Of a stretch of DNA of 64,000 bases, positions 1-64,000 are shown one piece after another. The stretch's first letter is position 1; the number at the start of each line of letters is the position of its first letter. The notes under the pieces were generated by a model. The model had not been told where the DNA came from. It did no database searches and worked only from the letters and a program-made list of their open reading frames with translations. Location: IMG/VR virus record IMGVR_UViG_3300024346_000016, positions 1-64,000 of that record. One strand, given 5' to 3'. The DNA is from a virus. The position numbers were made by a program, and so were the translations under genes.

Positions 1-2
1 TT

Positions 3-461
3 ACTAAGATTCTTGAATCTGCTAACTTAATTTACCACAGAGCTCGTTTCGGTGCTGGTACTTTCGCAGTAGTTTCTGCTAAAGTTGCATCTGCTATGGC
101 TGATGCTGCTGGTTACTCTATCGCTCCATTCAACAATGATTTAGGTTCTGCTGCTGGAACTCTTTACCCTGCTGGTAAAGTTCACGGTTTAACTATCTAT
201 GTTGATCCAAACTTACGTTTCGATGATAACACTATTCTTATCGGTCGTAAAGGTGCTGACGAAGAGCCAGGACTTAAATTTATGCCTTACATCATGGCAG
301 AATCTCTTCAAACTATTTCTGAGGGTACATTCTCTCCGAAAATCGGTATGAAGTCAAGATATGCTTTGGTTGAAGCTGGATGGCATCCACAAACTCAATA
401 TGTTCAATTCAACATATTGAATGCAGCTGGTAACGCTTCAGGTGTACAGTACTTAGGTTAA
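3..461 (+). CDS. gp23: Major capsid protein, C-terminal part (T4 gp23-like)
   Basis: The reading frame is open from the window edge, so the N-terminus lies outside. About 152 residues are visible. The segment with VYVDP-like text (here IYVDPNLRFDDNTILIGRKG), then the GLKFMPYI and FSPKIGMKSRYAL blocks, matches the C-terminal pattern of T4-type gp23 capsid proteins, where a DP..PWDDNT-like strand is followed by a PY(V/I) strand and an RYG/RYA strand near the end. The product would form the icosahedral head shell. It is followed by a strong terminator, so transcription of the capsid gene probably ends here. The family call is from remembered motif similarity; the missing N-terminus cannot be checked. 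Confidence 0.85.
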   Translation, partial: TKILESANLIYHRARFGAGTFAVVSAKVASAMADAAGYSIAPFNNDLGSAAGTLYPAGKVHGLTIYVDPNLRFDDNTILIGRKGADEEPGLKFMPYIMAESLQTISEGTFSPKIGMKSRYALVEAGWHPQTQYVQFNILNAAGNASGVQYLG

Positions 462-486
462 TCTTAATTGACTTAATAATAAAAGT

Positions 487-508
487 AAAGCCCTCTTCGG
501 AGGGCTTT
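487..508 (+). terminator. Rho-independent terminator after the capsid gene
   Basis: Perfect 9-bp inverted repeat aaagccctc / gagggcttt around a TTCG tetraloop, followed by a T-rich stretch. It lies 25 bases after the capsid stop codon. The exceptionally stable UUCG loop and GC-rich stem in an AT-rich genome make this a convincing intrinsic terminator, well placed to separate the highly expressed capsid transcript from the next unit. Confidence 0.9.
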
Positions 509-525
509 CTTATTTTAAGAGGTCA

Positions 526-535
526 GATAAATAAC
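526..535 (+). promoter_or_regulatory. Candidate late promoter (ATAAATAAC element)
   Basis: The sequence gataaataac matches the recurring (T)AATAAATAAC element found ahead of several plus-strand virion units in this window and resembles the T4 late promoter TATAAATA. It lies just after the capsid terminator and would drive the 692-3948 cluster. The rest of the 509-691 gap is AT-rich and otherwise holds only a possible 25-codon ORF. Confidence 0.55.
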
Positions 536-612
536 TAAAATAATTGTCTAATTAGGTAATTATAACAACTATTTAATCTGAGACCCCCTAACGGCCTTAA
601 CTTATTTTTAAT

Positions 613-690
613 ATGAATACTCATATTACAGGATTGGAGAGACCAGGAGTGATCAGAGAAGATCGAGTAATTAAAAAAATGAAACAATAA
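613..690 (+). CDS. Possible 25-residue peptide upstream of the repeat protein
   Basis: An ATG-started frame of 25 codons ends in TAA one base before the ATG of the next gene, which is the tight spacing of a coupled leader gene. The peptide is basic at its end (VIKKMKQ). No family is recognised. It could equally be a chance frame in the long leader of the late transcript, so confidence is low. Confidence 0.3.
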   Translation: MNTHITGLERPGVIREDRVIKKMKQ

Positions 691-691
691 A

Positions 692-1045
692 ATGGCAAAC
701 CAAGTATTGTCTTACACAGAATTCCTAACTGAAAAAGTTAACCAAAACTTAGCATCTATGCCTGCTGCAGGTTCTAGATTAGGAAAAAGCGTTGATCCTA
801 AAATGGCTAAATTAGATATGCCTAAAGGTTCTAGCATTAAAAAATCGGTTGACACTAAAATGACTGATCTTAAAGCTGCTAAAGGTGCTAAAATCACTAA
901 GTCAGTTAACCAAAACTTAGCAGAAGCTGCGCCTAAAGGTAAAGCTATCACTAAGTCAGTTGATCCAGCATTTGGCAAATTAGTTATTAAAGGTACAGCT
1001 ATCACTAAGTCAGTTGATCCTAAGATGGCTAGCAAACAAAAATAA
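692..1045 (+). CDS. Lysine-rich repeat protein, possible internal head protein
   Basis: 117 residues. The N-terminus contains VLSYTEFLTEKV, which resembles the T4 capsid-targeting leader of internal proteins (MKTYQEFIAE in IPIII) and contains an LTE tripeptide of the type cut by T4 prohead protease. The rest is about six copies of an 18-19 residue unit with the core KSVDPKM (variants KSVNQNL, KSVDTKM, KSVDPAF) linked by KGxxIT. Cysteine and tryptophan are absent and the charge is strongly positive. It sits directly after the capsid gene under a candidate late promoter. A packaged DNA-contacting or scaffold-associated head protein is an inference; no homologue is recognised. The start ATG follows acaataaa and has no Shine-Dalgarno. 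Confidence 0.8.
   Translation: MANQVLSYTEFLTEKVNQNLASMPAAGSRLGKSVDPKMAKLDMPKGSSIKKSVDTKMTDLKAAKGAKITKSVNQNLAEAAPKGKAITKSVDPAFGKLVIKGTAITKSVDPKMASKQK
734..1036 (+). repeat. In-gene tandem repeat, about 54-57 bp period, six degenerate copies
   Basis: The DNA encoding the KSV(D/N)xxM units repeats with near-identical blocks, for example atcactaagtcagtt occurring three times between about 890 and 1020. The nucleotide-level identity of the last copies suggests recent duplication by slippage or unequal recombination rather than only protein-level constraint. Confidence 0.85.
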
Positions 1046-1056
1046 TTAAAAACTCG

Positions 1057-1542
1057 ATGAGGATTACACTAAGCGTACCTCCTAGCATAATTCAATATAT
1101 GGATGAAGCAGGTATTCCTATGCAGGAAAGAGCAGATCTTTATGAAAGATTTGTTATGTATGCAACTGGTCTAATGACTGGCGACGAGCTTGATAAATTT
1201 GAATCATATGCAGCCGATCACGAGTCAGCATATGCTGAAGACTCAAGATCAATGACATTTGAGTCTTTTATTCAACTAAATGAAAAGAAAAGAAATTCTC
1301 TTAAAGAATTAGTTGGTAAAGATGACGAAGAAGAATTAGATCTTGATGATGCTCGACGTATTGGAAGAAAAGTTTCCAAGATGACTGGCGATGATCGTAA
1401 GAAATTTGTCGGCATTATTAATTTTATGGGAGCAAGCTGCCGAATATACAATGAAATTTGGGCAAACTATAAAACAGTTGATCCAGAAAGAAAAGATTCC
1501 AATAAAGGTAAAGCCTTTAGAGGAGAAAAACCACAAGCATAA
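1057..1542 (+). CDS. Hypothetical protein in capsid/tail-tube cluster
   Basis: 161 residues, mostly predicted helical, with acidic and basic clusters (DDEEELDLDD; RRIGRKVSKM) and a lysine-rich end. No family is recognised. It starts 11 bases after the repeat protein and ends 4 bases before the next gene, so it is co-transcribed with virion genes and is probably a head or tail assembly factor; that role is inferred from position alone. The start ATG is preceded by aattaaaaactcg with no Shine-Dalgarno. Confidence 0.75.
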   Translation: MRITLSVPPSIIQYMDEAGIPMQERADLYERFVMYATGLMTGDELDKFESYAADHESAYAEDSRSMTFESFIQLNEKKRNSLKELVGKDDEEELDLDDARRIGRKVSKMTGDDRKKFVGIINFMGASCRIYNEIWANYKTVDPERKDSNKGKAFRGEKPQA

Positions 1543-1546
1543 TTAA

Positions 1547-2725
1547 ATGGGAGTAATCTGCGAAATTTTTCAAAGTCACGAACTTAAATGGCAAGTTAAA
1601 GACTGCGAGCCAGTTTGGAACCAAAACGATCAAAAAACCGTTTTGCATAACTTTAATGTGTACCCTGACCTAGATTTTGTAGATGCCTATGGAAATTCTA
1701 CCTATGTAAAGTATACAGGTGCAGATAAAATACGTGACCTTTTACTTGCAATACATGCAGTTATTTGTGGTTATGTTAATGAAAAGAAGAGCAAGTCTAC
1801 TAAAAACGAAGCGCTTGAGCTTCCAGCCGGAGGATCTAATCTACCTGCTGTTCAAGGAAGTAAGGAACTTGCGACTATTCAGAAACCTGGATTGCCTGCA
1901 GTTACTCAAAAACCAGGACTACCTGCTGTTATACAAAAACCAGGCTTGCCTGCAACTATTCCATATGATGCAGCTCAGTATACAAAAGAAGATCCAGAAG
2001 ATCAAAAATTGTTACCAGCTCCGGCCGAGTCTCTTTTTTATTGTTTAACAATGGAAGACGAGAATAAAGTAATACATACAATCGAGGTTAAGTCTGGCGA
2101 AACTGCTCCAACTATAGAATCTTTAATTGGAACTGATAGTGAAGCTAAGGGTAAGATAAAACTTGCGTCTGGCCCATACAAAACGCTAGAGGAAGTTGAA
2201 AAAGAGTGTACACTTGAAGAAAAACCAGAAGAAGACTGCTGCAATTATTATGTAACTATTAAAACAAATAAGTTACGAATGATTGAAGAAGGTTCTGGCG
2301 AAAAAAACGTTAAATTTAGATATTTAATGTCAAATAACATGTTAAAGGAATTAGGCGGCGATAAAATAGCAAACGCTGATAAATTTACTATTTCAATTAC
2401 ACCAGCTTCTACTAGATTAACTAAATTATTTGGTGCAAGCTTTGATATGAAGCTTGAAGATTTTCAAAGCGACGATCCAGTCTATGCTGGAAACTTAATT
2501 GTTGCAGTTATTCCAACGTTAGATTTAGATATTGTTGGAAACGAATCTTTACCATCAACTCAAACTGCAAAGACTTATAACGAAGTTAGCGCAAGAGAGT
2601 TAAAGCGTAGAATAAATGAGTTAGAGTTCAATAGAACAAAACCCATGACTCCAGAACAAAAAGAAACTGAGTTTAAAAAGCTTCTTACCAAATGGGAGGA
2701 AGACGAGCGTAGAGATAATGCATAA
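1547..2725 (+). CDS. Hypothetical protein with QKPGLPAV linker repeats
   Basis: 392 residues in three parts: an N-terminal domain of about 85 residues (MGVICEIF...), a Pro/Gly-rich linker with three near-perfect QKPGLPAV units (about residues 112-137), and a C-terminal region with a CTLEEKPEEDCC cysteine cluster, a compact domain around residues 240-330, and a charged tail ending in WEEDERRDNA. No family is recognised. It lies between the capsid and tail-tube genes in one tight plus-strand unit, so a virion or assembly role is likely. The first ATG follows cataattaa and there is no competing upstream start. Confidence 0.75.
   Translation: MGVICEIFQSHELKWQVKDCEPVWNQNDQKTVLHNFNVYPDLDFVDAYGNSTYVKYTGADKIRDLLLAIHAVICGYVNEKKSKSTKNEALELPAGGSNLPAVQGSKELATIQKPGLPAVTQKPGLPAVIQKPGLPATIPYDAAQYTKEDPEDQKLLPAPAESLFYCLTMEDENKVIHTIEVKSGETAPTIESLIGTDSEAKGKIKLASGPYKTLEEVEKECTLEEKPEEDCCNYYVTIKTNKLRMIEEGSGEKNVKFRYLMSNNMLKELGGDKIANADKFTISITPASTRLTKLFGASFDMKLEDFQSDDPVYAGNLIVAVIPTLDLDIVGNESLPSTQTAKTYNEVSARELKRRINELEFNRTKPMTPEQKETEFKKLLTKWEEDERRDNA
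1880..1961 (+). repeat. Three tandem copies of a 27-bp unit encoding QKPGLPAV
   Basis: The units cagaaacctggattgcct..., caaaaaccaggactacct... and caaaaaccaggcttgcct... follow each other in frame with period 27 bp (nine residues). They encode a proline/glycine linker between two domains. Divergence at third codon positions shows selection for the protein sequence. Confidence 0.8.
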
Positions 2726-2731
2726 CTCAAA

Positions 2732-2743
2732 GAATAAATAAAC
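2732..2743 (+). promoter_or_regulatory. Candidate late promoter before tail tube gene
   Basis: gaataaataaac lies 18 bases upstream of the tail-tube ATG in the short gap after the 392-residue gene. It matches the ATAAATAA core seen ahead of the sheath and fibre units. An extra promoter here would fit the high copy number of a tail-tube protein. Confidence 0.5.
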
Positions 2744-2760
2744 AAAAAGGTCCAATATAA

Positions 2761-3348
2761 ATGGCAGGTTTACCACATTTTAAAAATTCAACAGTAGGTC
2801 GTAATCTATTTGAACCGTTATACCTTAACCAGTTCACGGTAATTATTACTCCTCCTGCATCAATCAACAATAATACAATTACCCCATTATTGGTTGAGCA
2901 CGTAAAATCAATTAAAGGTTTACCAGAACAAGCTGGTACCGGTACATTGGCAACACAAGCGTACAGATTCTCTAAAAGATATTTCGCAGCAGCAGCTCCT
3001 AAGGAAACTGGTGCAAAACTTACAATTGATTTTGAAGTCAACTTAAATGACGCAAATGAAATGTATGTTTACAATCAATTTAGAGCATGGGGTAACCTAG
3101 TATACGATCCATTAACTGGTCGTCAAGGTCTTAAAAAGGACTATGCTCCAAATGGTGCCAACATTTATGTAGGTATTCACAACAGAGCCGGCGATATCTA
3201 TAGAGAATTTACATTCTCTCCAGTATTTGTTTATGGAGATAATTTAACTGGTGAAATGGATTTGAAATACGAAGGTGATGCAATTTATACAACAGCATTC
3301 CAATTCGTTGCAGATAGCTATACTGAAACCAGAAACGGACAATTCTAA
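2761..3348 (+). CDS. gp19: Tail tube protein (T4 gp19-like)
   Basis: 195 residues. The pattern fits T4-type tail tube proteins: an N-terminal NLFEPLYLNQFTVIITPP strand pair, a long excursion with GLPEQAGTGTLATQAYRFSKR, a central LTIDFEVNLND strand and the segment FRAWGNLVYDPLTGRQGLK, then a C-terminal GEMDLKYEGDA strand. It is somewhat longer than T4 gp19 (163 residues). Rings of this protein would form the inner tube through which DNA passes, inside the sheath encoded at 15741. The start ATG follows tccaatataa. The call is by remembered family pattern and context. Confidence 0.8.
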   Translation: MAGLPHFKNSTVGRNLFEPLYLNQFTVIITPPASINNNTITPLLVEHVKSIKGLPEQAGTGTLATQAYRFSKRYFAAAAPKETGAKLTIDFEVNLNDANEMYVYNQFRAWGNLVYDPLTGRQGLKKDYAPNGANIYVGIHNRAGDIYREFTFSPVFVYGDNLTGEMDLKYEGDAIYTTAFQFVADSYTETRNGQF

Positions 3349-3369
3349 AAATTAAAAACCTAAAGCTAA

Positions 3370-3948
3370 ATGGATATTTTTAACCTAAAAAGCAGCGCTG
3401 TTAAAGACTTTAAAAGATTTATGGATATAAAGGCTCCGTCGTTTGGTGGACCTAACGAAACTGAGTCATTTGATAAATCTAAAAGAAAGTCTTTAAAAGA
3501 ATGGACTAATATTGCAAAAAGAGACGCTAACTTTGAAAATGGCGGAAAGAATCATAATAACGATAGTTATTGGAAAGCTTTTAACAGTGATGTACCAAGT
3601 CGTGCAGCTAAAATTAAAATCGAAGAACCTTTAAATACGACTCCAGCAATGGGCGTTACAATAGTAAAAGAAAGTCATGTTCCTCAATTTGAAAACTATA
3701 TGTTTGAAGAAGACGAAGAAATTAAAGACACTGAAATAGAAGAAACTCCAGAAATCGACGAAGAAGCTCTTGAAATGTTTATGGAAGAGTTTAGCGATGA
3801 ACTAAAAGAAATTTTAGAAATTGCTTGCGAAAAAATGGAAATCGAAAAAGACGAATGTGTTGAAATATTTAAAGCAGCTATTCAACGAGTTGCAGAAATG
3901 CCAGAAGAGGAAGAGTCAGAAGAATTAACTGACGAAGACGAAGAATAA
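3370..3948 (+). CDS. Acidic hypothetical protein
   Basis: 192 residues. The N-terminal 100 residues are basic to neutral (FKRFMDIKAPSFGGPNE...), and the C-terminal half is extremely acidic (repeated EDEEI, EEEESEELTDEDEE). No family is recognised. It is the last gene of the plus-strand cluster and is followed by a bidirectional terminator. The highly acidic helical character resembles prohead core or chaperone-like phage proteins, but that is inference. The start ATG follows taaagctaa. Confidence 0.75.
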   Translation: MDIFNLKSSAVKDFKRFMDIKAPSFGGPNETESFDKSKRKSLKEWTNIAKRDANFENGGKNHNNDSYWKAFNSDVPSRAAKIKIEEPLNTTPAMGVTIVKESHVPQFENYMFEEDEEIKDTEIEETPEIDEEALEMFMEEFSDELKEILEIACEKMEIEKDECVEIFKAAIQRVAEMPEEEESEELTDEDEE

Positions 3949-3970
3949 TATTAAATTTACTTAAATAGAA

Positions 3971-3991
3971 AAGGAGATCAATGATCTCCTT
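3971..3991. terminator. Bidirectional terminator between convergent genes
   Basis: Stem aaggagat / atctcctt with a five-base loop, followed on the plus strand by a run of seven T and preceded by A residues that give a weaker U-tract on the minus strand. It lies between a plus-strand gene ending at 3948 and a minus-strand gene whose stop codon (3978-3980) falls inside the stem-loop. Confidence 0.85.
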
Positions 3992-4379
3992 TTTTTATGT
4001 CTTTTAGAACGGCTTGAAATTCTTGGTCTGGATCAATTACTGTAAAATCAAACTCGACCCAAGTATATGTGGTCTTTAAGAAATTAATTGAATTTAAGAT
4101 GCCAGTTGGCGAAAGCTCAGTATTTAAATAAATTAGCCTGGAATATTTCTGGTTCTTTATCTTAATAACTTTATCAATTAATTTAGAAATTTCATAATTT
4201 AATAGAAACGCTTGGACTTTATTTGGAATAAAGATTTCAGTTTGAAATTTTTCCTTTACGATTTTATTAATATTAAGAACATAGTCGCTTTTACTTTTTT
4301 TAGAAAAGCGTTCAACAAATGTTTTATAATCTCTTACGAAAACAATAGTTAATTCTCTGGTTGCAATATCTTCTGTCAA
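3978..4379 (-). CDS. Hypothetical protein
   Basis: 133 residues, rich in Lys/Ile/Phe, with alternating strand-helix patterns (LTIVFVRDYKTFVERF; WVEFDFTVIDPDQEF). No family is recognised. It is the last gene of the minus-strand replication operon, 17 bases after the dCMP deaminase gene, and its stop lies in the shared terminator stem. The first ATG is chosen as no better start exists. Confidence 0.7.
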   Translation of the reverse strand: MTEDIATRELTIVFVRDYKTFVERFSKKSKSDYVLNINKIVKEKFQTEIFIPNKVQAFLLNYEISKLIDKVIKIKNQKYSRLIYLNTELSPTGILNSINFLKTTYTWVEFDFTVIDPDQEFQAVLKDIKKGDH

Positions 4380-4396
4380 AATGTGGATAACTTTTT

Positions 4397-4843
4397 TTAT
4401 TCAGATTCGGTTAGAATCTGAACTACATCAACCCCTGCCTTTTTTAATAAGTCGAGACCGGCAGAGTCTCTGTACGTTTCTGAATAAACTACTCGGTTAA
4501 TTCCAGCTTGTAGAATTAATTTGCTACATTCTCTACACGGAGACATTGTAACATAAAGCGTAGATCCCTCAGAAGATTGTGTGGATTTTGCAACTTTAGC
4601 TAGGGCATTTGATTCAGCATGCAAAACGTACCACTTAGTTTCATAGTCTAAAAAGTTATTATCTTTATCAAAGATTGGAGTTTCGCACTCGTTTTCAAAT
4701 CCAGACGGGGTTCCATTATAACCATCTGCAATAATAGTATTGTTTTTTACCAATAGCGCTCCAACCTTTTTACGACGAGCATTGGATAACTGGCCCCATT
4801 GTGACGCCATTTTCATGTATACTATATCATATCTAGTTATCAT
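4397..4843 (-). CDS. cd: Deoxycytidylate (dCMP) deaminase
   Basis: 148 residues, close to the usual length for short phage/bacterial dCMP deaminases. It converts dCMP to dUMP, feeding dTMP synthesis. The zinc-dependent cytidine deaminase signature is visible: HAESNAL (zinc His plus catalytic Glu) and, downstream, MSPCRECSKLI (the PCxxC zinc cysteines). The N-terminal ARRKKVGALLV and GYNGTPSG blocks are typical of the dCMP deaminase branch. It overlaps the next upstream gene by 4 bases (ATGA), so the two are probably translationally coupled in one nucleotide-metabolism unit. Confidence 0.93.
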   Translation of the reverse strand: MITRYDIVYMKMASQWGQLSNARRKKVGALLVKNNTIIADGYNGTPSGFENECETPIFDKDNNFLDYETKWYVLHAESNALAKVAKSTQSSEGSTLYVTMSPCRECSKLILQAGINRVVYSETYRDSAGLDLLKKAGVDVVQILTESE

Positions 4844-5718
4844 ACTTCAAATTGGTTTACAATCCAGGTTAAAAGATCGTCTTTTTCTTGTAAAATTAAA
4901 ATATCATCTTGGTCCTGTTCAACAAATTCAAAAATATCTGTAAAATCTTGGGTTGGATGGCCGGACATTGATACTAGATTAGTTTTAACTGATGGTAGTC
5001 TAGTTGGGATAAACTCGCCAAGCAGCATTTTACTAACTAACTCATAGTGTCTATCATATATGTGATATGAATTTGCATGGTGAGTATATGTACCAAGTTC
5101 CAATTCTGGATAAAATTCTTTTAGATGGGCTAGGGCTTGCATTTGAAGAGAACAGAAAAATGCAACATCAGTTGGAGTACCCCAAATTGCATCATTAGAT
5201 CTCATATAGACACTAAAATTTAGTTTATTATGTCTAATATGGAAAATTCCATACATTGTACAAACAAAATCTTTATTTCCGTTATATTGATGTTCTGGCG
5301 TATTAAAGTGGAGTATCGCCTGGCGACTGTCCTTATCTTTTGCTAAGGAGGCAACTGCCCATTCATACTGAGTAAGGCCGCCGAGTGACTTTGGCTTAAA
5401 TATTAAGTTACCGTATGCTGAGTTTACAGTTCCATTTGGATTTTGTATCTGTTCCCAAAATTTAGCATACTTTGAAATAAACGCAACGTCATTACGTCCG
5501 GCATAATACCATAATAATTCAGCTGCAATATATTTGGTCTGGGTTGACCTAGTCATATTGGTATACATACACTGACTTGGATCAGTGATTTCTAATGAAA
5601 CATTTAGTAATTCTTTACTGGTAGTTCCTCGGGTTTCACACAAGTCGCCATTATCAAATAAATCAATTAATGATTTTTGGTAAGCTTCTGCGAATGATGT
5701 TCCTTTGTAAGTATGCAT
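4840..5718 (-). CDS. Thymidylate-synthase-family pyrimidine methyl/hydroxymethyltransferase, probable dCMP hydroxymethylase
   Basis: 292 residues with the thymidylate synthase fold. Catalytic Cys153 is in DFVCTM, the phosphate-binding Arg173 and following residues are in YMRSNDAIWG, and His219/Tyr221 are in SYHIYDRH. At the position of the substrate-discriminating Asn of thymidylate synthases (E. coli N177, in the PFN tripeptide) this protein has Asp184 (PTD). T4 dCMP hydroxymethylase gp42 also has Asp there and shares DFMCT and MRSND. So the enzyme more likely makes 5-hydroxymethyl-dCMP from dCMP than dTMP from dUMP. It is coupled to dCMP deaminase. A true thymidylate synthase with an unusual residue remains possible. 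Confidence 0.8.
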   Translation of the reverse strand: MHTYKGTSFAEAYQKSLIDLFDNGDLCETRGTTSKELLNVSLEITDPSQCMYTNMTRSTQTKYIAAELLWYYAGRNDVAFISKYAKFWEQIQNPNGTVNSAYGNLIFKPKSLGGLTQYEWAVASLAKDKDSRQAILHFNTPEHQYNGNKDFVCTMYGIFHIRHNKLNFSVYMRSNDAIWGTPTDVAFFCSLQMQALAHLKEFYPELELGTYTHHANSYHIYDRHYELVSKMLLGEFIPTRLPSVKTNLVSMSGHPTQDFTDIFEFVEQDQDDILILQEKDDLLTWIVNQFEV

Positions 5719-5727
5719 AGGTCTATA

Positions 5728-7392
5728 TTAATTTACTCTTATATCAGAAAAATGGTCTTTGTTTTCGACAAACACCTTAATATCAAAAAACTCTTCCGGT
5801 AATGGATCATGCGAGATAACAAACACTGTCATATTGTGTTTCTTGGCAAAGGTTTTTAATAAATCAACTACTTTGTAAATACTTACAGAATCTAGCGAAG
5901 AAAATATTTCATCTAGAAAAAGTAGATTAATTTTATTATTTTTCATTTTAATTAATTCTAATATACACAATAGTACAATTAGATTCATTTTCTTTTGTTC
6001 GCCGGCCGATAGTGACTCTGGCGAAATTTGCATTCCAAGGTGTGTAATAATTGGATTAAATTCCAAATCGAATTCAAATGCAAACTTAAACTCAAGCATT
6101 TTAGAAGTCCTTAAAATATTCTTATTAAGTAGAGGAATAATTTGATTCATTAAGATACGTTTCATTCCATTATCTGAAAGAATTACTTCAAGCTCTTGAT
6201 TAACCGAAAGTTCCTTATCTAATTCGCCTAGATCGGTGTTAGTCGATTCAATATCTTCATTTAACTGATCAATAATCTTTTGTAGATATTGAGTTTGTTT
6301 TTCTGAGTCTTGAGATTGCGTTAGCGAATCTAATTCTCTTTTAGCGGAATCGATTGCTGACGAAAGTTTTGCATGATCGTTTCTGAATTTTTCTTGAGAT
6401 GCTTCAAGATCCCTAGCTCCAGCTTCTATTTCTAAAATCTTAGTTGCTATTGGCAAAAGTTCTTCTTGAAAATTGGCTTTATTATCTTCTAGTTGCTGCT
6501 TAATTCCAATATGAACAGTATCAGTTAAATCGCTTAAGCAGTGTGGACACTTGTTTTTTGCATATATTGCTAATTTTTTATCGATCTCAGCAATATTAAA
6601 TGTGCACGAAGATTTAGATTCTCTGGCAGTTTTTAACCTATTCTTGGTAGAGTCTAATTCGGTTTTAAGGTCAGTATATGATAGCTTAACTTCGTCTTGT
6701 TTAGAGGTGGCTCTAGTTAAAATATCGGTTAGCTGAATAATGCGGCTCTCTTTTTCTTGAGTTAAGTCTTGTTGCAGAGCTAATAATTGTTGCACTGCTT
6801 GCTCTAATAGATGTTGATTTTTAGTAAGAGCAGTTTGGCTAGCGAATTGCTTGCCCTTTACTGTTTTTGCGTCTTCTTTCACCAACTGATTCATATCATT
6901 AACTAGATCTAATCCAAAGATCTTATCAATAATTTTTCGTTTATCAGCTGGGCTCAATTTAACAAAACTCTTAAAGTCATTTACTGAAAGAGAAATTGTA
7001 TTTGAAAAAACATTAAATGGAATTTTAACAAGTTCTTCTTCAATAAATTCATCAACTCTTCTTTTATCAGGTAAATTATAGTCATTTCCGTTAATTAGAA
7101 TTTTAGAGAAATTTGGTTCGAGGCCTCTTTCTATTTCAACTTCATCACCATTGTTTGCGGTAAACTTTACTAAAGTATAGGCATTTTTATTGATTCTGTT
7201 TGGAATCTCTTTAATTTTTCTAATACCAGATTTTCCATATATAGAAACAGTCAAGGCATCCGATATACTGGATTTACCAGAACCGTTTGTTCCTTGAACA
7301 AGAATTAAATTTGGCTCATCTGAAAATTTAAAAGTTTGTATCTTATTTCCATATGAGCAAATATTTTTAAATGCAAATTCCTTTATTTTCAT
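5728..7392 (-). CDS. gp46: Recombination endonuclease subunit gp46 (SbcC/Rad50-like)
   Basis: 554 residues, near T4 gp46 (560). This is the ATPase of the DNA-end resection complex used in recombination-dependent replication. Walker A QGTNGSGKSS is at residues 33-42. A long coiled coil follows, broken by a CPHC zinc hook near residue 283, then a second coiled coil, the ABC signature LSAGEQKK near 459, Walker B INLLFLDEIFSSLD near 490 and a late ISHD switch histidine. It pairs with gp47, encoded two genes upstream; a small SET-like gene lies between them and overlaps by 4 bases. Confidence 0.95.
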   Translation of the reverse strand: MKIKEFAFKNICSYGNKIQTFKFSDEPNLILVQGTNGSGKSSISDALTVSIYGKSGIRKIKEIPNRINKNAYTLVKFTANNGDEVEIERGLEPNFSKILINGNDYNLPDKRRVDEFIEEELVKIPFNVFSNTISLSVNDFKSFVKLSPADKRKIIDKIFGLDLVNDMNQLVKEDAKTVKGKQFASQTALTKNQHLLEQAVQQLLALQQDLTQEKESRIIQLTDILTRATSKQDEVKLSYTDLKTELDSTKNRLKTARESKSSCTFNIAEIDKKLAIYAKNKCPHCLSDLTDTVHIGIKQQLEDNKANFQEELLPIATKILEIEAGARDLEASQEKFRNDHAKLSSAIDSAKRELDSLTQSQDSEKQTQYLQKIIDQLNEDIESTNTDLGELDKELSVNQELEVILSDNGMKRILMNQIIPLLNKNILRTSKMLEFKFAFEFDLEFNPIITHLGMQISPESLSAGEQKKMNLIVLLCILELIKMKNNKINLLFLDEIFSSLDSVSIYKVVDLLKTFAKKHNMTVFVISHDPLPEEFFDIKVFVENKDHFSDIRVN

Positions 7393-7898
7393 AAGTCCTT
7401 TGGTTTAGGCAAGCTTATTACCTGATCTGTCAAAATTTCAGTAGAAGCAATAACTTGCCAAGTTTTAATTTGATCATTCCATTCAATACTAGCGTTTGGA
7501 TAGTCTGATACAGTATAGCTTGAAATATTACCTGTTAAAAAGTCCAGCCAGTGATATGCATGTAATTTATCAACCAATCGTGGATCATCTTGAATATTTT
7601 TAAGATCTTCGGGTGTAGCATCAGAGTTAGACTCAAGCAAGTCATTTCTTAAATCATTAACCAGCTTATCCATCTCAGAATTTAATTGCTTTAATTTGAT
7701 TGGATTGGTCTGAATTGTATTTGAAAATGCTGGTGCTAAACTAAATACAAGTTTTGCCTGTATCATATTTAAATCGTGTGCACAAACTGTTTCAATAGGT
7801 TCGCCTTGTAAAATTCTATTGGTAGCTATAATCTTAGGAAAACCTTCGACTGGGTCAAGCTGTATTTTAACTTTATTTGTAATTCCAATATTAAACAT
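7389..7898 (-). CDS. Small SET-domain-like protein between gp46 and gp47
   Basis: 169 residues if started at the ATG at 7898, which overlaps the gp47 stop by 8 bases; an earlier ATG at 7934 would overlap by 44 bases and is less likely. The N-terminal GFPKIIATNRILQGEPIE resembles the first SET strand pair (G.G..A...I..GE.I), and the C-terminal SDYPNASIEW...VIASTEILTDQVISL resembles the NHS..PNA......A...I..G..L block. The usual NHS is replaced and no final catalytic tyrosine segment follows, so activity as a lysine methyltransferase is uncertain. Its position inside the gp46/gp47 pair suggests a recombination-linked role. The call is tentative. Confidence 0.6.
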   Translation of the reverse strand: MFNIGITNKVKIQLDPVEGFPKIIATNRILQGEPIETVCAHDLNMIQAKLVFSLAPAFSNTIQTNPIKLKQLNSEMDKLVNDLRNDLLESNSDATPEDLKNIQDDPRLVDKLHAYHWLDFLTGNISSYTVSDYPNASIEWNDQIKTWQVIASTEILTDQVISLPKPKDL

Positions 7899-9015
7899 AG
7901 TCTTTATCTTGTTTTGCTCTTTCCTGTATTTCAAAGAATTTTGTAATAAGATCCTTTTTCATAAGTGGAGTGTATTGTTTTGAATTTAAGTAAGTTTTAA
8001 AAATTTCAAACGCATCAAACTTATCTGAACTTGATAGGTCTAACAAAATATCAGCCGGCTTAGCTTCGGATGAATCACTACTTGTATAGGTAAAAAATTC
8101 AATTTTTCTATATTTTATCTGCTCTAATACAGCTAAGAACTGACTAAGCGGAATTTTATTAGATAGATTAATCTCAATCATAACATCAACAAAATTATTG
8201 GTTAATAATCCTTTTAGCTGATCAATATTCATATCTAATAACTCGCATATATCGTATTTGACATAATTTGGCGATGTTAGGTTTTCAATAAAGGTTTCTG
8301 CATAATTGTTTTTAGCATCTATTATGTAGTACCCCTTAGCGTTCCCTCGATCACCACGGTCCATCTGGTAGGGCGTTCCGGTATACAATATATTATCTTG
8401 TTCTTGTCTGTGATGGATGTGGCCAGAGTAAACCCTGTTATACTGGGATAGGGCGGTAATTTCTAATCCATGTTCAACCTTGGTCCATCTATTAAATTTA
8501 AGACCCTTGATATCTGCATGACATACAATACGATTACACATACCTGCATAGTCTGCAACATGGCCGCCTAGAGTTTTAGTATCTTCAACCCAAGGTAGCA
8601 TTAGCCAATTCTCAGTTTCGTTAATTGTTAAAATCTCTGGGCTCTCAAATACATGGATATTTTCAGCAAGGTGTTTTAGGTGGCGAACTGAGTTGACTTG
8701 ATTTGAATCTTTATAATAGACATCGTGATTACCTAATATAATAAAGACGCCTCTTTTAAATATTTTAGCTAGATTTTCAAAAATTTCCATTGAATCATTT
8801 TGAATTCTAACATTAATCGATTCTCTAGAATGAAAAATATCGCCCTCTAAAATAAGAATATCTGTTTCTGGATTAAATCCGTTTTCAGCTGCAGTTTTTG
8901 GTAAAACTTCCAATAAAAATTCTTTTTGAATATCTGCCCACTCTACAGAATTGTTTCTAATTCCAAGATGGAGATCACCTACTAAAAAGATTTTGTCTAT
9001 ATTGTTTAACTTCAT
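7891..9015 (-). CDS. gp47: Recombination endonuclease subunit gp47 (SbcD/Mre11-like)
   Basis: 374 residues, near T4 gp47 (339). It is the metallophosphoesterase nuclease of the gp46/47 complex. All motifs are visible in order: GDLHLG (residues 13-18), GDIFHSRE (about 59), GNHDVYY (about 94), a VCHAD motif and SGHIHH for the metal-binding histidines, then a capping domain. It overlaps the upstream gene by one base and the downstream SET-like gene by 8 bases, so the set is co-translated. Confidence 0.95.
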   Translation of the reverse strand: MKLNNIDKIFLVGDLHLGIRNNSVEWADIQKEFLLEVLPKTAAENGFNPETDILILEGDIFHSRESINVRIQNDSMEIFENLAKIFKRGVFIILGNHDVYYKDSNQVNSVRHLKHLAENIHVFESPEILTINETENWLMLPWVEDTKTLGGHVADYAGMCNRIVCHADIKGLKFNRWTKVEHGLEITALSQYNRVYSGHIHHRQEQDNILYTGTPYQMDRGDRGNAKGYYIIDAKNNYAETFIENLTSPNYVKYDICELLDMNIDQLKGLLTNNFVDVMIEINLSNKIPLSQFLAVLEQIKYRKIEFFTYTSSDSSEAKPADILLDLSSSDKFDAFEIFKTYLNSKQYTPLMKKDLITKFFEIQERAKQDKDYV

Positions 9016-9671
9016 TAAAATAACTTTTTAAATCGAACCTTACCGTCTAGTATTCCAAATTTATTATTAAGTTCCAATAAAAGAACCTCTTTATGTTCGT
9101 ATTCCATTGATTCAAATAGTCTTTTAAAATCTAGTTGAGAAATCATTGACACAAAATCTAATACATCAATAGGTCCAATAAATGTTGTTTTTCTATTAGT
9201 TCTAACCAGTTCGCATAGTCTAGCAAACGCTAGATTTAATTCAGGTTTAGTAAATTTGCGACCCTGTGAAGATATTTCCATTAAGCCAACCATAACTTCA
9301 TCGGCTAGTGCAATATTATTTAGGTCTCGTTCGATAATCATCTTATCAGTATATCGATCAAATGACGCTGCATCCAGTAGATGACTATCAGTATGACTTG
9401 GATCTAACCTAATTCCATTGTTTTGATAAATTTCATCGCTACCACCATCTCCACTATTCCAAGAGTTATTAAAGATTTTATCTTCTCTCTTTAATTTTAA
9501 GTGTTGTTGATACCTTGCTTCATCACCATCATCAATTTCAGAGTCGTCAGCTGAATCAATTTCTTCAAAATCGTCGTGACTAGTGACTTCACTATCTTCT
9601 CCATCTAAGGCTGACCAATTGTCGCCTTCGTTTGTAAATAGTTCTTCCTCTTTAACTTTTTTCTTCCACAT
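9015..9671 (-). CDS. Hypothetical protein in replication operon
   Basis: 218 residues. The first 70 residues are highly acidic and low-complexity (DDFEEIDSADDSEIDDGDE); the C-terminal 130 look like a helical domain (FTKPELNLAFARLCELV; LDFKRLFESMEYEHKEVLLLEL). No family is recognised. It sits between the gp41 helicase and gp47, overlapping gp47 by one base, so a helicase or recombination accessory role is plausible. Its length is like that of T4 helicase loader gp59, but I see no sequence resemblance. Confidence 0.75.
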   Translation of the reverse strand: MWKKKVKEEELFTNEGDNWSALDGEDSEVTSHDDFEEIDSADDSEIDDGDEARYQQHLKLKREDKIFNNSWNSGDGGSDEIYQNNGIRLDPSHTDSHLLDAASFDRYTDKMIIERDLNNIALADEVMVGLMEISSQGRKFTKPELNLAFARLCELVRTNRKTTFIGPIDVLDFVSMISQLDFKRLFESMEYEHKEVLLLELNNKFGILDGKVRFKKLF

Positions 9672-9688
9672 AACTTATTGTAGTTTTT

Positions 9689-11176
9689 TTATAAATTTTC
9701 TAAAATGTCGCTATGTTCTCCAAACTGCTTGATGGTAGGCGCAATGGTTAACTGCGGTTTAGGCTGGACATTTGCATACTGTAGACGTAGATCATCTTCG
9801 ATTGCAGAAATATCATCGTCATCTGAGTAGTATTCGCTAGCTGGATCAGTTTCTTCGACAAGTCTAGAGAAATCGTAATTCATTCGATACATTTTAAAGC
9901 TTTCCGTATAGCCTTCATCACGGTTAGCAATAACCTTAATTTTAATTCGTTTTTCCATTGGACCTCGCATCAATCCATAAAGAGAATCAACTGTATGGAC
10001 AAGACCAAATGATTCTGCAATATCTGACATTCCAATATTTTGATCATCTACCGCATCACGTTTAATTTGAGTTGCAGTAATAATAGTCCATTCATTTCGT
10101 TGAGCAACTGCTCTTAGTTCTTCAGAAATTACTTTGATTTTCTCGTAAGTATTTCCCTGCTCACGCATAGGTCTCATTAAATTAATATAGTCAACTATTA
10201 TAATTTGCATGTGTTGACCTGTACTTTCCTGTACCTTTAGGAAATAATTCTCAATATCAACAGCGGTTGCACTACCTGTTGCAAACTCTTTAATCCAAAG
10301 TTCTCCAGGATTGGAGCCGCTCTGTTTAAATTGTTCGATTTTAGCCTCAATTAATTGAGTGCGATCTGCTGAAGTAATATCATTATAGTGATTAGATTGA
10401 ATATTTAAGATATTCGAACCTAGTCGTTTCATATATTTAGTATCGGATAATTCTAGTGTTGCAACTCCAGTTTGACAACCTGTCATAAATGCACGAGCTG
10501 CAATATTAGAAAGAACCATGGATTTACCAACTTTAGGTCTACCTTGGAAAACAACTAGGGTTTTAGGGTTCCAGCCGCCGCCTTGCGTTTTATCAAGAAA
10601 AGGAAATCCAGTTGGAGTACCTATTTTAGAAACTTGAACGTGATCTACCGCATTAAAGAAGTTTAGACCAGATTCAGCATTACTAAAAGAAACATTTAGG
10701 TTTGTATTTAGCTTAGTCCTAACTTGATCTGTAATAATATTAACATTCTCTGGACTAATTTCAGTAGTCTTTAAAAATGATAAAATATCAATAATTGAAG
10801 AGTTAAGATTCTTAATTAAAATAAACGACTTTGTATATTTAGTTAAGAATTCATAATTGTATTCTCCTAAGTTTACACTCAATAGAGTATCAAAATGCTC
10901 GTCAGATATTTCATAACTAGCTAGGTTAAGTAGTTGACGAATTTCTGTTTTAGACGGAACTTTATGATATTCTTTATAATAGTTTTTTACTACTTTAAAG
11001 ATATTACCAAGATCATCATTATTGAAGTATTGGGTCTTCATTTTAGGAATTACTTCCCGTATATCAAGAGCCTCCACATTCTTTGGGCGAATTAGTGTTT
11101 CGTTATTATCATCCATTAGAATGAAGTTAAGAATAACTTTCTCCAGTAACTCAATATTTTCTTTAAAGTCTATCAT
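9689..11176 (-). CDS. gp41: Replicative DNA helicase gp41 (DnaB-type)
   Basis: 495 residues, near T4 gp41 (475). It unwinds DNA ahead of the fork as a hexamer on the lagging strand. An N-terminal helical domain of about 160 residues precedes a RecA-fold domain with GTPTGFPFLD, Walker A FQGRPKVGKSM near residue 215, Walker B IIIVDYINLM near 327, and the later EELRAVAQRNEWTIITATQ motif with its polar sensor residues. It is followed at once by minus-strand recombination genes, as in T4-like cores where helicase and UvsX genes are close. Confidence 0.93.
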   Translation of the reverse strand: MIDFKENIELLEKVILNFILMDDNNETLIRPKNVEALDIREVIPKMKTQYFNNDDLGNIFKVVKNYYKEYHKVPSKTEIRQLLNLASYEISDEHFDTLLSVNLGEYNYEFLTKYTKSFILIKNLNSSIIDILSFLKTTEISPENVNIITDQVRTKLNTNLNVSFSNAESGLNFFNAVDHVQVSKIGTPTGFPFLDKTQGGGWNPKTLVVFQGRPKVGKSMVLSNIAARAFMTGCQTGVATLELSDTKYMKRLGSNILNIQSNHYNDITSADRTQLIEAKIEQFKQSGSNPGELWIKEFATGSATAVDIENYFLKVQESTGQHMQIIIVDYINLMRPMREQGNTYEKIKVISEELRAVAQRNEWTIITATQIKRDAVDDQNIGMSDIAESFGLVHTVDSLYGLMRGPMEKRIKIKVIANRDEGYTESFKMYRMNYDFSRLVEETDPASEYYSDDDDISAIEDDLRLQYANVQPKPQLTIAPTIKQFGEHSDILENL

Positions 11177-11181
11177 ATTTT

Positions 11182-11526
11182 TTAGTTATACAGTTCGTTA
11201 AATACTGCTTTATTAATATACAAAAATTCTCCTCTTTTAATCAGAGTTTCTGCATCCATTAATTTTTTAATTACAATTCGTAGTTTATCTTTGAAACCTG
11301 GAGTTACCTCGTTTTCATTAAATACATACTTAAGGGTTTTTGCTGAAAATTTTAAATCAGCTGGATTGAAGTTTTTATCCTTTATTTCACAAACCTTAAT
11401 AATATATTGAATAATATCAACCATAAAATCAGTTTCGGTTGGATATGACGGAAGTACTCTGTGTAAACCTAACTCATATTTAATTGGAAGCTCCGACTTA
11501 AGTTTAAAACTAATCTTCGGCTCCAT
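11182..11526 (-). CDS. Hypothetical small protein between uvsX and gp41
   Basis: 114 residues, basic, with a helix-rich pattern (TETDFMVDIIQYIIKVCEI; DKLRIVIKKLMDAETLIKRGEFLYI) that resembles a winged-helix-type fold, but this is only an impression. It overlaps the end of uvsX by 17 bases and ends 5 bases before gp41, so it is embedded in the replication operon and probably co-expressed. T4 also has a 114-residue protein (gp40) at this point, but no sequence match is claimed. Confidence 0.7.
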   Translation of the reverse strand: MEPKISFKLKSELPIKYELGLHRVLPSYPTETDFMVDIIQYIIKVCEIKDKNFNPADLKFSAKTLKYVFNENEVTPGFKDKLRIVIKKLMDAETLIKRGEFLYINKAVFNELYN

Positions 11527-12703
11527 CTAAATCTGTAATTTCTGTTAGTTCATCAGTTTCCATATCGACAATACCGTCTTGAGTTTCAGGGAATTTAAAG
11601 GTTGGCTTAATAATGTTTTCATCAAGTTCATGTAGAACCTCATTTGTAAAAAGCCTAGCTGAGAAAAATTCTTTAACTGGAACGGCATCTCCATTGTGTC
11701 TTACAATATAAGTTTTTCCAAGTTTTTTAGGATAAAAATAGACAGCCTCTCCATTTAATTCAAATGGTGAAACAATTTCTTGCTCCTCTGGCTTCATCTT
11801 ATCAAACTCTTTTTGAGTTATAATTACGCCTCTGCCAACTCCACAGTTTTCCCAATTTACATATTGTTCTAATCCAACAAATGGATTCATACCTTTATGA
11901 AAAGAGATATGGAATTCAATATCAAGCGGACGGGCTAAACGATTCTTTTTGGTTTTACTGCGAACAATAATTCCAGTTGTAGTTTTGTTTTCGTCACGAA
12001 GTGTTCCTTTACTTAGCATTAAAATAATTGAAGCTGAAAACTCTGGACCACCTCCGCCTGACATACCCTTTGGCGTATATTGATCCATTGACGCATAGGT
12101 GTGATTTGTAAAAATGAATGGAACTTTATAATTCGAAAGATCTAGTGTTAAAGATTTAAAAAGAGATCGCATCTCCTTTGCACGAAGACCCATATCTGAA
12201 GCATTTTTACCTGCATCCATATCTCGTTTGCTCTTGTCTGTGTCTAACATTCCAACTGAGTCAACAAATAGCGCGATTTTAAGACCTGGATTTTCTTTGA
12301 TTGTGTCAATTAGGTCATTAATATAGAATTTTACCTCGCTAATAAGACCCATCCGTAGATATTTTAATTTAGAAAGGTCTACTCCAAATTTTACATAGTC
12401 ATGTGAATCGATTGCACCTTCGGTATCGATGTAGATAACCATGTAATCTTTTTTCTGTAATTCACGAACTGCATTTAAGCAGAGGAAGGTTTTACCAGCA
12501 CCAGAGTCTCCAGCAATTCCAATACTTCGAGTATTTGGATAACCTCCAAACAAGGAGCCGGACATTTGTGCGTTTAGTAAAAAGTTGCCTGTTGGAATAT
12601 ACTCCTCGATATCGGAGAAGCCACGAATTTCAATTTTAGATTTTACTTTCTTTTCAAGTAAATCATTAAATTTTGCGAATGCATCTAGTGTAGATTTTGC
12701 CAT
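11510..12703 (-). CDS. uvsX: UvsX RecA-like recombinase
   Basis: 397 residues, near T4 UvsX (391). It catalyses strand exchange for recombination and recombination-primed replication. Walker A GDSGAGKTFL is near residue 65, the catalytic Glu is in DTEGAIDS, Walker B IALFVDSVGML is near 148, and the DNA-binding loop region carries FTNHTYASMDQYTPKGMSGGGG. The C-terminus is acidic (DELTEITDLDGAED), as in the T4 protein. A stem-loop and no other clear promoter lie just upstream. The start ATG follows aggattaaatattt. Confidence 0.95.
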   Translation of the reverse strand: MAKSTLDAFAKFNDLLEKKVKSKIEIRGFSDIEEYIPTGNFLLNAQMSGSLFGGYPNTRSIGIAGDSGAGKTFLCLNAVRELQKKDYMVIYIDTEGAIDSHDYVKFGVDLSKLKYLRMGLISEVKFYINDLIDTIKENPGLKIALFVDSVGMLDTDKSKRDMDAGKNASDMGLRAKEMRSLFKSLTLDLSNYKVPFIFTNHTYASMDQYTPKGMSGGGGPEFSASIILMLSKGTLRDENKTTTGIIVRSKTKKNRLARPLDIEFHISFHKGMNPFVGLEQYVNWENCGVGRGVIITQKEFDKMKPEEQEIVSPFELNGEAVYFYPKKLGKTYIVRHNGDAVPVKEFFSARLFTNEVLHELDENIIKPTFKFPETQDGIVDMETDELTEITDLDGAED

Positions 12704-12713
12704 AAATATTTAA

Positions 12714-12756
12714 TCCTTTTGTTATATCCTCTTTTACACAGAAGGGGATAAAGGAT
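12714..12756 (-). other. Stem-loop in the leader just ahead of uvsX
   Basis: On the minus strand, AUCCUUU pairs with AAAGGAU and an inner AUCC pairs with GGAU, with a six-base bulge and a 12-15 base loop. It fills the gap between the stop of the upstream 116-residue gene and the uvsX start. No U-tract follows, so it is more likely an RNA-processing or translation-control element than a terminator. Confidence 0.4.
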
Positions 12757-12757
12757 C

Positions 12758-13108
12758 TTAGGCAAAGTATGATATAGTTAGGAAGCTTGCAGCAAGTAAT
12801 TTTGAATTTGAATGCTCGCCTTGCATTACTTTATAGAAAGGTACTCTGGTTAAATCTGAGTCGGTTTTTAGCCCGCTAACATTAACAGCAAAACACAGGT
12901 CCTTGTCTATTTTTCCTAATTTAAATATTCTAGATTGTTCTAAGTCTTCTACCCCAATCTCTTGATACATGCGTTTGATTGCAGAAAAACTCGACGCATC
13001 TTTAGCATGATCAATTTTTATTGTAACTGGTTCGCCATCTGGCCTACAGTAAATTGCTCGTATTTTTTCTGAATCCGAGACTTCAATTGGTAAAATAATT
13101 AGCTCCAC
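12758..13108 (-). CDS. Hypothetical protein
   Basis: 116 residues, alpha/beta character (ELIILPIEVSDSEKIRAIYC; FYKVMQGEHSNSKLLAASFLTISYF). No family is recognised. It overlaps the upstream 196-residue gene by one base, so the polymerase fragment, the 196-residue gene and this gene form one coupled string. Function cannot be inferred beyond probable involvement in replication or early metabolism. Confidence 0.7.
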   Translation of the reverse strand: MELIILPIEVSDSEKIRAIYCRPDGEPVTIKIDHAKDASSFSAIKRMYQEIGVEDLEQSRIFKLGKIDKDLCFAVNVSGLKTDSDLTRVPFYKVMQGEHSNSKLLAASFLTISYFA

Positions 13109-13698
13109 TATTTAGAATCAAGTTTTTTCAGCAAGGCATCTTTAATATGATCTGCTGTTATTTGATTATTTATATGGTTTGCTAACTCTGTTAAAAATTC
13201 TGACTTGTTCTGTGAGTTTTTATACATCATCTTCAATAAGTTAAGTGAAGGCAAGTTTACTCTTAAATTTAGGTTTAGTAAAGACTCCTCAGTCGCAAAC
13301 ATTTCAAAGATGCCTGCAGATTTTAACGTAGCTTGGACCTCAGCTTGGACAGGTTGACTAACTTTAGGTAAGGCTTCCGCATTAGTTATGTTTGGATCAA
13401 TTACTGGCCCTCTAATAGACATACATTCGGCTCTAGTTAAAGCTTCTTGTCCATCCATAATTGCCATTAATTTAGTATTAAGTTCTTCTAAACTTATGCT
13501 AGATCCATCGGCTAATTTTACAGCCATTAGGCCTCCTCTACTAAATACGTCAACTACCTTGGTAATGGTTGACATTTTGGTATTATCTGGGGTATTTACC
13601 CATTGGTAATCTTTGCCCATAATAAAATCTCTAGTTTGGGCGAGTGCATCAATATCGTACATATATTTGTTTATTTTGTTTTTTAACCATTTTATCAT
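13108..13698 (-). CDS. Hypothetical protein following the polymerase fragment
   Basis: 196 residues. An N-terminal basic helix (MIKWLKNKINKYMYDIDAL) is followed by a short beta-rich part with GGLMAVKLADGSSISLEELNTKL and a helical C-terminal half. No family is recognised. It shows neither the missing polymerase motifs (KxxxNSxYG, DTDS) nor homing-endonuclease motifs (GIY-YIG, LAGLIDADG, HNH). It starts inside the stop codon of the polymerase gene (TAATG overlap), so it is translated right after it. Confidence 0.7.
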   Translation of the reverse strand: MIKWLKNKINKYMYDIDALAQTRDFIMGKDYQWVNTPDNTKMSTITKVVDVFSRGGLMAVKLADGSSISLEELNTKLMAIMDGQEALTRAECMSIRGPVIDPNITNAEALPKVSQPVQAEVQATLKSAGIFEMFATEESLLNLNLRVNLPSLNLLKMMYKNSQNKSEFLTELANHINNQITADHIKDALLKKLDSK

Positions 13699-15077
13699 TA
13701 TTGCGCGGCTTTTTTCGCTGCCTGTTTTAATTCAGTAATATGCCCTTTAATACCCATACGTCGATCGTACATTTGCTTTAGTATAACTCGAGCAGCTGAG
13801 TCTTTCTTCTTAGTAAAAAGGGTACCATTTTTTGTATAAATTTCATCCTCTTTAAGAATATGACCAGGTTTCATTTTACCTAAGTATGTATCAGGAGAAA
13901 TATTAAACTGGATTTGCACGTTAGGGTACATTGACGAAAAGTCAAAGCATGAAACATATTTATGGTGACCTGGAATAGGCTTACTTACATAGGCACCTTC
14001 GTATGTTACCTGTTCGGCTAACTCTCTTTTGTCTGAGGCCATTTTCTTACCATCTCGTAAAAAGTGGCGACACATTAGGGATTCTGTAATAAACACTGCA
14101 CTAAAGACTTTTGATACATCAACTTGTGCAGTTTTGGAAATAGCAAAGGCTACATCAAGTAGACTTAGCTTATCTTCAATTAATTTAACAAGCATTACGT
14201 CAATTGCGTTATACTTTACGAAGTTTTCAACATCTTGTTGAGCTTCCATCATTGAACCATATTCGTGATGTAATTTACTTACTCCAAGCACTAATTGAGA
14301 AATATAATCAAGCTTATAATTTTCAACAACTTTAATTGGCTTAAGGTTCATAAACACTTCAAGATAATCGAGTAGACCTAAGTGAACTGGAGCTTGACCT
14401 TTACCGATTAGCCTATCACAAACCATAGATTCCATTGGTTTAATATTAAGGCGCTTACAACGATTAATTAGGTATTTCCAGTCAAATTCAATTACATTCC
14501 AACCTGTAATAAATGGAAGCTTTGGAAGTATTCGATGGAAGAAGGTTGACATTAAGTCTTCTTCTTTCTCAAAAAACATATATTTAAGTGTAAATACCTG
14601 GCCTTGTGCACTTAGGTATTCATTAATCTCTGCTTCCATTTTAGAAATAGCTTCGTTATCTAGCTTTTTCATTGTGGATAAAATATAGGTTACATTATCT
14701 GGACCACAAAATGAAATTAAGTTTACTGGCATGGCAGCTTTGGCTGGATCAGGAAACTCGTTTGAAGTTAACTGAATCTCAATATCGAGAAAATATTTCT
14801 TTGGCGTATAGTCAGAATAGATTTGATCAAGCTCTTCTTTAGTAAAGCTGGTTTGAATAAGTTCTTCGATTCGGAAGCGGCTTAGCCATTTGCTTTTACC
14901 TTTATCAACAAATTTATTATCCCAATTTCGATACTCCGAAGGGCGACCCGTCAGCTTCCAATTGAATTGATCAGCATCGTGGATATGCTTTACTGCGTAT
15001 GCGATATTACCAGCTTCATCATAATATGAAACTACTAGTTTAGAATCTTCTTGTTTAAATTCAGAGCTTATTATCAT
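13698..15077 (-). CDS. gp43: Family-B DNA polymerase, N-terminal half only (exonuclease plus motif A)
   Basis: 459 residues against about 900 in T4 gp43. The proofreading motifs are intact: Exo I YFLDIEI (98-100 DIE), Exo II ITGWNVIEFD (about 190-199), Exo III YNAIDVMLV (289-297). Polymerase motif A is present as FDFSSMYPN (378-386). The protein then stops after QMYDRRMGIKGHITEL, in what should be the first fingers helix. The downstream motifs B (KxxxNSxYG) and C (DTDS) are absent from the whole window. The stop overlaps the next gene, so this is not a simple local frameshift. The missing half is presumably encoded elsewhere in the genome, as in T4 relatives with gp43A/gp43B. Confidence 0.9.
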   Translation of the reverse strand: MIISSEFKQEDSKLVVSYYDEAGNIAYAVKHIHDADQFNWKLTGRPSEYRNWDNKFVDKGKSKWLSRFRIEELIQTSFTKEELDQIYSDYTPKKYFLDIEIQLTSNEFPDPAKAAMPVNLISFCGPDNVTYILSTMKKLDNEAISKMEAEINEYLSAQGQVFTLKYMFFEKEEDLMSTFFHRILPKLPFITGWNVIEFDWKYLINRCKRLNIKPMESMVCDRLIGKGQAPVHLGLLDYLEVFMNLKPIKVVENYKLDYISQLVLGVSKLHHEYGSMMEAQQDVENFVKYNAIDVMLVKLIEDKLSLLDVAFAISKTAQVDVSKVFSAVFITESLMCRHFLRDGKKMASDKRELAEQVTYEGAYVSKPIPGHHKYVSCFDFSSMYPNVQIQFNISPDTYLGKMKPGHILKEDEIYTKNGTLFTKKKDSAARVILKQMYDRRMGIKGHITELKQAAKKAAQ

Positions 15078-15105
15078 TTTATCTTACTTTGGGTTAATAT
15101 ACCAA

Positions 15106-15594
15106 TTAATTTGTTCCAGTGGAACCAAATCCGCCAGAACCTCTGTCAGATTGTGTTGGAAATACCTCAGACTCATTTTCACACTCAATTAATTTTGCTT
15201 TAATAATTGGGGTAAGAATAAACTGTACAATTTTATCTCCTGGAGAAACTAGCGCATCTATTGTTCCACAATTATAGTGATGTAGATGGATCTCTCCTTG
15301 ATAATCGCAATCTACTACCTGGGCACCAACTTGGAGTCTCCTTTTTGTAGCAATTCCACTCTTATTGAATGCAATTAGTGCTGTATGTAAGGGTAATCTT
15401 GCACGAATGCCGCTTGGAATTAAAATGGCTTCGCCTGGCTCAAGTATTACGCCTTCAAAATCATTTGGAACAAAAAAGTCTATTCCAGCTGAACCGGGAG
15501 TTCCGTATTCGGGCGATTTAACGTCTCTAATCTTAATAAATCTAATTAATTCTCCTCTAGATAGAGGTTTTGGGGTTCTTTTCATTGAATTCAT
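15106..15594 (-). CDS. dut: dUTP diphosphatase (dUTPase)
   Basis: 162 residues from the ATG at 15594 (MNSMKRTPKPLSRG); a longer frame to 15675 adds a hydrophobic/basic leader that does not look like dUTPase and would occupy the divergent promoter region. It hydrolyses dUTP to dUMP. Motifs 1-5 of the trimeric family are visible: PGSAGIDFF, NKSGIATK, GVIDCDYQGE-like VVDCDYQGE, GDKIVQFIL and the C-terminal RGSGGFGST. It keeps uracil out of phage DNA and supplies dUMP. Confidence 0.93.
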   Translation of the reverse strand: MNSMKRTPKPLSRGELIRFIKIRDVKSPEYGTPGSAGIDFFVPNDFEGVILEPGEAILIPSGIRARLPLHTALIAFNKSGIATKRRLQVGAQVVDCDYQGEIHLHHYNCGTIDALVSPGDKIVQFILTPIIKAKLIECENESEVFPTQSDRGSGGFGSTGTN

Positions 15595-15710
15595 GGTGAG
15601 TAATTTGATTTTTCGTAATTTCTTATACTGTCTTAGATATACTAAGATCTTTGCGATGATAAATAATGATAGCAAAGGACAATCTAGACAAAATCTTGAG
15701 TCCGAAGTTA

Positions 15711-15720
15711 AATAAATAAC
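15711..15720 (+). promoter_or_regulatory. Candidate late promoter for tail sheath gene
   Basis: aataaataac lies 20 bases before the sheath ATG and matches the recurring late element exactly. It lies within the 146-base divergent gap between dut and the sheath gene. The same gap holds a small palindrome (cttagtatatctaag, about 15635-15655) that may serve the leftward genes. Confidence 0.65.
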
Positions 15721-15740
15721 TTAAAAATAGTAGGACCGAA

Positions 15741-18700
15741 ATGGCACAAAAATTAAATCTCAATCGCTTTAAATCAAGTGGTGTTTACACAGTTGAAATC
15801 GATGAGAGTCAAAACATTGCATTACCTTTAGGAACCGGCCGATTAGTTATCGGATCGAGTAAAAGAGGACCAATCAATACTGTTGTGGCTTTAAGCGACT
15901 TAAACAGCGCGCTAGCAGTTTATGGTGAAAGAGACACTAAACTTGAAAGCAAGGGTAGTTATTTTCATAGAACTTTAGAAGTAGCTCTAAGAAAAGGCCC
16001 AGTTTATGCTTTGAACGTATTGCCAACTGACGATACATTAGACAAAGTAACATTTGCAACATTCAACACTGAATCTGCATCATTTAATTCAGATTTTAAT
16101 GCATCTGCATTCGAGCAACCACTGTCTAGCTTCTTTAATACCCAGAAGTTATGGTATGCTGACGAAGACCAGTTCAACAGAACTAAAAATAACGCGTTAG
16201 GTTCAGAAGATGACAATAAGATTTTTTCTATTGTTAACTTAGGAAAACGCCCAGTTACTGTTTGGGCCAAACTTGCAGACGTTAGCGGATACGATGTAAC
16301 CGTTAAAGAATACTACAAGGTTACAGGCGGAGACAAAGTAACTATTCCAAGTTATCTTCACCCAGATGATATTGTTGCTGACTATATTATTGAATTAATT
16401 GCAGTAGAAGGCGACTGGTCAGATAACATGAGACTTTCAACTGACCCTGTTTATAAAACATACTTTAATGAAAAAGGTTTAATTATGTCTAAACTTAATG
16501 GTTTCTTAAATTTAAGAGAAGTTAAGAATATTGCACGAGTAAACGGATCAATTATTCCTCAATTTAAAGATGCAGCTGGTTCAGATATTTCAATTGACAG
16601 AGTATTCAACCGATTATTTTCTCAAACTGAATTATTTTGTGCACTAGACGAAAACAAAATTGAATTGATTGACCTTGACACTGTTTTTGCAAATGCTTCA
16701 ATGGATTCACACCGAATCGATTTAGCTGGTCATGGTTATACAGACCTTATTGCAGCAGATTTTCAAGATTACTTTATTGATAATGGTTTTACTGGAGACT
16801 ACACCGACGCTAATGCTAAATTAGATGTACTTGGTTATAAAGCACCAGTTAAAAACACAGCAGTATTTGAAGTTACAACTGGAGTTTCAGATTCTAGTAG
16901 AGTCGTAACAGAAAACGGTAATCAAATTATTATTGCTCGTGAAGGTACTCAACTTTACAACGCATGGTACGATGGATTTATTGTAACTGGTAATGGTTTT
17001 ATTACTACGCAAAACGGAACGGTTGCATCTAAATATCTTAAAGTTGAATCTGGATTTACTGAAGTTGTTAACTTAGTTACTAAAAGCTATATTAAAATTA
17101 AATGTTTCGATAACGTTGCCTTAACTAATCAAAGCGCAACTATTCCAGTAATTACTGTAGTTGATACATTTGTTAAGCTTTCACTAGATATTCATGGAAC
17201 TAGCACAACAACAAAGATATTTGATTTTGCAACTGAATTAACTGCAAACAATAATGGTCTTGAAATTACTACAACTAAGACTGCTCTTAATAAAATTGAG
17301 ATGAAAGTTCTTAGCTCAACCTCAGTAACAATAGGAAGTGGTTCTCCAGCCGTAACCGCAAGCAATGCTGCTTATTTAGCTAGCGTTACAGAATTTGTTA
17401 AACCTAATCACTATGTGAAAGCTAAAGCAAATGGAGCAAAACGTTCAAGATTCTTAAAAATTGTTTCAGTTGCTGGAGCAGACGAAATTTCTTCGGCATC
17501 AGTAGTTACAGCAGCTGTCCCAGCTGTTAACGAAACAGCAATTGCGGTTGATACATTTATCGCAGCAGCGGCTACCATTACCTTAACTGCAGCAAATGCA
17601 AATATTGTAATTGGATGCACAGTAGCTGGTACAGGAATTGCAGCTAGTACTACGGTAACTAATAAAGTAGGAAATGTCTTAACTTTATCTGCGGCAACAA
17701 CAGCAGGAAGCGGTGGAACTTATACTTTTACTAAAGCTTTAGTTGCAGCTTTTACTACAGTTACAACAAAAACTTACAAAAAGTTTACAGTTACAACATT
17801 AGTACCAAGTGATTCAGCTATAATTGGAGTTGACATTGATACTGATATTATTTTCCATAAAGGTATTAGAAACTATATTACTTCATCTAAAGGTGTTAAG
17901 CTAAGTGGATTTGTAATGAGAGATGCTCAACTTCCTAATGGAACTGCTACTAGACAAGCTGATATTTTAGGTTGGCTATACGAAAACACAAACATTGCAA
18001 GCACATTAGCTGAAGGTCAAGCTGTAGATTTTAGATATATTATTGATACTTACGAAGGTGATATCTCTGGTTCATCTAAATATTACTTAGCAAAACTTGC
18101 AGCAGACAATGGTCAGTGTTTAGCGATCTTAAATGCTCCGTCTTACAGACAATTAGAGCTTTCAGTTGAACCTTCATTCTCTGATTTAACTACAAAATTA
18201 GTTTCTGCTAAACATATTGCAGATGGTGGTAATTTGGATCTTAATCCAACTACTACATTTAAATTTGTAGATGAAGAAGTTAATGGAGTTCCAATGGCAT
18301 CTTACGCAGCATACTTTATGCCTAACTTAATTGTAAATGATAATGGTAGAAACAAGTCAGTTCCGCCAGCAGCATACGTTGCAAATGCATTTATGAATAA
18401 GTATGAAGCCGGCAGACCTTTCTCAATCGTAGCTGGTAAAAATGGTATCTTAGGCGATCCTGAAATTGTTAATGTTGAATATGAATTATCTCAAGAAGAT
18501 AGAGATTACTTAGAGCCAGTTGGTTATAACTTAATCGTTCGTCGTAGAGGATTTGGTATCATGGTATTTACAAATAATACTGCATATCAAAAAATTAATT
18601 CAGCTCTTAATAATACTCACGTTAGAGAAGCTCTTGCAACAATCGAAAAAGATATCGAAAGAATCTTATTCAACTTCTTATTTGATTTTAACGATGAAAT

Positions 18701-18953
18701 TACTCGTTTAAGAATTAAAACATTAGTTGAAGGCTATTTAGATAGAGCTAAAAATGCACAAGGTGTTGCAAGTTATACAGTAGTATTTGACTCGACCAAT
18801 AACGGTCCAGAAGTATTATCTGCAAACTCAGCGATTATCGATGTATTCTTAGATTTCCCAAGAGGTATTCACAAATTCATCAACCGTATTACAATTACAA
18901 GAGTTGGTGGAGGTCTTTCTTCAGAAGCAACTGGATTTATTCCTTCGTTCTAA
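15741..18953 (+). CDS. gp18: Tail sheath protein (T4 gp18-like), enlarged
   Basis: 1070 residues against 659 in T4 gp18. The N-terminus (SSGVYTVEIDESQN, GTGRLVIGSSKRGPINT) and the C-terminal 350 residues (AYVANAFMNKYEAGRPFSI; GFGIMVFTNNTAYQ; VREALATIEKDIERIL; FDFPRGIHKFINRITITR-like end) have the conserved sheath pattern that polymerises around the tube and contracts. The extra length is in the middle (about residues 370-700), Thr/Ala-rich beta material that would form surface-exposed domains and includes a module shared with the 2040-residue protein. It stands alone between two minus-strand blocks, with its own late promoter and terminator. Confidence 0.92.
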   Translation: MAQKLNLNRFKSSGVYTVEIDESQNIALPLGTGRLVIGSSKRGPINTVVALSDLNSALAVYGERDTKLESKGSYFHRTLEVALRKGPVYALNVLPTDDTLDKVTFATFNTESASFNSDFNASAFEQPLSSFFNTQKLWYADEDQFNRTKNNALGSEDDNKIFSIVNLGKRPVTVWAKLADVSGYDVTVKEYYKVTGGDKVTIPSYLHPDDIVADYIIELIAVEGDWSDNMRLSTDPVYKTYFNEKGLIMSKLNGFLNLREVKNIARVNGSIIPQFKDAAGSDISIDRVFNRLFSQTELFCALDENKIELIDLDTVFANASMDSHRIDLAGHGYTDLIAADFQDYFIDNGFTGDYTDANAKLDVLGYKAPVKNTAVFEVTTGVSDSSRVVTENGNQIIIAREGTQLYNAWYDGFIVTGNGFITTQNGTVASKYLKVESGFTEVVNLVTKSYIKIKCFDNVALTNQSATIPVITVVDTFVKLSLDIHGTSTTTKIFDFATELTANNNGLEITTTKTALNKIEMKVLSSTSVTIGSGSPAVTASNAAYLASVTEFVKPNHYVKAKANGAKRSRFLKIVSVAGADEISSASVVTAAVPAVNETAIAVDTFIAAAATITLTAANANIVIGCTVAGTGIAASTTVTNKVGNVLTLSAATTAGSGGTYTFTKALVAAFTTVTTKTYKKFTVTTLVPSDSAIIGVDIDTDIIFHKGIRNYITSSKGVKLSGFVMRDAQLPNGTATRQADILGWLYENTNIASTLAEGQAVDFRYIIDTYEGDISGSSKYYLAKLAADNGQCLAILNAPSYRQLELSVEPSFSDLTTKLVSAKHIADGGNLDLNPTTTFKFVDEEVNGVPMASYAAYFMPNLIVNDNGRNKSVPPAAYVANAFMNKYEAGRPFSIVAGKNGILGDPEIVNVEYELSQEDRDYLEPVGYNLIVRRRGFGIMVFTNNTAYQKINSALNNTHVREALATIEKDIERILFNFLFDFNDEITRLRIKTLVEGYLDRAKNAQGVASYTVVFDSTNNGPEVLSANSAIIDVFLDFPRGIHKFINRITITRVGGGLSSEATGFIPSF
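17517..17740 (+). repeat. Shared VAGTGIxxxTTV...LS beta-module within the sheath gene
   Basis: The sheath segment around residues 593-667 reads ITLTAANANIVIGCTVAGTG followed by TTVTNKVGNVLTLSAATT. The same pattern (V.GTGIP....V.SV.....VTLSAAAT) occurs in the 2040-residue virion protein at about 53020-53320. It looks like an insertable surface module reused in different structural proteins. Confidence 0.6.
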
Positions 18954-18980
18954 TAAAGAACGACTCTTAATAAACAAGAA

Positions 18981-18999
18981 AAGCCGCTAATAGCGGCTT
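18981..18999. terminator. Terminator between tail sheath and groES
   Basis: Stem aagccgct / agcggctt with a three-base loop and a long T-run on the plus strand; A residues on the 5' side can give a U-tract for minus-strand transcripts too. It lies 27 bases after the sheath stop and just beyond the groES stop on the other strand, so it can serve both convergent units. Confidence 0.9.
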
Positions 19000-19022
19000 T
19001 TTTTATGCAGTATTAACTGGGA

Positions 19023-19337
19023 TTATCTTTCGCCAGGTTCAAGAAAGGTTGGAGCAGAGTCTGCTACAATTTTCGCAACAATTTCATGTGCAAGAACCAC
19101 TAAGTAAGTCTCGCCATTCCATTGCATATCCAATCCAGCATGACGCTGATAGATTACTTTATCGCCGGGTTCTAACGGAATAGGTCTTTCTACTCCGCCA
19201 CCTACTGCAATAACTACTCCACTATTAGAGCGTTTTCTAGTATCAGGCGGTAGAATTATACCGGTTTCAGTTTTTTTGTTTTGTTCGTCTGGTTTAATAA
19301 CCACTCGATCGTAAATTGGGATTATTGGTGAGCTCAT
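19023..19337 (-). CDS. groES: Co-chaperonin GroES
   Basis: 104 residues, the normal GroES size. It forms the heptameric lid that closes the GroEL folding chamber. Visible features: N-terminal PIYDRVVIKPDE, the mobile loop KKTETGIILPP that contacts GroEL, SGVVIAVGGG, PGDKVIYQRHAG and NGETYLVVLAHEIVAKI. A short extension (ADSAPTFLEPGER) follows. This is a true GroES sequence, unlike T4 gp31. It is the last gene of the second minus-strand block, overlapping rnh by 4 bases; a phage GroEL is encoded at 31838. Confidence 0.95.
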   Translation of the reverse strand: MSSPIIPIYDRVVIKPDEQNKKTETGIILPPDTRKRSNSGVVIAVGGGVERPIPLEPGDKVIYQRHAGLDMQWNGETYLVVLAHEIVAKIVADSAPTFLEPGER

Positions 19338-20443
19338 TTTGAAGAATGATATTTTTTAAATGCGTTAATGTCAAATCTCTTTATTGAATTAAAATCAAAC
19401 GACTCTCGGATTGAACCAGAGAGCTTCGCAGGGACATGATCTATTGATAGACATATGATCTTAATATTAAAGTCTAAAGTCTTTCTGAATTGATCCTGTA
19501 ACTCTTGGGAAGCTAACTTAAGCTCCTTAACACTAGCTTCAGTTATCATGTCTTTTACATATGGATCGTTTGTTCTTAACTTATGGACTAACATTGACCA
19601 ATCGCCTTGGTTTTGTTTTAGGGTAGAAATTACAGCTTCAATCTTAGACTTTGTCATCTTTGGATGGACTCTAGGAATTGTATCAGATGGATCACCGCCT
19701 AATATTTTTAACATTAATTCCTCAGCTGGGTCAACTTCATACTTAACAAAACTTCTGTGTGTAAATTCTTTAAGAAGTTCATCAAGATTAGAATTGTCAA
19801 CTGCTGATTCAAAATTAAAAATATCTGCAGGTTTCTCTTCCTGTTTGTTATGTGCAACAATTACCCGTTTATTTTTAGTCATCATTTTCGGAGTAACTAA
19901 AATAACTGAGCGCTTACCGCTTTCCAACAATTGGATTAGATCTTTATCTACTGACCAAATACAAATATCTCCATTAAAATTATCAACAATATGGGCTATT
20001 AAATCGTCGCCTTCTGCTCCAAGAATTCTGGCAGAAACTGCGCCCATTTCCTTTAGTTCAGCCATAATCTCATTTTGAAAAAGTTCAAAAAATAGATAAA
20101 TCTTATCGTCGTATTTACGGGTTCCTTTGTATTCAAATTGGCCTTCTTGTTTACCATCTTCTTTAAAAAACTGCTTAATATATTCTTTTCGCCAGCTTTT
20201 AGAATCAAAAACGAAGAAAACAGCTCCAGTGCTGCCCTTAAAAGGAGAGACAATGGAGCTGAAGTAGTTGATAACAAATGTCCTAAATGAAACAGCAGCT
20301 TGTTGTTTTAGTAAAAACTTGCTGTCATCAAACAAATCATTGACAAAGTACTTTTCGCCGATGCGCTTGTCTTGTTGTAACATATTCTTGACAATCGAGG
20401 CAGAGACATTAAGAAAAGCATTTCCATCAATTACTATATTCAT
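19334..20443 (-). CDS. rnh: RNase H / 5'-3' flap exonuclease (T4 Rnh-like)
   Basis: 369 residues (T4 Rnh 305). It removes RNA primers and processes Okazaki fragments. The FEN-family acidic motifs are present in order: VIDGNAF at the N-terminus, FVFDSKSWRKEY, YKGTRKYDDK (arch lysine/arginine), LGAEGDDLIAHI, SVDKDLIQLL and GGDPSDTIPRV, followed by a helix-hairpin-helix type region. In T4 rnh follows gene 32 after several small genes; here the order gp32, 104-residue protein, rnh is the same type of arrangement. Confidence 0.92.
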   Translation of the reverse strand: MNIVIDGNAFLNVSASIVKNMLQQDKRIGEKYFVNDLFDDSKFLLKQQAAVSFRTFVINYFSSIVSPFKGSTGAVFFVFDSKSWRKEYIKQFFKEDGKQEGQFEYKGTRKYDDKIYLFFELFQNEIMAELKEMGAVSARILGAEGDDLIAHIVDNFNGDICIWSVDKDLIQLLESGKRSVILVTPKMMTKNKRVIVAHNKQEEKPADIFNFESAVDNSNLDELLKEFTHRSFVKYEVDPAEELMLKILGGDPSDTIPRVHPKMTKSKIEAVISTLKQNQGDWSMLVHKLRTNDPYVKDMITEASVKELKLASQELQDQFRKTLDFNIKIICLSIDHVPAKLSGSIRESFDFNSIKRFDINAFKKYHSSK

Positions 20444-20757
20444 TATTTAGGATTTTTAGCAGAAGCCCTTGCTTTTTTAGGAGCAGCCTCTTCAGCAGGG
20501 GTTTCTTCTTGTGCAGAGTTTGGAGTAATTGTACGAATTGCCTTTGCAATAAGTTCAGCTTCATCCAAATTATATGCACCCTTAAGTTGGCCGTGATTAG
20601 CGGCAGAAATTAGCACGATTAGTGCATGTTCAGGAGATAGGTTTTCTAAAAACTTATTATAATCAGCTTTATCTGTGTAAGAAATAGTTGACAATAGATA
20701 AGTCTTAGGAGCTTCTTGCTGAACAGTTTCCTCTGTATTTACTTGTTCTTTTGACAT
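20443..20757 (-). CDS. Small protein between gp32 and rnh
   Basis: 104 residues. The ends are disordered (N-terminal QVNTEETVQQEAPK; C-terminal EETPAEEAAPKKARASAKNPK) around a compact core (YTDKADYNKFLENLSPEHALIVLISAA...DEAELIAKAIRTI). No family is recognised. In T4 the positions between genes 32 and rnh hold 59 (helicase loader), 33 (late co-activator) and dsbA. This protein occupies that slot and could be a functional counterpart, but I see no sequence resemblance. Confidence 0.75.
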   Translation of the reverse strand: MSKEQVNTEETVQQEAPKTYLLSTISYTDKADYNKFLENLSPEHALIVLISAANHGQLKGAYNLDEAELIAKAIRTITPNSAQEETPAEEAAPKKARASAKNPK

Positions 20758-20778
20758 GTATTTAAATTATTTTAAAGA

Positions 20779-21807
20779 TTAAAGATCTGCTAATAGATCG
20801 TCAAATTCATTTGATGGAGCAGCTTTCACTGGAGCAGCTGGTGCTTGTGTTGGCGCATCAAAATCATCAAACGCATTGTTTGCAATTGGTTTAGCTGGCG
20901 CAGCAAAATCTAAATCATCTGCTACTACTCTGTTTACAGGTTGAGCTGATTTAATTGCTGAGAAATAAGGTTTAATTCTCTCATCTCTTGTGTTTGCTAA
21001 AACTTGATCAAGAATAGATTTATGAGGAATAATTGCTTTAATAAATTCTGCAACTTTCTCATAGTCTGAATCTGACCACTCTTTGTAGAAGTACTGACTC
21101 AAATCTGGAGAGTTTTTCTCCAAGAATCCTTTTACGTAGGTTTGAACCTTTTCTTCGCCATTTACTGGAAGTTCGCGACCATCATCTAATTTTAAGATTA
21201 ATGGGCTTGTTTCTGACATAAATTTAGAAGAAGAGTAATCTCTCCAGCTCTTAGTTTTACGTTTTACTACAAGTACCATGTCTTTTCCTTCAAGCATAGA
21301 ATAAGGATTGATTTTTCTAATGTTCATCAATTCTGCTTCTGGGTTCAACTCCTGTTGGATCAAATTATCAATGTTGTAGCCAAAGCTATACACTTTAATT
21401 TTGCCTTCGAGTTGTGGAAACTGCGGGTCTTTCTTAATGTAAACAAGAGAGTAATAATTGTAAGCTCTCATGAAATTCTTTTGAATCTCTTTTACGATTT
21501 CAGGTTCTTCGTTTGCTAATTTACGAAGCTCTAGATCAAGCGTCCATAAGATAGACGGTTTGCCTAGTGAAGATGGGCAGTCTAGTGTAAATCTTTCGCC
21601 TGTCAACGGGTTTGTTAGTCGAGCATAATACTTCTTGTATTTACTCTTAGCTGGATCCCCGATCCAAGGAATAAATCTGATTACTGAACGGTAAACTCCA
21701 TTTTGAGCTTGATCTGGTCCAGGGTTGTAGAGGTTTTCATCTACGCTACGTGCGGTGCCGGCTTTCGGCGCGGTAAAGTCTTCGGTGTTTAAATTGAATA
21801 AATCCAT
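20779..21807 (-). CDS. gp32: Single-stranded DNA-binding protein gp32
   Basis: 342 residues (T4 gp32 301). The OB-fold core with RFIPWIGDPAKSKYKKYYARLTNP, the NYYSLVYIKKDPQFPQLEGKIKVYSFGYNIDNLI block and the GKDMVLVVKRK block match the T4 family, and the acidic C-terminal tail (NAFDDFDAP...NEFDDLLADL) fits the protein-recruiting tail of SSBs. Only one cysteine is present in the protein, so the T4 zinc-binding His/Cys cluster is missing. A TTGGCA-N19-TATAAT promoter lies upstream. Confidence 0.92.
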   Translation of the reverse strand: MDLFNLNTEDFTAPKAGTARSVDENLYNPGPDQAQNGVYRSVIRFIPWIGDPAKSKYKKYYARLTNPLTGERFTLDCPSSLGKPSILWTLDLELRKLANEEPEIVKEIQKNFMRAYNYYSLVYIKKDPQFPQLEGKIKVYSFGYNIDNLIQQELNPEAELMNIRKINPYSMLEGKDMVLVVKRKTKSWRDYSSSKFMSETSPLILKLDDGRELPVNGEEKVQTYVKGFLEKNSPDLSQYFYKEWSDSDYEKVAEFIKAIIPHKSILDQVLANTRDERIKPYFSAIKSAQPVNRVVADDLDFAAPAKPIANNAFDDFDAPTQAPAAPVKAAPSNEFDDLLADL

Positions 21808-21830
21808 TGTTTCTTTGGTTTTTTAAGTTT

Positions 21831-21861
21831 ATTATAGATATTTTACCCAATAAACTGCCAA
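21831..21861 (-). promoter_or_regulatory. Candidate early/middle promoter for gp32
   Basis: On the minus strand TTGGCA is followed after 19 bases by TATAAT, which ends 24 bases before the gp32 ATG. The same arrangement (TTGGAA-N19-TATAAA) precedes the RuvC-like gene on the other strand. The long spacer is closer to Bacteroidota promoters than to the E. coli 17-base spacing. The element starts just before the stop of the upstream gene. Confidence 0.45.
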
Positions 21862-21865
21862 AGTT

Positions 21866-22528
21866 TTACTCGAATTTAATATTATGTTGAGATGCCCAGG
21901 CTTGCCATGTGGTAAGAACAATTTCTATTTGTTCCTGGGTAATAAATCCTAATTCTAGGAATGGGGTTAGGTATTCAATTGCACACGCTCTTACTGTTTG
22001 GCCAGATAACTGAGCCTCTTCGGCTAGTCCGCTAACCTGTGCAGGTATTTCGTCGCTTAGGATAAAATATCGATAGTTGGATTTTGCAAGTTCCCTAGTA
22101 ATAGGTCTGGGTATTTTAACTTTGTGATCTGGTGAAAAGTTAGGGCCTCTTTGTAAAATGTGTTCAACTTCGTGTCGAGCAACATCAAGAATTCTGGCTT
22201 TTAGTTTTGGTGAATTAATTTGGGTTTGGTCAACTGCAACTGAAATTTCAATCTCGGCTCCATCTTCGTTATCTCCACCAAATGAATCTCCATCTATTGC
22301 AAATCCAAACTTTTCAAATTTTAAGACCTCAGACGGAACTGTTTTAAAATATAGGTCCTTAGTTGGATGCAGAGTATCAGTAATCTTAATGTTGACCTTT
22401 AAGTCAAAATAAATTGGATCTTTATATTCTAAATCAAAAGAACGATATCTTTCGGGTTTTCCAACATTTTGCTGAATTAACCGAATGATATCGTTAGTTA
22501 TATTTTGTGAAAGTTCACTTAGCTGCAT
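21866..22528 (-). CDS. Zincin-like metallopeptidase-fold protein
   Basis: 220 residues. The segment ARHEVEHILQRGPNF contains HEVEH, a match to the HExxH zinc-protease signature, with Glu as potential catalytic base; a downstream acidic residue could be the third ligand (SDEIPAQVSGLAEEA). The N-terminal half looks beta-rich. It overlaps the next upstream gene by one base. Substrate and role are unknown; proteins with this motif occur in T4-like phages without known function. It could be a host- or virion-directed peptidase. Confidence 0.65.
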   Translation of the reverse strand: MQLSELSQNITNDIIRLIQQNVGKPERYRSFDLEYKDPIYFDLKVNIKITDTLHPTKDLYFKTVPSEVLKFEKFGFAIDGDSFGGDNEDGAEIEISVAVDQTQINSPKLKARILDVARHEVEHILQRGPNFSPDHKVKIPRPITRELAKSNYRYFILSDEIPAQVSGLAEEAQLSGQTVRACAIEYLTPFLELGFITQEQIEIVLTTWQAWASQHNIKFE

Positions 22529-22950
22529 TATGCTAAAAATATTAAGTTAATGTCTTTGGTAGTAGGTTCTCCTTCTTTAGTAAAATCTATATCAATTACA
22601 GTTTGAGCTTTTCCAAATTCGTCAGCCTGTACAGCTTTTGTGAATTTTTTATGGGCGTCTTTAACTTCAATATCTTTGCCTGATAAGTAGTCTAAAATTT
22701 CTTGTTCTGACTCCTTTGCATTTTTAGTAATCCATTCTTTAACTCTATCGAGGTCTAGAACGTATTCGTTGAATTGCTTAGTTGTCATATCGCCAGGCAT
22801 AGCGACTGAACCAATTGGATTTGATATTAAAATTGCTCTAATTTGAGCAGGTTTGCCAGGTGCAACCGGCACGGCCGGAGCAGCAACCGCTGGATCCATT
22901 GACATTGGGTCAGTTTGTTCGGTTAACCAGGAATTAAAATTCTTAAGCAT
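22528..22950 (-). CDS. Hypothetical protein with capsid-targeting-like N-terminus
   Basis: 140 residues. It begins MLKNFNSWLTEQ, followed by a Pro/Ala-rich linker (VAAPAVPVAPGKPAQ) and a domain of about 90 residues ending in KDINLIFLA. The first residues have the aromatic-x-x-aromatic-L-x-E spacing of T4 capsid-targeting leaders, but the gene lies in an early-looking minus-strand block, so this may be chance. No family is recognised. It is coupled by one-base overlap to the HEVEH gene. Confidence 0.65.
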   Translation of the reverse strand: MLKNFNSWLTEQTDPMSMDPAVAAPAVPVAPGKPAQIRAILISNPIGSVAMPGDMTTKQFNEYVLDLDRVKEWITKNAKESEQEILDYLSGKDIEVKDAHKKFTKAVQADEFGKAQTVIDIDFTKEGEPTTKDINLIFLA

Positions 22951-22975
22951 AGTATTGGCCTCTTTATTCTATTTA

Positions 22976-25384
22976 TTAAGAAGAACAGGCAATACAATCG
23001 TCTGGATTATCAATTGAACAAGTTAAATCACTTTGAATTTGCTCAGCAGTTAGGGTAGACTTTTTTAGTGCAGCTGAATCAACTCCAAGGCCCGCTATTG
23101 CATCAACGGCAGATTCGGTTCTTAAGTAGTACATTCCAGTTTTAAGACCCTTTCTCCAAGAGTGGAAATGTGCAGAAGTTAATTTAGCAGCATTTGCATC
23201 TTTAATAAAAAGGTTAAGCGACTGTGACTGACATATAAATTTACCACGGTCAGCTGACATATCAATAATGTCTTTCTGTTTTAATTCCCAAACTGTTTTA
23301 TAGATTTCTCTAATTTCAACAGGAATTTCTGCAATATTTTGAACAGAGCCCTTTTCAGTAATAATTCTATTCTTTATATTGTCTGACCATAGATCTAATT
23401 CAACTAGGTCTCTAACTAGGTGCTTGTTAACAATAACAAATTCTCCAGATAGGGTTCTTCTAGTATACAAATTTGATGTAAATGCCTCAAACGCTTCGTT
23501 ATTACCCATAATTTGAGCAGTGGACGCAGTTGGCATTGGTGCTAATAATAATGAATTGCGTGCGCCAGTTTTTACAACCTGCTTTCTTAATGCAGACCAA
23601 TCCCATCTTCCAGAAAATTTGGACTCGTCAGCTTGCCATAGATTAAACTGAAATTGGCCTTGGCTTAAAGGACTGCCTTCAAACGATTCGTATGCACCAA
23701 GTTTCTTAGCAAGATCGGCTGAAGCTTTCATTGAAGCAAAATAAATTGTTTCAAAAATGTCTTCATTTAGAGATTTAGCTTCATCTGAAGTAAAAGGTAA
23801 GCCTAAAATTGCAAATGTATCGGCCAATCCCTGAATACCGATTCCAATTGGACGGTGTTTCATATTAGAGGCCCTGGTCTCTGGAGTTGGATAGAAATTA
23901 ATATCAATTACCTTATTAAGATTTAGGGTAGTTTGATAAGTAACATCGTATAGTGCTTGATGATCGTATTCTGCATGAGCTCTACGCTGCTTTAGCGATC
24001 GTTTCTCTGGAAACTTGATAAATTGATTAACTGCAATTGAAGCAAGATTACAAACAGCTTGCTCGTCTTTGCTTGTGTATTCCATAATCTCTGTACATAA
24101 GTTTGAAGACTTAATTGTACCTAGATTTTTTTGATTAGATTTCTCATTAGCTGCATCTTTATAAAGAATATAAGGAGTACCTGTTTCAATTTGAGATTCT
24201 AATACCCTTTGCCAAAGAGCTCTTGCTTTTATTGTGCGACGACCCCTTCCTTCACTTTCAAGTCTTTCGTAATTTTCTTTAAATTCTTGACCGTGCATTT
24301 CCCAAAGTTCAACACCAATTTCAGCTGGACAAAATAGAGTCCAATCTGCATCGGCTTCAACTCTTTCCATAAATAAATCAGGCGTCCATAATGCTAAGAA
24401 AAGATCCCTAGCTCGGCGTTCTTCTTTACCATGGTTTTTACGAAGATCTAACCAATCCTCGACGTCAGCATGCCAAGGTTCAAGGTAAATTGCAAATGAG
24501 CCTTTACGCTTTCCGCCACCTTGATCAACATATCTAGCTGTTTCGTTAAATACTTTAAGCATTGGAACAATTCCATTAGAGGATCCATTTGTTCCTTTAA
24601 TATAGGAACCCGTTGCTCTAATATTATGTATAGATAACCCAATTCCACCTGCATTTTGTGAAATCGCTGCCACATCAGAAAGGGTTTTATAAATTCCTTG
24701 AATTGAATCTTCCTGCATAGTTAATAGGAAACACGAAGACAATTGAGGGCGTCTTGTTCCAGCGTTGAATAACGTAGGAGTTGCATGTGTCATTTTGTGA
24801 GTAGACAATAATTCGTATGTCTTTAACACATTTTGAATATCTTCTCCCCAAATACCAACTGCTACTCTCATGTACATATGTTGAGGAGCCTCTGCAGTTT
24901 CACCATTTATTTTTAATAGGTAACTCTTTTCAAGGGTCTTAAATCCAAAATAGTCAAAATTAAAATCTCTATCGTGTAGGATAGATTCATTTAATGTATC
25001 AGCATGCTTACGAACAGCTTTAATTACGTCATCGTTAATTAAGCCAGCTGGTAATAATGTTTTAGGATCAATATATGAATACAAAGATTCAATAACATCT
25101 GAAAACTTTTTACTAACGGTTTTATGTAAACGCGTAATTGCAATTCTTGCAGCAAGGTATGAATAATCTGGGTGGGCATGATTTAAAGAAGCAGCGGTTT
25201 CTGCTGCTAAATTATCAAGCTCAGCTGTAGTAATTCCATCATAAATACCGGAAACTACTTTAGTAGCAACCTCTAACGCATCTACGAAATCTGAATTTAA
25301 ACCATATGTTTGTTTTTTAATACGGTTGGTAATCTTATCTAGTCTAAGGGTCTCTAACGAGCCATCTCTTTTGGTAACCTTCAT
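22976..25384 (-). CDS. nrdA: Ribonucleotide reductase class Ia, large subunit NrdA
   Basis: 802 residues. It reduces ribonucleoside diphosphates to deoxy forms for phage DNA. Visible: N-terminal ATP-cone (KVTKRDGSLETLRLDKITNRI), SSCFLLTM (active-site cysteine), NAGGIGLSIHNIRATGS, SSNLCTEIMEY (catalytic cysteine region), PMPTASTAQIMGNNEAFE, and the C-terminal redox pair in CIACSS. All features of an active class I enzyme are present. It is transcribed with nrdB, which lies 18 bases upstream. Confidence 0.96.
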   Translation of the reverse strand: MKVTKRDGSLETLRLDKITNRIKKQTYGLNSDFVDALEVATKVVSGIYDGITTAELDNLAAETAASLNHAHPDYSYLAARIAITRLHKTVSKKFSDVIESLYSYIDPKTLLPAGLINDDVIKAVRKHADTLNESILHDRDFNFDYFGFKTLEKSYLLKINGETAEAPQHMYMRVAVGIWGEDIQNVLKTYELLSTHKMTHATPTLFNAGTRRPQLSSCFLLTMQEDSIQGIYKTLSDVAAISQNAGGIGLSIHNIRATGSYIKGTNGSSNGIVPMLKVFNETARYVDQGGGKRKGSFAIYLEPWHADVEDWLDLRKNHGKEERRARDLFLALWTPDLFMERVEADADWTLFCPAEIGVELWEMHGQEFKENYERLESEGRGRRTIKARALWQRVLESQIETGTPYILYKDAANEKSNQKNLGTIKSSNLCTEIMEYTSKDEQAVCNLASIAVNQFIKFPEKRSLKQRRAHAEYDHQALYDVTYQTTLNLNKVIDINFYPTPETRASNMKHRPIGIGIQGLADTFAILGLPFTSDEAKSLNEDIFETIYFASMKASADLAKKLGAYESFEGSPLSQGQFQFNLWQADESKFSGRWDWSALRKQVVKTGARNSLLLAPMPTASTAQIMGNNEAFEAFTSNLYTRRTLSGEFVIVNKHLVRDLVELDLWSDNIKNRIITEKGSVQNIAEIPVEIREIYKTVWELKQKDIIDMSADRGKFICQSQSLNLFIKDANAAKLTSAHFHSWRKGLKTGMYYLRTESAVDAIAGLGVDSAALKKSTLTAEQIQSDLTCSIDNPDDCIACSS

Positions 25385-25402
25385 GTCCTTATCTCTTATT
25401 TT

Positions 25403-26365
25403 TTAAAAATCCTCGTCGGTAGAAAAATCTTGAATACTCGCAGAGTTTACGCCGGCCTTTTGGTATTCTCCAACTCTTTTTTCAAAGAAGTTAGTTTTTC
25501 CTTTAAGTGCAATATTAGTCATAAAGTCAAATGGGTTTTTAACATTAAACTCTTTACTGCAACCTAAGTCAAGCAGCAATCTATCTGTAACAAATTCCAG
25601 ATATTGCTTCATTAAGTCAGCATTCATACCGATGAGTCTAACTGGAAGAGACTCTGTAATGAATTCTTTTTCAATTTCCAAAGCAGAAAGAATAATCTCT
25701 TTGATTTTTTCTTCGGAAACTTTATTTACAATATGATTATTATGTAGGTGTACTGCAAAATCTGTATGCATACCCTCATCTCTTGAAATAAGTTCATTTG
25801 AAAAACTTAGTCCTGGCATAAGGCCTCTTTTCTTTAACCAAAATATTGAACAAAAAGAGCCAGAAAAGAAGATACCTTCGACTGCAGCAAATGCAATTAG
25901 TCTCTCAGCAAATGAATCACTTTTAATCCATTTTAACGCCCATTCTGCTTTTTTCTTAACTGCGTCAATTGTATCAATCGCGTTGAATAAGTGGGCCTTT
26001 TCTTCTTCGTCACTAATATAGGTATCAATAAGAAGTGAATATGTTTCAGAATGGATATTCTCCATCATAATTTGAAAACCATAGAAAAATTTAGCTTCTG
26101 GGTATTGAACCTCTTTCACAAAATTTTCAGCTAAGTTCTCGTTTACAATGCCATCTGATGCGGCAAAGAAAGCTAATACGTTTTTAACAAAATAACGCTC
26201 ATCGTCGTTAAGTTTAGTTCGCCAGTCAGTTAAGTCCGCGGCTAAGTCAATTTCTTCGGCTGTCCAAAAAGACGCCTCTGACCTTTTATAAAAGTCCCAC
26301 AGATCATGATGCTGAATAGGGAAGATGACGAATCTGTGCGGATTCTCGGTTAGAATCGGTTCCAT
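25403..26365 (-). CDS. nrdB: Ribonucleotide reductase class Ia, small subunit NrdB
   Basis: 320 residues. It holds the di-iron centre and tyrosyl radical for NrdA. The metal-ligand motifs are visible: a first helix with [14 protein letters not shown], then [14 protein letters not shown] with the E-x2-H-x3-Y pattern (ligands plus radical tyrosine), EGIFFSGSF and [15 protein letters not shown]-terminal tail (FSTDEDF) fits the NrdA-docking peptide. A 46-codon ORF ends 2 bases before its start. The ATG follows aaataaattaaaa. Confidence 0.96.
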
Positions 26366-26367
26366 TT

Positions 26368-26508
26368 TTAATTTATTTTTTTAAATGTGAATAAAGATTG
26401 ACTCGGTTGTGCTTTAAAAATGGATGTTGATTTGTGATAAGCTGCGCTGTTTTCTGTAGTTTGACGTGCTTTCAACTTAACATCTAGTGTACTTTTACCG
26501 TGTGTCAT
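26368..26508 (-). CDS. Possible 46-residue protein upstream of nrdB
   Basis: An ATG-to-TAA frame of 46 codons fills most of the 167-base gap between the S1-like gene and nrdB and ends 2 bases before the nrdB ATG. The peptide begins [13 protein letters not shown] and is basic (pI high; Lys/His/Arg-rich) with [11 protein letters not shown] at its end. The tight spacing matches operon genes here. No family is recognised. The rest of the gap (26509-26532) holds nothing evident. Confidence 0.5.
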
Positions 26509-26532
26509 ATAAGGATATTTATCTTAATATAC

Positions 26533-27705
26533 TTAATCTAACAGTACTTCGAACCCTAAATTTTGTTTTATTACATCAACTTTTTGTATTAATACTCGAC
26601 CATCAACACTGTGATCTTGCATTACAGTAGCAGATACTGAAACAGAAATAGTTTGCTCATCAGGTAGAGTCATTGTCATAGACCCTTTACTATATGAATA
26701 GTTTAAAATTTGGTTCTCAATGCCGTCCTTAAGGCTTTGCCAGCTTTTCTTAACTGGATCAATTGAGTCTGGATTGGTGGTAAGTATAATTCTGTACTCT
26801 CCTTTCTTCTGCACGACGTCTTTAACCCAGAAGTCAATTTGATTGCCTGAACGTAAACCTTTTGAGAATTCCTTAAAGGCTGCGTCATTTTCAAAATCTG
26901 ACTTGTGTATAAGTCCGGTGTAGTAGTTTTGGAATTCAACAAATATTCCAAAGTCATAAGGATTATTAGTAAGAGTTCCAGTATATTTCTGGCTAAATGA
27001 TAGATCAGATACTTTTTGAGGAAGGGTTTCTTTAATATATTTCTTGTATGAAACAATGAATAGGTTATTAACTGAATCATAATTTTCAACCATAACTGGA
27101 ATTTCTTTGTGTAGATACTCAGAGAAATCTCTAATTACGTTGGCTGCAGCGTGTGAACCTGGTAAGAAACATTTAATTTGGTTTTTATAGATTGCAAGGT
27201 AACCTCCTTTAATAAGCTCAACCACTTTAACATAGAACCATTTATTATTCTTAGTAAAGTATTCAACGTCTTCTCTAAGAGTAAGGGCTGCACATTTTTT
27301 CTCTGATCCAAGAATTTCGCTCATGTTAGATTTATAGATCATAACTTTATATTTACGATCTTCATTTAGGAGGCTTAACGAAGGTTCCTGAGAAAATTCT
27401 CTAAATGGTACAAAAATACTAGTCATTGATGAAACGTCTTCCATTTCAACCATTGACATAGCAAAGTCAATTTTCTTAAGGCTAACTGTTCTGATTTCTC
27501 CTACCGGAATATCTTTACTTGCAGTCGGTAATTGATGACCAGCTTCTGATCCAAAATATTTATCGTATAGGTCCTGAGCATACGGCTCCTTACAGAAAAT
27601 TTTAACATTAGCTTTTCGATCGGCTTCTGATAATTTAACTGAGTTGTTAATTTTTGAATTTCCTTGTGAAAAAAGAATTTCAAGTTCCTCGTTGGTATAA
27701 GTCAT
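26533..27705 (-). CDS. S1-domain RNA-binding protein (ribosomal protein S1-like)
   Basis: 390 residues. Two or three tandem S1/OB-type domains are visible: residues about 68-143 (weak), 154-222 (VKVVELIKGGYLAIYKNQIKCFLPGS...) and 237-311 (YTGTLTNNPYDFGIFVEFQNYYTGLIHKSDF...), the last having the classic G-x-V-x(6)-FG-x-FV-x(8)-GL-x-H-x-S layout of ribosomal S1. The last 80 residues are unlike S1. It could bind mRNA and steer ribosomes to phage transcripts, or act as an RNase cofactor. It sits in the early block between nrdB and a 1342-residue protein. The domain call is confident; the ribosomal role is inference. Confidence 0.8.
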   Translation of the reverse strand: MTYTNEELEILFSQGNSKINNSVKLSEADRKANVKIFCKEPYAQDLYDKYFGSEAGHQLPTASKDIPVGEIRTVSLKKIDFAMSMVEMEDVSSMTSIFVPFREFSQEPSLSLLNEDRKYKVMIYKSNMSEILGSEKKCAALTLREDVEYFTKNNKWFYVKVVELIKGGYLAIYKNQIKCFLPGSHAAANVIRDFSEYLHKEIPVMVENYDSVNNLFIVSYKKYIKETLPQKVSDLSFSQKYTGTLTNNPYDFGIFVEFQNYYTGLIHKSDFENDAAFKEFSKGLRSGNQIDFWVKDVVQKKGEYRIILTTNPDSIDPVKKSWQSLKDGIENQILNYSYSKGSMTMTLPDEQTISVSVSATVMQDHSVDGRVLIQKVDVIKQNLGFEVLLD

Positions 27706-27761
27706 ATTTTTATATTTGAATAATCTAAAATATTATACAGATAAAGAGGTAGTAGTTTTGA

Positions 27762-30700
27762 TTATGGGGTAGGAACATACACTGGCGTACCTAAAAAATC
27801 TTGGCCTAAAATAGTACCAGTTGCGGCCTTTGCTTTATGCGCTAAATCATCTAAAAACATAACATATAAAGGGTTCTTCATAGTTAGCCTATCCCAAGTT
27901 GGAAGGTCATCTTGATTTAGGATTGGGTGTACACCTGCTCGTAGAATATTTCCAAGCCCTAGAGATTGGCCAGCCGCGATCGGTAAATATACGGCAATTT
28001 CTGGTAAATTCTTAGCAGCTTTGTCCATTACTTTTAAAATTTCCAATTGAGCTAACAGGATTAATTGGTTAACTGTTTTAATAAAAGCTGGGGTTGGGAG
28101 GGATCTTTCAAGCGCCTCTTTAATCATTTTATAGATTTTAAGAAATGGATTTGTCATATCAAACAACATGGTAAATGCACCCTTAACCCCTTTTAATAAG
28201 TTAATTAATTTAAATAAGGATTGTAGTGGCGCTAGTAAAGTTTCTATTAATTCAGTAATTGCCATTTTAATTGCAACCTTAATTCCTCTGTATAGTGCAG
28301 AGATCCAGGCACTTGAAATTGCAGTAATTGGTAAATCACATATTCTAATAGGTAATAGGCTTAATATTTTATCCATTAAAACCTGAATACCCGCTTTTAA
28401 TAACGGTTTAATTAATGAATCTAAGTTGATTGTTAATTGTGGTACACCTAATATTCTAGGAGGAAATCCTAGTGGAATTCTTAATAGTGGTAAGAATGGC
28501 TTTAATATGCTTAAAAGAAGTTGCAGAGCGGCTGCCCCATTTAACGGAATATCTATATTTGGAATAGATTTAGCTATAAGATTTGTTATTGATTGGATAA
28601 TTTCCCTTGTTACACTAAATACTTCGCCAAATATAGATTTGATTAAGTCAGTCGTTAGTGCATCAATTGCGGTATGAGCCAATTGTCTAAACGACATAAT
28701 AATAGCAAGCACAAGCGGATCAATAAATTGAGGTATTGCAAGATCGCTTGGGCAACACTTAGGTTTTACAATTTGTGTAAAATTACCCAGCGCATTTTTA
28801 ATTGGTTTAGTAAATCCAGCAACAGAGTGGCCCAGTAATTCAGCAAAACGTTTTCTTTTTTTAATCTCGGCCTCATAAACAAAGTTCGAAACCGTTATTT
28901 TATTAATTGAAAGTGCTCTTGGTGTTTCTTGACCAATCTTTTTTTCATAGGATTGTACTCGAGCGGCCTGCTTTGGATGATTTTTATCATACTCAGCATT
29001 TCTTTCATTAAATCTTTTTCTTTTTGCAATTTCTGCATCAACCTTTCGTTGAAATTCTGGAGAATCTCTTTTTACCTTTAGGTTTTTTCCAGAAAAAACA
29101 TCGCATATTTGATCAACGTAACCCTTTGCAGTTTTCTTAAATGCGGTTACACTTTCGACTTTAGTTATATCAACTTTAGCCGCGGCTGCATCAATTGAGG
29201 CATTTAAATCTAAATCTCGCATTGCTTTTCTAAACTTCTTATTAAAGTTAATAGATTTGGCTTTTCCAAAGTTTGTTCTTGACATATACTCCATAACAGA
29301 ATCAATTACTCCATCAAGCATGGCTTCAGGTTTAATTGATTTGCCCTTGTCTTTTGGAATAGTATAGGTTCCAAGTTTAAGTTTATCTAAAAATTTATCT
29401 AAATCTAGAGAAAGAGACAATACCATTTCTTTACACTCATCCGAATCAATATTTAAGTTTGAGTGTGAGAAGTTAGATGGAATATTTGAATAAAGATTAC
29501 CTGGATCGCAGTTTAGCCAGGCTTGGTCAAAATTATACGGAAGACCTGCTAGAGTAGTTTGTCGATTTTTAGCAGAGTCTTGGGCGCTTTTTAATGCGAT
29601 TGAAAAATTAGGTAATTCAAAATCTCCAAGTTCATCTATTTTAACACAAATCGTGCGATTTATATTTTTAACAAATACTTTAAAATCATTTAAGGAAGCA
29701 GTTGCAGTATCTAAAAAATCTTCATCTCCAGTTTTCCAGGCTGGTTTTTCGCCTGGTTTAAATGGAATATTGAAACCATTTGGCATTAATTTACCAGGAT
29801 CAGCTAATTCCAATAAGGCTTGAGCCTGTGCTGCAACTTTTGCTACTTTTTGCAATTTCGCATTTACCATGATATTACCAAATGTAATTGTCTTTGCGCC
29901 AGTTCCGCTAGGTTTTCCAATTGATGTTTGGTTTATACCCAATGGAGAAACGCTAGCTTCATCTAGTGTATATCCAACTGGATCAAATTGACCCTGTAGT
30001 GCTCTAAAACTTAATAGGATAATCTTTTTTCCATCTGGTCCAATGTACATAACAATTGGTGATGGAACGATTCCACACTGTACATACCAAATAACTAGAG
30101 TACCAAATGGTAAGTTTAAGGTTACTATATGAAACCAAATTTGAGGTAGTGGAATTCTAATTGGATATGGAGTTGGAATAATTAAGCCAACCGGCCAATA
30201 TCTTAATGCGGGTAAGCGCATAATATCTGGAATAGGTAATAGGTTTAGCTTATTTAGGTGTTTAGTTACCTCTTTCCAATAACAGCCACATGTATAATCT
30301 GGATTAGCTTCAGTTGGCTGCACGGTCATTGATTTGTAACCCAATGGGTCAGAGCCGGCTTTTGCTAATTTTTTACAAGGGCCCTCATCAGGCGGAACAC
30401 AGCCAGTTGCCGCAAGAGCTTTGGCTAAATCGTCTGGTTTTGGCGAATTTGCCTCTTTTATCTTAGCGATTCGGGTTTCAATGTCTTTAATTAAACCTAA
30501 TACTTCAGCTGAGCTGTTTTTAATTGCAGTTCTGGCATTTTGCCCATATGCGCTTGGTAAAACCTCTACTCCATTTACGATAAGTTTTTCAGTAGGTTTT
30601 GCCTCTATACTACCATTATTGACAACATCAAATACCTGTTTTTTGGCAAGATTTGATAATTTTAAAAATTTACCAGAGCTAACTAAGTCTTTTCTAAATT

Positions 30701-31790
30701 TCTGACGCTCTACTTCAATACGGGCTTCAATCTTAGGCTCAAGATCTTCATAAAATTGCTGATACTTTTCAGTATTTTCAATATAGAACGTTTCCTCTGT
30801 ACCATTTGATCTTTTTTCTTTAACTATTCCGTCGAGACCTTCCTTTTTTAATTTTTTATCAACGCTAACTGAACTTGTGGTTAAACCTTTTTCTTGTAGC
30901 GTAAATAATTTTAAAGGATCCTCAATCTTTTTATAAAATTCTGCAAGCGAGCCAGTAAATGGATATAAAATATCGGTTGCGGCGGTATCAGTGTATAGCT
31001 GTGATGCAAATCTAACAACTTCTAACTTTCTTTTTTGAAAAACTTTAGCTTGTGTTTCATACACAGCATCCTCAGGTGATATTTTAATATCAACTGTAAC
31101 CTGCTTGGTTTCAGAATTACCAAATTGATCAACTTTACCAGTTTTTTGATTTTCTGAAGATTTAACCGTGAACCCGGATTTTCCTGGTAAAGTTATTAAA
31201 AAGGTTGGGTTTGTTGAATTATAAGAATATGTAATTGGCGAGATTCTGCCGATTGCGCCTACTCCTATTGGTTTTTTACTAAAATATGCTTCGACTTGGT
31301 CTTTAATATCTGCATTTAGTTTGTCTATTTCAGATAGTGTAGTTGTAGTTGCTGCAACGTTAAATTTATAGGAATTATATTCAAATTTATTTAGGATTGT
31401 AGTAAAAGATGGAGCAGCTGTAGGAACAGTAAATCTTGCATCAAGGTCTTTAACTACTAAATTAAAAAATTCTTGGCGTGTTTTATAAAAATACTCAGCT
31501 GGATATAGAAGATCCCGTAATTCGTTTAATCTTGAAATTACATATTTAGACTTAACTGCTGCCTTTAGTTTAGCATCATTTTTTGCTAATTCCGCATTTA
31601 CCGCATCGATTGTCTTTTTAGCGCAAGGGTCTTCAGTTACTAGTTGAGTAATTTCTTCCTTTTGAGCAGTTTCAATTTGATCTGACGTTGGGAGGCAATC
31701 GTCTAAAGCTGCAAGATCCCCTTCAGTAAAGAAGGGGTTTTCTCTTAGTTCGCAACGAATTTGGTCAATGAGAATGTCTATTTCTGACAA
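27762..31790 (-). CDS. Large protein of unknown role, 1342 residues, hydrophobic C-terminal third
   Basis: The frame starts at a TTG (31790); no ATG lies near the N-terminus and an in-frame TAA is a few codons upstream. Residues 1-480 are charged and helical; 510-640 are rich in Pro/Ile/Trp (WFHIVTLNLPFGTLVIWYV); 1070-1270 form long hydrophobic/amphipathic helices (ILKPFLPLLRIPLGFPPRI; LIETLLAPLQSLFKLINLL). Cysteine pairs occur (KCCPSD, CGCYWKE). No family is recognised. Size and composition suggest a virion protein, tape-measure or membrane-active ejection protein, yet it lies in a minus-strand block directly after groEL. Only weak late-promoter-like sequence (TTAAATAAA) precedes it. Confidence 0.75.
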   Translation of the reverse strand: MSEIDILIDQIRCELRENPFFTEGDLAALDDCLPTSDQIETAQKEEITQLVTEDPCAKKTIDAVNAELAKNDAKLKAAVKSKYVISRLNELRDLLYPAEYFYKTRQEFFNLVVKDLDARFTVPTAAPSFTTILNKFEYNSYKFNVAATTTTLSEIDKLNADIKDQVEAYFSKKPIGVGAIGRISPITYSYNSTNPTFLITLPGKSGFTVKSSENQKTGKVDQFGNSETKQVTVDIKISPEDAVYETQAKVFQKRKLEVVRFASQLYTDTAATDILYPFTGSLAEFYKKIEDPLKLFTLQEKGLTTSSVSVDKKLKKEGLDGIVKEKRSNGTEETFYIENTEKYQQFYEDLEPKIEARIEVERQKFRKDLVSSGKFLKLSNLAKKQVFDVVNNGSIEAKPTEKLIVNGVEVLPSAYGQNARTAIKNSSAEVLGLIKDIETRIAKIKEANSPKPDDLAKALAATGCVPPDEGPCKKLAKAGSDPLGYKSMTVQPTEANPDYTCGCYWKEVTKHLNKLNLLPIPDIMRLPALRYWPVGLIIPTPYPIRIPLPQIWFHIVTLNLPFGTLVIWYVQCGIVPSPIVMYIGPDGKKIILLSFRALQGQFDPVGYTLDEASVSPLGINQTSIGKPSGTGAKTITFGNIMVNAKLQKVAKVAAQAQALLELADPGKLMPNGFNIPFKPGEKPAWKTGDEDFLDTATASLNDFKVFVKNINRTICVKIDELGDFELPNFSIALKSAQDSAKNRQTTLAGLPYNFDQAWLNCDPGNLYSNIPSNFSHSNLNIDSDECKEMVLSLSLDLDKFLDKLKLGTYTIPKDKGKSIKPEAMLDGVIDSVMEYMSRTNFGKAKSINFNKKFRKAMRDLDLNASIDAAAAKVDITKVESVTAFKKTAKGYVDQICDVFSGKNLKVKRDSPEFQRKVDAEIAKRKRFNERNAEYDKNHPKQAARVQSYEKKIGQETPRALSINKITVSNFVYEAEIKKRKRFAELLGHSVAGFTKPIKNALGNFTQIVKPKCCPSDLAIPQFIDPLVLAIIMSFRQLAHTAIDALTTDLIKSIFGEVFSVTREIIQSITNLIAKSIPNIDIPLNGAAALQLLLSILKPFLPLLRIPLGFPPRILGVPQLTINLDSLIKPLLKAGIQVLMDKILSLLPIRICDLPITAISSAWISALYRGIKVAIKMAITELIETLLAPLQSLFKLINLLKGVKGAFTMLFDMTNPFLKIYKMIKEALERSLPTPAFIKTVNQLILLAQLEILKVMDKAAKNLPEIAVYLPIAAGQSLGLGNILRAGVHPILNQDDLPTWDRLTMKNPLYVMFLDDLAHKAKAATGTILGQDFLGTPVYVPTP

Positions 31791-31837
31791 AGTAAGTCTT
31801 CTTTTTTTTATTTAACGAAGACTACAGCATAATTTAA

Positions 31838-33430
31838 TTACGCTTTAGTTTCTGTAGGTGGGTCTTGTACCATTAAGACCTCAGTAGTAAGCATCATAGA
31901 TGCAATCGAAACTGCATTTTCAATAGCTACTCTAGCTACTTTAGCTGGATCAATAATACCTGAGTCAATAAAATTACAATATTCTCTGGTTTTTACATTA
32001 TATTCTTGACCCCTATTCTTCATTTCTGAAAGAATTGCATCAGGTGACTCTCCTGCATTAGTTAAAATAACTCTAAATGGTGCTAGACATGATTCTAATA
32101 AGATTGTGCGACCTAGTCTATGTTCAAAGTTTTGAGTTTGAGCAATAGTTGGTGTTAAGTCTTCAGCAATTTTACAAAGTGCAACTCCACCGCCTACTAC
32201 AATACCTTCTTCAACTGCCGCTCTGGTTGCACCTATTGCATCGTCAATACGGTCAATTTTCTCACGCATTTCAATTTCAGAGTGGGCTCCTACTTTAATA
32301 ATAGCAACTCCACCATCTATTCTAGCAAGACGCTCTTTAAGAATTAGTGTTGCTGATTCGTTTGTGCTGTTTTCAATTTGAGCATTAATATCTGAAATAC
32401 GCTCCTTAATTGAGTCTTGGCTGCCTTCTCCACCTATAATTGTAGTAGAGTCTGCTGTAACAATAACTTTAGTGGCTGAACCTAATACTTCAGAAGCAAT
32501 GGTTTCAGCTAATGAATAACCCTCTCGTTCAGAGATGGTTTTGGCACCAGTTAGGATTGCAATATCGTCTAGGTTTTCTTTACGTAATTCTCCAAAGCCT
32601 GGCGCTCTAACCGCTGCTGCTTTAATTGTTCCTCTTAATTTATTAAGAACCATTGTATTTAAAGCATCGCCGTCTACACTTTCAGAAATAACCAATAGTG
32701 GACGACCTTTTTGATTTGAATATTCTAAGAACTGTACAATATCATTTAGCACAGAAACTTTACCATCTACTAATAAGATTAGGGCGTTTTCAAATTCAAC
32801 TTGAGGTTTTTCGTTAGAATTAATAAAATAAGGTGATAAGTAGCCTGATTTAAATTGCATTCCTTCTACTATATCAACATAAGTTTCAGCTGATTTACTT
32901 TGTTCAACTGTAATAATTCCATCAAATCCAACTGCTTCCATACATTGAGTAATTAAAGCACCCATAGATTCATCGTTATTTGCAGAAATTGTTGCAACTT
33001 GGTGAATGTGTGTAAGATCCTTAACTGGAATTGATGATTGACTTAGTGCTGCAACAATTTCAGTTAAAGCTGCATCCATACCTCTTTTTAATTCGATTGG
33101 GTTGGCTCCTGTCGCAACTGCTTTTAATCCTCTATTGAAAATTTCTTGAGTTAATACTGTTGCCGTGGTTGTACCATCGCCGGCTAACTGCGCAACTTTG
33201 TGTGCAACCTGTTTTACCATTTGTGCACCAACATCAGCAATATGATCAGATAATACTACTTCTCTAGCAACGGAAACTCCGTCCTTTGTAACAGCTAACC
33301 CGCCATCTCTTGCGATAACGACATTACGTCCACCTGGACCCATTGTTACTTTTACTGAATTGGCTAATGTATCAACACCAACTTTTAATCGGTTTCTTGC
33401 ATCAGCATCAAAAATTATGGTTTTTGACAT
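31838..33430 (-). CDS. groEL: Chaperonin GroEL
   Basis: 530 residues, near the cellular length (about 545). It forms the double-ring folding chamber with the GroES encoded at 19023. Visible: VKVTMGPGGRNVVI, the ATP-site DGTTTATVL with its catalytic Asp, VEGMQFKSGYLSPYF in the apical region, KAAAVRAPGFGELRKENL, and the equatorial VEEGIVVGGGVALC. The GGM-repeat tail of cellular GroEL is absent; the end is MVQDPPTETKA. It is clearly divergent from host GroEL, so it is a phage gene rather than recent host pickup. It is 15 bases downstream of the exonuclease gene. Confidence 0.96.
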   Translation of the reverse strand: MSKTIIFDADARNRLKVGVDTLANSVKVTMGPGGRNVVIARDGGLAVTKDGVSVAREVVLSDHIADVGAQMVKQVAHKVAQLAGDGTTTATVLTQEIFNRGLKAVATGANPIELKRGMDAALTEIVAALSQSSIPVKDLTHIHQVATISANNDESMGALITQCMEAVGFDGIITVEQSKSAETYVDIVEGMQFKSGYLSPYFINSNEKPQVEFENALILLVDGKVSVLNDIVQFLEYSNQKGRPLLVISESVDGDALNTMVLNKLRGTIKAAAVRAPGFGELRKENLDDIAILTGAKTISEREGYSLAETIASEVLGSATKVIVTADSTTIIGGEGSQDSIKERISDINAQIENSTNESATLILKERLARIDGGVAIIKVGAHSEIEMREKIDRIDDAIGATRAAVEEGIVVGGGVALCKIAEDLTPTIAQTQNFEHRLGRTILLESCLAPFRVILTNAGESPDAILSEMKNRGQEYNVKTREYCNFIDSGIIDPAKVARVAIENAVSIASMMLTTEVLMVQDPPTETKA

Positions 33431-33445
33431 TATGTTTAAATATTT

Positions 33446-34195
33446 TTATATAGTATTTCTTGTTATACTCTCTTCCTCGAACAAGTTTAGTCCAGAGACC
33501 TTTAATATAATACGGCCGAGGGCAATAACGTCCTCCATATTATATGTAGCAATTTCAGTAAGTCGACCTTGCCAAAATGCAGCTGGCACCTCTTCGCCTC
33601 GCATTGCTCCTTTAGGTGAAGGAATATCTAGGACTCCACAGATAAGATCTAGTGAAGCGAAACCCTCTTGCCAAGCACCAAATGACCAAACGTCCATTGT
33701 ATCTTGCATAGGAATTTCCCAAGGTTTTTTATTATGAAAGTGTAATTCATCTGGAATAGCAAGGCCATTAATTAATAGGCGTTTACATAGATAGGGAATA
33801 TCGAATCTTTTAATATTATGGCCAACTAAGACTCCGCCAGTTGCAAATATTTTAGAAATAGATTTTTGTGCTTTAAGTAAAAGCTCTTCTTCGTTTTCTC
33901 CTGAAATAGCAGCTACAATAAAGGTAGGCTCGCCGTCTTTATAAACAATACGACCAAAACTGATACAGACTATTCTACCGAACTCTGCTTGAAGTGCAGC
34001 TTTCTGTGTAAAAAGATCTTCATCGCTTAGGGTCTTATTATCTGGATATTTTTGTGAAAGAGTATCACGAAGGTAGTCGGCTCGCTTATGCCACTGACTC
34101 TGTAGGGCGGGGCTTAATGAATCTACCGCTTGGGTAGTAGTTGAGGTCTCGATATCAAAAAAGACCATCTTGGAAATTTGCTGTTGTGTAAACAT
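33446..34195 (-). CDS. Stand-alone PolB-type 3'-5' exonuclease (DEDDy)
   Basis: 249 residues. The DEDD motifs are visible: MVFFDIETS (Exo I), LVGHNIKRFDIPYLCKRL (Exo II, N/D), and YNMEDVIALGRI (Exo III, Y-x3-D). The QDTMDVWSFG and GAMRGEEVPAAFWQGR segments are typical of the predicted PolB-like exonuclease family (DNA_pol_B_exo2). It could proofread or trim 3' ends independently of the polymerase, which has its own exonuclease domain. It is the first gene of the leftward block; its ATG faces the divergent control region. Confidence 0.88.
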   Translation of the reverse strand: MFTQQQISKMVFFDIETSTTTQAVDSLSPALQSQWHKRADYLRDTLSQKYPDNKTLSDEDLFTQKAALQAEFGRIVCISFGRIVYKDGEPTFIVAAISGENEEELLLKAQKSISKIFATGGVLVGHNIKRFDIPYLCKRLLINGLAIPDELHFHNKKPWEIPMQDTMDVWSFGAWQEGFASLDLICGVLDIPSPKGAMRGEEVPAAFWQGRLTEIATYNMEDVIALGRIILKVSGLNLFEEESITRNTI

Positions 34196-34240
34196 TGCTT
34201 AATAATTTAAAAACAATATACTAAAGATTCTTAAGTTTTG

Positions 34241-34311
34241 GTCAGATTGAGACTCTTAATTCTTTATTTTTTAAAAATAAAGAGAATAGAGTCACTAAGT
34301 ATCAGTCTGAC
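34241..34311. repeat. Long AT-rich interrupted dyad in the divergent control region
   Basis: Nested inverted repeats: gtcaga/tctgac (34241-34246 and 34306-34311), gactct/agagtc (34251-34256 and 34288-34293) and a perfect 11-bp inner arm tctttattttt/aaaaataaaga around one T. It lies between diverging units, so it is not a terminator. It could extrude as a cruciform, be a protein-binding or origin site, or fold in a leader RNA. The rest of the 34196-34410 gap carries a promoter-like element (34346-34376). Confidence 0.6.
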
Positions 34312-34345
34312 ACCCTCCCAAACCTTTCCCTTATTTTATAGTGAT

Positions 34346-34376
34346 TTGGAATAAGGTTTTAGAAACCTTTTATAAA
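34346..34376 (+). promoter_or_regulatory. Candidate promoter with operator-like dyad for RuvC/gp55 genes
   Basis: TTGGAA, 19 bases, then TATAAA, ending 34 bases before the GTG of the resolvase gene. The spacer contains a perfect dyad aaggttt-tag-aaacctt (34353-34369), placed where a repressor or activator would overlap the promoter. Control of the late sigma gene from here would set the timing of the late switch. Confidence 0.45.
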
Positions 34377-34410
34377 TTTTTCAGTAAAGTATAGCAAATT
34401 ACCTAAGTAT

Positions 34411-35073
34411 GTGACTATTATAGGATTTGACTTCTCTATTAACTTCCCAGCTGCTTGTATCAGTCATGACTTCAAGACTTTTAAATGGGTTGCTGTCACA
34501 AACACCAAATTAAGTAAATCATATCTTCACTTCTTAGAAGGTATTAACCTAGAGTTTCCAGATATTCATATTATTAATTTAGGAGAAAAGAATAATAAAG
34601 GAGCAAGTTATTCAGACACTGAACGTAAGAAATTGCAAAATCAGATTCTGTTAGTCAATACTTTAATTGATACAGTTTTAACTAAAGTTATACAAAAGCC
34701 TATTATTGTAGGAATTGAAGGTTTTGCATATGGAGCTAAAGGTAATTCTCTAGTCGATATTGTTCAAACTACTGGAATTTTAAAGAAAACTATAGCAGAC
34801 CGCCTTTTAGATAGAAATTTATCTGGACTTTTTATATTTTCACCTTCGGAACTAAAGAATGCAATAGGAGCAAAGGGTAATGCTAATAAATTTGATATAT
34901 TTAATCAATTTATCGAAGACCCTAAAATAGATGCAGCCAGAGACTCAGCTTTAGCTAAATGCTTAAATAAATATAGAACAGAACTAGTCACATCATCTGA
35001 GATTAAATCACCATTTCCCGATCTAGTTGATTCGTATTTAAGCGTATTAAAAATTTACCAAGCACTAACGTAA
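34411..35073 (+). CDS. RuvC-like Holliday junction resolvase
   Basis: 220 residues with a GTG start (the ATG two codons before is in another frame and stops at once). RNase H-fold motifs: TIIGFDFSINFPA (first Asp), IIVGIEGFAYGAKGNS (Glu), SPSELKNAIGAKGNANK (typical of RuvC-like phage resolvases) and PFPDLVDSYLSVLKIY (final Asp). It would cut branched DNA before packaging, taking the place of T4 gp49. It overlaps the sigma factor gene by one base, so the two are co-expressed. Confidence 0.82.
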   Translation: MTIIGFDFSINFPAACISHDFKTFKWVAVTNTKLSKSYLHFLEGINLEFPDIHIINLGEKNNKGASYSDTERKKLQNQILLVNTLIDTVLTKVIQKPIIVGIEGFAYGAKGNSLVDIVQTTGILKKTIADRLLDRNLSGLFIFSPSELKNAIGAKGNANKFDIFNQFIEDPKIDAARDSALAKCLNKYRTELVTSSEIKSPFPDLVDSYLSVLKIYQALT

Positions 35074-35492
35074 TGGCAAGAATTAAAGACCCAAAGTTCT
35101 ATATTAATAATAGAGACTTTACTAACGAAATTATCCGATGCAAACACGGGTATTTAAATGAAGAAACTGGCTACCAGCACACAAAAGGGGAGCTTTCACC
35201 AAAAGCAATTGACTATTTTATCCTGTTGTCAAACCGTGCTATCCAAAAACTAGTATTTAAAAATCCACTAGACCGCGAGGACTGTATTCAATCGGCTCAA
35301 TTAGACCTTTTGCGATACTGGAGAAACTTTAATGAAGAGAAATCCAATAATGCATTTGCCTACTTTACACAAATCTCAAAAAACGGATATGCTAAAGAAT
35401 ATAAAAAGATTTATAAGCATATTGGAAAAGGCGAAAAGATAATTACTATTTCACTAAGCCACTCTGGCGAGAGCGAAATCTACACGATCTAA
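35073..35492 (+). CDS. gp55: Late transcription sigma factor (T4 gp55-like)
   Basis: 139 residues (T4 gp55 185). The block DREDCIQSAQLDLLRYWRNF followed by NAFAYFTQISKNGYAKEYKKI fits sigma region 2 (core binding and -10 recognition) as kept in T4-type late sigma factors; there is no region 4, as expected. It would direct host RNA polymerase to the TAATAAATAAC late promoters, the nearest of which lies 17 bases after its own stop. The gene is coupled to the resolvase by a TAATG overlap. Confidence 0.8.
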   Translation: MARIKDPKFYINNRDFTNEIIRCKHGYLNEETGYQHTKGELSPKAIDYFILLSNRAIQKLVFKNPLDREDCIQSAQLDLLRYWRNFNEEKSNNAFAYFTQISKNGYAKEYKKIYKHIGKGEKIITISLSHSGESEIYTI

Positions 35493-35508
35493 CTTGCCAT
35501 TTCCTGGC

Positions 35509-35519
35509 TAATAAATAAC
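35509..35519 (+). promoter_or_regulatory. Candidate late promoter for the tail/baseplate cluster
   Basis: taataaataac followed by an A-run, 15 bases before the ATG of the 839-residue gene. It is an exact copy of the element at 41985 and 61950. It lies between the sigma gene and the first large virion gene. Confidence 0.7.
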
Positions 35520-35533
35520 AAAAAGCCAAGTTG

Positions 35534-38050
35534 ATGCAACTGACTAATCTCATATTTTTTGATAAGTTTGGTGAAAACTATAACCTTCAAACAACTAAGT
35601 TCAACCAGGGGACAGGTTCTTCTGATACTATCTCTTGGTGGTACGGCCGAGAATACATTAATTCAGTTTCAGTTGGATTGTACGACAGCCGACAGATTTT
35701 TTTAGTAGAAAAGGCCGCCAGTAGTTATAAATTTCCTAAACTTTCGCAAAACGAAAGAATTGTTGTTAAATGGGAAACAGCCGACTCATCCGCCGAGGCA
35801 TTCTTTTTATATTTAGTTAAACAGGATATCACAGGCAACAGCAATGTAGATACGCCTTATATTGAAAAGGTTAACCAGGTTATTATTAATCATTCGGATT
35901 ATGCAAATGGATCTTCTTCTCAACTTGATATAAATTTACCCCTACAAATTAACGTTGCGTTTTCTCCAATTGAAGAATCGATTTACCAGAGAAAACTAAT
36001 AGCCTACCATGAAACGCTTTCTAATGGATCAGTTATAAACTCAACTAAAATCCTAGAACTTGACTATTATGGTGAGGGCGAAGACGAAGATGCTAGATAT
36101 AGAATGTGGCTAGAAAATTTTGGAATATCTTTCCATAAAGACGACGCCCAATTACTAAAGGATTATGATATTAAAGAGGCCCTACCAGATTGGACTCAAA
36201 TTGACCAAGCTAGAAAACAGCTTCTTGTAAATAGGGATCAGGTTTTTCCATATGTTGGAACCTACAAAGGCTTAAGCAATTTTATAAACCTATTTGGTTA
36301 TAAAGACACACTAGACGTTAAGGAATTTTGGCAAAACACCAACAATTCATCGGCTGCTCTAAACCAATTTGCTCTAGTTAATATAACTGATTTCTTAGAT
36401 GATGGCAAAATTGATAACATGGTACATGTTTCAACCGGTGGAGCAGTTTTAGATTCTGGTCAATTTAAAAAGACCTCATTTATTGCCCTGTGCTATCAGT
36501 TTACTAAAGCCACAGATAATTATGATGAAGATGGCTTACCAGAAGTAATTGAAACAACTGACTTTACCCCAGCTGAAATTTTCTATAAATTAGACGGCCT
36601 TGCTAAAAAGGTAAAACGCGAAATTTTACCTATTCATGTAGTAGTTCGAGATATTATTGGCGAGTTTATATTTTTTGAAAAATTCAATATTAGATATTGG
36701 TCAGACGACGTACAATCAAGAAGTATTGATATTAATACTAAAATTAAAGCAGCTGTTGATTTTCCAGGTTCAACAATTGCGGTTCCTTATATTAGAGATA
36801 TTCGACCAATATTTTATTCAGCTGAAGCTGATTCAACTGATCCAACTAAAATTTTAACAGGCTTTCCTAAATATTCGTTTAACACTGGTAAAAATAAAAG
36901 TGGAGTATTTTCTGCAATTGCTAATCCATACGATAACCAACAACACTATTCAGCAACTCAACACCTGGCATTAATTAGTGCAGTTGAGGTTTTCTATAAT
37001 CAAGTACAAACCGAAGAGTGGAAAAAACACGGTAAGGCCTATTACTGGTCAAATGGAGAAGTTAACGTTAAAGAACAACTTGCATGTCCAATTATATTAA
37101 CAGCTAACCTGCCTAAATATAAAATAATGGACTATGACGGAATCACATTTGCAGACTTAGAAACAGAAGGAGCTAGGGTCAGAGATATTATAACATATTT
37201 AAATTTAGTTGATGCTGAGTGGATTATTACCAAAAATGCACCTAACCCATATAAGTGGAGTTTCCGTGGATCAATCTATGATTTTAATCAAATTGTTCAC
37301 TTTTTACCCTATGTTGGAGACTACTTAATTGAATTAAGAGTTTACGACCAATTTGCAGGTATTTCAGTAGACTTTATTAAGTTTACCGTAAAACCAACAA
37401 TAGCATCAACCGTTGGATTTACCAGAACTTCTGATAAATTTTCATATCAATTTAAAGATTTAACCAATGTTACAGTTGGAGATATGGGAGGTAGTTATAT
37501 GTTTAACCCAAATGTAACAATTGCGTCATTTACACAAAAAATAGGGGCAATTGATTTAGAAAAGGAACTTTTTGATTGGGCATATTATTCCGCAAATTTT
37601 AGTAATAATACTTCACCGACTAGTGCCAAAATAAAGGATAAATTAACCGGTCAATATAAAGAATTGGGCGACTCTACCCTAACTTCAGACTACTCTTATA
37701 GTTGGGGATTAGGCGAAAACTCACTAAAACCTAGAATGAGTGATCTTGCTGATGCTAAAATTGGAGACCTATTTCATACAAAATTCTATCAATTGTCTTA
37801 TCAATCTGATTTTTTACAAGGATTTTCAATTGCGGCTCCGACCATAGGTTACAAAATTAGATTGGGTCTACATGATCCATATACAGTGCCTAGCTATATT
37901 AGCGTTACCAATTTAGTTGATCAATTAAATATTTCAACGCATAGTGCAATTTCTAAATTTAGATATCGTGCGGTAAATAATCAAGTATATGCAACCGCAA
38001 AAGAAAGTTCAAATACAAATAATTTTACCGTAAAAGTAACTCAACTATAA
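35534..38050 (+). CDS. Large virion protein, probably baseplate/tail (838 residues)
   Basis: The ATG at 35534 is preferred over a TTG one codon earlier. The N-terminal 200 residues are beta-rich. The middle has VFPYVGTYKGLSNFINLFGY, resembling a motif of baseplate/tail-tip proteins, then a charged helical stretch. A PKD/Ig-like domain with WSFRGSIYDF and GDYLIELRVYDQF lies near residues 570-630. No named family is recognised. It is first in the late cluster, directly after a late promoter, 1 base before the next gene. A baseplate role is inferred from context. Confidence 0.75.
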   Translation: MQLTNLIFFDKFGENYNLQTTKFNQGTGSSDTISWWYGREYINSVSVGLYDSRQIFLVEKAASSYKFPKLSQNERIVVKWETADSSAEAFFLYLVKQDITGNSNVDTPYIEKVNQVIINHSDYANGSSSQLDINLPLQINVAFSPIEESIYQRKLIAYHETLSNGSVINSTKILELDYYGEGEDEDARYRMWLENFGISFHKDDAQLLKDYDIKEALPDWTQIDQARKQLLVNRDQVFPYVGTYKGLSNFINLFGYKDTLDVKEFWQNTNNSSAALNQFALVNITDFLDDGKIDNMVHVSTGGAVLDSGQFKKTSFIALCYQFTKATDNYDEDGLPEVIETTDFTPAEIFYKLDGLAKKVKREILPIHVVVRDIIGEFIFFEKFNIRYWSDDVQSRSIDINTKIKAAVDFPGSTIAVPYIRDIRPIFYSAEADSTDPTKILTGFPKYSFNTGKNKSGVFSAIANPYDNQQHYSATQHLALISAVEVFYNQVQTEEWKKHGKAYYWSNGEVNVKEQLACPIILTANLPKYKIMDYDGITFADLETEGARVRDIITYLNLVDAEWIITKNAPNPYKWSFRGSIYDFNQIVHFLPYVGDYLIELRVYDQFAGISVDFIKFTVKPTIASTVGFTRTSDKFSYQFKDLTNVTVGDMGGSYMFNPNVTIASFTQKIGAIDLEKELFDWAYYSANFSNNTSPTSAKIKDKLTGQYKELGDSTLTSDYSYSWGLGENSLKPRMSDLADAKIGDLFHTKFYQLSYQSDFLQGFSIAAPTIGYKIRLGLHDPYTVPSYISVTNLVDQLNISTHSAISKFRYRAVNNQVYATAKESSNTNNFTVKVTQL

Positions 38051-38051
38051 T

Positions 38052-41000
38052 ATGTCAGTATTCGCTTTTTGTTATCAATTAACTATACCAGATTCAGTTG
38101 AAAGATTTGGAAAAACTTTAGTGTATACTCAACCGGGAGAACCACAACCAATTTCTATACAATTGGACCAAATGTATATGGAAGTATCAATGGGCCCAGA
38201 AGGAAATACCTATTATTTTTGTGCATCTGGACAAAGTGAACCAGTTCTTTTAGTATCTGGTCAAATTTCAAATTTCTCAGAATACGGCATGACCTTAACT
38301 GGAGGTTTTTCTCCGTGTACAGCGGATGATGAGTGTTCTCCTGGATATATTGGCGATCAAACCGAGTCAATGTGTTATTCAATTGCAATTAACACAGTAG
38401 ATAATTCACTATCGGATGTAGAATTTCGGTATACTCCAGTCGGCGACCAATTTTATTCTCAGGTATTTGCATCAAACTGGTCAACTTATACTACTTCGGG
38501 AAATGTCAGAACACTATATATGTGTTCATCAACGACACCAACTATATTATTATACGGTGAACCTATATTTGACCCAGAATCATATGGAATTATAGTAGCC
38601 GGCGGCACCTCAACCTGTACTAGCGATTCAGCATGTGCGCCAGCTTCGACGCCAGTAAATTGTACACTAAGCGCTTGGGGTTATGGTGCAACTCAAGAAA
38701 CTTGGGTGGCTGGCGCATTTTCACCGTGCCAATTAAGAAACGGCTCATATCAAAGATTTCAAACTCGCTATGTAATAACACCGGCTTCGGGCGGAGGTAC
38801 ATGTAATGGTGCAACTATTGAATATACAGCATGTACGCCGGCATCAACCGGAACGGTTGCTACCTTAACTACACCAACTGTTAGTGCAATAACTGCAGGT
38901 ACTGCAACTGTAACCACAACAATTTCAAATAACGGCGGCAGTGATGTAACAGCAGTAAGATTTAGGCTATATCAAAATTCAGTTTTAGTATCAAATATAG
39001 CCATAACAAGCTTTAATCTTGGAATTTCTGTGCAGTTTACTGGATTAACGCCGCTTACTCAATATACAGTGGATGCAGTCGCAACTAACTCAACTGGAAA
39101 TGGTACATCTCAAATTACGACATTTACTACCCTTAGTAATAGTAGTATATCAACTCCAACTATAAGTAACCTAACTCAAACCGGCGCTACCCTAAGCTCA
39201 ACATTTACTAATAGTTCTGGCGATATCTACACTAGATATGGTCTTTTATTTAAACTGGGTAACTCTACCAATTTAGTAGATGGCGCAGCTGGCGTAGTTA
39301 GAGTTGACACCGGCGTGCTTGCACCAAATATTAGTCCAGCTGCCTTAATTAGTCAATTGAGCGGTCTTACCGCAAATACTCAGTATTATGCAAAAGCCTA
39401 TGCTCAAAAAGACGATGGGCTTACCTTTTTATATTCAGCTGCAGTATCGGTCAACACCGCAGGTATTGCAACTGGTACTAATTTAGCCCAATTGGGGTTA
39501 ACAACAATTGCTTTATCTGGAAGTAATGAATCAGCTGAATCATATAGATTTATTACAAATTCTGCTGCAAATTCAAACCGATCTTATATTTCAACGTTTG
39601 ACCCGTCCAGTGAAGATCCTACTCCTGGTGTATATCAGTTAACGACTACTCTACAACAGGTTAATTTAACTACTCTAACCTGGGCAGTAGAAAGAAAACT
39701 TAGTCCAAGTGATACTATATGGAAACCGTTTGCAATAGTCAACGGAACAACTGACCTTGCATCAATTCAAGCTCCAGAAATGTGGACATATTATCAATAT
39801 GCAGCAGATTTAACTTCCCTTGCATTTAGGCCAAGTGTTCCAGGCTATTATCGACTAGTCTTGTCTGGTTTGTTTCAAGACGGATCTGAATTTAGCGTAA
39901 ATAGAGAGCTGGTAATCGGTCGCCCAGTTTCCGATATAGATTTATCGTATACTCAATTAAGACAAGGAATAGCTTCGATGGTTCAAGTTACGACCCAGCC
40001 GGACTCACCAGAGTGGATTCCTGAATTTGCAACAGACGGTCTATATAGCGTAGCTGTTAGTCAAAGTGGCACAACTCTTTTGGCTAACTTTATATCAAAC
40101 AATGTAAATAGATCATTTACTGCACTATGGGTAATTGCCACTGACAATCAACAGGTTACGCCAACCTTAACCGTGATCTATAATTCACCATTTAAAAATT
40201 CGTCGCTACTAAATAGTTTTACTAAACAGATTCCAGTAACAGTATTACCCCCAATGCCGGTTATAGACTTTGCCAATTTACAAATATTTGCAAATCCAAT
40301 CAGCAGCGGCTCAAATATCACATTTAGTGCTGCTACTGAATTTGTTAATAATTATGTTATTACATCAAGTTTAGGATCAGGAACAACAAATAACCCAATA
40401 ACATACAATAGCGTTGCAGCTGGCACATATGATATTACTGTAACTGGAACAAACAATAGTACAGGTGTTATTCAAACAACATCTTCAACCAGATCGCTTA
40501 TTATACAAGCTGCATCTCCAATTTTATCGCAGGTGCCTCAACAAACAGTGGGCAGAAACCTATATGTAGATATTAATACACTGTCTTTTGTTAATTTAAA
40601 TGGGTCAATATTTAACGGACTTAATATAACAGCAAACCCAACCCAAGGAACAGTAACCTTTAATAATTACGTAATTAGATATATTCCAAACCAGGACTAT
40701 ACTGGAACTGACCTGTTTACATTTAGAGTACTTGGATCAAGCGGCACCTCATCAAATAGAGTCAATGTATCAATCTTAGTAGCTGCTCCAAGTTTTACCG
40801 TCGGATCTGCTAACGCCCCTATTGTTTTTAATTCAACTGAGGTTGGCGCAAGTAGAGACCTAACTATACCAATTACAAACACAGGCTCCTCTAGTAAACT
40901 TGCAATACAGACAATAACACTAGACCAAGACTCAGATGAATTTAAACTGGTATTAACCTCTGGTCAAACTGAAACTGAGGTTAGCGCAATTAATAGTATT

Positions 41001-41096
41001 GATATTAACCCTAGCGATACATATAACGTAAAAATTAGAGTTCAACCAAACTCAATTGGAGTTAGATCTGCTAAATTAAAAATTAACCACAATTAA
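38052..41096 (+). CDS. Multidomain adhesin-like virion protein (FN3/Ig-like, Cys-rich)
   Basis: 1014 residues. Residues about 7-197 hold two tandem Cys-containing units (each ending in a YG-x(5)-GG-x(2)-(P/T)CT...CxP pattern), residues 200-260 a thrombospondin-type stretch (SAWGYGATQETW...QRFQTRYV...CNG), residues 270-470 two FN3-like domains (LTPLTQYTVDAVATN; LTANTQYYAKAYA), and the C-terminus Ig/cadherin-like domains (YIPNQDYTGTDLFTFRV) and a surface-domain end (RVQPNSIGVRSAKLKI). It would be an exposed host-surface-binding or decoration protein. It overlaps the next gene by one base. Confidence 0.75.
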   Translation: MSVFAFCYQLTIPDSVERFGKTLVYTQPGEPQPISIQLDQMYMEVSMGPEGNTYYFCASGQSEPVLLVSGQISNFSEYGMTLTGGFSPCTADDECSPGYIGDQTESMCYSIAINTVDNSLSDVEFRYTPVGDQFYSQVFASNWSTYTTSGNVRTLYMCSSTTPTILLYGEPIFDPESYGIIVAGGTSTCTSDSACAPASTPVNCTLSAWGYGATQETWVAGAFSPCQLRNGSYQRFQTRYVITPASGGGTCNGATIEYTACTPASTGTVATLTTPTVSAITAGTATVTTTISNNGGSDVTAVRFRLYQNSVLVSNIAITSFNLGISVQFTGLTPLTQYTVDAVATNSTGNGTSQITTFTTLSNSSISTPTISNLTQTGATLSSTFTNSSGDIYTRYGLLFKLGNSTNLVDGAAGVVRVDTGVLAPNISPAALISQLSGLTANTQYYAKAYAQKDDGLTFLYSAAVSVNTAGIATGTNLAQLGLTTIALSGSNESAESYRFITNSAANSNRSYISTFDPSSEDPTPGVYQLTTTLQQVNLTTLTWAVERKLSPSDTIWKPFAIVNGTTDLASIQAPEMWTYYQYAADLTSLAFRPSVPGYYRLVLSGLFQDGSEFSVNRELVIGRPVSDIDLSYTQLRQGIASMVQVTTQPDSPEWIPEFATDGLYSVAVSQSGTTLLANFISNNVNRSFTALWVIATDNQQVTPTLTVIYNSPFKNSSLLNSFTKQIPVTVLPPMPVIDFANLQIFANPISSGSNITFSAATEFVNNYVITSSLGSGTTNNPITYNSVAAGTYDITVTGTNNSTGVIQTTSSTRSLIIQAASPILSQVPQQTVGRNLYVDINTLSFVNLNGSIFNGLNITANPTQGTVTFNNYVIRYIPNQDYTGTDLFTFRVLGSSGTSSNRVNVSILVAAPSFTVGSANAPIVFNSTEVGASRDLTIPITNTGSSSKLAIQTITLDQDSDEFKLVLTSGQTETEVSAINSIDINPSDTYNVKIRVQPNSIGVRSAKLKINHN
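38070..38643 (+). repeat. Tandem duplication of a ~95-residue Cys-rich unit
   Basis: The first unit runs from CYQLTIPDSVERF to CTADDECSPG and the second from CYSIAINTVDNSL to CTSDSACAP. They align through Y(Y/L)(F/M)C(A/S)S, a VLLVSG / ILLYGE strand, (F)(S/P)E(Y/S)YG and the GG-x-C end. The nucleotide sequence has diverged, so the duplication is old. Confidence 0.7.
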
Positions 41097-41920
41097 TGCC
41101 AATCACCTACGTTAACATATCTGCAATTGGCTTACCTAGTGCCAATGTTGTATTTAGTTCAAATAATAAGTATTCTTATTATGAGCCAGTTGACACCTAC
41201 TCTAAGGAGCAAATGTCAAATCTTGAGCAACTAAAATTGTATGGAATTATACCAGCGTTTGACGTCGAAAACCTTATGGTGTATGCCCCGCTTAACGATC
41301 AGATTTACGGAAGAAAGTTTATTGAAAATGGTGTTGAGGTACTTAGAAAGGTGCATGAACCAGAATATTGGAAAAATCTTGGGTATATTTCATATAAAGA
41401 CGGAAAACAAGTAGGATTCATTCCTTCATTTTTTACTAAAAATTCATTGGATATTTCTGAATTAAAAATTGCGACAGATCGCCTAACTGTTCCCAAACAT
41501 CTTCCAGTGTTTATCTCTGCAAGAGAAGTCATGGGAAAATCTACAGTTTTATGGAAACTGGTCAATGTTACAGCCGGTTCTTCTCCAGTTACAATGGCAG
41601 AGGTTGAAGCAGGCTGGACTTTTATTTGGAGATTTGACGAAGCAGGCGAATATGAAATATCTGGAACAGTTATAGATCTCTGGGGAAATGAACACCCTCT
41701 TCCAGAAAGACGATTCGTTAAGGTACTGACCAAAGACGACTATATTGACTATATTGAAAGTAGTTTAAACTCAAGGCCAATCACTTCAAGTTTAGCTAAA
41801 AACTCTCTACGAGCAGATGCCCAAATGATTGATATTAATTTTGATGATTATGAAATCTTATCAGACGGTACAATTATCAACCGAAATAATGGAACAGAGA
41901 TAAATTTAAGTACGATCTAA
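41096..41920 (+). CDS. Virion protein with PKD-like domain, hypothetical
   Basis: 274 residues. No family is recognised. Residues about 145-215 look PKD/Ig-like (VLWKLVNVTAG; FIWRFDEAGEYEISGTVIDLWGNEHP). The start overlaps the stop of the adhesin-like gene (TAATG), so the two are coupled and may be assembled together, for example as a fibre and its attachment or chaperone. A late promoter follows its stop. Confidence 0.7.
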   Translation: MPITYVNISAIGLPSANVVFSSNNKYSYYEPVDTYSKEQMSNLEQLKLYGIIPAFDVENLMVYAPLNDQIYGRKFIENGVEVLRKVHEPEYWKNLGYISYKDGKQVGFIPSFFTKNSLDISELKIATDRLTVPKHLPVFISAREVMGKSTVLWKLVNVTAGSSPVTMAEVEAGWTFIWRFDEAGEYEISGTVIDLWGNEHPLPERRFVKVLTKDDYIDYIESSLNSRPITSSLAKNSLRADAQMIDINFDDYEILSDGTIINRNNGTEINLSTI

Positions 41921-41984
41921 GCCAGTTTCTGTTTTGTTAGTACAAGAAGGCTAATCGGCTATTATTTGCAAGCTAACACTCTGC

Positions 41985-41995
41985 TAATAAATAAC
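41985..41995 (+). promoter_or_regulatory. Candidate late promoter for fibre cluster
   Basis: taataaataac plus an A-run, 20 bases before the ATG of the 340-residue gene. An exact copy of the element at 35509 and 61950. Confidence 0.7.
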
Positions 41996-42014
41996 AAAAA
42001 ATAGAATAAAACAA

Positions 42015-43037
42015 ATGGCTTTTGTTGCACTATCCCTATCAACACAAGAAATTCTAGAAACTACGTATGTATCAGATATGCGTATTATCTCTAACAGCAA
42101 TACCGGATTGCTTAAGAGTAAAGTAGAAGATCTAATTAACAACTTAAAAATCGACCTTTCTGATAAAAAGATCGGAGTTGACCCGGACACAACCTTAACT
42201 CCATTAACAGAGTTAAAAACTAGAGTACTAACCATTCAAAATGGCCAGCTGTACTTTAAAAACGCAAACGGTACTGCAGATTTAATTAAATTTGAAACTG
42301 ATACAGTTAACAGCGCAACCGTTGGTAAAATTACAACAGGTTTGCTTGTAGCAAATGCATCGATTTCATCAGCGGGTCTAGCAATCTCTGGTACATCAAC
42401 CTTTACTGGTGCAATTACAACAAACGGCCAATCCAATTTAGTTGGATCCGTAAATATCACAGGAAGTTTCTCTAATAGCCGAGAAGACGTTACCAAAACG
42501 TTAGTTGCGGTAGCTGGTGCAAACCGAGCAAAAGCCGAAGTTACTCTAACTGCAACTAGTAAATCATTAATTATATTAACTCTTGATGCAAGCTCATTCT
42601 ATAGCGGATCTGCTTTCCAGAGTACAATTACAGACGGTATTGATATTGTTCTTATAAACGACGCCACTTCTCCGGTAAGAAGCGGTCAAGAATTTACAAT
42701 TATGGTACGCGCCGTCACCTATACATCAGGTGGAACAGTTACTCACGTAAGTGGAGTATACGAAACCTTTGCTACAACAAATACAGCAACTCATAAAATT
42801 AGAGTAATTGGACAAAACTTTGCAGTATTAGACCAAGATGCGGTTGGATTAGATTCAACTCATACTACGCTAGCTTCACAATGGGCAGTTGGATTAAGTA
42901 GTAACCTATTTACATCTTCTGTTACCTTAATGAATGTTGGAACAGTTAAAAATAGTGCGAACCTTCCTGCAAGTTGGGGAGCAAATCAATCAAGACTTGT
43001 TGTAACTGGTGCTTCAAACGCCATCTATAACATTTAA
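42015..43037 (+). CDS. Tail fibre-like virion protein (340 residues)
   Basis: The N-terminal 80 residues form a helical part (LSTQEILETTYVSDMRI; KVEDLINNLKIDLSDKK). The middle is Ser/Thr/Gly-rich repeating strands (TSTFTGAITTNGQSNLVGSV), as in trimeric fibre shafts. A C-terminal domain (KAEVTLTATSKSLIILTLD; GQEFTIMVRAVTYTSGG) looks like a head or receptor-facing domain. No named family is recognised. It is first in a new late unit, 21 bases before the next gene. Confidence 0.72.
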   Translation: MAFVALSLSTQEILETTYVSDMRIISNSNTGLLKSKVEDLINNLKIDLSDKKIGVDPDTTLTPLTELKTRVLTIQNGQLYFKNANGTADLIKFETDTVNSATVGKITTGLLVANASISSAGLAISGTSTFTGAITTNGQSNLVGSVNITGSFSNSREDVTKTLVAVAGANRAKAEVTLTATSKSLIILTLDASSFYSGSAFQSTITDGIDIVLINDATSPVRSGQEFTIMVRAVTYTSGGTVTHVSGVYETFATTNTATHKIRVIGQNFAVLDQDAVGLDSTHTTLASQWAVGLSSNLFTSSVTLMNVGTVKNSANLPASWGANQSRLVVTGASNAIYNI

Positions 43038-43058
43038 AAATAAAACCCTGAGCGCAAA

Positions 43059-45188
43059 ATGGCAGTTGCTCCTATTATAAAACCAATAACAACTAGAAAG
43101 GGTATATTTTACACTTTCCAGAGTTCATTAGAAGACTTAACTTTATCATTTAATAATAGTGGTAATCAATTTAAGTTTTCTAACTTTGTGCTTTTAAATT
43201 TACCTAATGTTGGAACACCAGACGGGACGCCTTCAGATAATAAGCTATTCTTTAAAGCTCAAGGTGAAACCTTAATGACTGATCCGGGTCTTTATAACCA
43301 AAGCAATCAAAACTACAATTTAGCTCAAAGTTTTCAAAATTACGCTTTGAATCTAGAAGCTTTATTGATTTCTCAAGATTCTTATAATAGAGAATTGCCG
43401 CTTAACGTATCGGAAAGAGTTTTTTGGAAATGGTTAAAGGAAGCAGGAGCTATTCGCTGGAGAGGCGCTAACACGCTAGAAACTTCTACTGCTAGCATTT
43501 TTACAGAAGAGGACGAAGCAGTAGGCTCTTCATATAGTAAAGTTGTACAGTATATTGGTGAAATTGATATTGTTAACTCGTATAAAGGTAAAGAAAACTC
43601 ATATAGCGAACTTTACCTACATGTTCCAAATAACGTAGGTTCAACTCCATATACTCTATTTAAGTCTATCGCTGACGATAATTATAAGCCAAATATGACA
43701 ATTACACACAGTCCAGATTTACCTGAAGACCGTGAAACAATTGTTGGTCGCCACTATAGTGATACTCACCCTCAAGGATTAAGTCTAAATGCATTTTATG
43801 ATTTAGATGATTCAACTGTTCTTTTAGAGCAAGCCCCATATGCCGGGTCTACCTATACTGCACAAAACTGGTTTCAGGGAACCTTAAATAATTCATACTA
43901 TACTGATGGTACTTATGATGCACCATCTGCTACTTGGAAATATAATACCGCAACCAATAAGAAAATTAAAAAGAGTAAAACTAATGGCGGTGTAACCACA
44001 ACTATTAATTATACCAGATCAACTTTAGACGGGGTATGTTTAGATTTTGCAATTAGCGATTACTTAGTTGCAACTCAAAATGCAAAAACGGCCTTTTCCG
44101 GCCTTAACGACATTAATGTTCAAAATAAAAACTTTGATTTTAACACAGTTCTTGTTTATTATGATGTAATTGATCCAGTAACTAAAGTATTAAAGGCTAA
44201 GAATTTATATGGTGTACTTTTCTTAAATAAAATTCAACCAAACGGTTTAGAATTTGAAATACCAAGACTCGCTAAATATAAGCCAGATCCATTAAGTAAA
44301 ATTAATGGTAACTCTTATGCATTTAAACTTAACGTGAAATTCGATACTTCAATTGAAGATGTTGCAGTAGAACCAATTAAAAATATTAATGCAAACGCTG
44401 GATTCAGTTTAGAGCTTTTTACAGACTTAATGAATCGTTTTCAAACCGTTGCAATTAATCAGGAGGCTAAATTAACCCAATTTACTCAATTACAAACTGA
44501 CTGGGAAAAAGTTAAGTCAAGTCTATTAACTACTAGTAAAACTTCTGATATAGAATCAAGACTTTCAAGCTTAGAAAAAGCTCTACTTGCAAATAGTGCG
44601 CTATTTTTAAATACTAAAAACGTTATTGAGAAAATCACAAACGTCGAAGGTCAACTTACAAATTTTGTAGCAGGCAAGACTTCTCTTGAAGTTGCATATA
44701 ATACAGATGTTGTAAAAAGCGGATCGGGGATAGGAATTAGCCGAGGAATCAGTAACCAAATCGTTGTCAACAATGAAACACCAGATTACAATTTTGAAAC
44801 AAGCCCAATCTTTGATATTGCGCTAGCTCAATCAATTCCTCTAGTACCATTTAGTAATTATTATAGACATGAAAAATCTGGGAATTCACATACCCTAACT
44901 GGAAATCTGGTTTTAAAAATTAACGATACCTTAACTCAATGGAAAAAAGGCCAAGTGTTAAGATTAGTATTTGCAGATCCAGTTTTAACAAACGGATATA
45001 ATATTACACTATCAACTGATGCATTAGCTAGATCTACAAATTTAGATTTTTCTAGTGTTACTCAAGCATACAACACAAGAATAGGAATATTAACAGATTA
45101 CGGCTGGTCCAGCGATAATCGACCTATTTTCGAAATCATTTGTATAAATTCTTTAACCTTGGACTTTAAAATAGATAGAATACGATAA
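43059..45188 (+). CDS. Virion structural protein with coiled coil (709 residues)
   Basis: No family is recognised. Residues 1-120 form an N-terminal domain (GIFYTFQSSLEDLTLSFNNSG; PLNVSERVFWKWLKEAGAIRW), followed by mixed beta regions. A predicted coiled coil at about 465-545 (LTQFTQLQTDWEKVKSSLL; DIESRLSSLEKALL) precedes a beta C-terminal domain with SGNSHTLTGNLVLKIN. The coiled coil suggests oligomerisation; a baseplate or fibre component is inferred from neighbours. It overlaps the next gene by one base. Confidence 0.72.
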   Translation: MAVAPIIKPITTRKGIFYTFQSSLEDLTLSFNNSGNQFKFSNFVLLNLPNVGTPDGTPSDNKLFFKAQGETLMTDPGLYNQSNQNYNLAQSFQNYALNLEALLISQDSYNRELPLNVSERVFWKWLKEAGAIRWRGANTLETSTASIFTEEDEAVGSSYSKVVQYIGEIDIVNSYKGKENSYSELYLHVPNNVGSTPYTLFKSIADDNYKPNMTITHSPDLPEDRETIVGRHYSDTHPQGLSLNAFYDLDDSTVLLEQAPYAGSTYTAQNWFQGTLNNSYYTDGTYDAPSATWKYNTATNKKIKKSKTNGGVTTTINYTRSTLDGVCLDFAISDYLVATQNAKTAFSGLNDINVQNKNFDFNTVLVYYDVIDPVTKVLKAKNLYGVLFLNKIQPNGLEFEIPRLAKYKPDPLSKINGNSYAFKLNVKFDTSIEDVAVEPIKNINANAGFSLELFTDLMNRFQTVAINQEAKLTQFTQLQTDWEKVKSSLLTTSKTSDIESRLSSLEKALLANSALFLNTKNVIEKITNVEGQLTNFVAGKTSLEVAYNTDVVKSGSGIGISRGISNQIVVNNETPDYNFETSPIFDIALAQSIPLVPFSNYYRHEKSGNSHTLTGNLVLKINDTLTQWKKGQVLRLVFADPVLTNGYNITLSTDALARSTNLDFSSVTQAYNTRIGILTDYGWSSDNRPIFEIICINSLTLDFKIDRIR

Positions 45189-48100
45189 TGGCTGAAGGAA
45201 CTAATTCTTTATCAGAGATCTTAAATTCGCTTGGCGTACAAACCACTAACGCACAAGAGCTTATTTCAAAAATGAATCAGGCTCTAACTACAAATTCTAG
45301 CCAAGTTGAAGTTACTCGAATCGATGCAGATGATCCAACTTTAAGTACAACTATTCCAATTCCATCAATTGGATATATGAATGGTCGTATTGAAGAAATC
45401 GATACTAAATTTAAGACTCTTCTTAACGCAAACGGTAATACAATTGGAGTTAAGGACGATCAAGGCAACGTTAAACGATTTGAGCTTAACGACATAACTA
45501 AAACTATTTCAGATCTTGAAAAAATCGGAGATGCGAGTTTAGGGTTACCAACCAGATTTAAAACCAAAAATAACTGGTTTTTTGAGAGTTTCCTTAGCCC
45601 ACTACTATATGTTCCAATTGACGTAACTAATTATGTATCAGATGATATTTCTAAGTTTGAAATTAGAAGAGTTATTGTAAATGTTGGAGAAGATACTGAC
45701 TTAATTACATTTTTTAATAATAATTACAAAGGTAAAAATTCCGTTAATTACACAACTCTATTAAATGATTTAGTAAATGCTGGAATTTCTTATTTTGAAG
45801 ATACAAATATTGTAGATTTACCTGGAGCAATTAACAGATATCGCGGAACGTTTAAAGTTCAAACCATTTCTGAAATAACTGTGCCTGAAACTATTAACGG
45901 CGAAATCCTAAGTTACAGTAAAGTAAAATACGTTCTTGATAAATTAGAATACACAGATGTAACTGGATCTACTCCAGCTGCACAGCGAAGAGAATTATCG
46001 GTTGGCGCTAGAGTAATAACTGAAGAAAATTCAGAATATCTAGTTGAGTCAGTTGATACTAAAGATAAATCAGTTATTTTAAAAAGAGTATTTGGATCAG
46101 ATGGAATTGTTCTTTTTGAAAACCTAAGAATTAAACCTGAACTATATAGATCACCAACTCTTGCTGTAAACATTGGATATAACGAACGCGAAGTAATTTT
46201 TATAAAACCAATAAGTTCAAAAATGGACTTAACCGTTGATTTTATTTCAAACGGATTTGGAATTTACACAAATGAATTGCAAATTACTCTACAAAGCGGA
46301 CAAAATTTAACGCTAAACGAATACTACAATAATTTTGTTGCAGATTTTGGCTTATTGTTTTTATCATTTGCAAAGGAAAAGAAATTGCCGAATTCTCTAG
46401 GATTTCAGCCAAATTCGCCAACCCTTAGTTCAGCAAATTTTAAAGTTTTACAAATAGATTCACACGTAACTAATACGGACGCTGCGTCTACTGTAAAAAC
46501 CTTAGTTTCACAAAAAGAATCAATTAATTCTCAATTAAGAGAATTAGACAAATCAATTGATACTCTTAAAAAGACAATTAACTCATCAGGTAATCAAAAT
46601 GATGCAATTCGACTTAAAGCACAATCTGATTTAAATAATAAAACTTCAGCAAGATCGCAGTCATTTTCTCAATTATCAACGGTAGTTAAAGAACTTTCGC
46701 TAAACGTAAAAACCTCACCAGAATTTAGCGTTTCTCCTAAATATCGTGTTAGAGGATTTTGGGAAATTCCTGCGGATATTGATTCGCCATATGGCTTACA
46801 AAAAACTGTTCAGTTTAAAATTGCATACAGGTATCTAAGTTTAAACAAAGATGCAGCCGCTGCTGACCCTATTACATTTACAGATGCAGCTGGAACTCAA
46901 AGAACTGGCTATTTTTCTCCATGGACAGAGACTTTAACAAAGGCTAAGCAAAAGACATATAACTCAACAACCGGTCTTTACGAATGGACTGAGGAAAATG
47001 TTGCAGATCCGGAATCAGTTAATATTAATCAATTGGATATTGCAATTAGAAAAGGTGAATCTGTTGAAATTAAAATTAAATCTCTTTCTGAAGCAGGTTT
47101 TCCAGATAATCCAGTTGAATCAGAGTGGTCTGACGCTATTACAATAGACTTTCCATCAAATATTCAATCAGCAGAAGAAAATACCCTTATTGCTCAGCAG
47201 GCAATGGCAGACGAGAGTAGAATTTCCCTACAGGAAGAATTAAATGCTAGAGGATTAGATCTTCACTTATCTACCGCCTTTACTAGTAAAGATAAGTATT
47301 ATTCACATACAACAGATGCGGTTGCGTCAGGATTCTTTTTAGCAGACGGCACCGCTATTTCTTTATACGATAAGTTAAAAGAAATATCAGAGTCTCTTTC
47401 AGCAATTCAGGCGTCTCTTTCTACCGCAACAGCTGAACTTATTATTAGCATAATTACCCCAGAGGGTAGCGAAGTACAGGTTACAAATGGCCAAACCGTT
47501 GATTTGTTTGCTGGATATTATGTAGACTCTGCTAAATTAACAGACGGTTCTTTAGATAAAGGTAAAGTTGTATCTAAAGAATATCAAGTTAAGATTAGAA
47601 ATGCTTCGCAAACCCCGCTTGAATTACTTTCAACCTTAGGCGGAGGAATTGGAGTGGCTGCACCAACATCTTTCCCAGGTGCAAATACTGATACTCAATA
47701 CAATACATATTTAAGATACGATAAAGCTCCAATTAATTTAAATGGAGTTTCTAGAGCAGGCTTTGCTGCATTTACACAAAGAACCGGCTATCAATCATCC
47801 CAAGTAAAAAGCCAATATATCTATGCTAGATACTTTAATGCGGATAATAGTAAGCGCCTCTATTATGGAGATATGCTAGACCAATCTGCTTCAACTTCTA
47901 GTATCAATGTGTCATCGTATGCAACTAACCAAAACTATAAATTTACTGATACGGTAAACGTAGTCCCCGGAAAACCTAACTATATGGGTGGACACTATAT
48001 TCCATCTATTCCTGGTGCAGCAGGCTCGCTTGATGTTTGGAATGGCGGCCTTTCCGGCGGAGTTCCTACTGGAGGTGGAACCCTTACTGAATTCTGTATT

Positions 48101-48862
48101 CATAAAGATCACCCATTCCTTAAAAACTTAGGAAACGGTTCATTCAATGGTAATAATTTCTTAGGCCTTAGTGCAAGCGCACCATACGAAGTTTCAGGAA
48201 ATGCTATCACAAATACAAGTCAAGTATATTTACCGTTTTCACACGCGGTTCACTTTAACACAAGCGCAGAAGCAGGAACCAATGAATTTGGAGTTCCATA
48301 CTATGCACAAGCGGAAAGGGTAACCCCAGAATCTCCTTATGCATATAGCGATGTATTATATTCAGCTCTAAATACTTTTCCAATTAAAATTGGATTTGGG
48401 ACAGGCGATGATTATCTAATTGGTGCAAAAACTTGCGGGTCATACTTATTTATGATGCCACAATCATATGCAGCTATTTCAGTAGACGGATCAAACGCAA
48501 GATCATCAAAAAGAACAGTTTCTGCCGGATCTGCTGCTTCAATAACAGTTCCAGTAGTTTTCCAATTTAGAACAACTGATAAAATCGGTGAAATTGGAGG
48601 TTGGTCAACCGGTCAAAAATTAACTAATATTACATATACAAAAATTATTGGACTTGATATTTACACTAAGAGTGGATTATTTGAGTTCGATATACAGGTT
48701 AGTGGTAAGCATCAGCGTGATACAATTATTACTTCGCCAACTATATTTACGCCACATGGCGGATCAGGCGGAGGCGGCGTTTACATATCAGATTTAACTG
48801 ATATTCTTAGAAGCTCAGCATTTAATTTATCACTGAACTCTTCTCTAAGTGCATTTGGGTAA
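45188..48862 (+). CDS. Large virion protein with coiled coil and FN3-like part (1224 residues)
   Basis: An N-terminal domain with IPSIGYMNGRIEEIDTKFKTL begins the protein. A coiled coil lies around 440-500 (LVSQKESINSQLRELDKSID). An FN3-like region follows (FWEIPADIDSPYGLQKTVQF; VEIKIKSLSEAGFPDNPVES), then a second short coiled coil and a Gly-rich C-terminal domain (GGLSGGVPTGGGTLTEF; PHGGSGGGGVYISD). No family is recognised. The FN3-plus-coiled-coil build suggests a baseplate-anchored fibre or wedge protein. It starts inside the previous stop codon (TAATG). Confidence 0.72.
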   Translation: MAEGTNSLSEILNSLGVQTTNAQELISKMNQALTTNSSQVEVTRIDADDPTLSTTIPIPSIGYMNGRIEEIDTKFKTLLNANGNTIGVKDDQGNVKRFELNDITKTISDLEKIGDASLGLPTRFKTKNNWFFESFLSPLLYVPIDVTNYVSDDISKFEIRRVIVNVGEDTDLITFFNNNYKGKNSVNYTTLLNDLVNAGISYFEDTNIVDLPGAINRYRGTFKVQTISEITVPETINGEILSYSKVKYVLDKLEYTDVTGSTPAAQRRELSVGARVITEENSEYLVESVDTKDKSVILKRVFGSDGIVLFENLRIKPELYRSPTLAVNIGYNEREVIFIKPISSKMDLTVDFISNGFGIYTNELQITLQSGQNLTLNEYYNNFVADFGLLFLSFAKEKKLPNSLGFQPNSPTLSSANFKVLQIDSHVTNTDAASTVKTLVSQKESINSQLRELDKSIDTLKKTINSSGNQNDAIRLKAQSDLNNKTSARSQSFSQLSTVVKELSLNVKTSPEFSVSPKYRVRGFWEIPADIDSPYGLQKTVQFKIAYRYLSLNKDAAAADPITFTDAAGTQRTGYFSPWTETLTKAKQKTYNSTTGLYEWTEENVADPESVNINQLDIAIRKGESVEIKIKSLSEAGFPDNPVESEWSDAITIDFPSNIQSAEENTLIAQQAMADESRISLQEELNARGLDLHLSTAFTSKDKYYSHTTDAVASGFFLADGTAISLYDKLKEISESLSAIQASLSTATAELIISIITPEGSEVQVTNGQTVDLFAGYYVDSAKLTDGSLDKGKVVSKEYQVKIRNASQTPLELLSTLGGGIGVAAPTSFPGANTDTQYNTYLRYDKAPINLNGVSRAGFAAFTQRTGYQSSQVKSQYIYARYFNADNSKRLYYGDMLDQSASTSSINVSSYATNQNYKFTDTVNVVPGKPNYMGGHYIPSIPGAAGSLDVWNGGLSGGVPTGGGTLTEFCIHKDHPFLKNLGNGSFNGNNFLGLSASAPYEVSGNAITNTSQVYLPFSHAVHFNTSAEAGTNEFGVPYYAQAERVTPESPYAYSDVLYSALNTFPIKIGFGTGDDYLIGAKTCGSYLFMMPQSYAAISVDGSNARSSKRTVSAGSAASITVPVVFQFRTTDKIGEIGGWSTGQKLTNITYTKIIGLDIYTKSGLFEFDIQVSGKHQRDTIITSPTIFTPHGGSGGGGVYISDLTDILRSSAFNLSLNSSLSAFG

Positions 48863-48883
48863 TATAAAAATTAAGTATGACAC

Positions 48884-51800
48884 ATGCCATTATCTTATAA
48901 AAAGATTACACCCTTTGACACATCATTTGGATTAGTTAGAACTAACCCTAAACTTACAGGTAATGTTAAGTTAGTGGTAGATGCTAACCAAAATTTATAT
49001 TTTGAATCAATTGAGGCAAGTTCTGAATTAGCAAATGATAAGTATAAAGCCTATCCAATTGACCCAACGTCTAATCATGATTCAAATCTATATAGATTTT
49101 TTAGTAATGGAAATACGCCAGAATCAATTGTATTTGGCGTAAAAACAAATGTCGCACTGGATTCAACATCATCAAATTTTGCTGACCAATACGATTTTTC
49201 TGAATATTTTTCAGGCGCGCGATACTGTATATCAAAGAATTATTCTGAAAAGTTCAAGTACTTTGCGCCAATATATTTAAATAAAGAGGTCCCAGAAAAA
49301 TTTGTAATTTTTAAAATCCCTGGGGCAAGTCACTTGCCAATTTCGGAAACCAAAGCAAGCTATCCATATGCCAAGGCTGGACATTTAAAAAGCATACTGG
49401 ATGATGCTCAAATTATAAAAACCTTTGACTTAGGAGTAGACTCGCATATCGGTAAGTATCTTAAAAAGATGCAGAGCAATCCGTTATTTCCGTCGACTAC
49501 ACTAAACTTTCCATTTAACAGAGGGTTGCTTGCATCATATTCGGGAGTTGCCTATAAAGTTGGCTGTTACACTGAAAAATTTGAAAACCTACAAGATCTA
49601 ATTATAGGCGGTAAAACTATTACTGACTTTGAAGAATATGTAACTCTAGGTTATGAGAGAAACTCTGTAATTTATCCAAATATTCTAAATCTAGAATTTC
49701 TATTTGACGACACGTCAGACGACTTTGAATTTAATAGATATTTTGGAATTTACTGTAATACTGTAGATTTAGCCGAGCTAGATTTTGACTTAAGCGATCA
49801 TGCTGCGCTTGCATTAAATTCTCCAACCATTACTGATCCTAACACATATGAATATGCGCAAACACCATTTACCCAAACTAATGAAAATGGATTAGATCTA
49901 AAATTTTATTCAATTCCAGCGTCTATTTCTTCAGCACTGTCTGAATTAGACGGAGCCGGCATTATTACGATTGAAGATAAGTTAGGTAACTTACATAAAG
50001 TTACGCAAGCAAATATTTTAGATTCAAAATTAAAGATTTCGAGTAAATCAATAGATTTGTCTCTACTACACGGTCCAACTGAAACATTTATGGAAGACTC
50101 TGCCGATTATACAAAAGGTGGAATCCAATCATTTATTGAAATTTCAATTGACGCAATCCCAAACCACCTAGATCAACTTAGAATTTATTATCCAAATGGA
50201 AAAGCGACTAATCAAAATTCTAAGAGATTTGAAACACTTACTGCAGTATCTAATTTTTCATATAATGGGTCGACTCTACTTGGAGCGCTTGCTCTATACA
50301 ATGAATATGGGCCAGATCAATTTTACTATAGTATTAATGTTGTACAGCAGGAAGATCTAGCGACTCAATTACAAAAAATTGCAGAGTCGATAACCGAAGC
50401 AATTAACGCTATACAAAACAGTGGATTTAAAGCATTTTCTTATCAAAACCGAATATTTATTGTTGTAAATACCGAAGGTAATGTTTCATTGGAATATGCG
50501 GCCCAATATATTCCAGCCAGTAGCGACCTTAAAATAACTATATCAGAAGAGCCAATTTTTAAGAAAACGGCGGCCGACCTACTTGGAACAAGTTCTAGTA
50601 CAACTATCGATTTAACTAATAGCGATTATATTGTATATGGCGAAGCTTCACCCAGTATTAATCAAACTAACTACTCATTTGGTACTTTGATTGCAGAAGC
50701 TGGAGTAAAAACCCTAACGTTTGGTATAGGAAATTTAGACCAAACTGACATAATTGGATGTCAAGTAGTTAATTTTAAGCCCGGCTCAGCACTATCCTCG
50801 CATATTTCAGTTGAAGGCCAATATTTCAATAAATTACATACAAATAAGGCAGATATTCTAGTACAATCACCTTCTGGTTGGGTTGAAATTGAAAATATTG
50901 TTAAGAGTATAGATTACATAAACACCAATACATTTACTAGCGAAGCTGATAAAATTAAAGCAGTAGACTATTACGATAATAATATAAACGTATTAACAGA
51001 AAACGGCACAGAAGCTCTTTTAAAATTTGGACTAGTTCAATTTAAAAAGAAATATAAACCAACAATTAGTGCATTATCAATTATCCCAATTAAAGATTTT
51101 GATTTTGACCATACTGATAGCCAATACTCGTCTACTCAATTAAGTGATGTCTGGAAATCTGCATTTATTCCAGAGGGAATTAATATGATTAACCTAGGAA
51201 AATCTGCATATCGAGTTTTAAATGGTAGTATTAAAATTGGAACGTCTACATATAGTGATGGAGATTTAATTGAAAAAACAGTACTACCGACGGTTGTTAA
51301 ATTTGAAGCGATAAACGGAGATCCGTTTGTAATTCCAGCACTATCACTAACAACACCTACTTATGATGTTGAGCTTGCTGAGGCTACTCCAGATATTTTA
51401 GATTTTAAAGGATTTTTTACAATCACGTCAGACTATGCTGAAGTTTCTCCTTCTAAAACAGTATCATACATTTATCGAGATAGATTTACAAGCGGAAAAA
51501 TTACATCAGAGTACGACTCAAATTACGAAAGATTTTTAATTGAAAATGCTGGAAAAAACCGATTGGTTAAGTACATCTGTAAATGGGGCGCCGACGGTTC
51601 CCTTGATTCAAGATCAAACCCGTATCGTTTGAATGCGGATTTAGTTTTTGGTGTAAATAATTTTTCACCCGAGCCAAATAAAGTTGAGCCAGATTCAAGT
51701 TTAATGACGCATGAGTGGTTTTATATTGAATCTCTATATGATTATATTAATGACATAACGGCCGCGTCTCAAAACAAACTATATTTTGATACGCCGTTTA

Positions 51801-54800
51801 ACCCAACACTAGCTGTAACGCAAGCTGGATATTTTGAGGACTACTTTATTTTTACTCCAAGTTATTTAAATAATGGCGTTATGACGCCTTGTGCAAGAAC
51901 GCAATATAGATTTTCCCAAATTAAAAAAGACTCTGTGTCTGGCATTGCTAAATCTATATTTAAAGGAATTAAGTTTGTATTTAAAGAGGTCGTGCAAGAT
52001 ACAGTGGAAAAGGAATTATCAGGGGCTCTTAAATACGTTAGAGAATCTAATCGTTTTAATAATTATCGCTTTACTTCAATCCTAAAGGTAATAGAAGAGA
52101 CACCATATTCTGGTGAAAATCCTATTCAATTTAAATTTATTGAATCTAAGGACTTTAAATTTATTACACTGGTTATTGAATTAAGAGTTGGTCGTAAATC
52201 AAATGCATTGGTTTCTAGTCCAAAGGAATTACTTGTAACTAAAACTGGTGGACTTTCTCAAAATGAACAACATGCATTTAATAATATATCATCATCATTT
52301 TCTGACTATAAACTTAATATAAATCAAATTAGTACTGCTAATGGGATTCTATCAATTTCTGATATTACCTTAGCATTTATGTATTATGCAAAAAACAAAA
52401 AGTATAATACGTTAGACGGCAGCTACAGTAGCATAAATCTAGTAAATAGTTTAGATTTATCAAGGCCGGCTGGCTATGGTGACAGAGGTTTACCATTTGT
52501 ATTTTCTTTAGATAAAGGCTCAGATATTCAAATTGTTGATGAGATTAGCAAAGTTAGTGTTAATAGCATGTTATCTTATAAGGACTCAGCCGCGCTTAAA
52601 GTATTTAGTACAGCTAATCCAGAAGAATTTACGCTAGATTTTCCAATTAATTCAAACGGACTCTTGTCAAGTGGAGAAGGTCAAGCCTTAACTACCATTA
52701 CTCTTCCTGGAGGAACTTCACAAGGAATTACTACAACTGAAAATAATGCATATGGTGCATCTGGGCTAAGTTTATATCCATTTATTAAAAACCGAATTAT
52801 TACATCAAACAGTATTAAAGAATCATTTGTTAACCAAACTGCAATAATTGGAAGTACTCTTAACCCAGCCGTAACTGCTAGTGTAGAAGGAGGTTCTTCG
52901 ATTATCACGCTAAGCTCAGCTCCAGCCACCGCAATTTTAATTGGATCTGAAGTTGAAATTGTTGGATGGAGTACGCCTGGAACCAGAGTCAATTCAGTTA
53001 ATGGCACAGCCGTAACCTTGTCTAAGGCAATTATATCAAATATACCAAATCAAAGCCAGCCTGCAGCTATTACATCTGGCTCAGTTGACATCTATTTACA
53101 AGCCGGCGCCAATTCAGAATTAGCATCATATGGTGATGCAACGGGTTTAAACTATAATGCGTCAAATAAAGTCTATGTAACAGGCACCGGTATTCCAGCC
53201 AATGCCTATGTAGTTAGCGTTAATAATGCTGCGCTTGACGCAAACGGCCAACTTATAACTAAAGTTACGTTATCAGCGGCTGCGACCTCAACTGGACCAG
53301 CTATTACTGTTAAATTTTTCCAAAAAAATACGGCAGCCCCTATTAATTTTTATCAAGCAGATATTAGCCATGCGCTTGCTACTCAAAACCGGGTAGCGTA
53401 TTCAGGCAGTACTTTATTAAACGTTATTGATATTTTAGAATTAAAAAATAAAGCCACTGGCGAAACCGGATATACCTATCCAAATGCACAAGTGCTGGCA
53501 TCAGAAACAAATTCAGCCTTTAATATTTTAGCTTATCCAGGAGATGTAACCAAGAAACTTCTTAGAATAATTAAGCAAACTATTTACAGATTATCAAATG
53601 AGTCTGGTATTTCGGAGATTTTGCCAAGCGGTGTTGTAATGAGGTCTGACTCTGGAATTGGTGAACTTACATTTACCAGTATTCCAACTGCACAAACTGT
53701 TTCAGGTGTAACAACCTTTAATCTTGATAAAATTATTAAAAGAGAATTAACTATCCCTGCTCTTGATACTAGCTATTGGGAATCAGTAAACTTTGCCCTT
53801 TTGCTTGGAGGAGAATCTTATTACAAAGGATTATTTAAAAGGTTAAGTTTCAATGAGTTTAAGAGATCAATTGATAGAGGCCGAGATAATGTAACCTATA
53901 CTACATATTCAAATGGGGTAAAAACAACTAGCGAATTCTATATTGAAATTGAAGAGGCAACTATGGTTGAAAAATTAAAAATACCAACAATTTCACCAGT
54001 TAATATCCAATTGACACAAGCTGAAACTACAAGTAAAAGACAGGCTTCAAACTTAGTTGGATATACTGCGGCTGAATCATATTTACAGAATCCTGTCTTC
54101 TTAAGAAGACACGGCTCAACATATTCGCCTATTTTTAGAGAAGTTACCGCATTTATGCCAGATACCACTCTAAATTCAGAAATAGTTAAGGATGCAAATT
54201 GTAAATTTAATCCAAGCGCAAATCGATTCTTTGAAGTAAAAGGATTTGAGCATATTAAAGTTTCAGAAAAGAAAATTCTAGAGTTAGAGGGTAGCGATAA
54301 GTATAAACCAATCTTTGAATTAATTGGAGAAACTCCAATATCAAACGGTGACCTTTATCTACTTGCATCAAATTGGGACTATGGCTTCCATTTAGAATAT
54401 ATTAATAAAACTGATTCTATTCCAGCATACGGCACTCGACGCATAGCCGAAGATTCTTATTTTATGGCTAAACTTGCATCGTTACCGACGTCTATTGAAA
54501 TCGATTCACTTTCTTCTAGCGAAATACTGGAGTTTCCATCGATTTCTGCTGACTATATTAATAGAGAGGCTGACGTTTTATACAAAGTAAACACTAGCGA
54601 CTCTCAAGTTGATATAAACTTAACTAATGTTTTTGCAGCAAAGGTCTTATCATTAGGCCTAGAATCTCAAATTTCAGGCAGCTTTAATATTGATACAACT
54701 GCTAGAAATCCAGAAATACTTGGATCATACGATTTTTCGTCATACGTTAAACAATATGCAATCGAGAACATTTTACCTAACTATGCAATTGACCAACTTG

Positions 54801-55006
54801 TATTCTGGTACATAGAAGATAAGAGCCAGCCGACTGGCCTTGAAATTATTACCAAAACCGCAGCAGAGCGCTATGCGTTAGGGTACAAGAAACTAGAAGG
54901 AGTCCAAATAAATATTAAAGACGGACGATCTGTTCAATTAAGAATTCCCTTAAAAACAACTGGTCGATTAAGTTTAATAATTGAACCAAAAATGAAATTT
55001 ATCTAA
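48884..55006 (+). CDS. Giant virion protein (2040 residues)
   Basis: One uninterrupted frame of 2040 residues, the largest in the window. The N-terminus (MPLSYKKITPFDTSFGLVRTNPKL) and the NRYFGIYCN-containing stretch are followed by many beta-rich segments, an Ala/Thr-rich insert at about 1325-1480 that includes the module shared with the tail sheath, and a C-terminal region (SYDFSSYVKQYAIEN; VQLRIPLKTTGRLSLIIEP). No family, enzyme motif or membrane segment is recognised. Position in the late cluster suggests a baseplate or side-tail component. It is 2 bases from the collagen-like fibre gene. Confidence 0.75.
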   Translation: MPLSYKKITPFDTSFGLVRTNPKLTGNVKLVVDANQNLYFESIEASSELANDKYKAYPIDPTSNHDSNLYRFFSNGNTPESIVFGVKTNVALDSTSSNFADQYDFSEYFSGARYCISKNYSEKFKYFAPIYLNKEVPEKFVIFKIPGASHLPISETKASYPYAKAGHLKSILDDAQIIKTFDLGVDSHIGKYLKKMQSNPLFPSTTLNFPFNRGLLASYSGVAYKVGCYTEKFENLQDLIIGGKTITDFEEYVTLGYERNSVIYPNILNLEFLFDDTSDDFEFNRYFGIYCNTVDLAELDFDLSDHAALALNSPTITDPNTYEYAQTPFTQTNENGLDLKFYSIPASISSALSELDGAGIITIEDKLGNLHKVTQANILDSKLKISSKSIDLSLLHGPTETFMEDSADYTKGGIQSFIEISIDAIPNHLDQLRIYYPNGKATNQNSKRFETLTAVSNFSYNGSTLLGALALYNEYGPDQFYYSINVVQQEDLATQLQKIAESITEAINAIQNSGFKAFSYQNRIFIVVNTEGNVSLEYAAQYIPASSDLKITISEEPIFKKTAADLLGTSSSTTIDLTNSDYIVYGEASPSINQTNYSFGTLIAEAGVKTLTFGIGNLDQTDIIGCQVVNFKPGSALSSHISVEGQYFNKLHTNKADILVQSPSGWVEIENIVKSIDYINTNTFTSEADKIKAVDYYDNNINVLTENGTEALLKFGLVQFKKKYKPTISALSIIPIKDFDFDHTDSQYSSTQLSDVWKSAFIPEGINMINLGKSAYRVLNGSIKIGTSTYSDGDLIEKTVLPTVVKFEAINGDPFVIPALSLTTPTYDVELAEATPDILDFKGFFTITSDYAEVSPSKTVSYIYRDRFTSGKITSEYDSNYERFLIENAGKNRLVKYICKWGADGSLDSRSNPYRLNADLVFGVNNFSPEPNKVEPDSSLMTHEWFYIESLYDYINDITAASQNKLYFDTPFNPTLAVTQAGYFEDYFIFTPSYLNNGVMTPCARTQYRFSQIKKDSVSGIAKSIFKGIKFVFKEVVQDTVEKELSGALKYVRESNRFNNYRFTSILKVIEETPYSGENPIQFKFIESKDFKFITLVIELRVGRKSNALVSSPKELLVTKTGGLSQNEQHAFNNISSSFSDYKLNINQISTANGILSISDITLAFMYYAKNKKYNTLDGSYSSINLVNSLDLSRPAGYGDRGLPFVFSLDKGSDIQIVDEISKVSVNSMLSYKDSAALKVFSTANPEEFTLDFPINSNGLLSSGEGQALTTITLPGGTSQGITTTENNAYGASGLSLYPFIKNRIITSNSIKESFVNQTAIIGSTLNPAVTASVEGGSSIITLSSAPATAILIGSEVEIVGWSTPGTRVNSVNGTAVTLSKAIISNIPNQSQPAAITSGSVDIYLQAGANSELASYGDATGLNYNASNKVYVTGTGIPANAYVVSVNNAALDANGQLITKVTLSAAATSTGPAITVKFFQKNTAAPINFYQADISHALATQNRVAYSGSTLLNVIDILELKNKATGETGYTYPNAQVLASETNSAFNILAYPGDVTKKLLRIIKQTIYRLSNESGISEILPSGVVMRSDSGIGELTFTSIPTAQTVSGVTTFNLDKIIKRELTIPALDTSYWESVNFALLLGGESYYKGLFKRLSFNEFKRSIDRGRDNVTYTTYSNGVKTTSEFYIEIEEATMVEKLKIPTISPVNIQLTQAETTSKRQASNLVGYTAAESYLQNPVFLRRHGSTYSPIFREVTAFMPDTTLNSEIVKDANCKFNPSANRFFEVKGFEHIKVSEKKILELEGSDKYKPIFELIGETPISNGDLYLLASNWDYGFHLEYINKTDSIPAYGTRRIAEDSYFMAKLASLPTSIEIDSLSSSEILEFPSISADYINREADVLYKVNTSDSQVDINLTNVFAAKVLSLGLESQISGSFNIDTTARNPEILGSYDFSSYVKQYAIENILPNYAIDQLVFWYIEDKSQPTGLEIITKTAAERYALGYKKLEGVQINIKDGRSVQLRIPLKTTGRLSLIIEPKMKFI
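52866..53326 (+). repeat. Two copies of the VxGTGIPxxAYV-type beta-module in the giant protein
   Basis: The first copy contains VTASVEGGSSIITLSSAPAT and a VSVNGTAVTLSKA-type end (here NSVNGTAVTLSK); the second contains YVTGTGIPANAYVVSVNNAA and KVTLSAAATSTGPAITV. They resemble the sheath module at 17517-17740 in spacing and in the GTGI and TLSAAT anchors. Confidence 0.6.
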
Positions 55007-55008
55007 AG

Positions 55009-56622
55009 ATGCCAGCACAATTAAATCTTAAAGAGGTTTTTACAACAGATAGCCAAGCCGTATTGTCAGACAAACTAAATTTTAACTTTACTAAGTTAAT
55101 TGAATTAGGAATCGGCGATATTGGCCCAAGCGGCCCTGCCGGTGCGATAGGCGGAATCGGCCCAGCCGGTCAAGTTGGACCTAGAGGAGCAAAGGGCTCT
55201 AGAATATTTAGTGGAACAGACCAAACCACCAACACAACTGCCATTGTTGACGATATTTTTATTACAACCGGCGGAAGATTCTATACTAAAACTACGACGG
55301 CGTGGTCTCAAATATTTAACATAAACGATCTTTTAGCAGTATCGACTGAGTTCTTTTTAAATAAACAATTATTTACAATTAGTGACACTGATACTACCTT
55401 TACTGCAAGTACTAAAAAGAAAAATTATGGAATAGTAAGATTTTTAAAAAATGCTGGAGCAGACTTAGCTGTCGTCAACCCGGATGGAATAAATTATGGA
55501 AGTTCTGCATCAACTTATAATAACTCAACCCTATTTTTAAATAACTTTGATTTAGACAAATACCAAGCTAACTTTGTTGCAAACGGAAGTGTTGATGCAC
55601 TAATTACTGATGTTAGTAAAGCAATTACAACAATATATTCAAATTTTGTAACCACATCAGATGAATCAGCTAGTAGATATCACATTCAATTAGGTTCTTT
55701 GTATAAATTGCCAAACGGTCAACATCAGATGAGTTTTTCTGAGAATAACCTTAGAATAAAGCACGCGCTAATAAACAATACGTCTGCTAGTCCAGCTGTT
55801 TCTTACTTTCTGTCAGAATTTAATGTAGGTGGAGATTCATCGTATACCAATTCAGTTAATGGTGCAACATCAGCCTTTAAGTTTAGAGCATCTCAAATGG
55901 ATGGATCTGCCCACAATGGAGTTACACTATACACTGGAGGATCTTCTGCAATTAAAAGTTTTGCTGAAAATGACGCGGTATTTGATATAAATGGACTTTT
56001 GCTTGAACGCGCAACTGCTTCTGGTAAAACTCGGCTTGCGTTTGGAATAGACTCGTTAAACACAGCTCATATTATTACAAAAACTTCGTTTGACATTTGC
56101 GCAACTGGTGATATTTCGATTGGAGTATTTGGAACCGCATTGGGTGATACTAAACAAATTATCGCTAAGCGATTTGGCGCAACTGAAAAAACAACTGCTC
56201 TTGGTGTTGGAGGTACCCCCAATTCATCATTAACTGTATATGGAACTAAGAGTATAGCATCGGCAGTTTCCGATACCCGATATTTGGCAGACCAAGTTAA
56301 CCTTGGAACAATGACCAAAAATAGTTTACCTTTGTCTGGTAGCGGACTAACCGAATTATTTGTACCAAGGCAGCCAAATTTAAGTGTTAACGGTAGTGCT
56401 GCAACAGCGGCTGGCCTCGCAAGTTATTTAGGATTTAATTCATATTTTGATGATAATGGAAATATGAACTTTACATATAGAGATGATAGTCCGGCAGGTA
56501 CGTCTGGAACAGGTTCAGCTTTTATTACAACCCGAGATGGTAGCATGCACTTTGTTGCATATTCAAATGATCCAGCTCTAGTTGATACTAACTCCGGATC
56601 AAATTCAAACGAATCAGTATAA
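55009..56622 (+). CDS. Tail fibre protein with collagen-like tract (537 residues)
   Basis: After a 35-residue helical N-terminus (VLSDKLNFNFTKLIELGIG) comes a tract of ten uninterrupted Gly-X-Y triplets at residues 36-65 (GPSGPAGAI...GPRGAK), which in phages forms a trimeric collagen-like rod. The long remainder is beta-rich with repeated Ser/Thr/Asn (TLYGTKSIA; TRDGSMHFVAY). No intramolecular chaperone signature was seen. It is likely a trimeric side or tail fibre. It is followed after 14 bases by the Gly/Ser/Tyr-tailed protein. Confidence 0.78.
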   Translation: MPAQLNLKEVFTTDSQAVLSDKLNFNFTKLIELGIGDIGPSGPAGAIGGIGPAGQVGPRGAKGSRIFSGTDQTTNTTAIVDDIFITTGGRFYTKTTTAWSQIFNINDLLAVSTEFFLNKQLFTISDTDTTFTASTKKKNYGIVRFLKNAGADLAVVNPDGINYGSSASTYNNSTLFLNNFDLDKYQANFVANGSVDALITDVSKAITTIYSNFVTTSDESASRYHIQLGSLYKLPNGQHQMSFSENNLRIKHALINNTSASPAVSYFLSEFNVGGDSSYTNSVNGATSAFKFRASQMDGSAHNGVTLYTGGSSAIKSFAENDAVFDINGLLLERATASGKTRLAFGIDSLNTAHIITKTSFDICATGDISIGVFGTALGDTKQIIAKRFGATEKTTALGVGGTPNSSLTVYGTKSIASAVSDTRYLADQVNLGTMTKNSLPLSGSGLTELFVPRQPNLSVNGSAATAAGLASYLGFNSYFDDNGNMNFTYRDDSPAGTSGTGSAFITTRDGSMHFVAYSNDPALVDTNSGSNSNESV

Positions 56623-56636
56623 AATATACATAACAC

Positions 56637-57665
56637 ATGAAAACATTAAGTTTATCAAATATACTTAAAGCAGTTAAGTTTACCGTTACCAGAGATGGAA
56701 GAATGGCGGCTGGAAAATTTAACTATTATGAAGATGCAACAATGGATGCAGTTCTTTCTAATCCAACTTCGCACTTCATGCTTAATGGATCGCTGAGCTT
56801 ACCAAATGTTGCATACTTCGGCAGTGAAAAATCAGGCCTATTGGAACTAACTAACGGTCATTATGGAGTATATGTTGGATCAACTAGTGCAATTACCGGT
56901 ATTACTTTACCAGAACCTACGGCAAGTGTTTTACACAGAACCTATGTTTTAACTAACCAAAAAAGTTCTACCCTTGCTGTTAAATTTACAAGTGGAGGAA
57001 CCGAAACAACTGTAGTTACACTATCGGCCCTGCCTTCAACTAGCGCGGCAATTACAACAGTTGCAAATTTACCAATTAATTCAGTTGTAGTTCAGTGTCA
57101 ACGTACATCACGTGCCTTAGCTACTCCTCAGACCTATACTTGGAGAATTATTTCTGCAAACTATGCGCCAGCGGTTGGAGCATCTGCATCAGCTGCTACA
57201 TATAATGGCGGTATTTTTAAAGTAAATCTTCTTAAAACAAACCTGTCGTCGATTTCATCGAGCACACTATCTCAATATATTACAATTACACTAAACGGAG
57301 CTTCGGGTATTCCGCAATCGGGTAACTCTAATCAAATTATTAGAAAATTTACAAGTGGTCAAAATGTAAGTGTATCAGTATCTTCATCTCTTCCTTCTGG
57401 ATATTCGTTTTCGTATTGGCAAAAGAAGTCGCCATTACCGGTTGGTACAATTTCAGCAAGTCAGCCATTTACTCAAGAATTAGCAAATGCGATTACAGTA
57501 GACAACCTAACTATTACTGAGATTGACCTAGTGTTTAGCTATACGGCGCCGGTTACAAGTCAAACTTATACATATAGTGGCGGAGGTGGATCTTACAGTT
57601 ACAGCAGTGGAGGTTCTGGTCAATACTCTGGCGGCGGCTATAATAATGAGTACATGTATTCATAG
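56637..57665 (+). CDS. Virion protein with Gly/Ser/Tyr-rich C-terminus (342 residues)
   Basis: An N-terminal domain (LSNILKAVKFTVTRDGRMAAG) and a beta-rich middle (HGYYG-like NGHYGVYVGSTSAITGITLP; VVVQCQRTS) are followed by a last 35 residues almost wholly Gly, Ser and Tyr (GGGGSYSYSSGGSGQYSGGG...), a silk- or prion-like low-complexity tail. No family is recognised. Such tails may stick to surfaces or be flexible glycosylation-prone ends. It ends 3 bases before a convergent minus-strand gene and no terminator hairpin separates them. Confidence 0.7.
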   Translation: MKTLSLSNILKAVKFTVTRDGRMAAGKFNYYEDATMDAVLSNPTSHFMLNGSLSLPNVAYFGSEKSGLLELTNGHYGVYVGSTSAITGITLPEPTASVLHRTYVLTNQKSSTLAVKFTSGGTETTVVTLSALPSTSAAITTVANLPINSVVVQCQRTSRALATPQTYTWRIISANYAPAVGASASAATYNGGIFKVNLLKTNLSSISSSTLSQYITITLNGASGIPQSGNSNQIIRKFTSGQNVSVSVSSSLPSGYSFSYWQKKSPLPVGTISASQPFTQELANAITVDNLTITEIDLVFSYTAPVTSQTYTYSGGGGSYSYSSGGSGQYSGGGYNNEYMYS

Positions 57666-57668
57666 CAG

Positions 57669-58469
57669 TTAAGTTAAGGATCTAAGCTTATACGGGATCA
57701 CCTGGCCTCTTTCTAACATGGACTTAATATCCAATAAGATGTTTGAATTGAAGCCACTAGAGTGATTCAGAAGTTTATTAGCAACAATCGTAGCTAACGC
57801 TAGTTCAAATAGAGTTTCGTCTTTAATTTTCTTTACTGAAGATAATACCATGACATTTTTCTTAGCTGAAAAATCTGTAATTTCTGGCTTAACTTGGCCT
57901 AATAGTTCGCTAAATTCGCCGTCTTCACATGAAAATTCGTTTATTTCAATTAGGTGATTTGCTTTAATCAAAAAGGGTACGCCTTTATCTTTAGTAATTT
58001 TCCAAATATGATTAAGTTTAGCTTTATTTTGTGTAGTTGCGACATAAATCGAATCTAACTTGTGAAATTTTGCTGAATTAAAGTAGAGTCTAGTGTAAGC
58101 CAGTCTATCTAACATAATATCTAAATATTCAGTAAGAACTTCTGCTAAAATGGTTGACGACATTCTTAAGATTTCCCCGCCATACTCTTCCCTGTTTCGG
58201 GTTAAAGATGCAATAATTTCCATTACGTGACGATCGTCCTTTTTAAAATTATAGGCAGAGTCGAAAACTCCCTTATCAACAATAACTGTATTTAAATTTA
58301 GGTAGTGAAATAGGATTTCGTGGAATCTAGTAAAAGATCCAGCTTTAAGATCCGCAAGATACTTTTGTTTAGCACCAAGCATAACGTAATTATAATATTC
58401 AAGGTCAACATATTTAGAATTTGCCAGCCATAGTGGATCCAGGCCTGGCACATTTAGGTTAGTCTTCAT
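57669..58469 (-). CDS. Isolated minus-strand hypothetical protein in the late cluster
   Basis: 266 residues, largely helical (DLEYYNYVMLGAKQKYLADL; ILAEVLTEYLDIMLDRLAYTRL) with a C-terminal SMLERGQVIPYKLRSLT. No family is recognised. It is the only minus-strand gene between 34.4 and 64 kb, convergent with the preceding virion gene and divergent from the following one. A late-like element (58486-58500) lies just upstream on its strand. A baseplate-hub assembly or chaperone role is conceivable but not shown. The start ATG is the first in frame. Confidence 0.72.
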   Translation of the reverse strand: MKTNLNVPGLDPLWLANSKYVDLEYYNYVMLGAKQKYLADLKAGSFTRFHEILFHYLNLNTVIVDKGVFDSAYNFKKDDRHVMEIIASLTRNREEYGGEILRMSSTILAEVLTEYLDIMLDRLAYTRLYFNSAKFHKLDSIYVATTQNKAKLNHIWKITKDKGVPFLIKANHLIEINEFSCEDGEFSELLGQVKPEITDFSAKKNVMVLSSVKKIKDETLFELALATIVANKLLNHSSGFNSNILLDIKSMLERGQVIPYKLRSLT

Positions 58470-58485
58470 GGTGCCGAATCTTTAT

Positions 58486-58500
58486 TGATATTTATTTAAG
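58486..58500 (-). promoter_or_regulatory. Candidate late promoter for the minus-strand gene
   Basis: On the minus strand the sequence reads CTTAAATAAATATCA, sharing the ATAAATA core of the late element, and lies 17 bases before the ATG at 58469. The match is weaker than for the plus-strand copies. Confidence 0.4.
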
Positions 58501-58520
58501 TTAGCGACCAGGCTAAACTT

Positions 58521-58530
58521 GGATAAATAA
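58521..58530 (+). promoter_or_regulatory. Candidate late promoter for the 687-residue gene
   Basis: ggataaataa, 19 bases before the ATG at 58550, in the divergent 80-base gap. It shares the ATAAATAA core but lacks the final C. Confidence 0.5.
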
Positions 58531-58549
58531 AAAGAAAGCGCCATCTGTA

Positions 58550-60613
58550 ATGCAGACAGTTACCCTAAAGCTTATTCCGGAGACTTCCAAATCAAGTCTG
58601 ACATTCAGCAGTAACTATAGACTATTTTCAACAAAGGACCCTTTACCTGGAGCCTATTCGATTACAAGTTTTACTGACGATGTTGACTTAAATGGCAATA
58701 ACCAAACCTATCTAAGTAAAAAATTTAGATATTCAACAGATCGTGGAAACTGGTCTCTGTGGTACGATATTGCAGACATTGCCGCACTTGCTTTTAATAA
58801 TGCTGATCTATTTGTTGAATTAAAATATGAATATAATAATACAACTAGGAATCAGCTTACTAATCCAATTGTTGTAAATGAAATTAAATTTAAAATTGTT
58901 GCAGCAGATTCTGTTCCAAGCCTATTTACACCAAGCATAGTTTGTAGCGATGAGGTTTGTCCAGCTCTTATTTCAACTGGCACCATGTCGTTTAATCCAT
59001 ATGCGGCAGACCAGGCCGTAAATATTTTTAAACAATTAAGCTTTAATACTAACAAATTATTTGGACATGAGGTTGTTTACTTTAAAACCGAACCAGATAG
59101 AGACTCTGCGGACTACGTGTTCAAGGAGTGGACTCTATTCAAAACAATTAGCAGAAAATGCATTAAGGTGCTTGTACCCGGAAATAAATTTCCAGATAAT
59201 AAGCCTACATACGCAGAGTTTGGTGTGGATTTTGAAATGCCATTCGAAATCCATATTGATAACCAATATTTCCAAACGATCTTTGGAGCAGCGTCGAATC
59301 CTCGCAAAAAGGATTTCCTCTATTTTCCATTAACTAACAGAATGTATGAGATTCAGGGTACATACCTATATCGCGGAATTATGCAGGAGCCAGTTTATTG
59401 GAAAATTCAATTGGTTAAGTTTCAGCCAAATATTGATATGATGATGAAAGCAGAAGACCGAACTTTCTTAGATAATATTATTACAAGTACAGATGAATTA
59501 TTTGCAGATCAAATGATTGACGAAGTTAAGGATGCAACAATGCCCCAGCAATTTAAAACAATTTCAACCCGTTTTGATGAAACTCGTAAGGCACTACACC
59601 CAGATCTCAAAATCAAGCAATTGACCCTAACCTACAACTATTCTCCACTAATTCAATATTATTATGAAAGTAAGAGTGTACCGAGCTTACCTATTACAGT
59701 TATACCCAAAACCTCAAATTTTACAAAAGATTCGGTTAAATATGAAGATGCTGCAACCAAATATACTTTAATTGCATATGAAGAATCTGAACTATTTTCA
59801 CTATGGGCTGGCTATAAATTAACAACATATGACTTAAGTAATGGAGCGCCAATTAAAATTAGAGGTCCATATAATTCAAACGATCCACTGCTTGGCCGAT
59901 ATATTAAAATTGACAGATATGCTGACTCTAATTTCTTTACGCCAAACCAATTAGCGTTTGAACCAGATACAAATAGCCGTGTACATATTTTAACCAGAGA
60001 CTATAGCGTTGTCTATAATGAAATTGGAAAATTAGGAGAAGACAAATCTAATATGACTTACTTTGCGCTATTTAAAATTAATGCCCTAACCGATTCAATT
60101 AGTTTTATTGATGCATACGATAATAATTTATCACAAGGATTAAAGTTAGATGGTACTTCAATTGCAATTAATAATTCAACTGATAAAAACGTTTCAATTA
60201 GGCTTGAAATAAATTCGACCTTAACTCAATTTAATACAGTTAGATTAGAAATCGATAAGTGGTATGCCATATTTGTGCCAGTATCTAGTCAATTTAAGCA
60301 AACTGCCCTAACTATATATGGATTTAATCAGGATCCAGCGAATTTAAATAATTTTAATGATATTTCTCAAATCCATAATTCAGCAAAAACCTTGACTGGT
60401 GCAAGTTCATTTAGTTTTTCAATTAACGAAAACTTTAGACTAGTATCATCACCAATTGATATTGCAAATATACGACTCTTTAATACAATGGTTCAAGAGG
60501 AGGACCATGATTTTGTAATTAGTCAGTTATTCATTAAAGATGAATCAATTTTACGTATAATTGATAACTGCCGTCCAAGATTAAATATTCCTTATATTGG
60601 TATAAACAGATAA
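58550..60613 (+). CDS. Virion structural protein with LamG-like C-terminal part (687 residues)
   Basis: The N-terminal region (FRYSTDRGNWSLWYDIADI) and central domain (PFEIHIDNQYFQTIFG; FLYFPLTNRMYEIQGTYLYRG) have no recognised family. Residues about 490-620 (YFALFKINALTDSISFIDA; VRLEIDKWYAIFVPVSSQFK) resemble the laminin-G/concanavalin-like jelly-roll fold, often used to bind sugars. The gene begins a new plus-strand unit with its own late-type promoter. A baseplate or receptor-binding function is inferred. It is 8 bases from the next gene. Confidence 0.72.
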   Translation: MQTVTLKLIPETSKSSLTFSSNYRLFSTKDPLPGAYSITSFTDDVDLNGNNQTYLSKKFRYSTDRGNWSLWYDIADIAALAFNNADLFVELKYEYNNTTRNQLTNPIVVNEIKFKIVAADSVPSLFTPSIVCSDEVCPALISTGTMSFNPYAADQAVNIFKQLSFNTNKLFGHEVVYFKTEPDRDSADYVFKEWTLFKTISRKCIKVLVPGNKFPDNKPTYAEFGVDFEMPFEIHIDNQYFQTIFGAASNPRKKDFLYFPLTNRMYEIQGTYLYRGIMQEPVYWKIQLVKFQPNIDMMMKAEDRTFLDNIITSTDELFADQMIDEVKDATMPQQFKTISTRFDETRKALHPDLKIKQLTLTYNYSPLIQYYYESKSVPSLPITVIPKTSNFTKDSVKYEDAATKYTLIAYEESELFSLWAGYKLTTYDLSNGAPIKIRGPYNSNDPLLGRYIKIDRYADSNFFTPNQLAFEPDTNSRVHILTRDYSVVYNEIGKLGEDKSNMTYFALFKINALTDSISFIDAYDNNLSQGLKLDGTSIAINNSTDKNVSIRLEINSTLTQFNTVRLEIDKWYAIFVPVSSQFKQTALTIYGFNQDPANLNNFNDISQIHNSAKTLTGASSFSFSINENFRLVSSPIDIANIRLFNTMVQEEDHDFVISQLFIKDESILRIIDNCRPRLNIPYIGINR

Positions 60614-60621
60614 CATAAACT

Positions 60622-61932
60622 ATGATACTAGACATTAAAAACAGGGAACAGGTAGAATCAGCACAGTTTGTGCTTACAGTTGATTTCTTTTCAAATAAAT
60701 CAATTCAGCAACTTGCAGAAAAAGCCAAATCTGCTCTACACAGAGACATTGAGGTTGGCGCAACTCGAGATGCTTGGAAACCTTTACAGGAAAATGGAGC
60801 ACGGCTAACCAATCTCTATAATAACGGATTTAAAATGAAGCGAATGACAATCGGTCCAGTCTACTATTACGAAGGGGTCAATGCTCTTCTTAAATCATTT
60901 AAGTTTATTGAAGATAACGGGTACACTAACGAATTGTGTAAGGTTAAAATTGATTTAGGTTTCTCTAAAATGAATGAAGGAGCAAGAATTCCTCAGCTAA
61001 ATAAATTTAAATTTTTACTTAATTTTAATGAAGCTAAAGCCTTTGAATTATGGCCACAGGAGATTCGCTCAAGTAAAATCTATAAACACTCTATAAATTT
61101 AATATACCCAAAAAATAAATTTATAGCCGAAGCCGCTGTGCCGTCTGGCAGCTATTCTTCACAACTGGAATTTAGCTTTCCCAGATCAAAACAGTTTGGA
61201 ATCAATTTTGACAGAATTAGTGAAGGTTTTGTAACTATAAAGTATATCGGCGGAAAGGATTACGAAAAGAGAAATACCCAAGCCGTTGAATTATTAAACC
61301 TGGTAATAGAGTCTCTTTTTTCAACCTTAAAATCAAATTCAATCTATTCAGATAGAGATCGTGAAAAAATTAAAGAGATCTTAACCGAACAAAAGTCACA
61401 CTTAACTGCCTTAAAATCTTACGCAACATTTGAAACTAAATTTCCACTTATTAAATTATCAATGGATCTAGATTCAAGGCCAGAAATACTTGGTGCTAAG
61501 TTTAATCTGGTTAGGGAAAAACTTTTTGATCTGGTAACATATGGCGGACTGGTTAGAGGCCGTGTAAATTATAATTCAGAAACAAATCAAGTTGAAGTTT
61601 TAGAAGGTCGAATAAAAAATGGTTTTAATCTATCAAATATTATTTTTATGGAGTCTTCAATTCAGGCTGAACTTTCTGACTGTACACTAGTCAACTGTAA
61701 AGTTAGAAGTTCTAGACTTTTAGAGTGTACAATTTTTGATAAAAATGATATTAGATACTCAACTCTATCTAATTGCAACTTTAACCAATCTGGCGTTAAT
61801 ACAATTCAGCAATCAACAATTAAAGGTCAACCAAACATGCAAGTTTCAGCGGATTTAACTGAGTGTCTTGTTGTAGGATCACCACTTTCATACCACGCAA
61901 CTAAAGATTCTAAGACTGAGATTGCTCTTTAA
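60622..61932 (+). CDS. Virion-associated protein with pentapeptide-repeat-like end (436 residues)
   Basis: Residues 1-250 are mixed alpha/beta (FSNKSIQQLAEKAKSALHRD; LEFSFPRSKQFGINFD), then a helical stretch (LKSYATFETKFPLIKLSMDL), and the last 110 residues show staggered A/S-(N/D)-C-x-(F/V) motifs (LSDCTLVNCKVRSSRLLECT; YSTLSNCNFNQSG) like a pentapeptide-repeat beta-helix. No family is recognised. It is the last gene of its unit and is followed by a late promoter at 61950. Confidence 0.7.
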   Translation: MILDIKNREQVESAQFVLTVDFFSNKSIQQLAEKAKSALHRDIEVGATRDAWKPLQENGARLTNLYNNGFKMKRMTIGPVYYYEGVNALLKSFKFIEDNGYTNELCKVKIDLGFSKMNEGARIPQLNKFKFLLNFNEAKAFELWPQEIRSSKIYKHSINLIYPKNKFIAEAAVPSGSYSSQLEFSFPRSKQFGINFDRISEGFVTIKYIGGKDYEKRNTQAVELLNLVIESLFSTLKSNSIYSDRDREKIKEILTEQKSHLTALKSYATFETKFPLIKLSMDLDSRPEILGAKFNLVREKLFDLVTYGGLVRGRVNYNSETNQVEVLEGRIKNGFNLSNIIFMESSIQAELSDCTLVNCKVRSSRLLECTIFDKNDIRYSTLSNCNFNQSGVNTIQQSTIKGQPNMQVSADLTECLVVGSPLSYHATKDSKTEIAL

Positions 61933-61949
61933 GCAAATCCAGTTTGGGA

Positions 61950-61960
61950 TAATAAATAAC
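61950..61960 (+). promoter_or_regulatory. Candidate late promoter for the last fibre gene
   Basis: taataaataac, an exact copy of the elements at 35509 and 41985, 18 bases before the ATG at 61979. Confidence 0.7.
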
Positions 61961-61978
61961 TAAAACAACTGGGCCTAG

Positions 61979-64000
61979 ATGGGAGTCTATTCTAACTTAA
62001 CAAACATTACCGATTTATCTGATTCAAGCTTAAGCTCGAGTATATCGACGTCTAACCAGAATTTTGATAACTTACAGGCGGCTATCCAAGCGTTTTTAAC
62101 TGCAATCTCATTTGATGAGACCAATAACAATATTTCGGTTAACCAGATTGCAGCAGTTGGTATTACAGCAAGTTCTACTATCAGAGTCGTACAAAACGGC
62201 TCTATTAAAATGCAGGTCGATGCAGATGGAGTATTAACAACCCAATCTGCCCTTGCTAACCTATTTCAAACACCTTTACTTAGATTACAGGATAATACTG
62301 GTAAGCTCGGCGCAGCTGGCCTTATTGGAGATGTTATCTATGCAAATAATACCGCTCCAGCTGGAGAGGGATTTTATGGATATACTCAAAATAACGGTTG
62401 GGTAAAACTATCTAGCGGTCAAGCCGCAAGCGGCCCAGTCGGAACAGCTTTTACTGGAATTGCAAATTCTCAAGGAACTGTAATATTTGGTGCAAGTAGT
62501 GCAACTGATACCCTTGGTTTTGAGGGTCAGGGTGGAACCACCGTGAGTCTAGATGCCGTAACCAAGAGGGTTATAATTAGCTCAGCAAATGTTTCAACTA
62601 ATTCGTTTAGTCAAATTGCAAATGCACTTGGTAATATTCAATTAAGTGCAAGCGGTCCACAAAGTACATTTAGAATTGAAGGTACTGGTGATACTACTGT
62701 TGCATTTAATGGTGCAACCAATAAGGTAACTATTAACTCGCCTGTTCAAACTCCAGGTTTTTCTAAAATTGCAAGCGCAAGCGGCGCAATTCAATTTGAA
62801 GCTGCTTCTATTAATGATATAATCAGAATTGCTGGAGAGGGTGGAATTAATATTAATTTTAATTCAACTACAAAACAGGTTTCAATTGGAATTGATACGG
62901 AGGCCCTTAATTCAGTTTCAGCCTTTACTATAAGTAATGATGGAACCGATATTGCATCAACCGAGCCTGCAACGATCTTAACTAAAATGGAGCAACTTGA
63001 TTTCAAGGAAGGTCCAGCTAATTTAAGTTCATCAATTTTAGCAGTAGCTGATCCATCTAGCGATAAGGTAACTGTTTTTGTAAGACCGATTTCTCCACCT
63101 ACATTTTCAGCAGACGTTTTTGTAAGTTTACCATTTGGTAAAACAGTTGGACGATTTATATCTGGAGACACAATTCCCGCAGCGGGTAAAACTGCTGAAG
63201 AGGTGTTTAACCTTATTGCACAGGAACCAATTGCTCCTACCGTGTCCCTAAGTTCCTCTACAAGTATCTTATTTAATCAAACTGCAATTTCAAATGAGTT
63301 AGTCTTTACTAAAACTATTAATACACTTGGTGCAACTACAGCAACTGCTGTTTTACAGTGGAGACGTAATAATTCTGGTACATGGACTACCTTAACTTCA
63401 ACTACTGGTGCAACTACATATACACACACTCTAACAGATTCGGCTTTTAATACTCAACCTTTTAATTATCAATATATTGTAACCGATAGTGCTGGAGCTA
63501 CCGCAACTGCAACTTTAACAATTACTCCACAATCTTATCAATCACCAAGTATCTCATTTAGTGCCCCAGCTTCGACTCTTTCACTATCAATTGAAAGTAA
63601 TCAAATTAGAGAACGCGGTAATACGTCATCTGTTTTACAGGGATCTACTTCCAGAAACCGACTCTATGTTCCAATTAGCGGATTCCAATATGCAGTTTCG
63701 TTTAATAGTGGAGCCTATGTAAATATTGGAACAGCTGGATCCCTAGCGGCAGCCGGCGGATCCTTTACTAATTTTACTGATACGTCAATTACATCATCCG
63801 CAACTAGCGCAATTTATCGAGTTTCTGTTACAGATTCCTATACAACTGCAACTGCTTCATATAACATAACTTACAAATACGTGGTATTCTATGGACCTAG
63901 TGCAAGCGCGCCAGCTAATTCAGCTGGAGTTAGAGCCCTATCTGGCAAAAGATTTACAGATGCCGGTAATACATTTACCCTAAATACAGGAGCAGTTCAA
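61979..64000 (+). CDS. Large tail-fibre-like protein with tandem repeats, C-terminus outside window
   Basis: An ATG-started frame stays open for 674 codons to the window end, so the gene is partial. A helical N-terminus (MGVYSNLTNITDLSDSSLSS) is followed by a fibre-like stretch, then three tandem 51-52 residue repeats (158-312), then PKD/Ig-like domains (about 420-510, with LQWRRNNSGTWTTLTST and FNYQYIVTDSAGATATATL) and further beta domains (SATSAIYRVSVTDSYTTAT). It is preceded by a late promoter. A fibre or adhesin that binds host surface glycans is inferred from composition. No named family is recognised. Confidence 0.78.
   Translation, partial: MGVYSNLTNITDLSDSSLSSSISTSNQNFDNLQAAIQAFLTAISFDETNNNISVNQIAAVGITASSTIRVVQNGSIKMQVDADGVLTTQSALANLFQTPLLRLQDNTGKLGAAGLIGDVIYANNTAPAGEGFYGYTQNNGWVKLSSGQAASGPVGTAFTGIANSQGTVIFGASSATDTLGFEGQGGTTVSLDAVTKRVIISSANVSTNSFSQIANALGNIQLSASGPQSTFRIEGTGDTTVAFNGATNKVTINSPVQTPGFSKIASASGAIQFEAASINDIIRIAGEGGININFNSTTKQVSIGIDTEALNSVSAFTISNDGTDIASTEPATILTKMEQLDFKEGPANLSSSILAVADPSSDKVTVFVRPISPPTFSADVFVSLPFGKTVGRFISGDTIPAAGKTAEEVFNLIAQEPIAPTVSLSSSTSILFNQTAISNELVFTKTINTLGATTATAVLQWRRNNSGTWTTLTSTTGATTYTHTLTDSAFNTQPFNYQYIVTDSAGATATATLTITPQSYQSPSISFSAPASTLSLSIESNQIRERGNTSSVLQGSTSRNRLYVPISGFQYAVSFNSGAYVNIGTAGSLAAAGGSFTNFTDTSITSSATSAIYRVSVTDSYTTATASYNITYKYVVFYGPSASAPANSAGVRALSGKRFTDAGNTFTLNTGAVQ
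62450..62914 (+). repeat. Three tandem ~52-residue repeats in the terminal fibre gene
   Basis: Each unit starts F(T/S)xIA, continues through a G-x-(I/V)-x-(F/L) strand, F/I-R-(I/G)-x-G-x-G and an NKV(T/I)I or KQVSI end. Starts are at residues 158, 210 and 261 of the gene product. DNA identity is low, so the copies are maintained at protein level. Confidence 0.7.

Follow-up and report, generated by a model that had tools for sequence, protein, structure and literature searches.

Does a phage that does without Shine-Dalgarno (SD) sites carry its own version of ribosomal protein bS1, the mRNA-catching arm of the host ribosome, and could such a protein turn initiation towards phage messages? This question is raised by one gene in a window of 64,000 nt (positions 1 to 64,000 of virus record IMGVR_UViG_3300024346_000016). 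The original prediction, made from the sequence alone, had claimed an S1 protein with at least two domains in the ribosomal layout, encoded by a phage without SD sites that infects Bacteroidota, and had proposed a role in translation takeover. A domain search, a structure prediction and a comparison with bS1 domains 1-2 were named as checks; missing OB folds or a closer likeness to a nuclease or PNPase S1 domain were to count against it.

The S1 gene and its phage

The locus comprises exactly one ORF, coding for a protein of 390 aa (Table 1). It belongs to a virus record of 119.5 kb (genome G000) from a large T4-like phage. Near the S1 gene we found genes for a tail sheath, a UvsX-like recombinase, a DnaB-like helicase, a gp46/SbcC-like protein and a single-strand-binding protein, and Pfam also identified GroEL and RNR genes. 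The host phylum is probably Bacteroidota, in support of the earlier assignment. The gene order GroEL - 1342-aa protein - S1 - RNR is conserved across the S1 phage family; in several relatives nrdAB is replaced, with S1 retained. The 1342-aa protein (window 27762-31790) adjoins S1 and keeps its position beside it in the family at 24-98% identity. Pfam and PHROGs gave no informative match for this neighbour.

Table 1. Features of the S1 locus; positions refer to the window, OB domain limits are approximate.
Feature	Position	Strand	Basis
S1 gene, shortened bS1 homologue, 390 aa	26533..27705	-	ORF, Pfam, NCBIfam, hhalign, dN/dS
Predicted N-terminal helix, residues 5-13, candidate counterpart of the uS2-docking bS1 helix	27667..27693	-	AF2
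OB domain 1, residues 71-134, best match bS1 D1	27304..27495	-	AF2, hhalign
OB domain 2, residues 156-219, KGGY...FLPGS, best match bS1 D2	27049..27240	-	AF2, hhalign
OB domain 3, residues 240-309, canonical RNA-binding S1 domain	26779..26988	-	Pfam, AF2, residue counts
Degenerate OB domain 4, residues 333-388	26542..26709	-	AF2, hhalign, alignment
Promoter-like GTATAATA, start 33 nt before the S1 ATG	27731..27738	-	motif counts
A/T-rich S1 leader without SD site	27706..27730	-	sequence, SD statistics

A shortened bS1

Pfam recognises a single S1 domain in the protein, above the gathering cut-off (E 3e-5, residues 251-302). The best NCBIfam match is 30S ribosomal protein S1 (E 2e-19, residues 91-302), compared with only E 5e-4 for the PNPase model, and in a phmmer search against PDB the best matches are again bS1 entries (E 1e-10). 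The best NCBIfam S1 model reaches 69.5 bits, far short of its equivalog cut-off of 624 bits, and no other bS1 equivalog model is passed either; for this reason, and due to the loss of D5-D6, we do not file the protein as a bS1 equivalog. When searched singly against four Flavobacteriia genomes, it matched bS1 only. A profile of the S1 family matched most of 99 Bacteroidota genomes, with ORFs of bS1 size in the best places. Beside the S1 domains no catalytic nuclease domain was detected; Pfam and NCBIfam returned S1-type families alone.

An AlphaFold2 (AF2) model built from 35 relatives (mean pLDDT 82.8, pTM 0.57) consists of four OB-type units, so the OB folds at issue are indeed predicted. 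Foldseek against PDB ranked ribosome-bound bS1 chains best, with the 30S mRNA delivery complex at the top (E 4e-16). Aligned profile to profile with Flavobacteriia bS1 in hhalign, the phage protein is collinear with D1-D4 (P 99, E 2e-18, 305 columns), which bears out the ribosomal layout claimed at the outset. With single domains, phage D1 best matched bS1 D1 (P 90; runner-up D6 with 47) and phage D2 best matched bS1 D2 (P 98; runner-up 34). Phage D3 matched the RNA-binding class D4/D5, bS1 D3 itself reaching P 51, and D4 alone had no single-domain match above P 16. According to AF2 and hhalign, the protein thus has three intact domains and a degenerate D4, and lacks D5-D6; in alignments of divergent relatives such as L068, D4 is canonical. 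D2, which bears the bS1 signature KGG...FLPGS, is the most conserved domain among the relatives, G167, G168, P182 and G183 being invariant in 35 of 35. In D3, residues F252, F255, H267, D296 and R305 are kept in most relatives; D1 is less conserved than D2-D3. Phage S1 is a shortened derivative of bS1, from which it descended.

In E. coli bS1, the uS2-docking elements are Phe5 and Phe9 in the N-terminal helix and Lys43, which contacts the uS2 zinc pocket (PMC10123108). AF2 predicts a helix at the corresponding end of phage S1, at a local pLDDT of only ~55-60. Relatives carry the N-terminal motif FDW..[FY]E or DFDLLF, comparable to FNWHNF in Flavobacteriia bS1, and F[DN]W..[FY]E opens the divergent relatives and the Lak proteins, as it does in Flavobacteriia bS1. 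In the window clade, one of the two helix aromatics is replaced (L8/F12), and the alignment shows no conservation at the D1 site that corresponds to E. coli Lys43.

Family, selection and origin

Searches of viral contigs yielded 66 S1 loci, with identities down to 26% and contigs of up to 294 kb. A 98%-identical gene lies in a 216.8-kb contig from a near-identical relative (genome G005), and a BFVD relative with 37% identity was already named 30S ribosomal protein S1. In the phage collection no cultured member of the family was recognised, the matches being metagenomic records or short contigs with poor documentation, and a megablast search of phages with the window region gave no match. The dN/dS of S1 is ~0.04-0.13; the gene is under strong purifying selection.

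In a tree of 70 rows, the 35 phage rows (window clade, Lak and huge phages) share one side of a 100/100 branch and are separated from the rest by a long stem, although branches are long and placement within the phage side is unsure. On this tree, phage S1 is an old phage lineage. A recent capture of host bS1 is unsupported, all phage proteins falling into a single lineage of their own with a long stem. An origin inside Bacteroidota bS1 is suggested by the common F[DN]W..[FY] motif. The length of the branch keeps the tree from showing such an origin, and at the N-terminus phage S1 and Flavobacteriia bS1 match weakly in hhalign (P 17).

Translation starts and promoter-like motifs

For SD statistics, gene starts were defined as ATG ORFs of at least 100 aa; SD 4-mers were counted at -20 to -5, with the far-upstream region as control. 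We found no enrichment in the window phage (8.1% of genes versus 8.1% in the control), as originally claimed, nor in the 217-kb genome G005 (9.0% versus 8.5%) or at Flavobacteriia gene starts (4.5% versus 6.4%). In the window phage and its 217-kb relative, A peaks at -20 to -13 of gene starts. Because Flavobacteriia starts are equally SD-less, the trait is not phage-specific; phage and probable hosts have it in common. For the same reason the published correlation between S1 and SD loss is confounded, and a relation of cause and effect between the two is unsupported. Being a host trait, the lack of SD sites therefore gives by itself no pointer to the function of S1.

The motif GTATAATA occurs 20-40 nt before five starts in G000, that of S1 among them (0.12 expected), and before 12 starts in G005 (0.37 expected). 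GTATAAT is present upstream of S1 in 19 of the 41 relatives listed. A second motif, ATAAATAA, is found 20-40 nt before 13 genes in G000 (0.22 expected); it precedes the tail sheath gene and a 226-aa gene just upstream of the bS21 gene described below. It was seen at window positions 15741, 35531, 42015 and 58550 and before many genes in L082-L084. Located 24-34 nt before structural-type genes, it resembles a T4-type late promoter. GTATAATA is of a class distinct from the late-type ATAAATAA and marks a second class of genes. S1 has the non-late promoter-like motif, and bS21 sits in a gene cluster with the late-type motif. From these motifs we infer that S1 is expressed early or in the middle phase and bS21 late; late expression of bS21 in Bacteroidetes phages (PMC9723584) agrees with the latter.

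A second ribosomal protein gene

The phage also encodes bS21, at record positions 113250-113444 (L084:9250-9444), beyond the window. The protein passes TIGR00030 (36.6 bits versus a cut-off of 28.95), F. johnsoniae bS21 is its top match in PDB, and Tyr54, reported to help block the anti-SD (PMC9723584), is kept in the alignment. It is of the Bacteroidota type. A Nudix gene adjoins it. The leader of the phage bS21 gene lacks an SD. In many Flavobacteriales an extended SD precedes the host rpsU and serves its autoregulation (PMC9976891); from such control the phage copy may be exempt.

In E. coli, bS21 directly contacts domain 1 of bS1 (PMC10123108). The S1 family is present in 10 of the 17 bS21-phage contigs searched; the four that reach 200 kb or more all have it. 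Conversely, a number of S1 phages in this size range, one of them of 271 kb, lack a bS21 recognisable by PF01165, which rules out a universal pairing of S1 and bS21. Phage-encoded uS2 or bS18 was not found in ten genomes.

Other features of the phage genomes

The 119-kb record to which the window belongs yielded no tRNA genes; the 217-kb genome G005 carries six at one end (Ser, two Leu, Arg, Pro and Met; L095:1767-16566). ARAGORN reported tmRNAs at L083:6191-6654 and L088:3997-4463 with unrelated tags. These calls are probably false, since near-identical phages give differing tags. Of the phage DNA polymerase family, the DNA polymerase ORF (window 13698-15077, 459 aa) spans no more than the N-terminal half; the remainder must lie elsewhere or be missing. 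In a 205-aa ORF (L084:167-784), the C-terminal half, from after CPVPS to near SHN, looks intein/Hint-like by eye.

Possible function of phage S1

D1-D2 form the ribosome-docking half of bS1 in E. coli and do not bind free RNA. Phage S1 keeps D1-D2 plus one intact RNA-binding domain, D3. It thereby retains the E. coli initiation core, as D1-D3 are necessary and sufficient for formation of the 30S initiation complex there and D5-D6 are dispensable (PMC3858243). In F. johnsoniae, added bS1 doubles initiation on an SD-less mRNA, with no such effect on the SD-bearing rpsU (PMC9976891). The best-supported explanation, to which we give about even odds (roughly 0.5), is that phage S1 is a translation-initiation takeover factor docking on the host 30S subunit. 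Made before the late phase, as its promoter-like motif suggests, the protein would dock beside the mRNA exit channel and replace or compete with the loosely bound host bS1. Its D3 would recruit the A-rich, SD-less leaders of phage mRNAs and so bias initiation toward phage messages. Later, phage bS21, located beside bS1 on the ribosome and with Tyr54 kept, may complete a remodelled exit channel. Such a takeover function is plausible, and the co-encoded bS21 strengthens that reading; that many large S1 phages (200 kb or more) have no recognisable bS21 counts against it. Against docking itself speak the unconserved Lys43 position and variable D1 of the window clade, and the replaced aromatic in a helix modelled at low confidence.

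It has to be asked if the same features could be explained otherwise. That the protein is a generic S1 domain of a nuclease (PNPase, RNase R) or an unrelated OB protein has hardly any likelihood left: the weak PNPase match is exceeded by bS1 by 15 orders of magnitude and over three domains, a catalytic domain is absent, and domains 1 and 2 specifically match their bS1 counterparts. Single-genome searches, fold matches and NCBIfam scores rule out a nuclease S1 domain, and a closer likeness to PNPase or RNases did not appear, as similarity to bS1 far exceeds it. Possible, if rather unlikely, is an RNA chaperone or shield acting off the ribosome, with D3 coating phage mRNA to protect or unfold it without stable 30S docking. 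D3 is the intact RNA-binding domain, variation is greater in D1 and the N-terminal anchor, the site of Lys43 is not preserved, and Al-Shayeb et al. 2020 allow action 'on or off the ribosome' (PMC7162821); yet the protein still has D1-D2, for which a pure RNA chaperone would have no need, and conservation is highest in D2.

We consider it unlikely that phage S1 serves host shut-off, a shortened bS1 ousting that of the host so that host mRNAs are starved of it, while phage messages with A-rich, open leaders need less. E. coli losing D4-D6 grows extremely slowly with its truncated S1 still binding ribosomes (PMC3858243), and the S1 promoter-like motif is not of the late type. On the other hand, phage mRNAs initiate without SD like those of the host, so a block of bS1 should hurt both, and the conserved RNA-binding residues of D3 would be superfluous in a pure inhibitor. 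Still less probable is a co-factor of another phage process, such as RNase activation (cf. bS1 and T4 RegB), replication or recombination (cf. lambda beta protein) or a virion component. bS1 moonlights in the biology of T4, Q-beta and lambda (PMC13157829), and the GroEL - 1342-aa protein - S1 - RNR neighbourhood is conserved, but this neighbourhood is neither translation- nor RNase-specific, S1 stays where nrdAB is replaced, and it lacks the late motif found before the tail-sheath gene.

Returning to takeover by 30S docking, a more far-reaching version is a two-step re-specification of the 30S subunit without SD pairing, phage bS1 acting first (non-late promoter) and phage bS21 following from the late cluster, which would create phage-preferring ribosomes. 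The proteins exchanged would be neighbours in contact at the mRNA exit channel, both loosely attached to the ribosome. We regard this version as doubtful. If phage S1 does enter ribosomes, a virus would re-specify bacterial initiation through a ribosomal-protein swap, in a phylum whose start-site choice works without SD pairing and is only partly understood. With S1 and bS21 as a conserved pair, the idea is testable in F. johnsoniae, for which purified ribosomes, bS1 and initiation assays exist (PMC9976891).

Comparison with known systems

Al-Shayeb et al. 2020 reported S1-domain proteins from huge phages in which SD sites are rare, proposed a role in initiation and noted that true rpS1 identity is hard to confirm (PMC7162821). 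The takeover idea for rpS1 in SD-less huge phages is thus already published. New here are the confirmation of bS1 by domain order, which also sets the window protein apart from generic S1 proteins, the pairing of S1 with bS21 and the promoter split. The huge-phage rpS1-like proteins, including those of Lak, share with window S1 several S1 domains and large SD-poor genomes, and takeover has been proposed for them too. In the tree, the Lak and LR7565xx/LR745206 proteins lie on the same side as window S1, and the Lak N-terminus SYAQELYD is of the PYAQELYD type seen in the window family. The window phage differs from this set by its T4-like genome (tail sheath, UvsX, gp46-like), its degenerate D4 and the co-encoded bS21.

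With Bacteroidota bS1 (e.g. Flavobacterium rpsA), window S1 has in common the order D1-D4, the FLPGS of domain 2 and the RNA-binding D3, and the divergent family members additionally share the N-terminal F[DN]W..[FY] motif. At ~25% identity, the phage protein has 390 aa and no D5-D6, whereas Bacteroidota bS1 has ~590-800 aa. A bS1 is also encoded by the Microcystis phage PhiMa05/MaAM05, where it is attributed to a Vampirovibrio-like host and accompanied by five other r-proteins (PMC13157829). The bS21 of the freshwater Bacteroidetes phages of Chen et al. 2022 resembles that of the window phage as an exit-channel r-protein with Tyr54, SD-less context and late-gene association (PMC9723584). Those phages were reported without other ribosomal protein genes, and their bS21 adjoins terminase and capsid genes (PMC9723584), whereas in the window phage bS21 adjoins a Nudix gene and is co-encoded with S1.
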